Part shown: positions 1 to 41,372 of the stretch, one piece after another | Layout: each line of letters opens with the position of its first letter | How positions within the stretch are numbered: the first letter of the stretch is position 1 | Origin: Candidatus Nomurabacteria bacterium | GTDB lineage: Bacteria; Patescibacteriota; Minisyncoccia; Phycocordibacterales; UBA9973 | DNA: 41,372 nucleotides | Assembly (NCBI GenBank): GCA_943359485.1 | Contig: CALRHR010000007.1 | Location: 1 to 41,372 of the forward strand | Reading direction: 5' to 3' | The notes under the pieces: model-generated | Told to the model about the DNA's origin: nothing | Databases searched by the model: none | Seen by the model: the letters and a program-made list of their open reading frames with translations, nothing else | Made by a program: the position numbers and the translations under genes

Positions 1-846
1 ATCGGTGCTAACCAATTCGGCTAATGCGTCGGATAAACCTCCTACAGCATTTTCGATAGAATCCAGAATTCTGTCAACTTGGTTGTTGTAGGAAGTTTGA
101 GAGACGAATGAAGAAGTGTCAACATCATTACTACTTCCGGCTGGGCCTCGAGGACCCTCTGGTCCGCGGAGACCCACGGGACCTTGAGGGCCGGGGCGTC
201 CCGGTGCCGAGATTGCGGGCGCCTGCGGCACTGGTTGTTTCCCAGATAGAGGCTTAGGCGCTATCTGTCCCCCTGGTAGTGGGGTTGGAATTTTGATCGG
301 GGCAGATATCAGCGGGGGTTTGATAGCGGGTGTTGTGGCAACAGTTTTTGTAATTACTGTAGCTGGTTTGGTGTCATACAAAATGTAAGCGATTTCTGAA
401 GTGTAATTGTCATAATGATCAAGGAGAGAATTTGAAATATTTTTCGAAACACTTTCTCCAGACCCCGAAATGAAACCAGCGTAACTATTCCACCAATCAG
501 AGATACTGAGTTTTGCGAATGTAGAAGAAACATTACTAGAGATGTCTGACGCGATTGTATTTGCCGTAAGTGAGACCTTCTTTGGTACTTCTAAAGAAGA
601 AATACCACTTGCTCCAAGTGGAGGAATTTTTCCAACCATTTTGTCAAAAACTTCATTTGATTTTTCAATCGCTACTGCTCCTGGTTTCAAGATGTAATTT
701 TTGTATGTATCACCAGCAGAAGAAACAAAATTTTCAACATACGAAACTGGGCTAAATGCGGAACTATTATGAACTGGGTAAAAGAAAAAACCAACAACAA
801 AAAGGCTGGAAAGAAAAAATTTCTGTCTGAACAATTTTTTTGCCAT
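1..846 (-). CDS. Secreted collagen-like repeat protein (partial, 3' end beyond window)
   Basis: The reading frame is open from an ATG at 846 to the window edge (282 codons, no stop), so the C-terminus is missing. Residues about 5-30 form a basic-then-hydrophobic segment (KKLFRQKFFLSSLFVVGFFF), a signal peptide or membrane anchor. A Ser/Thr-rich ectodomain and a Pro-rich stalk follow (about residues 175-215), then seven uninterrupted Gly-X-Y triplets (GRP GPQ GPV GLR GPE GPR GPA, about 138-201 on the plus strand). The end in view looks helical (ILDSIENAVGGLSDALAEL). Gly-X-Y runs are the hallmark of collagen triple helices; bacterial examples are trimeric surface fibres, often ending in an adhesive or chaperone domain. 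It lies downstream of pilD at the end of the pilus cluster and has its own promoter. I infer a surface or pilus-associated fibre. The fold is well supported; the function is not. Confidence 0.75.
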   Translation of the reverse strand, partial: MAKKLFRQKFFLSSLFVVGFFFYPVHNSSAFSPVSYVENFVSSAGDTYKNYILKPGAVAIEKSNEVFDKMVGKIPPLGASGISSLEVPKKVSLTANTIASDISSNVSSTFAKLSISDWWNSYAGFISGSGESVSKNISNSLLDHYDNYTSEIAYILYDTKPATVITKTVATTPAIKPPLISAPIKIPTPLPGGQIAPKPLSGKQPVPQAPAISAPGRPGPQGPVGLRGPEGPRGPAGSSNDVDTSSFVSQTSYNNQVDRILDSIENAVGGLSDALAELVSTD

Positions 847-865
847 ATTTTTCTTTTGAAAACAC

Positions 866-910
866 TTGTATTTTCCGAAATTGTGTAGAAAATACAACTA
901 TATTATATCA
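866..910 (-). promoter_or_regulatory. Promoter and 5'-leader hairpin of the collagen-like gene
   Basis: On the minus strand an extended -10 (TGATATAAT, plus 902-910) predicts a start near 895. The resulting leader of about 49 nt begins with a perfect 10-bp stem (TTGTATTTTC at 888-897 on the minus strand, pairing with 866-875; 12-nt loop). A hairpin at the very 5' end can stabilise an mRNA or serve as a regulatory site. Unlike many genes here, this one is therefore not leaderless. Confidence 0.5.
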
Positions 911-1051
911 ATAAGCGAGGAGCACAAGCAAGTAAATGTGGGGATTTGCTTGCTTAATGTCCGAGCGAAATTGATATATGGTAATCCATATACCAGCAAA
1001 TAGAGCCAAAAATATACAAAAGTGTGGGGATAACTCCCACTTGGGTTAAAG
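911..1051. other. Intergenic region with two small hairpins
   Basis: No gene is seen. Apart from the terminator-like stem next to pilD it holds AGCAAG-T-AAAT / ATTT-G-CTTGCT (about 924-951) and a perfect 7-bp stem TATATGG-TAAT-CCATATA (about 975-992). Neither has a T-tract. They may be transcript-end structures or minor palindromic repeats. Confidence 0.4.
1020..1042 (-). terminator. Putative terminator after pilD
   Basis: Ten bases past the pilD stop, the minus strand reads a GTGGG/CCCAC stem followed by a T-rich stretch (ACTTTTGTATATTTTT). The stem is short, so this is only a moderate call. Confidence 0.45.
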
Positions 1052-1870
1052 TTAAAAAGCAAAAAGATGTAAATCAAAAATAAATGCCAGAAACGCACCG
1101 AGAGCTAAATATACAGCAAAAGGAATCTCGCTTTTCATACCATAACCTCTACTCCCAACAACAAGGCTTACCCCTATAATAGCTCCAATCCAAAAAGAGA
1201 GTGCGATGCCGGAGACCGCTTTGCCAAGTCCGAGGAGCCAGCCCAAGCCAAATGCGAGTTTGGCATCTCCGAGACCTATCCAAGCACCACGAGACACTAG
1301 CCAAAGCAAGGCAAAAGGCAAAGCGATAACTATTCCGGACAATAACTGCACAATCGATGGAATATGAGGATAAAAAACAGGAAAACCTGCAAAACCATTC
1401 ATAAATAAAAACATACTAATAAAAGACAAAACTCCGAAAATAAAAACAGGCTTATCTGGAATTATTTTATGTCTTATATCATAAACTGCTATAACAACGA
1501 GAATTGAAAACAAAACAGCAAAATAAATATAAGTAAAGATAAACGCTAGTGGATCAGAAGATCCTGGAGATACTAAAAAAGTAACAGCTTGGATTTTTAA
1601 AAATAAAATAGCAAAAACAAGACCAGTAGCTAATTCTACTAATGGATATTGGATAGATATTTTAGTTTTACAAGTTCTACACCTCCCTTTTAAGACGAAA
1701 AAACTAAATATTGGTATGAGTTCATACCAACGAAGTTTGTTCTGACAAGACACACATGCACTTCTTCCACCCAAAGACTTCGCTGTATTCATTCGGTAAA
1801 TAACAACATTCAAAAAACTCCCAATAATGAGTCCAAGTGGAAAAAAAATAAAAAGTGGAAAAAAGTTCAT
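1052..1870 (-). CDS. pilD: Type IV prepilin peptidase PilD (A24 family)
   Basis: Polytopic inner-membrane aspartic protease that cleaves the leader of prepilins before the Phe of the FTLIEL box (and in many bacteria N-methylates it). The 272 aa carry the N-terminal domain with both zinc CxxC pairs (Cys39/42 and Cys64/67) and the two catalytic Asp motifs of the family: Asp131 in VYDIRHKIIPD and Asp202 in GLGDAKL. About eight hydrophobic segments are present and the length is normal. Its substrates in this window would be the pilins at 2051-2473 and 10905-11378. It follows the pilin gene but is separated from it by a strong terminator, so it probably has its own weak promoter or depends on read-through. 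Confidence 0.95.
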   Translation of the reverse strand: MNFFPLFIFFPLGLIIGSFLNVVIYRMNTAKSLGGRSACVSCQNKLRWYELIPIFSFFVLKGRCRTCKTKISIQYPLVELATGLVFAILFLKIQAVTFLVSPGSSDPLAFIFTYIYFAVLFSILVVIAVYDIRHKIIPDKPVFIFGVLSFISMFLFMNGFAGFPVFYPHIPSIVQLLSGIVIALPFALLWLVSRGAWIGLGDAKLAFGLGWLLGLGKAVSGIALSFWIGAIIGVSLVVGSRGYGMKSEIPFAVYLALGAFLAFIFDLHLFAF

Positions 1871-1890
1871 GTTTATTTTATATAACTAAT

Positions 1891-1938
1891 TATACCCCCA
1901 CACCTTTTATTTTGCTAATGAAAGGTGGTGGGGGTATA
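1891..1938. repeat. 17-bp inverted repeat upstream of pilD
   Basis: TATACCCCCACACCTTT (1891-1907) pairs with AAAGGTGGTGGGGGTATA (1921-1938) with one bulged base and a 13-nt loop. It has no T-tract. It stands 20 bp upstream of the pilD start and beyond the pilin terminator, so it would fold in any read-through transcript. It could be an RNA-processing site or a palindromic repeat. Confidence 0.6.
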
Positions 1939-1955
1939 CCACACTCACGAAAAAC

Positions 1956-2028
1956 AAAAACCACCTCTTCGAGCCTGAGGCTCTCAGAGCCAAGTGGCCT
2001 GAGAATCTCAACGAAGAAGGTGGTTTTT
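1956..2028 (-). terminator. Branched, bidirectional-looking terminator after the pilin gene
   Basis: A 16-bp outer stem with one bulge (1956-1971 with 2012-2028) is flanked by A5 and T5, so it has terminator form on either strand; on the minus strand the T-tract follows the pilin stop by about 80 nt. The stem encloses small inner hairpins (GAGCC-TGA-GGCTC; TCAG-a-GCC-AAGT-GGC-CTGA; TGAG-AAT-CTCA), giving a cloverleaf-like junction instead of a simple loop. It should end most pilin transcripts before pilD. Confidence 0.8.
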
Positions 2029-2050
2029 GAAAACAATTATTACAATAAGA

Positions 2051-2473
2051 TTATCCAGCTACCGGACACGCTACGAGAGTTGTGCTTGTGGCTGATTTAA
2101 GAACTTGCCTCGAAACACCTGTACTGTCTACACACCAAGCTTTTGTCAAATCTCCCTTGAGTCCAGCCCATGCGCTCCATGTACTAGAACTAGAAGAATA
2201 ACAATTTCCATTATTGCCTCCTGCGGTAACAGCAGCATTTTGAGCATTGACCATACTCGGATCAGCGCAGACTCCTGTGTATGTGTTTCCTGCATCATAA
2301 AATATTTCGGCCTGAGGACGCATGTTTGCCAAATTCGCTTTGACTGCTGCGTCAGAACCTTTTGACCTTGCTGTGTTTAGACTAGCCAACACAACACTCG
2401 CTAAAATACCAATGATAGCAACAACAACCAAGAGTTCAATTAATGTAAAACCTTTCTTTAAATTCATTTTCAT
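2051..2473 (-). CDS. pilA: Major type IV pilin (PilA/GspG-like)
   Basis: The 140-aa prepilin has a short basic leader (MKMNLKKG) directly before FTLIELLVVVAIIGILASVVLASLN, the classic class III signal peptide and polymerising N-terminal helix with Glu5. PilD would cut between Gly8 and Phe9. The globular part carries Cys residues near the C-terminus (GVCADPS, GNCYSSS, AWCVDS, VACPVAG), enough for one or two disulfides. Translation may begin at Met1 or Met3; either leaves a functional leader. It has a promoter with a real leader of about 50 nt and a strong terminator, which suggests an abundant monocistronic mRNA, as expected for the fibre subunit. I infer 'major' from this arrangement. Confidence 0.93.
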   Translation of the reverse strand: MKMNLKKGFTLIELLVVVAIIGILASVVLASLNTARSKGSDAAVKANLANMRPQAEIFYDAGNTYTGVCADPSMVNAQNAAVTAGGNNGNCYSSSSSTWSAWAGLKGDLTKAWCVDSTGVSRQVLKSATSTTLVACPVAG

Positions 2474-2527
2474 AATTATAATTATTTAATAATAAATTTC
2501 GACTTATATTAATATTCTAATAAACTA

Positions 2528-2533
2528 ATTATA
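2528..2533 (-). promoter_or_regulatory. -10 box of the pilin gene
   Basis: A perfect TATAAT on the minus strand, preceded by TTG, places the start about 50 nt upstream of the pilin ATG. No good -35 is seen. The leader is unlike the leaderless neighbours. Confidence 0.5.
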
Positions 2534-2571
2534 CAACATGTGTAAAAAAAGTTATCCACACCCCCCTTTTT

Positions 2572-3780
2572 TTAACTAATTCCTCCAGCCAAATTGTAAA
2601 TTGGCATCAAAACAGAAACCAGAAGAACCCCAACACCCAAGCCCAAAACCACAATCATAACCGGCTCTATTAAACCGACCAGCGTATCAACCGCATCATC
2701 AACCTCCCTCCGGTAAAAAACAGTCATTGTTTTTAAAATAGAACTAAGAGAACCAGTCTCTTCGCCGACCATCAACATCTGTACCATAATTCTCGGTATT
2801 TCTTCTGTATGTTTTTCAAGTGCAACCGAAAGGGTAAGACCGGACCTGACTCCATCGGATGCCTCGGTTAAAAGCTCGCGATACACGCGACTGCCGACAA
2901 CATCGGCGGTAATATCTATGGCTCGAACTATGGGAACACCAGAAGAAAGCATTGTTTCCATATTGTCTGTCATCCTTGAAAGATAGAGCTTTTTGTATAA
3001 ATTACCAATGGCCGGCATGGAAAGACGCATTTTGTCTAAATATGCTTTACCTTTGTCTGTAGAAGATAATCGCCAAACCCATATACCTAAAAGCACCAGA
3101 AAAATAAGAACAAAAAAACCGTAGTTAACAAAGAAATTCGAAAGCGCAATAATTATTTTAGTATAAAAAGGCACCTCCTGGCCGGAATCTAAAATGATCG
3201 CGGAAAGTTTTGGAATCACGACAACAAACATAAGAGACATCACTACAAAAAAAGTAAGAACAACAAAGACTGGATAAATAAGCGCGTTTCTGGCTTTAGA
3301 AGTGAGAGAGTACTGACGGTCCAAATACTCTGCTAAATGCAGAAATGTCTGATTTAACTTGCCGGTTTCTTCGCCAACTTTCACCATGTTTATATAAAAA
3401 TTAGAAAACACATCCTGATGCTTACCGAGTGCACCGGAAATGGAAACCCCTGCTTGAAGATCATCGCAGATCTGATTCAGCTTGCGACCCAAAAGCTTAT
3501 TTTCTGTATTGCTCGCCAGCATCGTGAAAGCCTTGAGAGCAGACACTTGCGCTTCGAACAAAGTGGAAATCTGACGGGAAAGAATAACAACATCCCTTAC
3601 GGAAACTCTTTCAAAAAAAGAAATTGAGAACAAGGATTTAACTTCTGCCTCATCTTTGATAGAAATAACCACAAATCCCCTTCTTTGTAGGGCACTTATC
3701 GCCATGTCGCGATTGGGCGCATCAATTTCTCCTTGTTTGTCTACCCCCTCGGAATCTATGACTTTGTATGTGAATAACAT
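2572..3780 (-). CDS. pilC: Type IV pilus inner-membrane platform protein PilC (GspF family)
   Basis: Polytopic protein on which the PilB and PilT motors act to move pilins in or out of the membrane. The 402 aa have the expected N-terminal piece (MLFTYKVIDSEGVDKQGEI) and two repeated GspF domains, each with a cytoplasmic helical bundle and membrane helices (around residues 165-195, 215-235 and 365-395). The repeat signature appears in both halves (VKVGEETGKLNQ and LMVGEETGSLSS). It is downstream of pilT; a palindromic repeat occupies the whole gap and ends directly against the ATG, with no Shine-Dalgarno sequence. Confidence 0.95.
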   Translation of the reverse strand: MLFTYKVIDSEGVDKQGEIDAPNRDMAISALQRRGFVVISIKDEAEVKSLFSISFFERVSVRDVVILSRQISTLFEAQVSALKAFTMLASNTENKLLGRKLNQICDDLQAGVSISGALGKHQDVFSNFYINMVKVGEETGKLNQTFLHLAEYLDRQYSLTSKARNALIYPVFVVLTFFVVMSLMFVVVIPKLSAIILDSGQEVPFYTKIIIALSNFFVNYGFFVLIFLVLLGIWVWRLSSTDKGKAYLDKMRLSMPAIGNLYKKLYLSRMTDNMETMLSSGVPIVRAIDITADVVGSRVYRELLTEASDGVRSGLTLSVALEKHTEEIPRIMVQMLMVGEETGSLSSILKTMTVFYRREVDDAVDTLVGLIEPVMIVVLGLGVGVLLVSVLMPIYNLAGGIS

Positions 3781-3828
3781 TGTAGGCTTTAGGCTTTAGG
3801 CTTTAGCTAATGCCTAGAGCCTGTGTTA
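3781..3828 (-). repeat. AGGC/GCCT intergenic repeat between pilT and pilC
   Basis: On the minus strand the gap reads ACACAGG..CTCTAGGC..TAGCTAA, then tandem GCCTAAA units ending AGCCTACA-ATG. The AGGCTCTAGGC part can pair with GCCTAAAGCCT, giving a hairpin only about 2 nt before the pilC start. A clearly related copy sits in the same position before rplT (28471-28538). Confidence 0.7.
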
Positions 3829-3831
3829 ATA

Positions 3832-4899
3832 TTAAATCATTCTTTCAAGACCTTTTGGGTTAAGAGAGTAAGCTCGAGCACTTTCTATAGAAATCTCTCC
3901 GACGCGTACTAGTTCGACAAGCGATCGGTTCAAATCTACCATTCCAGACTCCATACCTGTTTCAATAACGACATCTATTTCATGGGTGAGTTTTTCACGA
4001 ATCAAATTCGACACAGCATTATTATTTAAAAGAAGTTCGTAAGCAGGAATTTGACCGCCAGTAATTCTCGGAATGAGTCTCTGAGAGAAAATCCCAAGCA
4101 GTGACGCCGACAGTTGAGCACGAATCTGATCCTGTTGCCCGGCTGGGAAAGAGTCGATTATTCTGTTTATGGTTTGGGAAGCGTTGTTGGTATGCAAAGT
4201 TGAAAATACAAGATGCCCAGTTTCCGCAGCAGTTACGGCAGTCGCCATCGTTTCGGGTGTGCGCATCTCTCCGATCATTATCACATTTACATCTTCACGA
4301 AAAACTGATTTGAGTGCAACATGAAAATCCTTCGTATCAATACCAACTTCGCGTTGATTGATTATTGATTTATTTGAAGTATAAATATATTCAATCGGAT
4401 CTTCAATCGTGATAATATTACAGGCTCGTTCGTTATTGATTAAATTAATCATCGCTGAAAGGGTGGTGGATTTACCCTGCCCAACAGGCCCCACCACTAG
4501 GAAAAATCCTTGTTTTTTGCGAGATATATCAGCTAAAATTTCTGGTAAATGTAATTCTTTTAGAGTTTTCACTTTTGGTATCAAGCGGAAAGCCATATTT
4601 ATCAAACCTTTTTGAAAAAAAGCATTGCCACGAAGCCGAGCTTCCCCACGAAAATCATAAGAAAAATCCAATTCCTGATTTTTCATAAAATCGTCAATTT
4701 TTGTCTTGGGCAACACCTCACTCAAAATTCCGAGCATGTCTTCTTGGCTGTAAACTGAATGTTTAAGAAGAGAGATGAGCTCTCCCGACACACGAACAAC
4801 TGGTGATCTGCCGGCGCCCAAATGTAAATCTGACCCGTTTTCACGAATGACCGTCAGAATAAGTTCTTCAAGTTCTTTTTTATAATCTATGGTTGTCAT
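3832..4899 (-). CDS. pilT: Pilus retraction ATPase PilT
   Basis: Hexameric cytoplasmic ATPase that depolymerises the pilus. The 355 aa contain the N-terminal PAS-like region, Walker A GPVGQGKST (137-145; the usual form is GPTGSGKST), the Asp box around TIEDPIEY, a His box (STLHTNNA) and the C-terminal NAVSNLIRE motif that matches the AIRNLIRE signature separating PilT from PilB. The Walker B region reads GEMRT where most PilTs have GEMRD. The start overlaps the end of the receiver gene by 4 nt (ATGA), so the two are translationally coupled. Confidence 0.93.
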   Translation of the reverse strand: MTTIDYKKELEELILTVIRENGSDLHLGAGRSPVVRVSGELISLLKHSVYSQEDMLGILSEVLPKTKIDDFMKNQELDFSYDFRGEARLRGNAFFQKGLINMAFRLIPKVKTLKELHLPEILADISRKKQGFFLVVGPVGQGKSTTLSAMINLINNERACNIITIEDPIEYIYTSNKSIINQREVGIDTKDFHVALKSVFREDVNVIMIGEMRTPETMATAVTAAETGHLVFSTLHTNNASQTINRIIDSFPAGQQDQIRAQLSASLLGIFSQRLIPRITGGQIPAYELLLNNNAVSNLIREKLTHEIDVVIETGMESGMVDLNRSLVELVRVGEISIESARAYSLNPKGLERMI

Positions 4900-5306
4900 T
4901 TTAAAATTGGCACTGTAGCCTGCTTAGATACAACAATACGAATAACCTCACTAACAACTTCGAGTGGGGTAGAATTCGCTTTGATAATATAACCCGCTAC
5001 TCCCAAGCTTTTACCCCGATCGATGTCAGCCTGCTCGCTTTTGTTTGATAAAATTATTTTTATGGAATTGGGAGATAATTTTTCCATATTTACTTTCTCT
5101 AACATTTCAAAACCATCCATCTCTGGCATAATAACATCCACTAAAAAAACATCAGGGAGTAGCCCACCCTTTAATTTTTCGATGGCCTGTACGGGACTTT
5201 CCGCTGTATGAACTTCAAAATTATTCTGGCTAAATTTCAACGCATACATATCCAGAAGAAAACTGTCATCATCGATTATTAAAATTTTCTTTTTTTGTCC
5301 TTCCAT
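4896..5306 (-). CDS. Stand-alone CheY-like response regulator receiver
   Basis: The 136 aa form one receiver domain with no output domain. Key residues are present: acidic cluster Asp12-14, phosphoacceptor Asp57 (FLVDVIMPEMDG), the switch Ser87 (IILS) and Lys109 (GYIIK). The gene lies between pilB and pilT, overlaps pilT by 4 nt and has its own promoter inside the pilB end. By analogy with PilG/PilH-type receivers in twitching systems it probably tunes motor activity or direction by protein contact. No histidine kinase is present in the window, so its phosphodonor is unknown. Confidence 0.9.
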   Translation of the reverse strand: MEGQKKKILIIDDDSFLLDMYALKFSQNNFEVHTAESPVQAIEKLKGGLLPDVFLVDVIMPEMDGFEMLEKVNMEKLSPNSIKIILSNKSEQADIDRGKSLGVAGYIIKANSTPLEVVSEVIRIVVSKQATVPILK

Positions 5307-5317
5307 AATATTACATA

Positions 5318-5326
5318 ATTATAACA
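5318..5326 (-). promoter_or_regulatory. Extended -10 promoter of the receiver-pilT unit
   Basis: TGTTATAAT on the minus strand, 11 nt upstream of the receiver ATG and overlapping the pilB end. It predicts a leader of only about 4 nt and lets receiver-pilT-pilC be expressed apart from pilB. Confidence 0.6.
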
Positions 5327-5328
5327 TA

Positions 5329-7077
5329 CTATTCATTCTCATTGCTAAAATTATAAACTTCGGTAAAAGGAACAACACCTTCGATGGATTTGAGCATGGC
5401 ATCTTCTCGCATGGTTAACATTCCATGCTTGCGAGCAACCCTGTAAATCTCAGAATTAGTCGGGCTTTTAAGAATAACATTTTGCATTTCTTTATCCACC
5501 TTAAACATTTCAAAGACAGCAATACGGCCCCGCGTGCCAGAAGGACATCCCTCCGAAGGAACCGTCTCATACATTTCTTTTTTACTCCCAATATCTGTCT
5601 TGAGTTCAGGCGGTAAATCTTTCATTTGTTCTTCTATCTGCATTTTAATACTCTCATCCATTGGAACTAACTTTCGTGAATCTTTGCAAGTCAGTCTCGC
5701 CAACCTCTGAGCCACAGATAAAATAAGTGTAGGCGCAATCAAGTATGGATCCACACCCATATCCACCAGCCTAGGTACCGCACCGATGGCGTTGTTAGTG
5801 TGTAAAGTTGAGAGGACCAGGTGTCCGGTTAGAGCAGCTTGAATAGCAAGTTGAGCCGTTTCTTTATCGCGTATCTCCCCCACCATGATGATGTCTGGAT
5901 CCTGACGCAAGATGGAACGCAACCCAGAAGCAAAGGTATAACCGATCTCCGGCATCATTTGAGACTGGTTTATTTCAGGTATGTGATATTCCACCGGATC
6001 TTCCAAAGAAACAATGTTGCTTTTTTCTTTATCAAGTTCGTTTAAGATTGAGTATATAGTGGTTGACTTTCCGGAACCGGTCGGTCCAGTAACTAAAATA
6101 AGTCCATAAGGTTTGGCTATTGCTTCTCGTATTAAGCTCAAGTTTGTTTCAGAAAGTCCCAATTGATCAAGCGGTTTGACTCCTTTTTCTGAATCCAATA
6201 TTCGCATCACAACCTTCTCACCGTAGTACGCAGGCATAGTCGAGACACGAAAATCAATCTTGCGTCCATCAATATTAGCACTAAACGATCCATCTTGTGG
6301 TTTTCTTTTCTCATCTAACCGAAGTTTGGCTAAAATTTTGATACGAGCCACCACTCCACCATAGATAGATGGCGGAAGAGTGATGGTAGTATGCAGTGTA
6401 CCATCTACCCGAAAACGAACCTTAACCTTTTCACCTGTATACTCAATATGGATATCTGAAGCATTACCCTCTAAAGCATTACGCAATATCACAGCCACAA
6501 TTTTTATCACCGGCGCATCTTCTACTATCTTCTGCTCCTCTCCAGGTTGGACATTTTTTATTTCTTTGCTTAAATTTTCTTCATTTAAACTTTTGATGTC
6601 TCCCATTTTTTCTTGATCCAGCTCAGAGAGAGCTTCCTCTACTTGGCTACCCAAGCCTTTGTAACTATCCAATATATTTTCGTAGTCATGTTTGGAAATT
6701 AGAAAAACTTTAAAAGGAATACCTACCTTAGTCGAGATAAATTGCAAGGCGTCGAGGGCTTGCACATCTTCTCCATCAGTGACACCTACTTCCAGCACTC
6801 CATCATGGAGTTTGATGGGAGCAAAATGGTAATGCGTCGCTGAATCTTCGGAAATATATTTCAAAGCGTCAAAAGATGCTTCTTCTTTATTAATTTTCTT
6901 GATCGGCATATTTAAATACCGCCCCTTCATTTCCAAAAGCTTGTCCTCTGGTACTCCAGAATCGAGCAACACCTCATCGACATCTCCCCCGTATTTATCT
7001 CGAGCGCGAGTTTTTATTTCACCTATCTGGCTTTTGTTGATGAGACCTTCTTTAGCTAGCTCTTCTAAAAAACTCAT
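5329..7077 (-). CDS. pilB: Pilus extension ATPase PilB (GspE family)
   Basis: Cytoplasmic hexameric ATPase that powers pilin polymerisation. The 582 aa hold an N-terminal MshEN-like domain (about 1-140), the N2 domain, Walker A GPTGSGKST (331-339), Asp box SLEDPVEY, Walker B with IIMVGEIRD and the STLHTNNAIGAVPRL box. The zinc-binding CxxC...CxxC module typical of GspE/PilB is degenerate: only one Cys survives in each half (RLTCKDSR and EGCPSGTRGR). The gene has its own leaderless promoter. Identification is secure; loss of the zinc site is the odd point. Confidence 0.95.
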   Translation of the reverse strand: MSFLEELAKEGLINKSQIGEIKTRARDKYGGDVDEVLLDSGVPEDKLLEMKGRYLNMPIKKINKEEASFDALKYISEDSATHYHFAPIKLHDGVLEVGVTDGEDVQALDALQFISTKVGIPFKVFLISKHDYENILDSYKGLGSQVEEALSELDQEKMGDIKSLNEENLSKEIKNVQPGEEQKIVEDAPVIKIVAVILRNALEGNASDIHIEYTGEKVKVRFRVDGTLHTTITLPPSIYGGVVARIKILAKLRLDEKRKPQDGSFSANIDGRKIDFRVSTMPAYYGEKVVMRILDSEKGVKPLDQLGLSETNLSLIREAIAKPYGLILVTGPTGSGKSTTIYSILNELDKEKSNIVSLEDPVEYHIPEINQSQMMPEIGYTFASGLRSILRQDPDIIMVGEIRDKETAQLAIQAALTGHLVLSTLHTNNAIGAVPRLVDMGVDPYLIAPTLILSVAQRLARLTCKDSRKLVPMDESIKMQIEEQMKDLPPELKTDIGSKKEMYETVPSEGCPSGTRGRIAVFEMFKVDKEMQNVILKSPTNSEIYRVARKHGMLTMREDAMLKSIEGVVPFTEVYNFSNENE

Positions 7078-7083
7078 AATGAT

Positions 7084-7092
7084 ATTATAACA
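7084..7092 (-). promoter_or_regulatory. Extended -10 promoter of pilB (leaderless)
   Basis: TGTTATAAT on the minus strand, with exactly 6 nt (ATCATT) between TATAAT and ATG. Transcription should begin at or next to the start codon. A weak -35 (TTGGCT) lies 18 bp upstream of the hexamer. Confidence 0.7.
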
Positions 7093-7174
7093 GTTTTAGT
7101 GCAAACAAGCCAAATAAAAAATCTATTCTTTATTTTTACAGACAAAATTTTTATTGTATTTCTTATTTATTAAA

Positions 7175-7726
7175 CTACGGCGTCATTCCTGGTCCGCCTG
7201 GAATCATATTGGGAGGTGGGTTGTTGGCAGGGGGTTTGGTGGGAACTGTAGCGGGTGGGTTGTTGGCAGGGGGTTTGGTGGGAACTGTAGCGGGTGGAGT
7301 ACTTGGAGTTGTATTAGGAGCCGTATTTGGAGCTGTAATATCAGGCGCAGAAAGACTTTGTGTTGGTGGAGTAGTAGAAATATCTTCGACTCCAAAAGGC
7401 GCAAATGGATTGCTCCTGCCTTCATTATCATCTGGAACAAGCGTGATGGTAGAATCAGAGAGAGAGCTGAAGGCACTGTCAGAAAAAATGGCGTCATTTA
7501 ATTTTATACTTTTTACAGAAAGAAGTAGGGTCAGAAATTCATCAGCCACAAAGGAACCATTACCAGAAACTGTTGTAACCTGCAAAGACGCATTTGGAGT
7601 AGGGATGCCCGGAGAAGAAACCAAAGTAGCCTCATCACCAGGAGATGATCTTATAAAAAAGACATAGCCCAAAACAAAGACTAAGGCCACTGCTATGAAT
7701 ATTATGATGTTTCTTGTTGTAGGCAT
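7175..7726 (-). CDS. Membrane-anchored Pro-rich protein in the pilP position
   Basis: The 183 aa begin with one membrane helix (about 7-26), continue into an extracytoplasmic domain of about 90 residues (SLQVTTVSGNGSFVADEF...) and end in a long Pro/Thr/Asn-rich tail with two identical PPATVPTKPPANN units. No family is recognised by eye. It follows pilO after 4 nt, where proteobacterial clusters have the lipoprotein PilP; there is no lipobox here. I infer a PilP-like accessory of the PilM/N/O platform, with the tail perhaps spanning the wall. Confidence 0.7.
   Translation of the reverse strand: MPTTRNIIIFIAVALVFVLGYVFFIRSSPGDEATLVSSPGIPTPNASLQVTTVSGNGSFVADEFLTLLLSVKSIKLNDAIFSDSAFSSLSDSTITLVPDDNEGRSNPFAPFGVEDISTTPPTQSLSAPDITAPNTAPNTTPSTPPATVPTKPPANNPPATVPTKPPANNPPPNMIPGGPGMTP
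7217..7294. repeat. Perfect 39-bp tandem duplication in a coding tail
   Basis: Two identical 39-bp units (7217-7255 and 7256-7294) encode the 13-residue repeats of the Pro-rich tail. The length is a multiple of three, so copy number can change without shifting the frame. The absence of any mismatch suggests a recent or actively maintained duplication. Confidence 0.9.
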
Positions 7727-7730
7727 AATT

Positions 7731-8384
7731 TTAATCTTTTAACCAATAAGTTTTGACCTTAAAATTATATTTGTAAGAGTCTGAAGTCGTCGAGCTGGAG
7801 GCAGAACCTACCCCACCACCTCCGGAAGAAAAAGTAATAGAGGAAATGTCCACGATTCGCAAATTTCTTTCCAAGTCTTTGGTAAAATTAATAAAATTAT
7901 TATAGGAACCGACTGTAGAAAATTCTAAATCCCACGATCCGTAATCCTTGTTTGATTTTTGAGCTACTACCCCACCACCAACCACTGCGCCCGAGTTGAT
8001 AGGAGGAGAAGAAGGAGAAGGAGAAGGAGAAGCGGGAGAAGCGGTGGTTTTGTTATCTTTTGTGTTATCTGTATTATACTTCACCTCTCGCAAGACCATA
8101 CCATAAGGCATAGCAATCTGTTCTATTTCCAGAATCAAACGAATGTTGTCAATATTTTCCGGTAAAAGTTTCTCAAGTTTTATTAAATTATCCGGATTGA
8201 TGGAATTGTATTTAGCAGTCAATTTGTCTCGCTCATTTTCAAGAGCCTTTGAATTATCCAGAGCTTCATTATAAGATCTCACTTGCAAATGAAGCTTCGA
8301 TATATCTTGATATAATGGACTAATAAAAACAAAAAAGACTGTTATGCTGATTGCTATTAAAATAATTGGGGTAATAAATCTCAT
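7731..8384 (-). CDS. pilO: Pilus alignment protein PilO
   Basis: Bitopic inner-membrane protein of the PilM/N/O platform. The 217 aa show a single N-terminal membrane helix (about 4-24), a coiled-coil stretch (about 25-75) and a periplasm-side PilO domain starting near LEKLLPENIDNIRLILEIEQ. A low-complexity Ser/Pro linker (ASPASPSPSPSSPP) interrupts the C-terminal domain. It starts 6 nt after pilN and pairs with it in known systems. Confidence 0.85.
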   Translation of the reverse strand: MRFITPIILIAISITVFFVFISPLYQDISKLHLQVRSYNEALDNSKALENERDKLTAKYNSINPDNLIKLEKLLPENIDNIRLILEIEQIAMPYGMVLREVKYNTDNTKDNKTTASPASPSPSPSSPPINSGAVVGGGVVAQKSNKDYGSWDLEFSTVGSYNNFINFTKDLERNLRIVDISSITFSSGGGGVGSASSSTTSDSYKYNFKVKTYWLKD

Positions 8385-8390
8385 AAAAAA

Positions 8391-8993
8391 TTATATCTCG
8401 GTGGTTTGAACTGTTTTTTTATAATCAACAAAAGTTGGATCAACTGAAAATTCTAAATCAAAAAGCACATTACCCCCTTCATCAAGTGTTAGATTTAAAA
8501 AAACTGGATCAATCAAATTTTTATTTTTTGCGAAAAGATCAGATTGTAGGGCTACAGAACGATATCCTATAGCCATGCCACTTATTTTTACGGCTATTTT
8601 GGCATCCTTTTGGCCTTCAGCGAAAATGTAATCAAACTTAGTATAGCGCACACTCTTCATAGTGATGGCTTCGAGTGCCTTAAAAATGGGAGTTACGGCA
8701 ACATGTCGTCCCAAAATCTCACTCCCTGCGCGCAATCGTTTATCCAACACCTGAAGCTCAGCTATTTTAGCGGGCTCAAAACGATTCTTGGCTAATTCAA
8801 GATCACTCTCCATCTTGGCGATACTCCTTTTTTCGATTCCTTTGTAAAAGAAAAGGCCCACTGAAAACAAAAGTGTAGCAAATAAAATAAAAATAGAAAT
8901 AACACTAAAAAAGCTAACCGCCCGCACAGGAGTAGAGCGTTGTTCGATTATCGGCTTCTTGGGTATGAATGATGTTTGGAAATTCTGTTCCAT
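8391..8993 (-). CDS. pilN: Pilus platform protein PilN
   Basis: The 200 aa have a short cytoplasmic N-terminus (the PilM-binding part in known PilN proteins), one membrane helix (about 25-50), a coiled coil and a ferredoxin-like extracytoplasmic domain. The cytoplasmic peptide (FQTSFIPKKP) resembles the LIPK-type PilM-binding motif. Order and size fit pilM-pilN-pilO. A TATAAT lies 11 nt before the ATG (9005-9010), so it may also start its own short-leader transcript. Confidence 0.85.
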   Translation of the reverse strand: MEQNFQTSFIPKKPIIEQRSTPVRAVSFFSVISIFILFATLLFSVGLFFYKGIEKRSIAKMESDLELAKNRFEPAKIAELQVLDKRLRAGSEILGRHVAVTPIFKALEAITMKSVRYTKFDYIFAEGQKDAKIAVKISGMAIGYRSVALQSDLFAKNKNLIDPVFLNLTLDEGGNVLFDLEFSVDPTFVDYKKTVQTTEI

Positions 8994-9062
8994 TGTACTC
9001 TACTATTATATTACAAAAGCAACTTTTTACGAAGTAAATTGTGTATAACTTTCTGTTTATAC

Positions 9063-10199
9063 CTATTCCAATCTTCGCAAAGCGAGCCCGAGCGCCACAG
9101 CAAACTCGGGACCCATGGTTTCTAAAACTTTAGATAAAAATGCTGGAGCGTTGACCTTGGAAAAAGGATGCCCCATTTCAATTTCGGCCTGAAAATTGCT
9201 GGCAGCCACTTCGCGCAGTCCCTTTAGGAGCGCACCGCCACCTGTAAATATAACTTTGTTTATTGTTCTGTTATATTTCTTTTCATACCCGATCAACACA
9301 CTGTTGGTCTCAGAGAAAATATAATCGATATGAATCCTGATAATATCAGTGAGACTTTTTTCAACTGGATTCCCGAAAAGACCGAATTCTTTTTTCATTT
9401 TTTCCGCTTCAGAAAAAGGAATAGAAAGAGATGAGGAAATAGACGAAGTTATGTCCTCTCCTCCCCTGTCTATCGTATGGTAAGTTTTAAGCATACCAAA
9501 TTCCACAATGGAAAGTTTGGTATATGACGCGCCGAAATCTATTAATAATACAGGAGAGAGTTCGTGTTCAAAGTTTGCCCTAATTGAAGAAAATACTTCA
9601 ATTTCAAAAAAGGCGACATCGAGCAAACTCTGCCGCGCAATTGAATGATATTTGGAAATCGCATCATTCTGTGTTGCTACAACAAGCGCATTTATTTTTT
9701 CTACTGATTTTTGTATAGTATTAGAATCATCTGTTTCTCGATTCATGTCTTCAAAGGAATCTTCTTTTTTAGGTAAAATAAAATAATCGAGAGAAACTTC
9801 AGTAATCGGAACTGGAATATATTTTCGAGCTTCTGTGGAAATAATATTTGCCATTTCCGTTTCTTTTATTTGAATTGGAAGTGAAACAGTGAAAATAAGG
9901 CTTGACCGCACTGGTATGGAAAAGGCTCCTACAGTATTCTCCACTCCGGATTGTTTAAAAACTTCCTTAATGGCTTCTACTATTTTTTCAATCGGCAGGT
10001 TGGTGGTTCGTCCAGCATCAAGAGCGCCATAAGGACCAAGCGCGATAGCGCCGTAAGTTTCAAGCATCGCTTTACCGTTCTTTTTCTTAATCTCAACTAC
10101 TTTAATCGACGAAGAGCCGATATCAATACCGACGGCACTGTCTGTCCCGCCACTAAAAATGCTTATTTTAGAAAATAAAGTTTTAAACGGATTATCCAT
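9063..10199 (-). CDS. pilM: Type IV pilus assembly protein PilM (actin-like)
   Basis: Cytoplasmic actin/FtsA-fold protein that ties the PilN/PilO complex to the motors. The 378 aa carry the ATPase signatures AVGIDIGSSSIKVVEI (phosphate 1, about 22-37), VLLIDFGASYTKLSI (phosphate 2) and VIFTGGGALLKGLREV (adenosine motif). First gene of the pilus cluster, transcribed away from comF; the two nearest start codons are only 2 bp apart. Confidence 0.95.
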   Translation of the reverse strand: MDNPFKTLFSKISIFSGGTDSAVGIDIGSSSIKVVEIKKKNGKAMLETYGAIALGPYGALDAGRTTNLPIEKIVEAIKEVFKQSGVENTVGAFSIPVRSSLIFTVSLPIQIKETEMANIISTEARKYIPVPITEVSLDYFILPKKEDSFEDMNRETDDSNTIQKSVEKINALVVATQNDAISKYHSIARQSLLDVAFFEIEVFSSIRANFEHELSPVLLIDFGASYTKLSIVEFGMLKTYHTIDRGGEDITSSISSSLSIPFSEAEKMKKEFGLFGNPVEKSLTDIIRIHIDYIFSETNSVLIGYEKKYNRTINKVIFTGGGALLKGLREVAASNFQAEIEMGHPFSKVNAPAFLSKVLETMGPEFAVALGLALRRLE

Positions 10200-10208
10200 C
10201 TATGTTAG

Positions 10209-10218
10209 TATTATACCA
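10209..10218. promoter_or_regulatory. Overlapping divergent promoters pilM / comF
   Basis: Minus strand: TGGTATAAT (10218-10210), 10 nt before the pilM ATG. Plus strand: TATTAT (10209-10214), 5 nt before the ATG at 10220. The same base pairs serve as -10 box for both genes, so RNA polymerase should be able to load in only one direction at a time. Confidence 0.6.
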
Positions 10219-10219
10219 T

Positions 10220-10876
10220 ATGGGTTTTTTTAATACTATACTGAACATCGTCTTTCCTATAAACTGCTTGCTGTGTGGAGTTCCCGGAACAGACCTATGC
10301 CTGATGTGCTTATCAGACTCTCCATCTGCAGAGCGTGAAAGTGCAAAATGGATTTTCCCTCTGTATGACTACCGCCACCCGCCGATCAAAAAGGCTCTAT
10401 GGCTCCTGAAGTACAAAGGCAAGAAAAGATTGGCAAAAATTTTCGCCGAAGTTTTATATGGCAGAATTTTAGAAGAACTGGCTGATTTGAGTGTAATGGA
10501 AAATTTTAATAATGTTACCTTGATTCCTATCCCCCTTTCAAAACAAAGATACCGTGAGCGTGGATATAACCAAGCAGAATTAATATGTGAAGAATTAATA
10601 AAATTGGATGAAGAAAAAAATTTAGGATTAGAAAAAGATGTTTTAATAAAAATACTAGACACAAAACGACAAGCGCATATAGAAAACAAAAGAGAACGAC
10701 TACAAAACATCATCAATTCTTTCTCTGTAAAAAAAGAAAATAAAGATAAAATAAAAAACAGAAACATAATTCTAATAGATGACATCACTACCACCGGAGC
10801 CACCCTAACCGAAGCTAAAAAAATCCTAAAACAATCCGGCGCGAGAATTATAATAGCTTTTACTGTGGCACACTAG
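10220..10876 (+). CDS. comF: ComF family phosphoribosyltransferase-like protein
   Basis: ComF proteins are late-competence factors needed for DNA uptake in Gram-positive bacteria and are also widespread in non-competent cells. The protein (218 aa from this start) has an N-terminal zinc ribbon (CLLCG...CLMC), a helical double-psi region and the PRPP-binding loop NIILIDDITTTGATLTEA near the C-terminus. An in-frame ATG also exists at 10202, but that lies upstream of the predicted transcription start, so I prefer 10220 (MGFFNTILN). Its pairing with pilus genes suggests DNA uptake through the pilus. Confidence 0.9.
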   Translation: MGFFNTILNIVFPINCLLCGVPGTDLCLMCLSDSPSAERESAKWIFPLYDYRHPPIKKALWLLKYKGKKRLAKIFAEVLYGRILEELADLSVMENFNNVTLIPIPLSKQRYRERGYNQAELICEELIKLDEEKNLGLEKDVLIKILDTKRQAHIENKRERLQNIINSFSVKKENKDKIKNRNIILIDDITTTGATLTEAKKILKQSGARIIIAFTVAH

Positions 10877-10904
10877 ATCCCCTGTAAAACGAAGAAATTG
10901 CTCC

Positions 10905-11378
10905 CTAAAACTTACAAACAGGCGGAGAACCCCACCAACCATTCGTAGCCATGCTGCCAATTGAGATACCGGTCTTACACCAACCACTAGCGGCAGTATA
11001 AACATAAAGACCGTACTGACTCGTACCTCCGCTATTCCCCACACCATAATAATGGTCGCCGTCGGTGACAAGAATTGCCGGCATACTACCAATATATGTC
11101 GGGACAAGAGCAGCATTGAGCGTCGCGTCACTGAGTATGACATCTCCGTTCCCAACTGGTGATTGAGGATAGGTGCCGTAAGTATCGTAGTAAAGTTCTA
11201 ACGCCGTTCTAAGTGATTTCACATTAGAGATACGAGCGGCGTCTTGACCCTTGGTGCGTGCCGAATTCAAAGAAGCAAGCACCACAGAAGAAAGTATACT
11301 GATTATGGCAATTACGACCAGTAATTCGATAAGGGTAAAACCATGCGAAATAAATTTTTTATGGATTTTAATTATCAT
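10905..11378 (-). CDS. Second type IV pilin (pseudopilin-like)
   Basis: The 157-aa prepilin has leader ...KFISHG followed by FTLIELLVVIAIISILSSVVLASLN; the leader (13 aa) is longer than that of the other pilin. The body has the GspG-like pattern SLRTALELYYDTYGTYPQSP and two C-terminal Cys (WCKTGI, PPVCKF) that could form a disulfide. It stands alone beyond comF. It could be a minor pilin or an alternative major pilin. Confidence 0.88.
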   Translation of the reverse strand: MIIKIHKKFISHGFTLIELLVVIAIISILSSVVLASLNSARTKGQDAARISNVKSLRTALELYYDTYGTYPQSPVGNGDVILSDATLNAALVPTYIGSMPAILVTDGDHYYGVGNSGGTSQYGLYVYTAASGWCKTGISIGSMATNGWWGSPPVCKF

Positions 11379-11701
11379 AAATTTATGGCAATTATTCTTA
11401 AAATGTTTTTTCTACGAGAGCGCCAGCGATTAAAAACATTAGCATTTTTCTATCACCATTTCTATTCTACTACTACTCCATCCCTCTCCGCAAGCCAGGT
11501 GACATAAGATACAAAACCATAGACCTGTTTTAACAATTCTGATGCAAATCAAATTTGGCGGAGCCGGGCGGAATTTCCCCCTCGACTAAATTTTTTGTCG
11601 ACACAAAAAATTTGTCTGGTCACCGACTCGTAATTTTGCAAGCTTGCAAAATTATACTCCGTCGTTCGAATCCTAAAGAATGTGCGTAAGCACATTCTTT
11701 C
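11379..11701. other. Intergenic region with three perfect hairpins beside tRNA-Ser(GCU)
   Basis: No gene is seen. Three perfect inverted repeats stand in a row: AAATTTTTTGT-cgac-ACAAAAAATTT (11588-11613), the 22-bp palindrome AATTTTGCAAGC..GCTTGCAAAATT centred at 11642 (11632-11653) and AAGAATGTGC-gtaa-GCACATTCTT (11677-11700). The linkers contain a T-arm-like word (GTTCGAATCC). The 12-mer tggcggagccgg at 11555-11566 exactly repeats the 3' end of the adjacent tRNA (11702-11713). Confidence 0.7.
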
Positions 11702-11791
11702 TGGCGGAGCCGGCGAGATTCGAACTCGCGAGGGGTTTTAACCCCTGCATCTTTAGCAAAGATGTAGATTAGACCGCTCTCCCACGGCTCC
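11702..11791 (-). tRNA. tRNA-Ser(GCU)
   Basis: Class II tRNA of 90 nt including an encoded CCA. Acceptor GGAGCCG/CGGCTCC, anticodon stem CATCT/AGATG with loop TTGCTAA (anticodon GCT), a long variable arm (AGGGG/CCCCT) and T-arm GCGAG-TTCGAAT-CTCGC. Reads AGC and AGU. Confidence 0.97.
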
Positions 11792-11873
11792 ATCTATAAT
11801 TATAATACCTATTTAATTATGTAATTACTCTAGCATACTCAATGTGTTTTTCCATGTGTTTTCTGATTTTTTC

Positions 11874-11882
11874 TGGTATACT
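11874..11882 (+). promoter_or_regulatory. Extended -10 promoter of tRNA-Ser(ACU)
   Basis: TGGTATACT ends 11 nt before the first base of the mature tRNA, predicting a 5' extension of only a few nucleotides for RNase P. Confidence 0.6.
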
Positions 11883-11893
11883 CAAAAAATTAA

Positions 11894-11980
11894 GGATGAG
11901 TGACCGAGTGGCTTAAGGTAGCGGTTTACTAAACCGCCGTCCCCTTAAAAGGACCGTGGGTTCGAATCCCACCTCATCCG
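11894..11980 (+). tRNA. tRNA-Ser with anticodon ACU
   Basis: Class II tRNA of 87 nt. Acceptor GGATGAG/CTCATCC, D-stem ACC/GGT, anticodon stem GCGGT/ACCGC with loop TTACTAA (U33, anticodon A-C-U, A37), long variable arm (GTCC..GGAC) and T-arm GTGGG-TTCGAAT-CCCAC; discriminator G; CCA not encoded. Every stem is intact, so it is not an obvious pseudogene. ACU anticodons are very rare because GCU already reads both AGY codons. Confidence 0.93.
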
Positions 11981-12175
11981 CAAAGCTTGAAGCGGAGCGA
12001 AAGCTTTGTGGAGAAGAGAAACTGCTGTTAGCAGTTTCGTGTGAGATTCGAATTAATCCCATAATTAGGGGAAAGAGGAGCAACTCCTGCCGTTTTATAA
12101 GCGATGTAGAGCGAGAGAAATTAAAACTACTTTAAGTTTTGATTTCCGAGCCGAGGAGTTTATATGTAGTCATAT
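11981..12175. repeat. Hairpin array downstream of tRNA-Ser(ACU)
   Basis: No gene is seen up to the tspO promoter. Small inverted repeats follow one another: CAAAGCTT/AAGCTTTG (11981-12008), GAAACTGCT-gtt-AGCAGTTTC (12018-12038), GGAG-caa-CTCC, AAAACT-actt-ta-AGTTTT and ATATG-tagt-CATAT. Linkers are purine-rich (ggagcga, gagcgagaga) and one contains gagattcgaa, identical to part of the antisense T-arm of the tRNA-Ser(GCU). Confidence 0.65.
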
Positions 12176-12203
12176 AGGGCATCAAAATGCTACAATACAC
12201 TTT

Positions 12204-12608
12204 ATGAACGAATCAACCCAGTATACAGAATGGTTAAAGCCTTCATGGGCACCACCCTCTTGGCTTTTTGGACCAGTATGGACAGTTTTATATGCAATTA
12301 TTGCCATATCTTTCGGTACAGTATTTTACAAAGCATTCACCAAGCAAATTCCATGGGTAGTGGCTCTGCCTTTTGCGCTCAATTTATTTTTTAATTTCAT
12401 ATTCACACCGATACAATTTGGACTCAAAAACAATCTTCTCGCTTCTGTTGATATCTTACTCGTGGTCGGCACACTGGTCTGGGCGCTCTATGCCATTTGG
12501 CATGCTTCACCTGAACTTCGCTGGGTTGTCTATGCCAACATTCCATATCTCCTCTGGGGCACATTCGCCACTTGTTTACAATTAACCATAACCTACTTAA
12601 ATAGGTAA
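12204..12608 (+). CDS. tspO: TspO/MBR (tryptophan-rich sensory) membrane protein
   Basis: The 134 aa show the family core KPSWAPPSWLFGPVWTVLYA, the Trp-rich membrane helices and the NLFFNFIFTPIQFGLKN segment, which binds porphyrins or cholesterol-like ligands in relatives. Most TspO proteins are about 155 aa with five helices; this one starts at the loop after helix 1, and no upstream start is available, so helix 1 appears to be missing. Leaderless-type promoter TGCTACAAT lies 7 nt before ATG. Confidence 0.88.
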   Translation: MNESTQYTEWLKPSWAPPSWLFGPVWTVLYAIIAISFGTVFYKAFTKQIPWVVALPFALNLFFNFIFTPIQFGLKNNLLASVDILLVVGTLVWALYAIWHASPELRWVVYANIPYLLWGTFATCLQLTITYLNR

Positions 12609-12617
12609 TATGTTAGA

Positions 12618-13184
12618 ATGGGGAAAATGAGGAAATTTCATTACTATAATTACATTGGGATATTCAATATAATTTTTATACTGCTTGCTACAGCACTAAG
12701 CTTGCTTGTTTCTAATGGTGTAGACTTTCGCTCTCATCCAATCAGTGCGCTAGGTGCAGATATAAAAGGAGGTATATATTTTAACGGTGGATTGATCATG
12801 TTTGCAATACTTCAGGTATTCTTCGCCCTGATTCTGTGTCACAAAGCAAAATCGGGCGTAGTGCCCAAAGTGTTTTTTGTTGTCGGGGGTCTATTCCTTG
12901 TGTTGGCTGGGTATTTTCAGTATGGCATCTATACTTCTTTGCATAATTGGTTTGGAACCCTATGCGCGTTATTTGTCGCGACTGGGATCATGATGATATC
13001 GCGGAGCTTATTTAAAAAATCATCCTTGTTACAATATTTTGTCTACGCATCACTAGTGTCAGTTATCGCCAGTTTTTTCCTTCAGGATGCTTTGCTCGGA
13101 GCACGATGGGAGATACTGATGGTAATAGGAATCACCGCTTGGAATGTCATTTTGTCTATTCCGCTTATCAAGCATAGAGCATAG
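12618..13184 (+). CDS. DUF998-like integral membrane protein
   Basis: About 188 aa with six predicted membrane helices and the pattern SHPISALGADIKGGIYFNGGLI followed by HNWFGTLCALFVATGIMM, which resembles the DUF998 family. Function unknown. It starts 9 nt after tspO; a TAATAT box 6 nt before ATG could also serve it directly. An alternative start is the Met three codons downstream (MRKFHYYN). Confidence 0.7.
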   Translation: MGKMRKFHYYNYIGIFNIIFILLATALSLLVSNGVDFRSHPISALGADIKGGIYFNGGLIMFAILQVFFALILCHKAKSGVVPKVFFVVGGLFLVLAGYFQYGIYTSLHNWFGTLCALFVATGIMMISRSLFKKSSLLQYFVYASLVSVIASFFLQDALLGARWEILMVIGITAWNVILSIPLIKHRA

Positions 13185-13209
13185 AGTTCCGCATTATAAA
13201 ATAAATAAT

Positions 13210-13290
13210 ATGTTTATAAAACTATTCGCAATTGCGCTCCCCATTTTCTTCACTATCGATTTGGTACCGATGCTTGAGAGAAAAATGTAA
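13210..13290 (+). pseudogene. Remnant of a DUF2177-like membrane protein
   Basis: A 26-codon frame (MFIKLFAIALPIFFTIDLV then PMLERKM and a stop) matches in style the first helix of DUF2177 proteins (roughly ...ALPVFFAIDMLWLG), which run to about 130 aa. Here the rest is gone and three stop codons follow closely. I read it as a deletion remnant; the match rests on memory of the family. Confidence 0.5.
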
Positions 13291-13339
13291 TAATGAAGCA
13301 GACACTGCCAGTTCAAATTTCGTGTTATAATTTTACTAA

Positions 13340-13738
13340 ATGCAAACTACAAAAATAAAAATCAAGATGTTGGCACTATCTCCAGTAGTTCTTCAAATTG
13401 GGATTGGTTTAGTGGTTGTTTGGTTCGGGTTACAACAAATAAATGACCCCGAGAGCTGGGTAGGGTATTTACCTTCATTTATAAAAAATCTACCAATTAG
13501 TGAAATTAATTTTGTTTATTTAAACGGATATTTCGAACTGATTTTTGGATCTCTTTTGATGGTGGGATTTTACACTAGGATTGTGTCATTTTTATTGGCT
13601 CTTCATATGGCAGGAATTGTCTACTCCCTCGGCTACAATGAAATTAGTGTCCGAGATTTTGGAATTTTCATCGCGCTCCTCGCGATTTTTCTGCACGGAA
13701 AAAGCGACTGCGATTGGGCAAGAAGTGAACCTACTTAA
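13340..13738 (+). CDS. DoxX-like membrane protein
   Basis: The 132 aa have four predicted helices with the DoxX pattern (GLVVVWFGLQQI, YLNGYFELIFGSLLMVGFYTRIVSFLLALHMAGIV). DoxX relatives are small quinone- or redox-linked membrane proteins of uncertain role. Preceded by the extended -10 TGTTATAAT with 8 nt to ATG. Converges with the next gene; the stop codons overlap by 8 bp. Confidence 0.78.
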   Translation: MQTTKIKIKMLALSPVVLQIGIGLVVVWFGLQQINDPESWVGYLPSFIKNLPISEINFVYLNGYFELIFGSLLMVGFYTRIVSFLLALHMAGIVYSLGYNEISVRDFGIFIALLAIFLHGKSDCDWARSEPT

Positions 13739-14081
13739 GTTTTTTCCACTCGCTTTTTAATGTCTTAGCAAAAGCTTTAATATCTTTCTCATGAACTTTG
13801 TATTGTGTGCTGTACTGCTGTGCCAACGCATCGACTGCTTTATGATAAAGCGGTTCGGTTAGATTTTTTACTTTTTTGGCTTTTTGCATGGCTTCTTTTT
13901 GCATCTTAGCCATTAATATGGAAGCTTTCTTTTGATGAGCCTTTGCATTAGGCCCGAGCAAATAATATGCCCCCGCAGTAGCCACTCCGAGCGCGGCTAC
14001 TCCTGCCCCTATTGCCACTTTCTTTCCAGCAGATATCCCACTTTTTTTGTTTGTAATTACTTTCTTTTGATTTTTCTTCAT
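13731..14081 (-). CDS. Lys-rich single-pass membrane protein
   Basis: From the ATG at 14081 (MKKNQKKVITNK) the product is about 116 aa: a basic N-terminus, one Gly/Ala-rich membrane helix (KVAIGAGVAALGVATAGAYY), then a Lys/Ala-rich helical tail. A longer in-frame start at 14156 would overlap the upstream gene and gives an unconvincing N-terminus. I do not recognise a family; the charge could suit DNA or envelope contact. Confidence 0.6.
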   Translation of the reverse strand: MKKNQKKVITNKKSGISAGKKVAIGAGVAALGVATAGAYYLLGPNAKAHQKKASILMAKMQKEAMQKAKKVKNLTEPLYHKAVDALAQQYSTQYKVHEKDIKAFAKTLKSEWKKLK

Positions 14082-14124
14082 ATTTTTTATTATTTTAATA
14101 AAACAATTACGACTATTTTTAATT

Positions 14125-14376
14125 TTAATTTTTGGTCCGCTTTTTCTTTTTGCCAAAAAGAAAATTAAATATCACGCTACCCTTCATGTCTTCAATTAAA
14201 TCTTTTGTTGTATCCCCAATTTCATCAATATCTTTCTCCAACTTATCCACAATCTTGGCGAGAGTTTTAGTGGCATGAATAAGATAAAACAAAAATATGG
14301 CTAATAATATAAACAGAACAACAAAACCGATTGAAGAAATGAAAAAGAACACTTGCGACTGTAAAATTACATCCAT
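14125..14376 (-). CDS. Small single-pass membrane protein
   Basis: About 83 aa from the ATG at 14376 (MDVILQSQVFFFISSIGF): one N-terminal membrane helix followed by an amphipathic helical tail (LAKIVDKLEKDIDEIGDTTKDLIEDMKG) and a basic end. It resembles DUF948-like envelope proteins in layout only. The upstream in-frame Met at 14394 lies within the promoter, so 14376 is preferred. Confidence 0.65.
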   Translation of the reverse strand: MDVILQSQVFFFISSIGFVVLFILLAIFLFYLIHATKTLAKIVDKLEKDIDEIGDTTKDLIEDMKGSVIFNFLFGKKKKRTKN

Positions 14377-14382
14377 AGTTCT

Positions 14383-14406
14383 ATTATACCACAAATGTTA
14401 TATAAT
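14383..14406. promoter_or_regulatory. Divergent leaderless promoters (14376 gene / recG)
   Basis: Minus strand TGGTATAAT (14391-14383) lies exactly 6 nt before the ATG at 14376; plus strand TATAAT (14401-14406) lies exactly 6 nt before the recG ATG. The two are about 10 bp apart, so initiation at one may exclude the other. Confidence 0.7.
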
Positions 14407-14412
14407 TCCTAA

Positions 14413-16710
14413 ATGGAGCTATCTGACAAATTAGAAAACAAATTTCGCCTAGATGTAAATCAAAAAAAGGCTCTACACAAGCTCAAGATTTTTTCTGTTG
14501 CAGATTTGCTGTTCCACTTCCCTGTCAGATATAGCGACATTAGTGAAGTGAAAAAAATCTCAAAATTGGTGGCGGGAGATACGGCAACTGTATATGGAAA
14601 AGTAAGTAAACTCAAAACCAAAAAAGCTTTCCGTTCTCATATACCTATGGGGGAAGGAGAAATAGAAGATTTATCTGGAAAAATAAAAATCATCTGGTTC
14701 AACCAAGCCTACCTCGCTAAAATGATAAAAAATGGCGACACGGTGAAATTGACTGGAAAAATAACTAAGAGTAAGACTGGTAAATATTTAGCAAACCCAG
14801 AATTTGAAAAAATGCCAGATATGCCTATTGATGCTCATGATACTTTATTTAATAAAAGTAATATAAATAATATTGGATTTTCGTATCCAATTTACACAGA
14901 AACACGAGGCATTACTAGTAAATGGTTCTACCATGCCATAGATAAAATATTTAAAGATAAAACTTTAGACAACATTACAGATTATATACCAGAAGATATT
15001 TTAAAAAAATACCACCTACCAACCATCAAAACCGCACTTGTCTGGATACATAAACCAAAAAACAAAGACGATGCCGAGTCTGCACGCAAGAGATTCGCTT
15101 TTGAAGAAGTTTTCTGTATTCAACTCGAACGTACTCACGACAAACACGAATACCGAAAGAATAAATCTTTTCAGATCTACGCAAATAAAAAAACTATCGA
15201 AGAATTTTTACAAAGATTCCCTTTCACGCCGACAAACTCTCAGAAAAAATCTATCGAAATTGTTTTGGAAGACATGGCTAAAAATTCCCCCATGTCCCGC
15301 CTCTTGGAGGGTGATGTTGGTTCTGGTAAAACTGCGGTAGCAGCTACGGCGAGTTATGCTGTAATTTCACAAAATACAGACCCCTCCCTTCGCCCTCCCC
15401 TTGCCAAGGGGAGGGTTGGGGTGGGGTCAGGTTTGTCAGCAGGCTTGCAAACAGCCTATATGGCTCCGACAGAAATTTTAGCTACCCAACATTTTGAATC
15501 TTTTATACAATATTTTAGTCATTTACCAATCAATATCGGTCTCATTACCGGTTCCGGGTGCCGTAAATTTCCTTCAAAAACTCAAGTATACTCCCCCGCC
15601 GGTGGCGGGGTAAATTGGACTACAATAAGTCGTGCGCAACTTTTGAAATGGGTAGCAAATGGTGAAATACCTATTCTCATAGGTACCCACGCACTCATCC
15701 AAAAAACAGTAAAATTTAAAAATTTGGCATTGGTTGTAATAGACGAACAGCACAGATTCGGCACAACCCAAAGAAGAAAACTCGTACGCAAAGACAACAT
15801 TGCTCCACACTTACTTTCCATGACTGCCACCCCCATCCCTCGCACGCTCGCTCTCACCATTTATGGCGACTTGGATTTGTCGTTGCTCGATGAAATGCCC
15901 GCCGGTCGAAAAGAAATAATTACGGAAATAATTACGCCAAACAAACGCGAAGAAACTTATGAAAAAATAAGGCGCGAACTTAAGGCCGGCCGACAGATGT
16001 ATGTAATATGCCCCCGAATTTTCGAAATGGAAGAAGATGAAGCAGAACCCGCCCCAATTTTTACGAACGAGGAATTCCATTTGGCGGTACGTAGTGAGGA
16101 AAAATTGGGGCGGGTGAAGCTTGAAATGAAAGCTGTAACCACAGAAGCAAAAAGACTAAAAAAGGAAATTTTTAGAGAATATGAAATAGGCGTACTGCAC
16201 AGCAAAATGAGCAAGGAGAAGAAAGAAAAAGTCATGCAAGAATTTACAGAAGGAAAAATAAATATTCTATGCGCGACCTCTGTGGTCGAGGTCGGAGTCA
16301 ATGTGCCAAATGCAACTATAATAATAATAGAAGGTGCGGAGCGTTTTGGATTAGCCCAGCTTCACCAGCTTCGTGGGCGAGTAATCCGTAGCACACATCA
16401 AGCATATTGTTATATTTTCGCAGAAGCTAAAAGCCTAAAAACAATAGCCCGATTAAAAGCCCTCAAAACTGCAAAAAATGGATTCGAGTTGGCAGAACTC
16501 GACTTAACATTGCGCGGTGCTGGCGAACTCTCTGGTACAAAGCAATGGGGCATCACCGACCTCGGTATGGAAGCTATAAAAAATATTAAGATGGTTGAAG
16601 CCGCTCGCACCGAAGCGATACGAATGATCGAACAAGACCCTGAGTTAAAAAACTATCCCCTGCTCAAATCCAAGGTAAAAGAAAAAGCTGGAGAATTCCA
16701 CTTTGAGTAA
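14413..16710 (+). CDS. recG: ATP-dependent DNA helicase RecG
   Basis: Branch-migration helicase that remodels stalled forks and Holliday junctions. The 765 aa have the N-terminal OB/wedge domain (about 60-150), Walker A DVGSGKTAVAA, the MAPTEILATQHF motif, DEQHRFG (Walker B), TATPIPRTLAL and the C-terminal helicase motifs LHSKMSKEKKEKVM, ATSVVEVGVNVPNA and QLRGRVIRS. Two stretches absent from ordinary RecG are translated from GC-rich palindromes: about residues 323-345 after SYAVISQ, and about 382-402 after LITGSG. Both fall in loops between helicase motifs and keep the frame, so the protein may still work. Confidence 0.95.
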   Translation: MELSDKLENKFRLDVNQKKALHKLKIFSVADLLFHFPVRYSDISEVKKISKLVAGDTATVYGKVSKLKTKKAFRSHIPMGEGEIEDLSGKIKIIWFNQAYLAKMIKNGDTVKLTGKITKSKTGKYLANPEFEKMPDMPIDAHDTLFNKSNINNIGFSYPIYTETRGITSKWFYHAIDKIFKDKTLDNITDYIPEDILKKYHLPTIKTALVWIHKPKNKDDAESARKRFAFEEVFCIQLERTHDKHEYRKNKSFQIYANKKTIEEFLQRFPFTPTNSQKKSIEIVLEDMAKNSPMSRLLEGDVGSGKTAVAATASYAVISQNTDPSLRPPLAKGRVGVGSGLSAGLQTAYMAPTEILATQHFESFIQYFSHLPINIGLITGSGCRKFPSKTQVYSPAGGGVNWTTISRAQLLKWVANGEIPILIGTHALIQKTVKFKNLALVVIDEQHRFGTTQRRKLVRKDNIAPHLLSMTATPIPRTLALTIYGDLDLSLLDEMPAGRKEIITEIITPNKREETYEKIRRELKAGRQMYVICPRIFEMEEDEAEPAPIFTNEEFHLAVRSEEKLGRVKLEMKAVTTEAKRLKKEIFREYEIGVLHSKMSKEKKEKVMQEFTEGKINILCATSVVEVGVNVPNATIIIIEGAERFGLAQLHQLRGRVIRSTHQAYCYIFAEAKSLKTIARLKALKTAKNGFELAELDLTLRGAGELSGTKQWGITDLGMEAIKNIKMVEAARTEAIRMIEQDPELKNYPLLKSKVKEKAGEFHFE
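15379..15428. repeat. GC-rich palindromic element inside recG (1)
   Basis: An imperfect 50-bp palindrome: GACCCC ... CCTCCCCTTG/CCAAGGGGAGG ... GGGGTC. Its base composition is very unlike the AT-rich surroundings and it looks like a mobile intergenic REP-type repeat. It is translated as TDPSLRPPLAKGRVGVG. Confidence 0.85.
15589..15610. repeat. GC-rich palindromic element inside recG (2)
   Basis: CCCCGCC-ggt-GGCGGGG (15594-15610) within recG, translated as YSPAGGGV. The perfect 7-bp GC stem in an AT-rich gene and its place in a second non-family insertion suggest a separate palindromic repeat. Confidence 0.75.
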
Positions 16711-16761
16711 AAAAACAAGAATTTCATTTTGCCTGAGCTTGCTCTACTGCTGAGGAGTAAA

Positions 16762-17079
16762 CTATCGCGTATTAATAGCAAGTTTATGTAATATTCTACA
16801 AGGTTCAACTATTCGTGGATCAATAATATTATAAAAAGCATTCAAACCAACACGGTGTACTGTAACTAACTTTGCATGACGCAACATTGCTAAATGTTGA
16901 GAAACATTTGCCTTAGTAATACCTAACTCTTTTACTAAACTTTCAACTGGCATTTCTTGTTCGCGAAGTAAATTTAAAATTTCTAATCTTTTGGAATTAG
17001 CTAAAATTTTATAGGTAACAGCATTTCTTTCATAGGCAGAACGCGGTAAAGGTCTTTTAATTTTAACACTTTTTTTCAT
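16762..17079 (-). CDS. ArsR-family winged-helix repressor
   Basis: The 105 aa contain the ArsR helix-turn-helix (ILNLLREQEMPVESLVKELG, then ITKANVSQHLAMLRHAKLV) and the beta wing (TVHRVGLNAFYNI). The metal-binding ELCVCDL motif of ArsR/SmtB is absent and only one Cys occurs (near the C-terminus), so the signal is probably not a classic metal. It is the last gene after cobO, 40 bp away; the palindrome AGTTGC-N8-GCAACT fills that gap. I infer autoregulation and control of the B12 operon. Confidence 0.88.
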   Translation of the reverse strand: MKKSVKIKRPLPRSAYERNAVTYKILANSKRLEILNLLREQEMPVESLVKELGITKANVSQHLAMLRHAKLVTVHRVGLNAFYNIIDPRIVEPCRILHKLAINTR

Positions 17080-17084
17080 TCTTG

Positions 17085-17116
17085 AAGTATGGTCTAAGTT
17101 GCAGAAAAATGCAACT
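17085..17116 (-). promoter_or_regulatory. arsR promoter with predicted operator
   Basis: The palindrome AGTTGC-AGAAAAAT-GCAACT (17097-17116) abuts a CATACT -10-like box (17085-17090), which lies 5-6 nt before the ATG. Half-sites and 8-bp spacing are identical to the copy at 20517-20536 upstream of the same operon. Bound repressor would cover the -35/spacer. Confidence 0.7.
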
Positions 17117-17118
17117 AA

Positions 17119-17640
17119 CTAAAAATCTAAGTCCTTGGTAGCCTTTATGCCTTTTTGATATGGATGTTTTATTTCCAACATCTCTGTAACTAAATCTGCT
17201 CTATCTATGATTTCTTTTGGGGCGTCTCGCCCTGTAGTTATCGTATATTCAACTTTATCTTTAGCATAATCTAAAAAAGCCATAACATAAGAAAGTGGTA
17301 TAAGCCCCAAAGCAATAGCATTATGTATCTCATCAAGAATAAGTAAATGATATTTACCATGAGCTATCTCTTTGCGAGCAGTGAGTATCCCCATCTCAGC
17401 TGCGTCTCTATGTTCGTCTATTGTTAGATTGTCACCCAAAATACCCACAAAACCTTTTCCGGTTTTAATAATTTTAAAATCTGGTGCAAGACGCAGGGCA
17501 GAGTTGTGTTCACCAGAATCCCAAGTACCTTTTATAAACTGAATCATGATTGCTTGTTTCCCAGCACCCAAGAGCCGCAGCGCATTCCCAAGCGCAGCTG
17601 TAGTTTTACCTTTACCATTTCCTGTAAATGCTAATAACAT
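17119..17640 (-). CDS. cobO: Corrinoid adenosyltransferase CobO/BtuR
   Basis: Transfers the adenosyl group of ATP to cob(I)alamin to make adenosylcobalamin, the cofactor of NrdJ. The 173 aa show the family P-loop TGNGKGKTTAALG (6-18), MIQFIKG, the ILDEIHNAI strand, the TTGRDAP motif and the C-terminal KHPYQKGIKATKDLDF that closes the active site. It starts 3 nt after nrdJ, so cofactor activation and use are co-expressed. Confidence 0.93.
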   Translation of the reverse strand: MLLAFTGNGKGKTTAALGNALRLLGAGKQAIMIQFIKGTWDSGEHNSALRLAPDFKIIKTGKGFVGILGDNLTIDEHRDAAEMGILTARKEIAHGKYHLLILDEIHNAIALGLIPLSYVMAFLDYAKDKVEYTITTGRDAPKEIIDRADLVTEMLEIKHPYQKGIKATKDLDF

Positions 17641-17643
17641 AAA

Positions 17644-19914
17644 TTAGACTTCACAAAGCCCAGCTACACAAGCGAGCTCACGCTTAACCTCAGTTTCATC
17701 AATTTTTTCATATGTTACAATTTTAGAAAAATCTAAGTTTTCAATCTTTTTCATCATTTCTTCGTAACGCTCCTTAGTTATAGTTTCATATGGAGCCAGT
17801 TGATAGACATGATTACTGCGAGGTAAAAAAGACAAACCACCTACTAAATCCCAATTTTCATAAACCCAATTTAAAACTTTTATCCATTCATCTTCGCCTA
17901 CAGAAATAGTCACCGATGGGTTATGTTCTGTGTAATGTACTTTTACTATCTTCCAATGTTCAAGTTGTTCAATAGCTGAAATATCATCTTTACAGATTGC
18001 ACCATCTGGGGCTTTTACTGGGAATTCAAGTACATAGGTGGTTGCATTCTCCATACTCTGCCCAACTTCTGGAAAGTATGGCACCCCTTGGTCTTTCAGC
18101 ATTTTAAACAATGCATCCGTAGCTGATATTCGTACTCGACGAATATAATACGGGGCATGCCTAGGGTGCATTCCAGAAGCGCAATCTACTGTCTGAGAAA
18201 CTGTACCTGAAGGTTTTACGCAGGTTATACAAGTAGAAGATCCAATTCCAAAACGTTTTGCATATTTTTTATTTACTTCAATAGAAAAATCTTTTAATTT
18301 TCCTAAAACCTCAGGATCACGTACTATTTTAGAATCCCACTGACCAGTTACAGAAACACCCAGAAGTCTTTCTTTTTCACAATTTTTCTTCCATTCAGAA
18401 GATAAATATGGAAAATATGTTAAAGAAGATTGATAAGTCCCTAGAATAGTAGCTAGCTTTATTTTTCTAAGTAAACTTTCTTCTGTATCTAGGGCTCGAG
18501 CCACGACTTCACTTAGATTACAAAATTGTTTTGATTGTAATATAATCTCTCCGCAAGGGTTTGTCCCCCAAGCAGGAAAAGCACCCTCGAATTGCTTTAA
18601 TCTTCTTTTGGGTAAAGTTTTAGCCAAGCCCCCACGATTAAATATTCCACGCTCTCCACTACCACTCTTAACTAAAGCAGTCCATTCATCTAAAAATTCA
18701 GAAGTAGGTGGTTTAGAATTATAAACAGCAGAATTATTAGCGAGCATTCTCTGTGCTTCTGTGTTATAAAATTGTCCTTTTTTTGAATCACGAATCGCGT
18801 CATCATCTAAATCTGACAAAGATATCATCGCACTTCTTCTTACTCCACCAGCCACAACACATTCACCTATTTTACAAATAATATCATGGGCATCTAAATT
18901 CGTAAGATGTCTCCCTTGTCTACGCAAAATTCTTTCACGACTAAACTCTAAAAGAGAGCGAATCGGTGCTGGGCCAGAACTCTTGCCACCCATAGTTTTT
19001 AACATTGAGCCAGCGGGACGAATTAATGAAAAATCAAAAGCTACATCATTTCCTTCAAAATAGGTTTTTAAAGCCAAAGAAAATGCATCCGCCCAGCCTT
19101 CCTTGCTGTCAGGAATAACATAAGTGGGTAAAACTTTTCCGTTCTGCTTTTTAATTTGGGGTAAGGCCTGGATATTCTCACTCTCCACAGACCACCCCAC
19201 TCCAGTGCCACACATTGAAACATACATAATTTCAGCAAAATCTTGAAAAGTTTTTGGAGCAATAAATGAACAATTATAAGCACAAATGTTGGTCTTGCGA
19301 GCCGCCCTGCCAGCAAATTGAAGCAACCTCATTGAAGGCATAACTTCTTGATTTAAAATGGCCTCCCTAATTTCTTTATACTCTATAGGTGTTAATTTGG
19401 AGCCCAAATTCTCTCTCATAAAAATCATATATCTATCAATAGTTTCGATCCAAGTCTCTCGCCTCCCCTGTTCGGGAATCCACTTGGCATAAGTACGATA
19501 ATATACAAATTCAGCCAAAGGGTTTCTAAAATACTTTTTGCTTTCTGCTACAAGTTCTTTTACTTTTTCTGGAACAAAACCAACACGCTGTCTAACATCT
19601 GCACGATTTTTTCTGTATAAAATATAATTTTTAGCAGTTTGAATAAAATTTGTTGCAATTAACTCATTCTCTACAATATCCTGAATTGTTTCAACGTTTG
19701 GAATAAAAACTTTTTCTTTTTTTTCTTGTCTTAACACCAGTAATGCATCTAATACTTTTACTGTTACATGCTCCGCATCTATTTCTCCACCTTCGTGACT
19801 TACTTCCATAGCTCGAGAAATAGCGTGTAGTATGTGTTTCTCGTCAAAAGGTACTACTCTGGTGTCGCGTTTTTGTATTTTCTGTAAAATTTTATATTTT
19901 ATATTTTTTTTCAT
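17644..19914 (-). CDS. nrdJ: Adenosylcobalamin-dependent ribonucleotide reductase NrdJ (class II)
   Basis: Reduces ribonucleotides to deoxyribonucleotides with AdoCbl as radical source, without oxygen or an iron subunit. The 756 aa have an N-terminal ATP cone (about 18-105, TRVVPFDEKHILHAISRAM), the active-site Cys regions (NICAYNCSFIAP; WGTNPCGEIIL), the SGTVSQTVDCASGMHPRHAP segment and a C-terminal Cys749-x4-Cys754 pair (CVAGLC) that is re-reduced each turn. Length and the Cx4C tail match monomeric RTPR-type enzymes. It overlaps the upstream transporter gene by 4 nt (ATGA). No other RNR is seen here. Confidence 0.95.
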   Translation of the reverse strand: MKKNIKYKILQKIQKRDTRVVPFDEKHILHAISRAMEVSHEGGEIDAEHVTVKVLDALLVLRQEKKEKVFIPNVETIQDIVENELIATNFIQTAKNYILYRKNRADVRQRVGFVPEKVKELVAESKKYFRNPLAEFVYYRTYAKWIPEQGRRETWIETIDRYMIFMRENLGSKLTPIEYKEIREAILNQEVMPSMRLLQFAGRAARKTNICAYNCSFIAPKTFQDFAEIMYVSMCGTGVGWSVESENIQALPQIKKQNGKVLPTYVIPDSKEGWADAFSLALKTYFEGNDVAFDFSLIRPAGSMLKTMGGKSSGPAPIRSLLEFSRERILRRQGRHLTNLDAHDIICKIGECVVAGGVRRSAMISLSDLDDDAIRDSKKGQFYNTEAQRMLANNSAVYNSKPPTSEFLDEWTALVKSGSGERGIFNRGGLAKTLPKRRLKQFEGAFPAWGTNPCGEIILQSKQFCNLSEVVARALDTEESLLRKIKLATILGTYQSSLTYFPYLSSEWKKNCEKERLLGVSVTGQWDSKIVRDPEVLGKLKDFSIEVNKKYAKRFGIGSSTCITCVKPSGTVSQTVDCASGMHPRHAPYYIRRVRISATDALFKMLKDQGVPYFPEVGQSMENATTYVLEFPVKAPDGAICKDDISAIEQLEHWKIVKVHYTEHNPSVTISVGEDEWIKVLNWVYENWDLVGGLSFLPRSNHVYQLAPYETITKERYEEMMKKIENLDFSKIVTYEKIDETEVKRELACVAGLCEV

Positions 19915-20456
19915 ATGCTTTTCTTTAAAAGAACTTTTGTTAGGTACGAATTTTCTAATTTTTCATTTTTAATCACATAACTGTATAACGCAGGACTTAG
20001 GATGAAAGCGAACGAGATATTACCGGCCAGATGCCACATAGTAAAAGGTATTTGCCCAACTAGTGCTTCCATAAAAGATTGATGAAAAAAGAGTGGGCCA
20101 ATAGATAAACCAGTAACACCATCAAAAAATAAAGTTCCTAAAATTGCAAAACGTACATAACTCCATCTACTCGGCTCTTGTTCTTTTAAAAAATAAAAAG
20201 CCCAGAAACCTAGCAGCCCGTAAGTACCCGCAGTCAAAAAAGACCACATACCATAATGTCCTGTAATTAAATCAAATAAAATAATACTAAAAAATGCAAA
20301 AAGAAAACCAGGGAAAGCACCGTAAGATTTTGAAAATGGCATCTGTGTGGCTAAAATTGGCTCTACATTAGGTGGGCGAAAAGGTATTAACCTTACTATC
20401 ATACATAAAATAAAACCTACTATAAACTTAAGCCAATTTTTTTGATATTTTTCCAT
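19911..20456 (-). CDS. ECF-type S component (DUF6580-like), predicted corrinoid uptake
   Basis: The 181-aa protein has five or six membrane helices and the pattern IRLIPFRPPNVEPILATQMPF ... LFDLITGHYGMWSFLTAGTYGL ... PFTMWHLAGNISFAFILSPALY, which resembles DUF6580/ECF S-component proteins. S components bind a vitamin and dock on a shared energising module, whose genes are not in this window. Because it heads the operon with nrdJ and cobO, I infer cobalamin or cobinamide as substrate. The family call is fairly firm; the substrate rests on context. Confidence 0.75.
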   Translation of the reverse strand: MEKYQKNWLKFIVGFILCMIVRLIPFRPPNVEPILATQMPFSKSYGAFPGFLFAFFSIILFDLITGHYGMWSFLTAGTYGLLGFWAFYFLKEQEPSRWSYVRFAILGTLFFDGVTGLSIGPLFFHQSFMEALVGQIPFTMWHLAGNISFAFILSPALYSYVIKNEKLENSYLTKVLLKKSI

Positions 20457-20504
20457 GAAATTTAAACTGTTAATAATTATTTTTGTTTAAAACACAAAAT
20501 AGTG

Positions 20505-20550
20505 TATAATATATATAGTTGCAGAGTTTCGCAACTATGTAACTATTATA
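20505..20550. promoter_or_regulatory. Face-to-face promoters with a shared palindromic operator
   Basis: Plus strand TATAAT (20505-20510) points right to the DoxX-like gene; minus-strand TATAAT (20550-20545) points left to the transporter-nrdJ-cobO operon. Between them lies ATAGTTGC-AGAGTTTC-GCAACTAT (20515-20538), the same AGTTGC-N8-GCAACT site as before arsR. Both transcripts would start in or run through the operator, so one bound repressor could block both. The leader to the transporter is about 80 nt, too short for a cobalamin riboswitch, and none is seen. Confidence 0.75.
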
Positions 20551-20619
20551 CACGAGAGTGGTCACCTCATGTAAAGTGGATAACTATAATTATTAACATT
20601 ACAACACAGAATAAAAAAA

Positions 20620-20994
20620 ATGAACAATAAAAAAATGGAATGGATTTTGCGTATTGCGGTGGCTGGAGAGTTTATAGGTCATGGAGTCTTTGCAATACAG
20701 GGTAAAGAGGGGTGGTTTAAATACTTTGAACCATTTGGGGTCACAGATCCGGGTACAATCACCACTCTCTTGATGCTTGTAGGTATAGCAGATTTATTAC
20801 TAGCCTTATTAGTACTTATTAAACCAATCCGACTTGCGGTTTTGTGGATGGCTGTTTGGGGACTTTTTACTGCACTTATTCGCTGGCCTATAGGTCCTGA
20901 TCCTGTTTGGGATTTCGTTGAAAGATGGGCCAACTGGGGTGCACCGCTTGTGCTCTATATGATGCTTGGTGGCAGGTTTGGATTTAAGGAGTAG
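20620..20994 (+). CDS. DoxX-like membrane protein of the ArsR regulon
   Basis: The 124 aa have four helices with a DoxX-like layout (LRIAVAGEFIGHGVFAI, TITTLLMLVGIADLLLALLVLI, LVLYMMLGGRFGF) and conserved Gly and His residues. It diverges from the B12 operon across the shared operator, so it is probably co-regulated. Its own function is unknown; a redox or membrane role is possible. The mRNA leader would be about 100 nt. Confidence 0.7.
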   Translation: MNNKKMEWILRIAVAGEFIGHGVFAIQGKEGWFKYFEPFGVTDPGTITTLLMLVGIADLLLALLVLIKPIRLAVLWMAVWGLFTALIRWPIGPDPVWDFVERWANWGAPLVLYMMLGGRFGFKE

Positions 20995-21001
20995 AATTTC
21001 T

Positions 21002-21292
21002 TTAATTTACGATAAGTTTTTTAACTTCTTGTTCTAAGTAATCAACATATAAAACCATTTCTTTTGGATTTAGTTCTGGAGAAAAAGATTTTTTTGCGTT
21101 TTTAAATATATCACCTGCTGACGTTAAATCCATTATTAATTTTCTACCTTCCTGAAATTCTAAACTTTCAGGAGATTCTTTTCTCATTAAAGCAATGTAA
21201 GAAGGAGCATCCTGTTCAGCACGATTTTTTATCGAGTTAAATCTAGGATGTTCTCTTTTCCCTGGATTTTCTAAACTAAACAATATATTCAT
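21002..21292 (-). CDS. Hypothetical 96-aa cytoplasmic protein
   Basis: Charged and mostly helical (RKLIMDLTSAGDIFKNAKKSF; VLYVDYLEQEVKKLIVN), with no membrane segment, Cys cluster or known motif. I do not recognise it. It lies downstream of the TAA-interrupted frame, on the same strand. Confidence 0.5.
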   Translation of the reverse strand: MNILFSLENPGKREHPRFNSIKNRAEQDAPSYIALMRKESPESLEFQEGRKLIMDLTSAGDIFKNAKKSFSPELNPKEMVLYVDYLEQEVKKLIVN

Positions 21293-21382
21293 TATAATTC
21301 AAATTATAAATTTAATATTGCAAATCTTATCTGGATGTTTTGGGGGCAACAAATTCAGCCGTTTTTATCATATCCTACTATT

Positions 21383-21556
21383 CTAGTCGAAGACACCCTC
21401 TTCCACAAGTTTTTTGGCTTCTTGGTCGGTGAATTTGTGTGTTAGATTATTGGGATCCCGTGTTAAATAATACGTCCCGCCCAGATCATTATATAATTCT
21501 CGAAGCCCTTTTAAATGAAGCTTCAAATATTCATCGAGATCTCGGCCTCTTATTTC
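21383..21556 (-). pseudogene. In-frame 57-codon continuation after TAA of the upstream gene
   Basis: Directly after the TAA at 21557-21559 the same frame stays open for 57 codons: EIRGRDLDEYLKLHLKGLRE, then LYNDLGGTYYLTRDPNNLTH and KFTDQEAKKLVEEGVFD, ending at TAG (21383-21385). The residue mix is that of a real protein and there is no ATG. It is best read as the C-terminal part of the 21557-22129 protein, cut off by a nonsense codon or reached by read-through. Confidence 0.6.
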
Positions 21557-22129
21557 TTATGGAGAAGTATTTTTCAAGAGAGCCCAATTAAATATTTTTC
21601 TTAGACGATCTTTTGGAGATCCATCTGGTAAATTCTTATAAATATAGGGTGCAAAAGTCCAAAACATACCTGAATCAACGCTTTCACTACTAAACGTCCT
21701 CGATAATCGATTTTCAAATAAATCTAATAGTTCATCTTCTGAAGCTTTATCTATTGTTTCTCTGTCAGCTTCTATCATTTCATTCAAAAGTGGATCATAA
21801 TTTTCAATGAAATTGGCCGCAAAGGTTTTTTCTGCAAGAGATCTACCGTTGCCCGACATTCTGTAGATATGTATAGGTAGACGCCCTCCCCATTTCTCAC
21901 AAAACGCAATTAATCTTTGCCTTTGTTCTTCGCTTAACTCTGAGCAATTTTCATTTATAGATTCAACTAGTTGCGCTGGCCTTAAATACTCCTTTTGTAC
22001 AGATACTTGATAGCGATAATTAGAACCCATGGTCGCATTAAAAGCATCCATCACCTCTACTGGTGATATTTCTATCGGTTTTGGGTCTGACTCTGCTCGG
22101 TTTGGTATTTGATTAAATGGATTTGGCAT
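21557..22129 (-). CDS. Hypothetical protein, probably truncated by TAA
   Basis: The 190 aa start at the ATG at 22129 (MPNPFNQIPNR); an upstream in-frame Met would lie inside the tRNA-Ile gene and is rejected. The protein is soluble and helical (ELSEEQRQRLIAFCEKWGGR; IEADRETIDKASEDELLDLF). No family recognised. The frame continues past its TAA for 57 coding-like codons (see 21383-21556), giving 247 residues if the stop is crossed. Confidence 0.65.
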   Translation of the reverse strand: MPNPFNQIPNRAESDPKPIEISPVEVMDAFNATMGSNYRYQVSVQKEYLRPAQLVESINENCSELSEEQRQRLIAFCEKWGGRLPIHIYRMSGNGRSLAEKTFAANFIENYDPLLNEMIEADRETIDKASEDELLDLFENRLSRTFSSESVDSGMFWTFAPYIYKNLPDGSPKDRLRKIFNWALLKNTSP

Positions 22130-22148
22130 TTTATTATTTATTACATTG

Positions 22149-22222
22149 TCCGCCCTCTTGGATTCGAACCAAGGACCCCAGAGGTATAAGCTCTGTGCTC
22201 TAACCAACTGAGCTAAGGGCGG
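22149..22222 (-). tRNA. tRNA-Ile(UAU)
   Basis: 74 nt: acceptor CCGCCCT/AGGGCGG, D-stem GCTC/GAGC, anticodon stem CAGAG/CTCTG with loop CTTATAC (anticodon TAT), T-arm CTTGG-TTCGAAT-CCAAG, discriminator A, CCA not encoded. It reads the AUA codon directly instead of through a lysidine-modified CAU anticodon. Confidence 0.95.
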
Positions 22223-22256
22223 ATATATAATTTTACTATCTTTAATACTACAAAAT

Positions 22257-22763
22257 TTAAACTTTTTCCGCCAGAGGCGGACCAGCCTTGGGCTGGTGCA
22301 AAGATGAAAAAGCTTTTTTTATCGTATCATACATGACTGGAAGCTCTAGGTAGTCTATCGATATAGCAACCCATGAAAGCCAAACGGGTATCGCAACAAG
22401 GGCCGTACCGGCAAATTGTGTATAAATAATCTCATCCGTAATCCAAAACAAATGAAGCCATTGTGAGTTGATGAAGAAAAGAAAAAAGATACTGTGCCAA
22501 CGCATATTTTTATCCATACGATATTGATAGATATAAAGAATGGAGCTCGAGATAATAGCTGGTATCTCCGTATAATCCACCAATGCAATAACAGTATTCC
22601 AAAAAGTACTAACATCCCAAAATGAATATCCGAATATTCTAAAGAAAGCAACATTCGTCGTCATCCAATATAGATGAACAAACTGTGAAACAAAGAGAAT
22701 GGCGGTGAGAGGTGTTATAACTCTATACCACTTCTCATACCATCTCCAAAATTTATTTTGCAT
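22257..22763 (-). CDS. Polytopic membrane protein with internal duplication
   Basis: The 168 aa have about six helices in two similar halves: QFVHLYWMTTNV ... VIALVDYTEIPAII and QWLHLFWITDEI ... VAISIDYLELPVMY. The shared HLxW and DYxE(I/L)P motifs put His, Asp and Glu in the membrane, suggesting a transport or ligand site. I do not recognise the family with certainty; EXPERA/emopamil-binding-like proteins are one possibility. The last residues (LHQPKAGPPLAEKV) are encoded by palindromic DNA and look acquired. Confidence 0.65.
   Translation of the reverse strand: MQNKFWRWYEKWYRVITPLTAILFVSQFVHLYWMTTNVAFFRIFGYSFWDVSTFWNTVIALVDYTEIPAIISSSILYIYQYRMDKNMRWHSIFFLFFINSQWLHLFWITDEIIYTQFAGTALVAIPVWLSWVAISIDYLELPVMYDTIKKAFSSLHQPKAGPPLAEKV
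22268..22297. repeat. Double palindrome at the 3' end of a coding sequence
   Basis: CCGCC-aga-GGCGG (22268-22280) followed directly by ACCAGCC-ttg-GGCTGGT (22281-22297), both perfect. GC-rich against an AT-rich background; it supplies the last codons of the membrane protein. It has the form of a REP-type doublet. Confidence 0.8.
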
Positions 22764-22783
22764 TTTGTTTTACAACTACAATA

Positions 22784-24709
22784 TTAAGCTACTGTGGTCG
22801 GGGGAGCTATGATCTCTTTTTTCTTTAAAACAATGCCGTGAATAGTCAGAATCTTTTCATATTCTTCTTGTTCTAGAGTCTCCACTTCTATAAGTTTCTT
22901 GGCTATAGCATCGAATGCTTTGCGATGTTCACTTAGAACCTTTTCGGCAGATTTTAATCCATCACTTATTATCCTAGAAACTTCAGCATCTACTTTAGCC
23001 GAAACAGCTTCAGAATATTCTTTTTCTGGGACTTCCCCATACTGCAAGCGTCCACCTCCGCTCACTAAGGCAATCGGTCCTATTAAGTCTGACATTCCGA
23101 AGCGTGTAACCATCGCTTTGGCAAGATTTGTAGACATTTGTAAATCAGAAGATGGACCAGTCGTAATATCACCAAAAATCATCTTCTCTGCTACATATCC
23201 ACCGAGAGACATTGCAATGTCGTCTATAAATTCTTTTTTAGATTGCAGACGCCTTTCTTCTAGAGGTAATTTTAAAGTATACCCACCAGCATTCCCACGG
23301 GCGATAATAGACACTTTATGTACTGGATCTGCATAAGGCAAAACAGAAGCCACGAGAGCATGCCCCGCTTCGTGATATGCAGTAATTTCTTTTTCTTTTT
23401 TTGAAAGCAAATGACTCTTCCTTTCAGGACCGAGCATTACTTTTTCAATCGCCCGAATTAAATCAAACTGAAAAACCTTTTTACGATTCTCTCGTGCTGC
23501 TAAAATAGCACCTTCATTCATTAACGAATATAAATCAGCACCAGAAAAACCAGGGGTACGCTCGGCAATTAATTTAAGATTAATATCTTCAGCCAGTGGT
23601 TTTTTTAGTGCATGAATTTCTAGGATCGCTTCTCGATCAGCTCGGTCTGGTAAATCTAAAAGAACTTTCCGATCAAAACGCCCCGGGCGAACAAGCGCTG
23701 GGTCAAGCACATCTGGTCTATTGGTAGCCGCCATCACTATCACTTTATCATTCGGCTCAAAACCATCCATTTCAACAAGTATTTGATTTAGTGTTTGTTC
23801 CCGTTCATCATTTCCACCACCAAAACCACCTCCACGCGTCCGCCCTATCGCATCTATTTCATCTACAAATATTATCGCCGGTGCCGCCTTTTTAGCCATT
23901 TTAAATAAATCGCGTACTCGAGAAGCTCCGACACCCACAAACATCTCCACGAACTCACTTCCCGACAAATGGAAAAATGGTACAGAAGCCTCACCTGCAA
24001 CCGCCCTTGCCAAAAGAGTTTTTCCTGTTCCCGGCGACCCTGTCAAAATAACACCTTTTGGAATCCTGGCTCCAATTTCTAAAAACTTTTTTGGGCTTTT
24101 CAAAAAATCTACAATTTCTTTTAATTCTTCTTTTGCCTCCTTGCATCCAGCTACATCTTTAAAAGTAACTTTATTGTTTTTATCATTCGGATCGGTAATC
24201 CGCGCCTTAGACTGACCAAAGGTCAATGCCTGCATTCCAGCACCCCTCACCTGCCTCGAAACATACCAAAAGAAAAGTAAAATAAAAACAATTGGCAACA
24301 AGAATGGCAGGACGTTCAAAAGCACAAAGACAAAACCGCTTTCATCTTTTATCTGTATTCCAGTTTTAGCAATGGCTTCGGAAGTTACGCCATAATTATA
24401 AAGCGTCTGCGAGAGCGTCGAGCCTACTTCCTTTTTGGCTGTTTTTATTTCGTCATTTCCATAAGTAATAGTAAGTTTCTCGCCTGAAACTAAGATTTTT
24501 TTTACTTCCCCTACTGACACACTCTTTGCTAAATCAGAAATTGAGACCTCGGGTGTTACTTTCTCGTCTCCAGTAATAGCCAAATAAGCTGCCGTAATAA
24601 GCATAAACACAAGGACAGCCCCAGCAATACTGCCTGAAAAATTACTACTGACTTTTGGTTTTTTGCCCTTACCCTGCTCTAGCTTTTTGTTTAGAAAATT
24701 AAAATCCAT
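22784..24709 (-). CDS. ftsH: ATP-dependent zinc metalloprotease FtsH
   Basis: Membrane-anchored AAA+ protease that degrades misfolded membrane proteins and ssrA-tagged substrates. The 641 aa have two membrane helices (about 28-46 and 125-150), Walker [10 protein letters not shown] (223-231), Walker [11 protein letters not shown] (278-287), the second region of homology ([20 protein letters not shown]) and the zinc motif HEAGH (446-450). Length is normal. It has its own leaderless promoter and points away from smpB, with which it shares the rescue/degradation pathway. Confidence 0.97.
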
Positions 24710-24715
24710 CTAGGA

Positions 24716-24766
24716 ATAGTAACACAGGAAATTAAAAAATCAAAGAAGAATAAATTATGGTAAGAT
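24716..24766. promoter_or_regulatory. Divergent leaderless promoters ftsH / smpB
   Basis: Minus strand TGTTACTAT (24724-24716) has exactly 6 nt before the ftsH ATG. Plus strand TGGTAAGAT (24758-24766) has exactly 6 nt before the smpB ATG. Both carry the TGn extension. Confidence 0.7.
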
Positions 24767-24772
24767 TAATCC

Positions 24773-25219
24773 ATGTCCCATTATGCCGAAAATCGAAAAG
24801 TGCGGTTTGATTTTGAAATTTTAGAAAAATACGAATCCGGTATTGAGCTTTTGGGCACAGAAGTGAAATCCGTACGCGGAGGGACTATGTCGCTAGAAGG
24901 TGCTTTCGTTATAGTACGCGGAGGGGAAATATATCTAATCAATGCCAATATCCCGCCCTATCAAGCCAAAAATGCGCCGAAGGATTACGACCCACTACGC
25001 AATAGAAAACTTTTACTAACAAAGAAGGAAATTGGTGAACTTGCCGGTAACGAAAAAAACAAAAGTTTGACAATAGTGCCAATTTCAGTGTATAATAAAG
25101 GTAGGAAAATCAAAGTGGAAATAGCCCTAGTAAGGGGTAAAAAGAAATTTGATAAAAGAGAAACACTAAAAAAACGCGACACGGATCGTGAGATACGAAG
25201 AGAAATGAAGGAGAGGTAG
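24773..25219 (+). CDS. smpB: SsrA-binding protein SmpB
   Basis: Binds tmRNA and fills the decoding centre during rescue of stalled ribosomes. The 148 aa have the OB-fold core with ENRKVRFDFEILEKYESGIELLGTEVKS (split into the usual strands), the NANIPPYQAKNAPKDYDP loop and the basic C-terminal tail (KKFDKRETLKKRDTDREIRREMKER) that forms a helix in the mRNA channel. tmRNA itself follows about 100 bp downstream, a common pairing. Confidence 0.96.
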   Translation: MSHYAENRKVRFDFEILEKYESGIELLGTEVKSVRGGTMSLEGAFVIVRGGEIYLINANIPPYQAKNAPKDYDPLRNRKLLLTKKEIGELAGNEKNKSLTIVPISVYNKGRKIKVEIALVRGKKKFDKRETLKKRDTDREIRREMKER

Positions 25220-25241
25220 AACTTTGAAAATACAATAGCTG

Positions 25242-25317
25242 GTCCCGAAAAATGGCTTCGCCATCTCGGGACTCGCAAAAATGGGCTCGCCGCGAGATGC
25301 GGCAAAGCCGCATTTTT
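25242..25317. repeat. Nested palindromes between smpB and tmRNA
   Basis: Two related hairpin modules in inverted orientation: GTCCCGA-AAA-ATGG-cttcg-CCAT-CTCGGGAC, and GCGAG-ATGCGGC-aaa-GCCGCAT-TTTT-CGCG. Both share the frame GAAAAATG..CATCTC around different stems. The second (25297-25317) has the form of an intrinsic terminator, GC stem plus T5, only 3 bp before the tmRNA 5' end. Confidence 0.7.
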
Positions 25318-25320
25318 CGC

Positions 25321-25713
25321 GGGGATGCAAGGCATAGACAGTTGGCCATTTGTTATTGATGCATACCGAGTATGGACATAACCTCGTTAAAATTTGTCCA
25401 AATGTTAATTGCAAAATTGACTACCAAGGCAAAAAGTCTTTCTCCATACTTCAGTATGAAGGATTTCTCTTTCGCTCCAGCATACGCTTTAGCGTAACTG
25501 GCGTCTCTCTCATAGACTTCCGATATATGAATAGAGGTGTAATATTATCGGGATAAGGAAGTGCCCGCTTAAGCACTTCACAAAAACTTAGAGCTCGATT
25601 AAAAAATATTTGGCTCACTTAAGAATTTTTTAATTTAAACAAAAAAGTGCGCTATGTATGTAGACTTCTTTACAAAAACCTTCTGCACGGGGATTCGATT
25701 TCCCCCATCTCCA
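25321..25713 (+). ncRNA. ssrA: tmRNA (ssrA)
   Basis: The tRNA-like domain is complete: 5' GGGGATG pairs with 3' CATCTCC, T-arm GGGGA-TTCGATT-TCCCC, discriminator A, CCA not encoded; length about 393 nt. The tag frame ends ...APAYALA then TAA (tac gct tta gcg taa), with the stop in a short stem (ACGC-ttta-GCGT) as usual for helix 5. Read upstream in frame, an Ala codon (GCA after accaag) would give a 22-residue tag beginning AKSLSPYF, about twice the usual length; the resume codon cannot be fixed by eye. It follows smpB. Confidence 0.95.
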
Positions 25714-25720
25714 CAACACA

Positions 25721-25751
25721 AAAGAAACCTCCTGAACGGAGGTTTCTTTTG
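25721..25751 (+). terminator. Intrinsic terminator of tmRNA
   Basis: Perfect 12-bp stem AAAGAAACCTCC-tgaac-GGAGGTTTCTTT followed by T; it begins 8 nt after the mature tmRNA 3' end. Confidence 0.9.
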
Positions 25752-25913
25752 TATTGCTGGTATATAAGTAGGGAAATCGAATAACCGCAGGGAGCAAAGA
25801 CGACTGAGGTGGGCTGCGAAATTTTTCAGTAGAAAAATATTTGTAGCTCATTTCCCCCTGAAACGCCGGAGAGTAAATTATCTGTGACTCAATTTCCATC
25901 AATTCTTCTAGGG

Positions 25914-25922
25914 TGTTATAAT
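25914..25922 (+). promoter_or_regulatory. Extended -10 promoter (leaderless) of the Cys-rich gene
   Basis: TGTTATAAT with exactly 6 nt (TAAATA) before ATG. The 160 bp between the tmRNA terminator and this promoter hold no other feature that I can see. Confidence 0.7.
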
Positions 25923-25928
25923 TAAATA

Positions 25929-27620
25929 ATGCAATCCGAAAATAAAAACTGCCAAAACTGCAAAAAGGATTTTATCATCGAGCCAGATGATTTTGGTTTT
26001 TATGAAAAAATGCAAGTCCCGCCACCCACATGGTGTCCGGAGTGTCGAATGGTGCGTAGGCTTTCCTGGATAGGATATCAAATTTTATACAAAAGAAAAT
26101 GCGATTTTACTGGCGAGGAGGTCATTTCTACGCATCATAAAGATTCTCCATATAAAGTTTATCGTCAAGACATCTGGTGGGGTGACAAATGGGATCCGAC
26201 AAAATACGGAAGAGAAATCGACTGGTCTCGACCTTTTTTGGAACAATTTAAAGAATTAATGCGAGATGTACCATTGCCAGCTCTTAACACTGGTTATTCT
26301 ACGATGGTCAGAAGCGATTATTGTAATGCTTCTTTGTATTGTAAAGATTGTTATTTATGTTTTGGAACGACTAATGCAGAAAATTGTGCTTATTTACATG
26401 CAGTCAGTGATATGAAGGATTGTGTGGATTGTTCTTATAATCGTCACGATGAATTTGGATATGGGAATATTATTACTTGGACTACATATCAAGCATTTTT
26501 TTGTGAAGATGTCGTGAGTTCTATGAATATGTATTTCTGTCGGTCTTGTGTCGGATGTTCGGATTGTGTTGGTTGTGCAAATTTAAACAAAAAGAAATAT
26601 TGCATTTTTAATAAACAATATTCTAAAGAAGAATATGAAAATATTTTTAAAACCTATGATTTTGGTTCAGTGAAAGGTTTGGAAGAATTTCGCAAGATTG
26701 CTATGGATTTTCTTTTAACAAACCCTCGTAAACAATTCAATGACCGAGCTAGCGTAGACACGACTGGTGAGTATGTTTACAATTCTAAAAATGTTCACAA
26801 TTCTTATATGGTACGCAAGGCGGAAAATTGTAAATATTGTCAATTTTTGAAAGCTGGGCCAATCGCTAACTGTTATGATTATACTAATTTTGGCGAACAA
26901 GCTGAGTTGGTTTATGAATCTGCTTGGGTCGGTAAAAATATTAGCAATATAAAATTCAGCGTCTGGAATTATAACGCAAGTAATTTAGAATTTTGTTTCG
27001 GGTGTCATTCTTCTAATAATATGTTTGGTTGTGTAAGTATTCGAAAAGGAGAATACTCCATTTTAAATAAAAAATATTCCAAAGAGGAGTATTTAGAAAT
27101 TACAGAAAAATTAAAAAAACAAATGACGGAGATTCCGTATGTGGATAAAATTGGCAGAATTTATCGTTATGGAGAAATGATGCCAAGCGAGCTTTCTCCC
27201 TGGGCATACAATGAAACTAACGCAATGGTGTTTTTCCCACTTAAGAAAGAAGAGTCAACCAAAAAAGGTTTTGCGTGGCGAGATCTCGAAATGAAAGATT
27301 ATCAAGATGCCACTATTGAAATTCCTAAACATATTAGAGATGTAGAGGATAGTATTTTAAAAGAAATTTTAAAATGTGAAAGTTGTGGTAAAAATTATAA
27401 ATTGATTAAAATGGAAATTGATTTTTATCGAAGATTTAATCTTCCTGTGCCAAACTTTTGTCCACTATGTCGTGACCGCGCGCGCACGAAACTTTTGAAT
27501 CCAATTGAAATTCATGATCGCAAATGTGCTAAGTGTACTAAAGATATAAAAACCTCTTGGGCGAAAGACCGCCCAGAGATAGTCTACTGTGTAAAGTGCT
27601 ATCAACAAGAAGTTTATTAA
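25929..27620 (+). CDS. Large Cys-rich multi-zinc-ribbon protein
   Basis: The 563 aa contain a module found twice: N-terminal CQNCKKDF..DFGFYEKMQVPPPTWCPECRMVRR (about 9-45) and C-terminal CESCGKNY..DFYRRFNLPVPNFCPLCRDRAR (about 480-520), each C-x2-C ... LP/PPP..CP-x-C-R, followed by a further ribbon (CAKC...CVKC). The centre has dense CxxC runs (YCKDCYLC, CVDCSYN, CRSCVGCSDCVGCANL) and a repeated N(K)xYSKEEY motif. It probably binds several zinc or iron-sulfur centres; function unknown. I associate similar proteins with candidate-phyla genomes, but this is memory, not a search. Confidence 0.8.
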   Translation: MQSENKNCQNCKKDFIIEPDDFGFYEKMQVPPPTWCPECRMVRRLSWIGYQILYKRKCDFTGEEVISTHHKDSPYKVYRQDIWWGDKWDPTKYGREIDWSRPFLEQFKELMRDVPLPALNTGYSTMVRSDYCNASLYCKDCYLCFGTTNAENCAYLHAVSDMKDCVDCSYNRHDEFGYGNIITWTTYQAFFCEDVVSSMNMYFCRSCVGCSDCVGCANLNKKKYCIFNKQYSKEEYENIFKTYDFGSVKGLEEFRKIAMDFLLTNPRKQFNDRASVDTTGEYVYNSKNVHNSYMVRKAENCKYCQFLKAGPIANCYDYTNFGEQAELVYESAWVGKNISNIKFSVWNYNASNLEFCFGCHSSNNMFGCVSIRKGEYSILNKKYSKEEYLEITEKLKKQMTEIPYVDKIGRIYRYGEMMPSELSPWAYNETNAMVFFPLKKEESTKKGFAWRDLEMKDYQDATIEIPKHIRDVEDSILKEILKCESCGKNYKLIKMEIDFYRRFNLPVPNFCPLCRDRARTKLLNPIEIHDRKCAKCTKDIKTSWAKDRPEIVYCVKCYQQEVY

Positions 27621-27763
27621 ATCGTTACAGTGTTCTGTGGAATATTAGAATAGAAAGATAATAGAATGTGCCGACTCAAAACCTAAATCCGCGCGCGCTA
27701 CTGAGTTGACTTTAAACTTAAAATAAGCTATATTTCCTAAGTCTTAGTTTCATCAAATATCCA
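27621..27763 (+). promoter_or_regulatory. infC operon promoter and leader
   Basis: TTGACT (27706-27711), 17-bp spacer, TATATT (27729-27734): the best full -35/-10 promoter in the window. It predicts a start near 27741. Upstream is an imperfect inverted repeat around the GC-rich gcgcgcgc (actca ... tgagt), which may be a minor hairpin. The leader before the first possible start codon is only about 10-25 nt. Confidence 0.65.
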
Positions 27764-28267
27764 TTGCGAGAAAGAATAAACAACCAAATACGCGCTTCAG
27801 AACTTCGGGTTTTAGACAGTGAAAATAAAAATCTTGGCGTTTTGGGCATTAAGGACGCGCTAGAAATGGCAGAAAGGGCTGGTTTAGACCTGATTGAAAT
27901 AGGTCCGAATGCGACTCCGCCACTCGCGAAGATAATGGACTTTGGTAAATATAAATACGAAGTAAATAAGAAGTTAAAAAAACAGAAAGGTGGAGCAAAG
28001 CACACAGAAACCAAATCAATCCAGATTAAAATAGGTACCGGAGACCATGATCTGGGGCTAAAAGCCAAAACTGCTTCCAAGTGGCTAAAGGAAGGGCATA
28101 GAATCAAAGTTGAACTTTTCCTTGCTGGACGCGCCAAGTATATGGATGAAAAATTTTTAAGAGAAAGAATAGACAGGGTGCTACATTTGATTACAGAAGA
28201 ATACAAAGTTTCTGATAGCTATAAAAAAGGTCCAAAAGGTTTAACCGTTACAATAGAAAAAAAATAA
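27764..28267 (+). CDS. infC: Translation initiation factor IF-3
   Basis: Binds the 30S subunit and checks start-codon pairing. The 167 aa match IF-3 from RERINNQIRASELRVLDSENKNLG (N-domain) through the linker (KYKYEVNKKLKKQ) to the C-domain (KIGTGDHDLGLKAKTASKWLKEGHRIKVELFL..GRAKY). There is no ATG in frame before codon 38, so a non-AUG start is required: TTG at 27764 is used here, and ATC at 27752 (giving IKYPLRERINN) is the alternative. A rare start codon is the classic basis of infC autoregulation. First gene of infC-rpmI-rplT. Confidence 0.95.
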   Translation: MRERINNQIRASELRVLDSENKNLGVLGIKDALEMAERAGLDLIEIGPNATPPLAKIMDFGKYKYEVNKKLKKQKGGAKHTETKSIQIKIGTGDHDLGLKAKTASKWLKEGHRIKVELFLAGRAKYMDEKFLRERIDRVLHLITEEYKVSDSYKKGPKGLTVTIEKK

Positions 28268-28271
28268 TTTT

Positions 28272-28469
28272 ATGGGGAAAGGAATGAAAACAAATAAATC
28301 ATACGCGAAGAGGTTAAAAATTACCAAGACTGGAAAAATAATTTCCCGTAAGCCAGGTTTTAATCATTTTAACGCCAAGCAATCCCGCACCACCCAGCTC
28401 GCTGGACGCAAAGGACAAAATTTTGTTATAAAAAATAAACCAAAAAGCCATCTATTACCATTTAGCTAA
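28272..28469 (+). CDS. rpmI: Ribosomal protein bL35
   Basis: 65 aa, highly basic, with the family pattern KTNKSYAKRLKITKTGKI and a NAKQSRTTQLAGRKGQ stretch. It starts 4 nt after infC with no Shine-Dalgarno sequence; a second Met four codons in (MKTNKSYAKR) is closer to the usual N-terminus. Confidence 0.95.
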   Translation: MGKGMKTNKSYAKRLKITKTGKIISRKPGFNHFNAKQSRTTQLAGRKGQNFVIKNKPKSHLLPFS

Positions 28470-28470
28470 A

Positions 28471-28538
28471 CACAGGCCACTAGGCTCTAGGCGCTAGGAA
28501 ACTAGCTAATGCCTAAAGCCTAATGCCTAAAGCCTACC
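28471..28538 (+). repeat. AGGC/GCCT intergenic repeat between rpmI and rplT
   Basis: CACAGG..CTAGGCTCTAGGC..CTAGCTAAT then GCCTAAA/GCCTAAT units ending AGCCTACCC-ATG. It shares block order with the element before pilC (3781-3828) and lies in the same orientation to its genes. AGGCTCTAGGC can pair with GCCTAAAGCCT, forming a stem just before the rplT start. Confidence 0.75.
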
Positions 28539-28539
28539 C

Positions 28540-28884
28540 ATGACCAGAGTAAAAAAAGGAGTACACGCATTAAAAAGAAGGAGAAGTGTTCTAAAGCAGA
28601 CCAAAGGTTTTCGCCATGGTCGCAGCACTAAGGAACGCCAGGCCAAAGACGCGCTCTTGCATGCCGGAGCTTATGCTTTCGCGCACCGTCGTGACAAAAA
28701 ATCTCACAACCGCAAGCTCTGGAATATAAAAATAAACGCTGGCGGCCGAGAACTCGGCATGTCTTATTCTAAGTTTATTGACGCCCTCAAAAAGAAAAAA
28801 GTTTTACTTGACCGTAAAATCCTCGCCGACCTAGCGGAGCATCATCCAGCGACTTTCGCTAGAGTTTTGGAGAGCGTTAAGTAA
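28540..28884 (+). CDS. rplT: Ribosomal protein bL20
   Basis: 114 aa with the diagnostic start TRVKKGVHALKRRRSVLKQT and ..GFRHGRSTKERQAKDAL, then YSKFIDALKKKKVLLDRKILADLA. Early 50S assembly protein, and in several bacteria the autoregulator of this operon. The ATG follows the repeat element directly. Confidence 0.97.
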   Translation: MTRVKKGVHALKRRRSVLKQTKGFRHGRSTKERQAKDALLHAGAYAFAHRRDKKSHNRKLWNIKINAGGRELGMSYSKFIDALKKKKVLLDRKILADLAEHHPATFARVLESVK

Positions 28885-28886
28885 TT

Positions 28887-29477
28887 TTATATCCTCCCTG
28901 CCTTATCTTTTTTAACCAGAACAATAATATCTTCTAAAAGTTTTTTAGGATCTGCGCCGACAAGAACCTTAGCATTAGGACGATGTCCTTTTTCTATAAT
29001 TTCTTTTAATTGATTCCCCATTTCCCAGGGACCTTCAAAAATCCCAATCGGCTTAGAATCTTCAAAAGCAATAGTAAACTCATGAATAGTCCCAACCCGT
29101 CCACAACCGCAAATGACAGCATCTGAGGAACGAGTAAGTAAAAGATCGCGCCCAGGATAACCAAAACCAGTATAAATTATCAAGTCCATATAATCTAGCG
29201 GAAGTTTATAAGACTCCACATGCTCACGCTCAGAAGCTGCTGGAGATATACCAATAGAAATTCCATTTTCTTCTTTTGCTCCCATTGCTGCCCAAAAAGG
29301 AAAGCCCGTAGTCGCCCCAGTGACTAATACTGCCCCCTGACGAGCAATTTCTCGTCCAAGTTCTTTAGCTTTCTCTAACGCGTCTATTCCACAGTGTCCC
29401 GTTTCTGCCGCGCCCGAAACGCAGATTTTTATTTGATTATGACCGTGTTTTTCTGGAAAATTTATTTTTGAATCCAT
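28887..29477 (-). CDS. SLOG/LOG-type Rossmann protein (TIGR00725-like)
   Basis: The 196 aa open with KICVSGAAETGHCGIDALEKA and carry GREIARQGAVLVTGATTGFPFWAAMGAKE and GFGYPGRDLLLTRSSDAVI..CGRVGTIHEFTIAFEDSKPIGI, the SLOG fold with a GxGT-x-x-E nucleotide-binding signature (here GRVGTIHE). Relatives include cytokinin-activating LOG phosphoribohydrolases and nucleotide sensors; the precise substrate cannot be told. Converges on rplT with 2 bp between the ends. Confidence 0.8.
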   Translation of the reverse strand: MDSKINFPEKHGHNQIKICVSGAAETGHCGIDALEKAKELGREIARQGAVLVTGATTGFPFWAAMGAKEENGISIGISPAASEREHVESYKLPLDYMDLIIYTGFGYPGRDLLLTRSSDAVICGCGRVGTIHEFTIAFEDSKPIGIFEGPWEMGNQLKEIIEKGHRPNAKVLVGADPKKLLEDIIVLVKKDKAGRI

Positions 29478-29483
29478 AATTTG

Positions 29484-29492
29484 ATTATAGCA
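29484..29492 (-). promoter_or_regulatory. Extended -10 promoter (leaderless) of the SLOG gene
   Basis: TGCTATAAT on the minus strand with exactly 6 nt (CAAATT) before ATG. Confidence 0.7.
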
Positions 29493-29518
29493 TAAACTAA
29501 AATTTTTTTATAAATTAT

Positions 29519-30883
29519 TTAACACTCTAGAGTTACACTACTGCCTTGCTCCGGGGCATAGGCATTGATTCCTAGGTTGTCTCGAAGCTTCTGTGTCAAA
29601 AACATTGCCGACTTTGGCTCACCCATAACTACAAAAACTTTTTTCAGTGTTTCGGCCATCTCCTCGACAAAATTCAACAATCCATCGGAATCTTTATGCC
29701 CAGAATACCCGGTAATAGTCACCACCCGCGCTCGCACCACAACATCCTCCCCTGTTATACGAACCGTTCTTATTCCTTCTTGGATTAAACGACCTGGAGT
29801 ACCCACAGCCTGATAGCCAGTTAAAAGTAAAGTATTATTTGGGTCTGGTAGATAATGTCTCTCATGGTGAACAATTCGTCCACCCGTAGACATTCCAGAC
29901 CCAGCAATAACTATTTTGGGATTTGGTACGCTATTAATCATTTTTGATTCTTCAGATTTAAGGGTATTATGCAGTCCCGGAAAATCAAATAAATATTTAT
30001 CATGGTGCATCGCTTTTTGCGCATTTTCATTGAGATAACTTTTAAATTGTTTAAAAACTTCCGTCAGACGGATAGCAAGCGGAGAATCGAGGAAAATCGG
30101 CATCATAGGAATCCTATTATTTTCTACTAGAGCATTCAATTCAAAGAGAAGTTCTTGTGAGCGTTCAAGCGAAAAAGTTGGAATAATAAGTGTTCCTTTT
30201 CTCTTGTAATTATCTTCAATCGCCTCTTCTAGATTTTTCCTGCGCTCATCGCGTGACTCATGGTTTCGGTCGCCATAGACAGATTCCATAATCAGATAGT
30301 CTACGCCAGTAACTTTTTCAGTATCAGGAAGTAATGGTGAAGGGCTGTTGCCTAAATCACCTGTAAAAAGAATTTTCTTGCCATTGTAAGTAAATAAAAT
30401 CATCGCCGAGCCAAGAATGTGTCCGGCATTCAAGAACGATATATATAAATCCGAAGTTATTTGTATTTTTTGGTTATAATCAAATCCTTCCCAAAACGAG
30501 AGCGCAATTTTTATATTCTCAGGTGTGTAAATTTTATCTAAACCTAAATCTGTTTTCGAGGAAAGTATGTTCGTTGTGTCTTCAAGCATGGGAAATGCCA
30601 AAGCCATGGTTGGTTTGGTAGAATAGATCTTTCCACGAAACCCCTCATGGATTAGTTTCGGCACACGCCCAAGATGGTCGACATGCGCATGAGTAATAAA
30701 AAGAATGTCTACATCTTTTGGATCGTACAAAAATGGATCCCAATTGATGTCATCCGCCAACTTCACCCCTTGCGTCAATCCACAGTCAATTAGAATTTTT
30801 TTGCCATCAACTTCCAAAAGGAAATTTGCACCCGTTACCGAGCCCGTTCCACCGCAAAATGTTATCTTAGCTGTTTTTTGCAT
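29519..30883 (-). CDS. Metallo-beta-lactamase / beta-CASP ribonuclease
   Basis: The 454 aa have the MBL core (FCGGTGSVTGANFLLEV, THAHVDHLGR, LNAGHILGSAMI, FTGDLGN), the beta-CASP domain (PTFSLERSQELLFELN; IVIAGSGMSTGGRIVHH) and the C-terminal TGYSGHKDSDGL His motif. This is the CPSF/YSH-like bacterial branch that processes or degrades RNA with zinc. All metal ligands are visible. It is downstream of the VanZ-like gene after 27 bp. Confidence 0.92.
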   Translation of the reverse strand: MQKTAKITFCGGTGSVTGANFLLEVDGKKILIDCGLTQGVKLADDINWDPFLYDPKDVDILFITHAHVDHLGRVPKLIHEGFRGKIYSTKPTMALAFPMLEDTTNILSSKTDLGLDKIYTPENIKIALSFWEGFDYNQKIQITSDLYISFLNAGHILGSAMILFTYNGKKILFTGDLGNSPSPLLPDTEKVTGVDYLIMESVYGDRNHESRDERRKNLEEAIEDNYKRKGTLIIPTFSLERSQELLFELNALVENNRIPMMPIFLDSPLAIRLTEVFKQFKSYLNENAQKAMHHDKYLFDFPGLHNTLKSEESKMINSVPNPKIVIAGSGMSTGGRIVHHERHYLPDPNNTLLLTGYQAVGTPGRLIQEGIRTVRITGEDVVVRARVVTITGYSGHKDSDGLLNFVEEMAETLKKVFVVMGEPKSAMFLTQKLRDNLGINAYAPEQGSSVTLEC

Positions 30884-30910
30884 CCCATTAAAAAATTTAA
30901 ATAATAAAAT

Positions 30911-31309
30911 TTACTCTTTATTGCCAGTCCGCTCTTTTTCTAAAGGGACATGTAAGTAAAGAATAGCACACAATCCTCCAATTACATCAAATAAAACATC
31001 TGAAAGCGAATCCCAAAAATCAAAATAATTTTGCGCGAGATAATTATTAAATAAAAATTCAAACACTTCCCAACCAAGACCCAAAACAAGCACAAATAAT
31101 AATAACCTTGGGATAGACTGCAGGAAGTTATTTGTTGGTTTAAAAAGATAAACAGCTACCAGAGCGAGCCAAAACCCGCCCAAGAAATGCATAATTATGT
31201 CAAAATACCAGATAGAGTAATACCAATAAAACTTATTAGCTAAAAAATTAATGACAAAAATAAAGAAAATCAGAGTCGCGAGCAGTTTAAAAAGATTTTT
31301 CCTGTCCAT
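30911..31309 (-). CDS. VanZ-like small membrane protein
   Basis: The 132 aa have four helices with the pattern DIIMHFLGGFWLALVAVYLF, GLGWEVFEFLFNN and DSLSDVLFDVIGGLCAI, typical of VanZ/DUF2238-like proteins: an acidic-His pair in one helix and a DxxxDxxGG helix. Function unknown. Leaderless-type promoter TGATAGTAT (31325-31317), 7 nt before ATG. Confidence 0.7.
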   Translation of the reverse strand: MDRKNLFKLLATLIFFIFVINFLANKFYWYYSIWYFDIIMHFLGGFWLALVAVYLFKPTNNFLQSIPRLLLFVLVLGLGWEVFEFLFNNYLAQNYFDFWDSLSDVLFDVIGGLCAILYLHVPLEKERTGNKE

Positions 31310-31335
31310 CTAATTAATACTATCATATTTTTAAG

Positions 31336-31490
31336 AAAAAACCCCTCTTAGTGGGGGTGCCTTCTTAGGACTATTTCAGATATATTACCATAGCTATAAT
31401 GCTAGGTGGGTGAGAGATGCTTTAGACCAAGGTCTAACTCAATCGACTCTCCCATGAATTAGTGTCTAGGTAATAATCGGAAATAACCCT
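31336..31490 (-). ncRNA. Probable 6S RNA (ssrS-like)
   Basis: A 155-nt minus-strand transcript folds by eye into one long hairpin: a closing stem of about 20 bp (GGGTTATTTC-c-GAT-t-ATTACC with GGTAAT-at-ATC-t-GAAATAGTCC), a large internal bubble (5' TAGACACTAATTCA; 3' strand with a small TAGC..GCTA hairpin) and an apical arm (TGGGAGAG/CTCTCACCCA topped by TTAGAC-CTTG-GTCTAA). This is the 6S layout that mimics an open promoter and holds RNA polymerase. It has a promoter and ends in a terminator (ACCCC..GGGGT plus T6, 31336-31358). No coding frame is present. Call rests on shape, not on a sequence match. Confidence 0.6.
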
Positions 31491-31496
31491 ACCTTT

Positions 31497-31524
31497 AGTA
31501 TACGCTCTTCCCGAAAGTAAGCAA
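31497..31524 (-). promoter_or_regulatory. Promoter of the 6S-like RNA
   Basis: Minus strand TTGCTT (31524-31519), 16-bp spacer, TATACT (31502-31497); the transcript would start near 31490. One of the few places in the window with both -35 and -10 boxes. Confidence 0.55.
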
Positions 31525-31563
31525 CTAGACAGGCTTAATTTTTTGTATCCAAATTACTTATAA

Positions 31564-32103
31564 CTAAAAACGCATGTCGCACCAGTTTAATCCATACTTT
31601 TTTTCAATTAAAATTCTTTCACCTTCACCTACACTAGTGTGATTTTCTAAATTTAAAAGTTTTATCGCTTCTTGCACATGTTCATGGCTCGTTCCTTCTA
31701 TTTCCAAGTACGCGGGCATGCCTGGATATTGATCTAAATCAAAATTCCAATCTTTAAGTGTAAAAGATATTCTGTCTTTCTCCTGGTGCGCATAATGTTC
31801 AAGGCCAATGTTCTCAAAAAGCTTCCCTGCCAGCACCGCGTCACTGACATTTATATTTACTTCGTCAGAATGACGCGTATTGCCAGTGATTTTTGGTAAA
31901 GATTTCCAGCTTACTTCATTTTTCCCATCCGTTGTTGTACGAATTCGCAAATACCATGACTGGCTATCTACAGACACACCCTTAGGTCCATACCAGTCCA
32001 CCACTAGCCGAGTATTCTGAATTAGCTCCGCCCCGAGTTCTTTGAACTTGTCTTTTATTTTTTCTTTGTCCACTTCTAGAACTTTGGTTTCAATTTCGTG
32101 CAT
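31564..32103 (-). CDS. CYTH-domain protein 1 (triphosphate tunnel enzyme/CyaB-like)
   Basis: The 179 aa begin with the CYTH signature EIETKVLEVD (ExExK) and continue with alternating charged beta strands that line the tunnel (SWYLRIRTT, KNEVSWKSL, RISFTLKDWNFDLDQYPGMPAYLEIEGTS) and a C-terminal IEKKYGL. CYTH enzymes act on triphosphates (thiamine-PPP, PPPi, ATP to cAMP) with divalent metal. Substrate cannot be told. It is 4 bp downstream of the interrupted HD gene. Confidence 0.88.
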   Translation of the reverse strand: MHEIETKVLEVDKEKIKDKFKELGAELIQNTRLVVDWYGPKGVSVDSQSWYLRIRTTTDGKNEVSWKSLPKITGNTRHSDEVNINVSDAVLAGKLFENIGLEHYAHQEKDRISFTLKDWNFDLDQYPGMPAYLEIEGTSHEHVQEAIKLLNLENHTSVGEGERILIEKKYGLNWCDMRF

Positions 32104-32107
32104 AGGA

Positions 32108-32338
32108 TTATTTTACTTGTTCACAAATAATTTCTAGAGCTTCTTTTCCAGGAAGATTTTGTGCCCAACTTTTTATAAATTTCTTTAATTCTTTTCTGGC
32201 TATAGGATCTTTAATCTTAGAAGCCAAAGATTGTAGCTTTTGTTCTGTAGATTTAAAAACAGGTTTTGTGGGAAAAGTCTTTATGTGATTCATAAAATGG
32301 GGGTGTTCAAGATAGTCGCCGATTTTTGCAATCAGCCC
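32108..32338 (-). pseudogene. C-terminal part of the HD hydrolase beyond an in-frame TAA
   Basis: Straight after the TAA at 32339-32341 the same frame continues GLIAKIGDYLEHPHFMNHIK, then TFPTKPVFKSTEQKLQSLAS and on to ..KEALEIICEQVK, 76 codons to the stop at 32108. An internal ATG (32293) would give a 61-aa peptide, but the part before it is just as protein-like and includes KIGDYLE, which resembles the region of the second conserved Asp of HD enzymes. So the two pieces most likely form one protein. Confidence 0.7.
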
Positions 32339-32737
32339 TTAGTCTGATTGAGCATCTGTTATCTCAGGAATCAGGGCCTCGAAGTTTGCCTTTTCACTAC
32401 CAAAAAACTTTGCTAAAAATTTTTGATTCTCATATTCAAATGCTTTCGCATGTTCTTTAGCTTTTGGATTTACTTTTCCATACAACATAGCGATATCTCC
32501 ACCAAACAATTCACCAATATCATGCACTAATGAGATTTCGATAACTTTTAATATATCAATTTTAGCTCCTTTACTATGTAAATTTCGAGCCATTTGCCAT
32601 GCAAAAAGTGTAACTAAATATTGGTGCTCGGCAATGTTACTTAATTCATCCTGTTGAATACCACCAAGAACATATCCGTATTGTGGCATCGAACGAGTAA
32701 GTTCTAGGATTTTAAAAAGATTCGTAAGGTGTTTCAT
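32339..32737 (-). CDS. HD-domain hydrolase (YfbR-like), interrupted by TAA
   Basis: The 132 aa carry the HD-superfamily metal motifs: NIAEHQYLVTLFAWQMA (first His) and SLVHDIGELFGGDIA (the His-Asp pair). Relatives are 5'-nucleotidases acting on dNMPs. Usual length is about 180-210 aa; this one stops at ..ITDAQSD, and the frame resumes directly after TAA for 76 codons, making 209 residues in all. Either a recent nonsense mutation or recoding. A TATAAT (32749-32744) lies 6 nt before the ATG (leaderless), so the gene still has an intact promoter. Confidence 0.8.
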   Translation of the reverse strand: MKHLTNLFKILELTRSMPQYGYVLGGIQQDELSNIAEHQYLVTLFAWQMARNLHSKGAKIDILKVIEISLVHDIGELFGGDIAMLYGKVNPKAKEHAKAFEYENQKFLAKFFGSEKANFEALIPEITDAQSD

Positions 32738-32790
32738 GTCTGCATTATAAGCTCAAAATATTATTTATACAATTATCTTTTAGCCCTTCC

Positions 32791-32807
32791 CAGCGCCTTA
32801 GGCGCTG
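32791..32807. repeat. REP palindrome, left copy
   Basis: Perfect 7-bp stem CAGCGCC/GGCGCTG with TTA loop; it contains the transposase stop codon (32798-32800). Confidence 0.85.
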
Positions 32808-33472
32808 TCAGGTAAATTATCTTCTTCTAAAAGAGATTTCTTCCCTCTCTCTTCTTTAAGAATAGAAACAATTTCGCCACAATGTTTTTTAAAACCCTGA
32901 ACACCACCAAACATATTTAAAATTCTATTCCCCTCTTTTTTAGAAACAATCTTGAAGTTACTATTCTCATATTCATAATCACTAGCGAATACAAAGCTCA
33001 TTTTATTTTTTGAAATATTATGAACTTGATAATTTTTATTAGTATATCCGATAATTTTATTAAAGTAATTTTCTTCATCAATATGGTGCGATTTAAAAGT
33101 TCCTTGAAAAAGTACACCTGTTCGCTCATTTTTTGCATTAAAATACGAAGTGTAGCCAGCTTGCAATTTTTGCATAAACTTAGCTATACCACCATCTACT
33201 AATTGTTTCAAAACAAAATGAAAATGATTTGGATTGATGCAATAAACAACAATAGCAACTAATGGCTTCTTATGTACTCTAAACAGCGCCTTAGGCACTG
33301 TTTCAGCATTTTTAATATCTCTAAGGCTACCGATAGTTTCCGTCTGATTAAATTCGCGGATACTTTCAATAAATCTATCCAGATCTTTTCTATCTTTGAA
33401 AATATCTCTCTTATCTACTCCACGATTATATATATGGTAACATTCATCTGTAATAATTGGTTGTTTCCTCAT
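32798..33472 (-). CDS. REP-associated tyrosine transposase (IS200-like Y1_Tnp, RAYT)
   Basis: Single-stranded DNA transposase of the HUH family. From the ATG at 33472 (MRKQPIITDECYHIYNRGVDKRD, split by the usual YHIYNRG motif) it is 224 aa, with the HUH pair His83-x-His85 (NPNHFHFV) and Tyr in AGYTSYFN (Tyr107/Tyr110). A GTG 13 codons upstream is also in frame but lies in the flanking palindrome, so ATG is preferred. RAYTs mobilise REP palindromes rather than themselves. The gene looks intact. Confidence 0.92.
   Translation of the reverse strand: MRKQPIITDECYHIYNRGVDKRDIFKDRKDLDRFIESIREFNQTETIGSLRDIKNAETVPKALFRVHKKPLVAIVVYCINPNHFHFVLKQLVDGGIAKFMQKLQAGYTSYFNAKNERTGVLFQGTFKSHHIDEENYFNKIIGYTNKNYQVHNISKNKMSFVFASDYEYENSNFKIVSKKEGNRILNMFGGVQGFKKHCGEIVSILKEERGKKSLLEEDNLPDSA
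33282..33302. repeat. REP palindrome within the transposase gene
   Basis: AACAGCGCC-tta-GGCACTGTT, nine base pairs with one mismatch; encodes ETVPKALF in the transposase. Confidence 0.75.
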
Positions 33473-33505
33473 ACAGAGAGTATAACATACTAGATCGGTA
33501 ATTAA

Positions 33506-33522
33506 CAGCACCTAAGGCGCTG
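33506..33522. repeat. REP palindrome, right copy (inverted)
   Basis: CAGCACC-taa-GGCGCTG, the inverse of the left copy with one mismatch; 5 bp from the stop of the next gene. Confidence 0.8.
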
Positions 33523-33527
33523 GGATT

Positions 33528-34073
33528 TTAAAGTTCATATTCCCACCCGGGTTGCCAGGACTTAGTTTTGCGCCAATCTTCTGCCAGCGCTTGCTCCCAA
33601 GTTTTACCTTTCAATAGGACATCTAGAGCGAGTTGCGGAGCTTTATGAGCAACTATCGCCACACTTTTCCCATCATAATTTTCTTTCAAGAATTTCAGGA
33701 AGTCAGCCATACGAGCTTTTACATCTTCATAGCTTTCCCCTTCTGGAAATTTATTATAAATACATTCTTCTTCTTGCATTGGTTCAACGATGGATGAGGA
33801 TGAACCATTTAGAGTTCCATAATTGCACTCACGAAGCCTTTTATCAGGAACAATGTCATAAATTCCACTCCAAGCTAGCTGTGCTGATTTGTGAGTTCTT
33901 TGTAAATCAGAACAGAAAACAATATCAAAACGCTTATCTTTTGTTTTGTCCTTCAAGGCAATAGATTGCTCTATTCCAAGTTGAGAAAGCTCAACGTCTT
34001 TCCAACCAGAAGAAATTTCTTTCTCATTATCCGTAGTCGTGCCATGTACAAAATAAGTGATTTTTATAGACAT
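33528..34073 (-). CDS. Histidine-phosphatase-superfamily protein with altered RHG motif
   Basis: From the ATG at 34073 (MSIKITYFVHG) the product is 181 aa. The fold is clear: TYFVHGTTTDNE at the start, CSDLQRTHKSAQL (second Arg region), ECNYGTLNG, FPEGESYEDVKARMADFL and the late VAHKAPQLALDVLL His. The catalytic RHG triad reads VHG: the Arg that holds phosphate is replaced by Val, while the phospho-accepting His10 remains. Activity may be reduced or changed. It starts 5 nt after the CYTH 2 stop. Confidence 0.85.
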   Translation of the reverse strand: MSIKITYFVHGTTTDNEKEISSGWKDVELSQLGIEQSIALKDKTKDKRFDIVFCSDLQRTHKSAQLAWSGIYDIVPDKRLRECNYGTLNGSSSSIVEPMQEEECIYNKFPEGESYEDVKARMADFLKFLKENYDGKSVAIVAHKAPQLALDVLLKGKTWEQALAEDWRKTKSWQPGWEYEL

Positions 34074-34078
34074 AAAAT

Positions 34079-34633
34079 TTATTTCCCATTCAACTTCTCC
34101 CAAAGCATAATATCGTACTTGCCATTAATTACATAGTCATTTTTGGTTACGCCAAGCATGCCGAGAAAATCAAAAAGTTCTTCCTGAATTTTTTTTCTGT
34201 CTTCATGATTTTCACTAGTCACAATCTTTTCCACCTCCATAAATTCCCCCAAGAGTTCCACTTTGTCTAAAACAATTTCCATGTCCTTAAAATTTGTCTT
34301 AATTCTCCTTTTTTCAACAGTCGGAATGCTTTTCCAACCTATAAGTTTCAAAATCTCGAGCATTTTTTCTCCGTCTTGAATACTTACTTCCTTTTCGATA
34401 CAATCTTGGTAACTTGATTGCGGTATTTTTAATGTTAGAAAAAAAATATCATTTTGCTCCCGCAATCTTAAGGCCGGAGTACCCAAAGGAAAATCTGGAT
34501 AAGATGCTCCTTCTGGAATGAAAACATGGTCAACTTGATGAAGCTCTTCAGAAAATTTACAACCCAAAGCTTCAAGCTTTTTTATTACTTCTTCGCGGTT
34601 TCGTAATTTAGCTTTTACCTCAACTTCGTACAT
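34079..34633 (-). CDS. CYTH-domain protein 2 (CyaB-like)
   Basis: The 184 aa start MYEVEVKAKLRNREEVIKKL (ExExK), followed by LEALGCKFSEELHQVDHVFI, TPALRLREQND, FLTLKIPQ, EKRRIKTNF and MEIVLDKVELLGEFMEVEKIV, the class IV adenylate cyclase/thiamine-triphosphatase pattern. About 21% shorter versions are typical of archaeal CyaB proteins, so length is ordinary to long. It forms a pair with the downstream phosphatase. Confidence 0.9.
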   Translation of the reverse strand: MYEVEVKAKLRNREEVIKKLEALGCKFSEELHQVDHVFIPEGASYPDFPLGTPALRLREQNDIFFLTLKIPQSSYQDCIEKEVSIQDGEKMLEILKLIGWKSIPTVEKRRIKTNFKDMEIVLDKVELLGEFMEVEKIVTSENHEDRKKIQEELFDFLGMLGVTKNDYVINGKYDIMLWEKLNGK

Positions 34634-34644
34634 AAAATTTCATC

Positions 34645-34672
34645 AAAAAAAGGAGGTGTGGCCTCCTTTTTT
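34645..34672 (-). terminator. Intrinsic terminator after ndk
   Basis: AAAAAAAGGAGG-tgtgg-CCTCCTTTTTT, perfect on both sides and therefore a terminator on either strand. On the minus strand it follows the ndk stop by 4 nt and precedes the CYTH 2 start by about 12 nt. Confidence 0.85.
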
Positions 34673-34676
34673 CTAT

Positions 34677-35261
34677 TTATTCATCTACCCCGTAGCGTTT
34701 GTAGTCATAAGTCTCTCCATCGCCAAACCAGTGCTTAATCTCATGTTCTGCTTCCTCGGGGGTTTCTGAACAATGAATTATATTAGCAACCGCTCGTTTT
34801 TCTTTATTTGCGAGCGCTGGAGAATCTATGGAGAAATCACCACGAATAGTACCCATTTCAGCCAAATATGGCATAGTCGGGCCAGCGATTTTGCGAACTA
34901 CATCCACAGCATGTGTGCCTTGTACTACCATCTTTACAAGTGGAGCGGACTTCATAAAGTCTAGGAGCCACTTGCGAATTTCTGGACCAATCTTTTCAGG
35001 CTCAAGAGTGCCAAAGTCAAGCATCGCATCATAGCCATATTTTTCATAAGTCGAAAGAGTCTTCTTGCCAAGACGAGTGATCCATTCTTCATCTTTTGGA
35101 TAATGATTATGTAAATCATCATGACTCGGCTGAAACATCTCAAGCGCGACAATTTTTAAATCTCGCTGTTCAAAACGCTTTATAATTTCACCTATTAGCC
35201 CCTTCCTAACACCATCAGGCTTTATCATCACATATGTTCTCTCTTTTTTTGGATCTTTCAT
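34677..35261 (-). CDS. ndk: Nucleoside diphosphate kinase with insertion
   Basis: Makes NTPs and dNTPs from the diphosphates. The 194 aa keep TYVMIKPDGVRKGLIGEII, the RKIAGPTMP and GTIRGDFS motifs and the catalytic His163 in NIIHCSETPEEAEHEI. Typical bacterial Ndk is about 140-150 aa; the extra length is an insertion of about 45 residues (about 48-95, DDLHNHYPKDEEW...FGTLEPEKIGPEI) after the second helix. Similar long forms occur in some archaea, as I recall. It supplies the reductase products of NrdJ with their last phosphate. Confidence 0.95.
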   Translation of the reverse strand: MKDPKKERTYVMIKPDGVRKGLIGEIIKRFEQRDLKIVALEMFQPSHDDLHNHYPKDEEWITRLGKKTLSTYEKYGYDAMLDFGTLEPEKIGPEIRKWLLDFMKSAPLVKMVVQGTHAVDVVRKIAGPTMPYLAEMGTIRGDFSIDSPALANKEKRAVANIIHCSETPEEAEHEIKHWFGDGETYDYKRYGVDE

Positions 35262-35325
35262 ATCTAAATATATTTAATATTGTAATGTTCTCATCTTAGC
35301 AGAAACTTTCTGTTTTGCAAAATTT

Positions 35326-35354
35326 ACCCGCACACTAAATTTAGTGTACCGGGT
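35326..35354 (-). terminator. Terminator-like hairpin after CYTH 3
   Basis: ACCCG-ca-CACTA-aatt-TAGTG-ta-CCGGGT; on the minus strand it directly follows the CYTH 3 stop and is followed by AAATTTTG. The T-tract is short. Confidence 0.55.
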
Positions 35355-35918
35355 TTATTTTTTGACCATTCCTTCAAAAGTTATTGAAGAATACTCATCT
35401 TTATCGAAGCCATATTTTTTATATATAGTTCCCGCTGTACCTATAATTCCTTGACTGCCATCAAATCCAAGCTCGCCTGCGGCACTTCTGGCTTTTTCGT
35501 AAGAACTGGATTCGATTTCAATATAAGTGGGAATGAAGGGCCAAGAATCAATATCAAAAACTACTTCCCCTTTTATATAACGAATTCTTTTATTTCCCTC
35601 TTCGCGTTTTATCACCAAGCCTATCGCCTTCAGAAGTTCAAAAGTTTTTTCATAATTCTCCACGACAATTTCTATCTCTTTCATGCCTTCATCCCCGTCA
35701 TCAGAACCACCGATTCTTTCCTTGTATGTGAGAGTCGTCTCTTTGCCGTCAGTGCGTAATCTTACCCAAGCATCTTTTTCATCCAAACTTTTATCGGGAT
35801 AGTCCCAAAGAGTCCGGCTATATGTATACTCCCCGGCTTTCTCCGCGCCGATTGCTAAAAGTTTCTTCTCCAAGCTCGGCACATCCACTTCTAAAAATTT
35901 TATTTCAAATTCTTCCAT
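35355..35918 (-). CDS. CYTH-domain protein 3 (class IV adenylate cyclase-like)
   Basis: From the ATG at 35918 (MEEFEIKFLEVD, ExExK) the product is 187 aa. Tunnel strands: AWVRLRTDGKETTLTYKERI, GMKEIEIVVENYEKT, NKRIRYIKGEVVFDIDSW and PTYIEIESSSYEKA, ending in IYKKYGFD. Longer in-frame starts would run into the upstream gene. It follows the VirB4-like ATPase after 10 bp and is probably co-transcribed with it. Third CYTH protein within 4.4 kb. Confidence 0.9.
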   Translation of the reverse strand: MEEFEIKFLEVDVPSLEKKLLAIGAEKAGEYTYSRTLWDYPDKSLDEKDAWVRLRTDGKETTLTYKERIGGSDDGDEGMKEIEIVVENYEKTFELLKAIGLVIKREEGNKRIRYIKGEVVFDIDSWPFIPTYIEIESSSYEKARSAAGELGFDGSQGIIGTAGTIYKKYGFDKDEYSSITFEGMVKK

Positions 35919-35928
35919 GGGTTTAATT

Positions 35929-38697
35929 CTATTCCATTGATTGATACCTCCCCATAATTTCAGACTCGACTTCGGCGCGGTCGCGACCGTATTTAACATA
36001 AGAAAGTTCTTTCAAACTGTCGACAATCTCTGGATTGCCACGCTCGGGTGGGAGAGTTATTAGATTAAAAGGCTTAGTTGGTTGTCCTTTGACCAGCATA
36101 CTCATATAAGCATTGTAATTGTCGAGCTTCGTAATATCCGAAGCGGTAAATTGAGGTTTGAATTTCGACTCCAAAAATGTCGCATCTTCTGTGCCAACAC
36201 GAAAGACTGCCATAGAGCCGACATTGCCAAAGACAGCATTTTTAATATTCTCTTCGAGCTGGGTGATGTATTGATGCGCAATATTGAGCGAAAGCCGATA
36301 TTTGCGAGCTTCCGATAAAATAGAAGCAATGGAGTCTGTGGTCACATTTTGAAATTCATCAATATAAAGATAAAAATCATTCATTGGCTTTCCAAACATA
36401 TCTACCCGTGAGAGCGCCGCCATCTGGATCTTGCCAACAAGCACCAAACCAATTAAATTCGCATTTATATCGCCAAGTCGGCCTTTTGATAAATTTACCA
36501 AAAGAATTTTCTTTTCATCCATTATTTTTCTAAAATTAAAAACAGAATTTTGCTGAAGTACCACCGGACGCATGATGTCGTTACTGATAAAGTTATCGAA
36601 CTTTGAAGAAATATACGGCACAAAGTTAGCCAAGCTTTGATCCCCTGTCGTCTGTTCGGCAGAAACCCAAAATTGCTTAATGATAGGATTCTTACATTTA
36701 GCGAGCTTCATATCACGAAATTCTTTGTCACCCAAGACACGCGTAATCTCAAGCAAAGTCGAGCCAGACTCTGGATCCTCCATCACCAAGAACGCACTGT
36801 TTCTGAAATACTGCTCAAACATCGCCCCACCACCCACTTTCATGTCGAAAAGTTTATTGAAAATTCCCATCATTTCATTCACCACGAAAGTTTTCTGCTC
36901 CGGATACTTCGGATCATATTCGAGCATATTGAGCCCCATCGGTCGCGCCGTATAAGCTGGATCAAAATAGATCACATCATCAATCCGTTCTTTTGGAATA
37001 CGAGAGAGGATAGTCTGAATATCTGTACCGTGCGGATCAATATAGCAACATCCATCACCATTTCGAATGTCTTGTGTAACCATGTTTAGCATTATGTTAG
37101 TTTTTCCTGTACCCGTTTGACCAATGACATAAAAGTGGCGCATTCGATCTTCGCGAGCGAGGTGAATCTCTGTATCTTTACCTCGATAGCTATTTACTCC
37201 TAAAATTATTCCATCTTGACCCATTTCAAGTGGCGCCGGCGCAATACCCGCTTTCGCTTCTTTGAGCTGTGGCTGAGAGCCAATACCAATTGGAAAATGA
37301 AACACTGAAGCTAGTTCTTTTAAATTTAGTGGTAAAATCTTGTCATTGGAAAAAGAGCGAAAGGAGAAGTCGTGGAAGAGTTTGCTTAGATCCTTGCCTT
37401 TTAATTTTTCAAAAATAAAAGAGTTACTGGCTGCTTCGGAAAATTGATTAAAGGAAGACTCTATTTCGGCTAGTATTGCTTCCGCACGATCGCTCGTACC
37501 CGCCGAAGCAATCACACGAATATTGGCTTTCATGATCGTGCTTTTCATTTTATTCCCTATTTTCTCCGCTGCACCTTCGTCCACCGCACGCCTGCCTTTC
37601 ATATATTTTTCTTTCTTATTTTCCTCCGATTTTTCCTTATGACCAAAAAATAAATCTTTCCCAACTTTTTTAAAAGCGCTTGTAAATTTATAGAAATTGT
37701 CGGCCGCGTGTTTGACAGATATGCCATCTTTGACATCATCCAGAATGTGATGAAATTCGTTTATAAATTTATCCCCTGCTGGGGCGATGACCAACTGAAT
37801 AGCTGCGCCTTCACCTTTGGTCTCTAGTTTAGAGAAAACATTGAGTATGGTATTCATAGGATCATGCTCGATATTGTCATAAGTTTTAATCGGCATAACG
37901 CTTCTCTGTGTAAAACTCGCATAAGCTCCAACCGAACCACCTTGTTCATTAAAGATATTATAGTCATCAGCAACCTCGCGGACTTTGGCATCATGATAAA
38001 AGGCTAAAACCTGTTTTTCAAAAAGTGGTATGTATTTGTTCGGCACTCCGGCATAAACCACCACTTCGTCGCTTCCGTTACTCAAAGCGACCTCTAGTGT
38101 GAAATAATTTTCTTTTTCATTTGTCCTATCCGAAGAAATCGACTGCATGCCGGCATAAAACTGCTCCATAGCGCCGATAAATTCCTTAAAACCCTTAGAT
38201 TTATCAGCTTCGTCTGTTGATGGTGGTAATGTTATTTCAAATAGTGTTATGTTAAGAGACTTGTACATTGGTGTGCCTTCTTTAAAATCGAGCACTGCTT
38301 GACCCGTCTTTAAATATTGAATTAAAATTCGATGAAAATCATCTTCGATATGCGGACTACCCATGGCCTCTACGACAGATAGTGCATTTCGAACGCCCTT
38401 GGTTATGACAACACCTAAAAGTTCTTCCATCACAGCATCGTGCGGCTCGGGCTTGAGCGAGAGCACTATACCCTCGGCATCATTTTTATTTAAAATATTG
38501 CTCTCGTGTAACACCTCTTTCGCCGGCACATCTTTATAAGCATTGATGACATCATGGGCCGAATTTTCTTTAGAATTTTCGATCTGTCCCATTTGCACAA
38601 GTTCTTCTTCACGGCGCGCCACATGCGCCCGCAAATAGTCAAGCTCCTCTTCTGGAGTTTTGAATTTCCGTATTTCCTTAAACGAAGGCACTTGCAT
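35929..38697 (-). CDS. VirB4/TraG-like conjugation-type ATPase
   Basis: A 922-aa protein from ATG 38697; the TTG one codon upstream is not needed. The N-terminal half (about 1-480) is a helical/beta domain of unknown role; the C-terminal half is a HerA/VirB4-like motor: Walker A VIGQTGTGKTNIMLNM, CCYIDPHGTDIQTIL, NLSKGRLGDINANLIG, Walker B DFYLYIDEFQNVT, and the LSEARKYRLSLNIAHQYITQL sensor. It may pump DNA or protein at the membrane, although no other type IV secretion gene is present here. Leaderless promoter TGATATACT, 6 nt before ATG. Confidence 0.85.
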   Translation of the reverse strand: MQVPSFKEIRKFKTPEEELDYLRAHVARREEELVQMGQIENSKENSAHDVINAYKDVPAKEVLHESNILNKNDAEGIVLSLKPEPHDAVMEELLGVVITKGVRNALSVVEAMGSPHIEDDFHRILIQYLKTGQAVLDFKEGTPMYKSLNITLFEITLPPSTDEADKSKGFKEFIGAMEQFYAGMQSISSDRTNEKENYFTLEVALSNGSDEVVVYAGVPNKYIPLFEKQVLAFYHDAKVREVADDYNIFNEQGGSVGAYASFTQRSVMPIKTYDNIEHDPMNTILNVFSKLETKGEGAAIQLVIAPAGDKFINEFHHILDDVKDGISVKHAADNFYKFTSAFKKVGKDLFFGHKEKSEENKKEKYMKGRRAVDEGAAEKIGNKMKSTIMKANIRVIASAGTSDRAEAILAEIESSFNQFSEAASNSFIFEKLKGKDLSKLFHDFSFRSFSNDKILPLNLKELASVFHFPIGIGSQPQLKEAKAGIAPAPLEMGQDGIILGVNSYRGKDTEIHLAREDRMRHFYVIGQTGTGKTNIMLNMVTQDIRNGDGCCYIDPHGTDIQTILSRIPKERIDDVIYFDPAYTARPMGLNMLEYDPKYPEQKTFVVNEMMGIFNKLFDMKVGGGAMFEQYFRNSAFLVMEDPESGSTLLEITRVLGDKEFRDMKLAKCKNPIIKQFWVSAEQTTGDQSLANFVPYISSKFDNFISNDIMRPVVLQQNSVFNFRKIMDEKKILLVNLSKGRLGDINANLIGLVLVGKIQMAALSRVDMFGKPMNDFYLYIDEFQNVTTDSIASILSEARKYRLSLNIAHQYITQLEENIKNAVFGNVGSMAVFRVGTEDATFLESKFKPQFTASDITKLDNYNAYMSMLVKGQPTKPFNLITLPPERGNPEIVDSLKELSYVKYGRDRAEVESEIMGRYQSME

Positions 38698-38703
38698 CAA
38701 TTA

Positions 38704-38712
38704 AGTATATCA
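38704..38712 (-). promoter_or_regulatory. Extended -10 promoter (leaderless) of the VirB4-like gene
   Basis: TGATATACT on the minus strand with exactly 6 nt (TAATTG) before the ATG at 38697. This spacing supports ATG over the TTG just upstream as start. Confidence 0.65.
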
Positions 38713-38718
38713 AAAAAT

Positions 38719-39507
38719 TCAAATTTTAGTCAGTATCTCTGCCTCACCTCCCGTAATCAAAATTGTATGCTCAAAATGCGCGCTTCTTTTACTATCAGCT
38801 GTACGAAAAGTGTACCCGTCTTTATCTAAGGTCACATGCTTTGTGCCATTGTTTATCATAGGTTCGAGCGCCACCACCATGCCGGGAGTTAATTTTTCCC
38901 CCTTGCCCATTTTGCCAAAATTTGGAATATAAGGGTCTTCATGTATCGCGCGACCAACGCCATGTCCAGATAAAACCTCCACAATCCCATATTGCTGACC
39001 TCCATTTTTGTCCTTCCCTGAACGAACGAAGCTCTCTATGGCATGACCAATATCACCCACTGTATTCCCCGAGCGTGCCGCGTTAACACCCACTTGCAAA
39101 GCTTGTTCGGTAATCTCCATTAGTTTTAGACTGCCTTCGCTCACCTTTCCAACTGGCACGGTTATGGCCATATCGGTAAAAAGTCCGCCATGCTTTAGAC
39201 CTAAATCCAGAGAAATGATATCGCCTTCTTTTAGGATTTTCTCATAGCTTGGTATCCCGTGCACCACTTCATCATTCACCGAAACACAAAGTGAAGCCGG
39301 AAAAGGAATTTTTGCCCCAGATGGACGATAATTTAAAAATGCTGGCTCATCACCCATCTCACGAATTAATTTCTCCGCATAAGTATCTAATTCTTTAGTC
39401 GAAATTCCAGGCACAACTTTTTCTTTAACTTTATACAAAACAGAAGCGAGTCGCCTCCCGCCTTCTCGCAGTTTTTCTATTTCTTCTTTGGTTTTGATGA
39501 TGATCAT
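38719..39507 (-). CDS. map: Methionine aminopeptidase type I
   Basis: Removes initiator Met from nascent proteins. The 262 aa show the metal ligands of the family: VHGIPS, SLDLGLKHGG, TDMAIT, SGHGVGRAIHEDPYIPN, ALEPMIN and AHFEHTIL. It is the last gene of an adk-pyrH-map unit, 2 bp after pyrH. Coupling of adk and map recalls the ribosomal spc operon order (secY-adk-map). Confidence 0.95.
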   Translation of the reverse strand: MIIIKTKEEIEKLREGGRRLASVLYKVKEKVVPGISTKELDTYAEKLIREMGDEPAFLNYRPSGAKIPFPASLCVSVNDEVVHGIPSYEKILKEGDIISLDLGLKHGGLFTDMAITVPVGKVSEGSLKLMEITEQALQVGVNAARSGNTVGDIGHAIESFVRSGKDKNGGQQYGIVEVLSGHGVGRAIHEDPYIPNFGKMGKGEKLTPGMVVALEPMINNGTKHVTLDKDGYTFRTADSKRSAHFEHTILITGGEAEILTKI

Positions 39508-39509
39508 AA

Positions 39510-40193
39510 TTAAGAAATTACAGTACCTAAAAATTTCTCACCGTTTAGATAATTTGCAAGATTGTGAAGTGGTTTGCCATTCATGACGACCACTTCCATC
39601 CCCGCCTCATCTGCCATTTTTGAGGCTATTGGATCAAAGGGAGAATCAAGCTTTGATGTCCATTCTTTGGGAATAATTTTTCTGTATTCTGTCCAGGAAA
39701 TTCTTTCAATTTTTTTAGCCTCTGGATTTTTCCTTGGATCAGAATCATAGACATAGTCAATGTTCGAAAGATTGACTAGTTTTTTTGCTCCTATTGTTTT
39801 AGCTGCTGCCACCGCATCCCAGTCGGAGCTCCAACCAGGCTTGAAGGCAGAACCGATAATAACTGATTTTTCGCTAGCAAATGGGACCGATAAGTCTGCA
39901 ATTACTACCTTGTGCGCATTCTCAGCAAAAACAACCCGCAATAGTTCTGCGTTTAATTGTATAGCTCGTATACCTATCCAATCTAGATCTTCTGTCTCGG
40001 GCTCTGCAAGCTCTCTGGCCACTTCGTTATATCTTCGATTCACCTTTCCCCCGCCGCAAATAATCACGAATTTTTTTCCTTTAGCAACATAGGAAAGAAC
40101 CAGAGCTTTAAATTCCTTTAAAAAATCTCTATCTATTTCCTCTGGTACTATCAGTGACCCCCCAAGTGAAATTATTATTGTTTCTTCTGTCAT
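39510..40193 (-). CDS. pyrH: UMP kinase, archaeal-like
   Basis: Amino-acid-kinase fold. The 227 aa include IIISLGGSLIVPEEID, VIICGGGKVNRRYNEVAREL, the DLDWIGIRAIQLNAELL helix, FKPGWSSDWDAVAAAKTIGAKK(split by the conserved Asp) and VNLSNIDYVYDSDPRKNPEAK. The pattern (short, SLGGS start, GWSSD motif) is closer to archaeal UMP kinase than to the usual bacterial PyrH of about 240 aa. It begins 1 bp after the adk stop. Confidence 0.88.
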   Translation of the reverse strand: MTEETIIISLGGSLIVPEEIDRDFLKEFKALVLSYVAKGKKFVIICGGGKVNRRYNEVARELAEPETEDLDWIGIRAIQLNAELLRVVFAENAHKVVIADLSVPFASEKSVIIGSAFKPGWSSDWDAVAAAKTIGAKKLVNLSNIDYVYDSDPRKNPEAKKIERISWTEYRKIIPKEWTSKLDSPFDPIASKMADEAGMEVVVMNGKPLHNLANYLNGEKFLGTVIS

Positions 40194-40194
40194 T

Positions 40195-40785
40195 TTAAAA
40201 ATTTAAGGCTTTGATAATATCCTGATGCACATTTTCAATTGGTTGTTCGCCGTTAATCGTATAAATCGTGTAGCCATCTTTGTCCTTAAAATAATTCATC
40301 GCCGGTACTACTTTGTTTATATATTCATCAAATCTTTTCTTGAGACCTTCGGGCGTATCGTCTTGCCTCCCACGCAACAAATTTCGTCTCATGGCTTCGT
40401 TCTCACTTAATTCGATGTATACTATTTTTATTTCCTTGCGATTATGGCTTTTTATCATATCTCTAAAATATTCTGCCTGGGGAATAGTCCTAGGATAGCC
40501 ATCAAAAACGATATCTTTTTCTGGAAGAAGCTCAGATTCTACGGCATTTGTCACAAGCTTGTTGGTCATTTCGTCAGAAATGAGTCTCCCAGAATTTAGT
40601 AAATCTTTTACCATAAGCGTATCTGGATTGCTCCCTGAAGACTCTACTATTTTGCGAAAAATCTCCCCAGTCCCTATATATACAGAAACTTTGCCAGCTT
40701 TTTGAAGAAATTCTTGCAGGAGTTTGACCTGAGTGCCCTTGCCTGAGCCAACTATACCAAAAAATACGAATGTATTAGGTTCCAT
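40195..40785 (-). CDS. adk: Adenylate kinase, short-LID form
   Basis: The 196 aa have the P-loop FFGIVGSGKGTQ (8-19), the AMP-binding TGEIFRKI..GRLISDEM, and VFDGYPRTIPQAEYF. After NLLRGRQDDTPEGLKKRFDEY the sequence goes straight to the last helices, so the LID domain is the short type without the zinc Cys. Heads the adk-pyrH-map operon; a TATCCT box lies 6 nt before ATG. Confidence 0.93.
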   Translation of the reverse strand: MEPNTFVFFGIVGSGKGTQVKLLQEFLQKAGKVSVYIGTGEIFRKIVESSGSNPDTLMVKDLLNSGRLISDEMTNKLVTNAVESELLPEKDIVFDGYPRTIPQAEYFRDMIKSHNRKEIKIVYIELSENEAMRRNLLRGRQDDTPEGLKKRFDEYINKVVPAMNYFKDKDGYTIYTINGEQPIENVHQDIIKALNF

Positions 40786-40834
40786 AGCTTAAGGATAGCG
40801 AATTTGTGATATAAAATCAAATGTGTTTTAATTA

Positions 40835-40838
40835 GAGG
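40835..40838 (+). promoter_or_regulatory. Shine-Dalgarno site of cmk
   Basis: GAGG, 6 nt before the ATG at 40845, with a TATAAA box near 40810 giving a leader of about 20 nt. It is the clearest ribosome-binding site in the window; most genes here have none. Confidence 0.65.
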
Positions 40839-40844
40839 TAAGTC

Positions 40845-41372
40845 ATGAAAAAAACAATTATAACTATCTGCGGAACACTCGGAAGCGGAAAGTCAAGTAC
40901 AGCAAAGAGAGTGGCCCAAGCTTTAAACTTTAAACATTTTTCTTCTGGAGATTTTTTTCGCCAAGTTGGGCTGGAGCTAGGATTGTCTGTGACTGAAACC
41001 AACATCCGCGCAGAAACCGACCCTACCATAGACCAAAAAACTGATCAAAAACTAAAAGATTTAAATAATGCTGAAAAAATTGTAATCGACTCACGCACCG
41101 CATACCACTTCATACCGGAATCATTTAAAGTTTACCTTGATCTGCCCGCAGAAATAGCCAAGGAAAGGATACTGAGTAATATCAAAGAAAACAAGTTACG
41201 CGCACAGAGTGAGAGCGTATCTTCGGTTGAGGAAGTTTTCCAAAAAATGAATACTCGTTTTGAAAGTGAACAAAAGAGATATTGGGATTTATATAAAATA
41301 AACAACAAGGATAGAAATAACTTTGATCTAATCGTCGACACCAACAAAAACAACCTCGAACAGGTCATCGAA
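40845..41372 (+). CDS. cmk: Cytidylate kinase, archaeal-type (partial, 3' end beyond window)
   Basis: Open from ATG 40845 to the window edge (176 codons, no stop). The P-loop TICGTLGSGKSSTAKRVAQAL and the HFSSGDFFRQVGLELGLS motif are typical of the short archaeal CMP kinase (about 180 aa), as are IDSRTAYHFIPESFKVYLDL and the LID Arg region (RFESEQKRYWDLY). Only a few residues should be missing. It diverges from adk. Confidence 0.9.
   Translation, partial: MKKTIITICGTLGSGKSSTAKRVAQALNFKHFSSGDFFRQVGLELGLSVTETNIRAETDPTIDQKTDQKLKDLNNAEKIVIDSRTAYHFIPESFKVYLDLPAEIAKERILSNIKENKLRAQSESVSSVEEVFQKMNTRFESEQKRYWDLYKINNKDRNNFDLIVDTNKNNLEQVIE

Follow-up and report, generated by a model that had tools for sequence, protein, structure and literature searches.

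NrdR normally binds all ribonucleotide reductase (RNR) operons, nrdAB of Streptomyces is under a B12 riboswitch, and FNR is an Fe-S activator of the CRP family. As the general bacterial repressor of RNR genes, NrdR acts on RNR operons of different classes via palindromes in their promoters (PMC12176259, PMC4009431). Cross-regulation of NrdAB and NrdJ has been reported for Streptomyces (Borovok et al. 2004, as cited in PMC4009431), a system that involves NrdR (PMC4009431), and E. coli nrdDG is described as being under FNR control, again as cited in PMC4009431. Within the ArsR/SmtB family of repressors, HlyU, SqrR and BigR have a Cys pair in common, and the operator of RexT is the palindrome ATTCG-N15-CGAAT (PMC8960804).

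The DNA analysed here, referred to as the window, is a stretch of 41,372 nt from contig CALRHR010000007.1 of a Candidatus Nomurabacteria bacterium (GCA_943359485.1; genome of 713,242 bases). The original prediction placed the palindrome AGTTGC-N8-GCAACT at both ends of an RNR operon, and exact copies, neither assigned to a strand, are indeed present at 17097..17116 before arsR and at 20517..20536 before ecfS-nrdJ-cobO. The latter has an extra internal half-site, GAAAC, and is overlapped by an imperfect copy with two mismatches, AGTTTCGCAACTATGTAACT (20525..20544, likewise without strand), which lies 8 bp out of register. This half-site is found in 14 of 15 nrd operators vs. none of 12 arsR operators. 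A pattern search of all 713,242 bases returned only the two exact copies, so the motif is not scattered randomly over the genome; the same search found no copy with one mismatch, and a reversed control pattern gave no exact copy. Neither the strict (0-1 mismatch) nor the relaxed operator pattern revealed further regulon members in this genome. Of the 147 genomes of the family, 17 have exact sites and two have the control pattern, and the operator sites are much above chance expectation. In two of the 17, G076 and G118, the site falls within a coding ORF and was taken as chance. It should be noted that G092 has a third site (C4:144091), which is non-coding and has ribosomal genes on either side.

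The product of arsR (16762..17079, minus strand; 105 aa) is a member of the ArsR/SmtB family of winged-helix repressors by both domain and fold: it matches Pfam HTH_5 (E=1e-13, 51 bits, cut-off 22) and NCBIfam HTH_metalloreg (E=1e-21; NF033788, 76.6 bits, cut-off 55), and the nearest folds to its AlphaFold model (pLDDT 85) are HlyU, CzrA, SmtB, NolR and SqrR, with HlyU, also the best sequence match, and SqrR among the best structural matches. As had been predicted, the usual metal Cys box is lacking. This protein has neither a Cys-rich alpha3 box nor the alpha5 metal site DxHx10HxxE/H; an alignment of 18 orthologues likewise has no CxC box and no alpha5 DxH..HxxE set, and His98 is not conserved in it. 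The sole cysteine, Cys94 in the last helix, is invariant in all 18, and no Cys pair of the SqrR/BigR/HlyU type (alpha2 plus alpha5 or a C-terminal extension) was found. The arsR promoter reads TTGCAT-N17-CATACT-N6-ATG, with the -10 box CATACT at 17086..17091 and the -35 box TTGCAT at 17109..17114 (both minus strand), and the operator spans the -35 box and the spacer. TTGCAT-N17-CATACT is conserved around the site in most loci aligned. With only 6 nt between the -10 box and the ATG, arsR is predicted to have a leaderless mRNA. An ArsR dimer bound here would cover the -35 box and the spacer, and this placement of an operator at its own promoter supports autoregulation.

The operon on the minus strand begins, in relatives as here, with an ecfS-like gene (19911..20456) for a membrane protein with a putative role in cobalamin uptake (DUF6580/ECF S component; weak Pfam matches PF20221 and PF07155, E about 1e-5, both just under cut-off). 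It is followed by nrdJ (17644..19914, minus strand), whose 756-aa product is a probable adenosylcobalamin-dependent class II RNR with an N-terminal ATP cone, the domains ATP-cone, RNR_Alpha, lgC and RNR-II_ins_dom, and an NPCGE motif; its best NCBIfam match is RTPR (TIGR02505, E=3e-89, 300 bits, below the 340-bit curated cut-off). The last gene, cobO/btuR (17119..17640, minus strand), encodes a 173-aa corrinoid adenosyltransferase (CobA_CobO_BtuR, PF02572, E=1e-49), in place of which several relatives have a PduO-type enzyme (PF01923). The operon promoter has a conserved -10 box TATAAT (20545..20550, minus strand) 8 bp before the operator and a candidate -35 box TTTACA (20570..20575, minus strand) at a long, 19-bp spacing, and a DnaA-box-like element, GTTATCCAC (20576..20584, minus strand), overlaps its upstream edge; this element is conserved in genomes both with and without ArsR. 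From the other side, the operator is faced by TATAAT at 20505..20510 (plus strand), the -10 box of a divergent gene for a 124-aa DoxX-like membrane protein (20620..20994, plus strand; Pfam DoxX, E=9e-5, just under cut-off). The site therefore does lie between two face-to-face TATAAT boxes, and it covers the predicted starts of both promoters, which supports the earlier proposal that one repressor controls the operon and the divergent gene jointly. In relatives, the divergent gene often encodes a DoxX/DoxD, multicopper oxidase or PNPOx-like protein, i.e., proteins that use or handle oxidants. Nonetheless, a divergent DoxX gene is also found in G071 and some other genomes that lack ArsR, and co-regulation there may thus be incidental. 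A divergent two-domain ABC protein in G106, considered as an ECF ATPase, was dropped; its gene lies behind ribosomal S20.

Comparison of relatives links the palindrome to ArsR, and the motif recurs at both places. The operator is found in 14/14 RNR operons of genomes with ArsR vs. 0/14 of genomes without it (Fisher 2.5e-8, shared ancestry ignored), and several RNR operons of the latter keep decayed half-operators. In the whole set of 147, an exact site is present in 13/18 genomes with ArsR vs. 4/129 without (p=1.3e-11, shared ancestry ignored). The arms have also changed symmetrically, to GGTTGC..GCAACC in G079 and G101 and to AGTTTC..GAAACT in G004. In G033, the operator precedes redox-type genes.

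The genomic distribution points to a second RNR. ArsR is encoded in 14/16 genomes with NrdJ and class I NrdB vs. 1/87 with NrdJ only (Fisher, p=2.6e-14, shared ancestry ignored); when the NrdJ tree is taken into account, ArsR and NrdB are concordant in about 3.8 out of four independent contrasts, with almost none opposed (p=0.125, four supported contrasts). The window genome itself encodes class I NrdAB away from the nrdJ operon. There are exceptions: G006 has ArsR with NrdJ only, G022 has both RNRs without ArsR, G114 and G115 have NrdAB and NrdDG without ArsR, and G032/G033 have ArsR with class I RNR only. Because ArsR and its operator occur almost only in genomes that also have an oxygen-dependent RNR, they resemble a device for switching from one RNR to the other.

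What such a switch might sense can be judged in part from relatives in which the RNR differs. If ArsR detected AdoCbl or cob(II)alamin and tuned the import, adenosylation and use of B12 accordingly, this would agree with target operons that are mostly B12-related, carrying a CobO or PduO-type adenosyltransferase, with the transcobalamin-like DUF4430/SQHop_cyclase-like proteins encoded between nrdJ and arsR, and with G514, a member of another family, in which the site precedes a transcobalamin-like gene and arsR adjoins nrdJ-cobO with a third RNR type, NrdJ_Z. In G078, ArsR accompanies an nrdJ of a different clade. However, in G079, which lacks NrdJ, the anaerobic, B12-independent operon nrdD-nrdG-cysteine desulfurase-flavin reductase is flanked by both sites and by an ArsR with 91% identity; a cobalamin signal is weakened because of this, and the cobalamin responsiveness originally proposed has become doubtful. 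Many genomes with NrdJ and the same B12 genes also do without ArsR. The further suggestion that the repressor replaces a cobalamin riboswitch is not supported, since AdoCbl/AdoCbl-II riboswitches lie inside the ArsR-containing operons of G078, G094 and G006, before transcobalamin-like genes, and a cobalamin riboswitch follows the operator site in G514. The Rfam cobalamin aptamer was not found in the window, including the nrdJ promoter, and riboswitch control there was rejected. Overall, we regard a cobalamin sensor as unlikely, and a redox signal, the other possibility named in the original prediction, fits better.

It is also conceivable that ArsR stands in for NrdR, sensing nucleotide pools or the replication state and repressing the accessory RNR when dNTPs suffice. 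Indeed, NrdR (TIGR00244) is over the cut-off in none of the 147 family genomes, with 9/14 control genomes positive, so control by NrdR itself was rejected; ArsR accompanies RNR genes of several classes, and the operon promoter also carries the DnaA-like box. However, the domain search and structure model of ArsR revealed neither an ATP cone nor a domain for nucleotide binding, no operator was found before nrdAB, which NrdR would normally bind along with the other RNR operons, and genomes with a single RNR do without ArsR, which makes such a role quite improbable. We give still less credence to a sensor of Fe, Mn, Cu or Co that turns on NrdJ once class I RNR lacks its metal: family membership and the fact that the site adjoins a multicopper oxidase gene in G033, G075 and G005 speak for it, whereas the missing metal ligands described above, with a single Cys and an unconserved His98, speak against it, and NrdD-NrdG is iron-dependent and hence not favoured by iron shortage.

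The explanation towards which we lean, with modest confidence, is an autoregulated ArsR-family repressor of an accessory oxygen-independent RNR that is released by low oxygen or a redox change via Cys94. The anatomy of the promoters suggests both repression and its direction: ArsR dimers would bind both palindromes and, at the operon, cover the two facing starts, so that ecfS-nrdJ-cobO would be off and the divergent DoxX-like gene probably off as well. The accessory enzyme (class II NrdJ and its B12 supply, or class III NrdD-NrdG in one relative) would remain silent while class I NrdAB suffices, until a fall in oxygen or a redox change, which is our best guess at the signal, is read at or through Cys94. 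In favour of this explanation are also the different RNRs accompanied by the regulator (NrdD-NrdG in G079, another NrdJ clade in G078, NrdJ_Z in G514), the oxidant-related products of many divergent genes, and the presence of the thiol-redox regulators HlyU and SqrR among the closest solved folds. A single Cys is unusual for a redox sensor, since HlyU, BigR and SqrR use two, and this counts against the explanation. It is also odd to find a multicopper oxidase and an anaerobic RNR under one switch if oxidases are wanted with oxygen, unless the oxidase scavenges traces of O2.

Patescibacteria (CPR) are tiny, mostly uncultured bacteria with reduced genomes, and, to our knowledge, little is known about their gene regulation, with many standard regulators lacking. 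Within this context, we tentatively suggest that a one-cysteine ArsR-family oxygen or redox sensor decides when an interchangeable class II or III RNR replaces NrdAB in Patescibacteria without NrdR, which would be a new type of RNR switch. A limited open-access literature search found no earlier report of an ArsR-family RNR regulator and no matches on CPR RNR or B12. The predicted repressor-operator pair is concrete and has a sharp genomic association with the coexistence of two RNRs, G079, where the switch was retained although the RNR class had changed, amounts to a natural experiment, and the system offers a handle on how such reduced-genome cells deal with oxygen and B12 scarcity.

Compared with described systems, this ArsR resembles the thiol-redox repressors HlyU, SqrR, BigR and RexT in its winged-helix fold, in the lack of a metal box and in having a palindromic operator. 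It differs from the first three in its single invariant Cys94 in place of a Cys pair, and from the group in its operator sequence and in its targets, which are RNR operons rather than sulfide or peroxide genes. Like NrdR, it is linked by palindromic promoter sites to operons for more than one RNR class; unlike NrdR, it appears, judging by the position of its sites, to act on one accessory RNR only. Streptomyces employs NrdR and a B12 riboswitch on nrdAB, whereas here a putative ArsR-type repressor is placed on the class II/III operon. Finally, as with FNR and nrdDG in E. coli, an oxygen-linked regulator is proposed for an anaerobic RNR; however, FNR is an activator, whereas the ArsR-type protein is placed as a repressor.

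On the minus strand, the ecfS-like gene (19911-20456), nrdJ (17644-19914), cobO (17119-17640) and arsR (16762-17079) follow one another in this order, and exact copies of the palindrome AGTTGC-N8-GCAACT lie in the gap separating cobO and arsR (17097-17116) and upstream of the operon (20517-20536). No further copy, with 0 or 1 mismatch allowed, was found in this 713-kb patescibacterial genome (G000). The original prediction of such operators before arsR and before the ecfS-like-nrdJ-cobO operon holds, and comparative evidence indicates that they are functional. Among the 147 genomes of the family (GTDB genomes with nrdJ relatives are labelled chiefly Nomurabacteria/Paceibacterota), the exact palindrome occurs in 17, compared with two for the reversed pattern used as a control. 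An ArsR orthologue (E<1e-40) is encoded in 18/147, and both occur together in 13 (p=1.3e-11). The operator, counted with at most one mismatch or with symmetric double changes, lies immediately upstream of the RNR operon in 14/14 genomes with ArsR vs. 0/14 without it (p=2.5e-8). In the latter, the RNR promoter is otherwise largely kept despite the absence of the operator, and several retain a single arm, as expected once the regulator has been lost. Paired arm changes are also seen (GGTTGC/GCAACC in G079 and G101; AGTTTC/GAAACT in G004). Four genomes carry an exact site and no ArsR: in G076 and G118 it falls within ORFs, whereas G005 and G075, which were excluded from the 14-vs-14 count, carry it at their nrd operons, on short contigs that terminate soon past nrdJ and from which a linked arsR could be missing. 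Taken together, ArsR and the palindromic sites almost certainly form one system. A third exact operator in G092 (L126:4092-4111, i.e., C4:144091-144110), embedded in a larger palindrome, lies in non-coding DNA amid ribosomal protein genes, adjoining rplB.

The operon operator lies 8 bp past the operon TATAAT and 6 bp past the facing TATAAT of a DoxX-like gene, on the predicted start points of both promoters. At arsR, TTGCAT within the operator makes up a promoter with CATACT 17 bp on; this -10 box stops 6 nt short of the ATG, which predicts a leaderless mRNA. Of 12 aligned loci, 10 share this geometry, with spacers of 16-17 and, in most, 6 nt before the ATG. Because an additional internal half-site is present in 14/15 operon operators vs. 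0/12 arsR operators, which have an A/T-rich core, the two types may differ in affinity. Elsewhere in the window, TspO, DUF998 and a second DoxX-like gene are consecutive (12204-13738), with no operator nearby.

Upstream of the ecfS-nrdJ promoter, relatives with ArsR and most without it share a nearly unchanged DnaA-box-like GTTATCCAC (20576-20584, minus strand), which also precedes nrdD in G079. G000 has only five instances of TTATCCAC with TATAMT after it; mraZ and a LexA-like S24 peptidase gene are among the genes preceded by one. The conserved box and these few instances suggest that DnaA governs cell-cycle genes. Beside the DnaA-like box before the LexA-like gene lies an SOS-box-like palindrome, GTGAACGAGCGTTCAC (L173:2408-2454, a locus of the same genome).

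G000 encodes a complete class I NrdA-NrdB elsewhere, and ArsR is present in 14/16 family genomes with NrdJ and NrdB vs. 1/87 with NrdJ alone (p=2.6e-14); one of the two exceptions is G005, with its operator on a truncated contig. On a tree of 53 NrdJ proteins with approx. nine ArsR state changes, NrdB moved with ArsR in a mean of 3.8 of four contrasts on well-supported branches and almost never oppositely, too few for significance alone. No operator was seen upstream of nrdAB, and NrdR was not found in any of the 147 genomes. ArsR very probably represses the accessory RNR.

Operon content varies. In G079, which has no NrdJ, an ArsR 91% identical to that of the window and both sites flank the class III gene nrdD together with nrdG and genes encoding a cysteine desulfurase and a flavin reductase. 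A PduO-type adenosyltransferase replaces CobO in G012, G024, G101 and G106, and nrdJ in G078 (60% identity) is of another clade. In G514, a genome outside this family, ArsR adjoins a third RNR type (NrdJ_Z) and cobO, and a one-mismatch site precedes a transcobalamin-like gene. In G033, which has only class I, the site lies beside arsR between multicopper oxidase and PNPOx-like genes; its RNR (L191:1967-4995) has an ATP cone fused to its small subunit, NrdB, beside NrdE-prime. At the remaining loci, the far side is mostly occupied by DoxX/DoxD-like or multicopper-oxidase genes (rpsT in G106). The nrdJ of G071 is split into two overlapping ORFs (L170:4299-6487), by a frameshift or assembly error.

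Many loci encode DUF4430 and squalene-cyclase-like proteins between nrdJ and arsR, a pair resembling the two halves of animal transcobalamin. Genes for such transcobalamin/intrinsic-factor-like proteins, with a squalene-cyclase-like toroid, lie within the nrdJ operon or close to it (L130:4256-6552, L139:4180-6541, L154:999-2867, L136:6377-9050), often downstream of an AdoCbl riboswitch; surface B12 capture in Patescibacteria is possible.

ArsR had also been proposed to sense cobalamin. This reading becomes less likely given that class III takes the place of NrdJ in G079, that AdoCbl/AdoCbl-II riboswitches lie within ArsR-containing operons (G078, G094, G006) and that a cobalamin riboswitch adjoins the G514 site; it gives way to the accessory-RNR switch. 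The window ArsR has none of the metal motifs of ArsR/SmtB proteins; its last helix (RIVEPCRIL) carries Cys94, which does not vary among 18 orthologues and the two full-length homologues of other families (G475, G514). A redox or oxygen signal, a guess that may equally prove right or wrong, would best match both an alternation between RNRs that need oxygen and RNRs that do not, and the oxidase and DoxX-like neighbours. The closest structural matches of the ArsR model are HlyU, CzrA, SmtB, NolR and SqrR. Within a limited library, no earlier report of an ArsR-type repressor acting on RNR was found, and this role appears to be new for such repressors.
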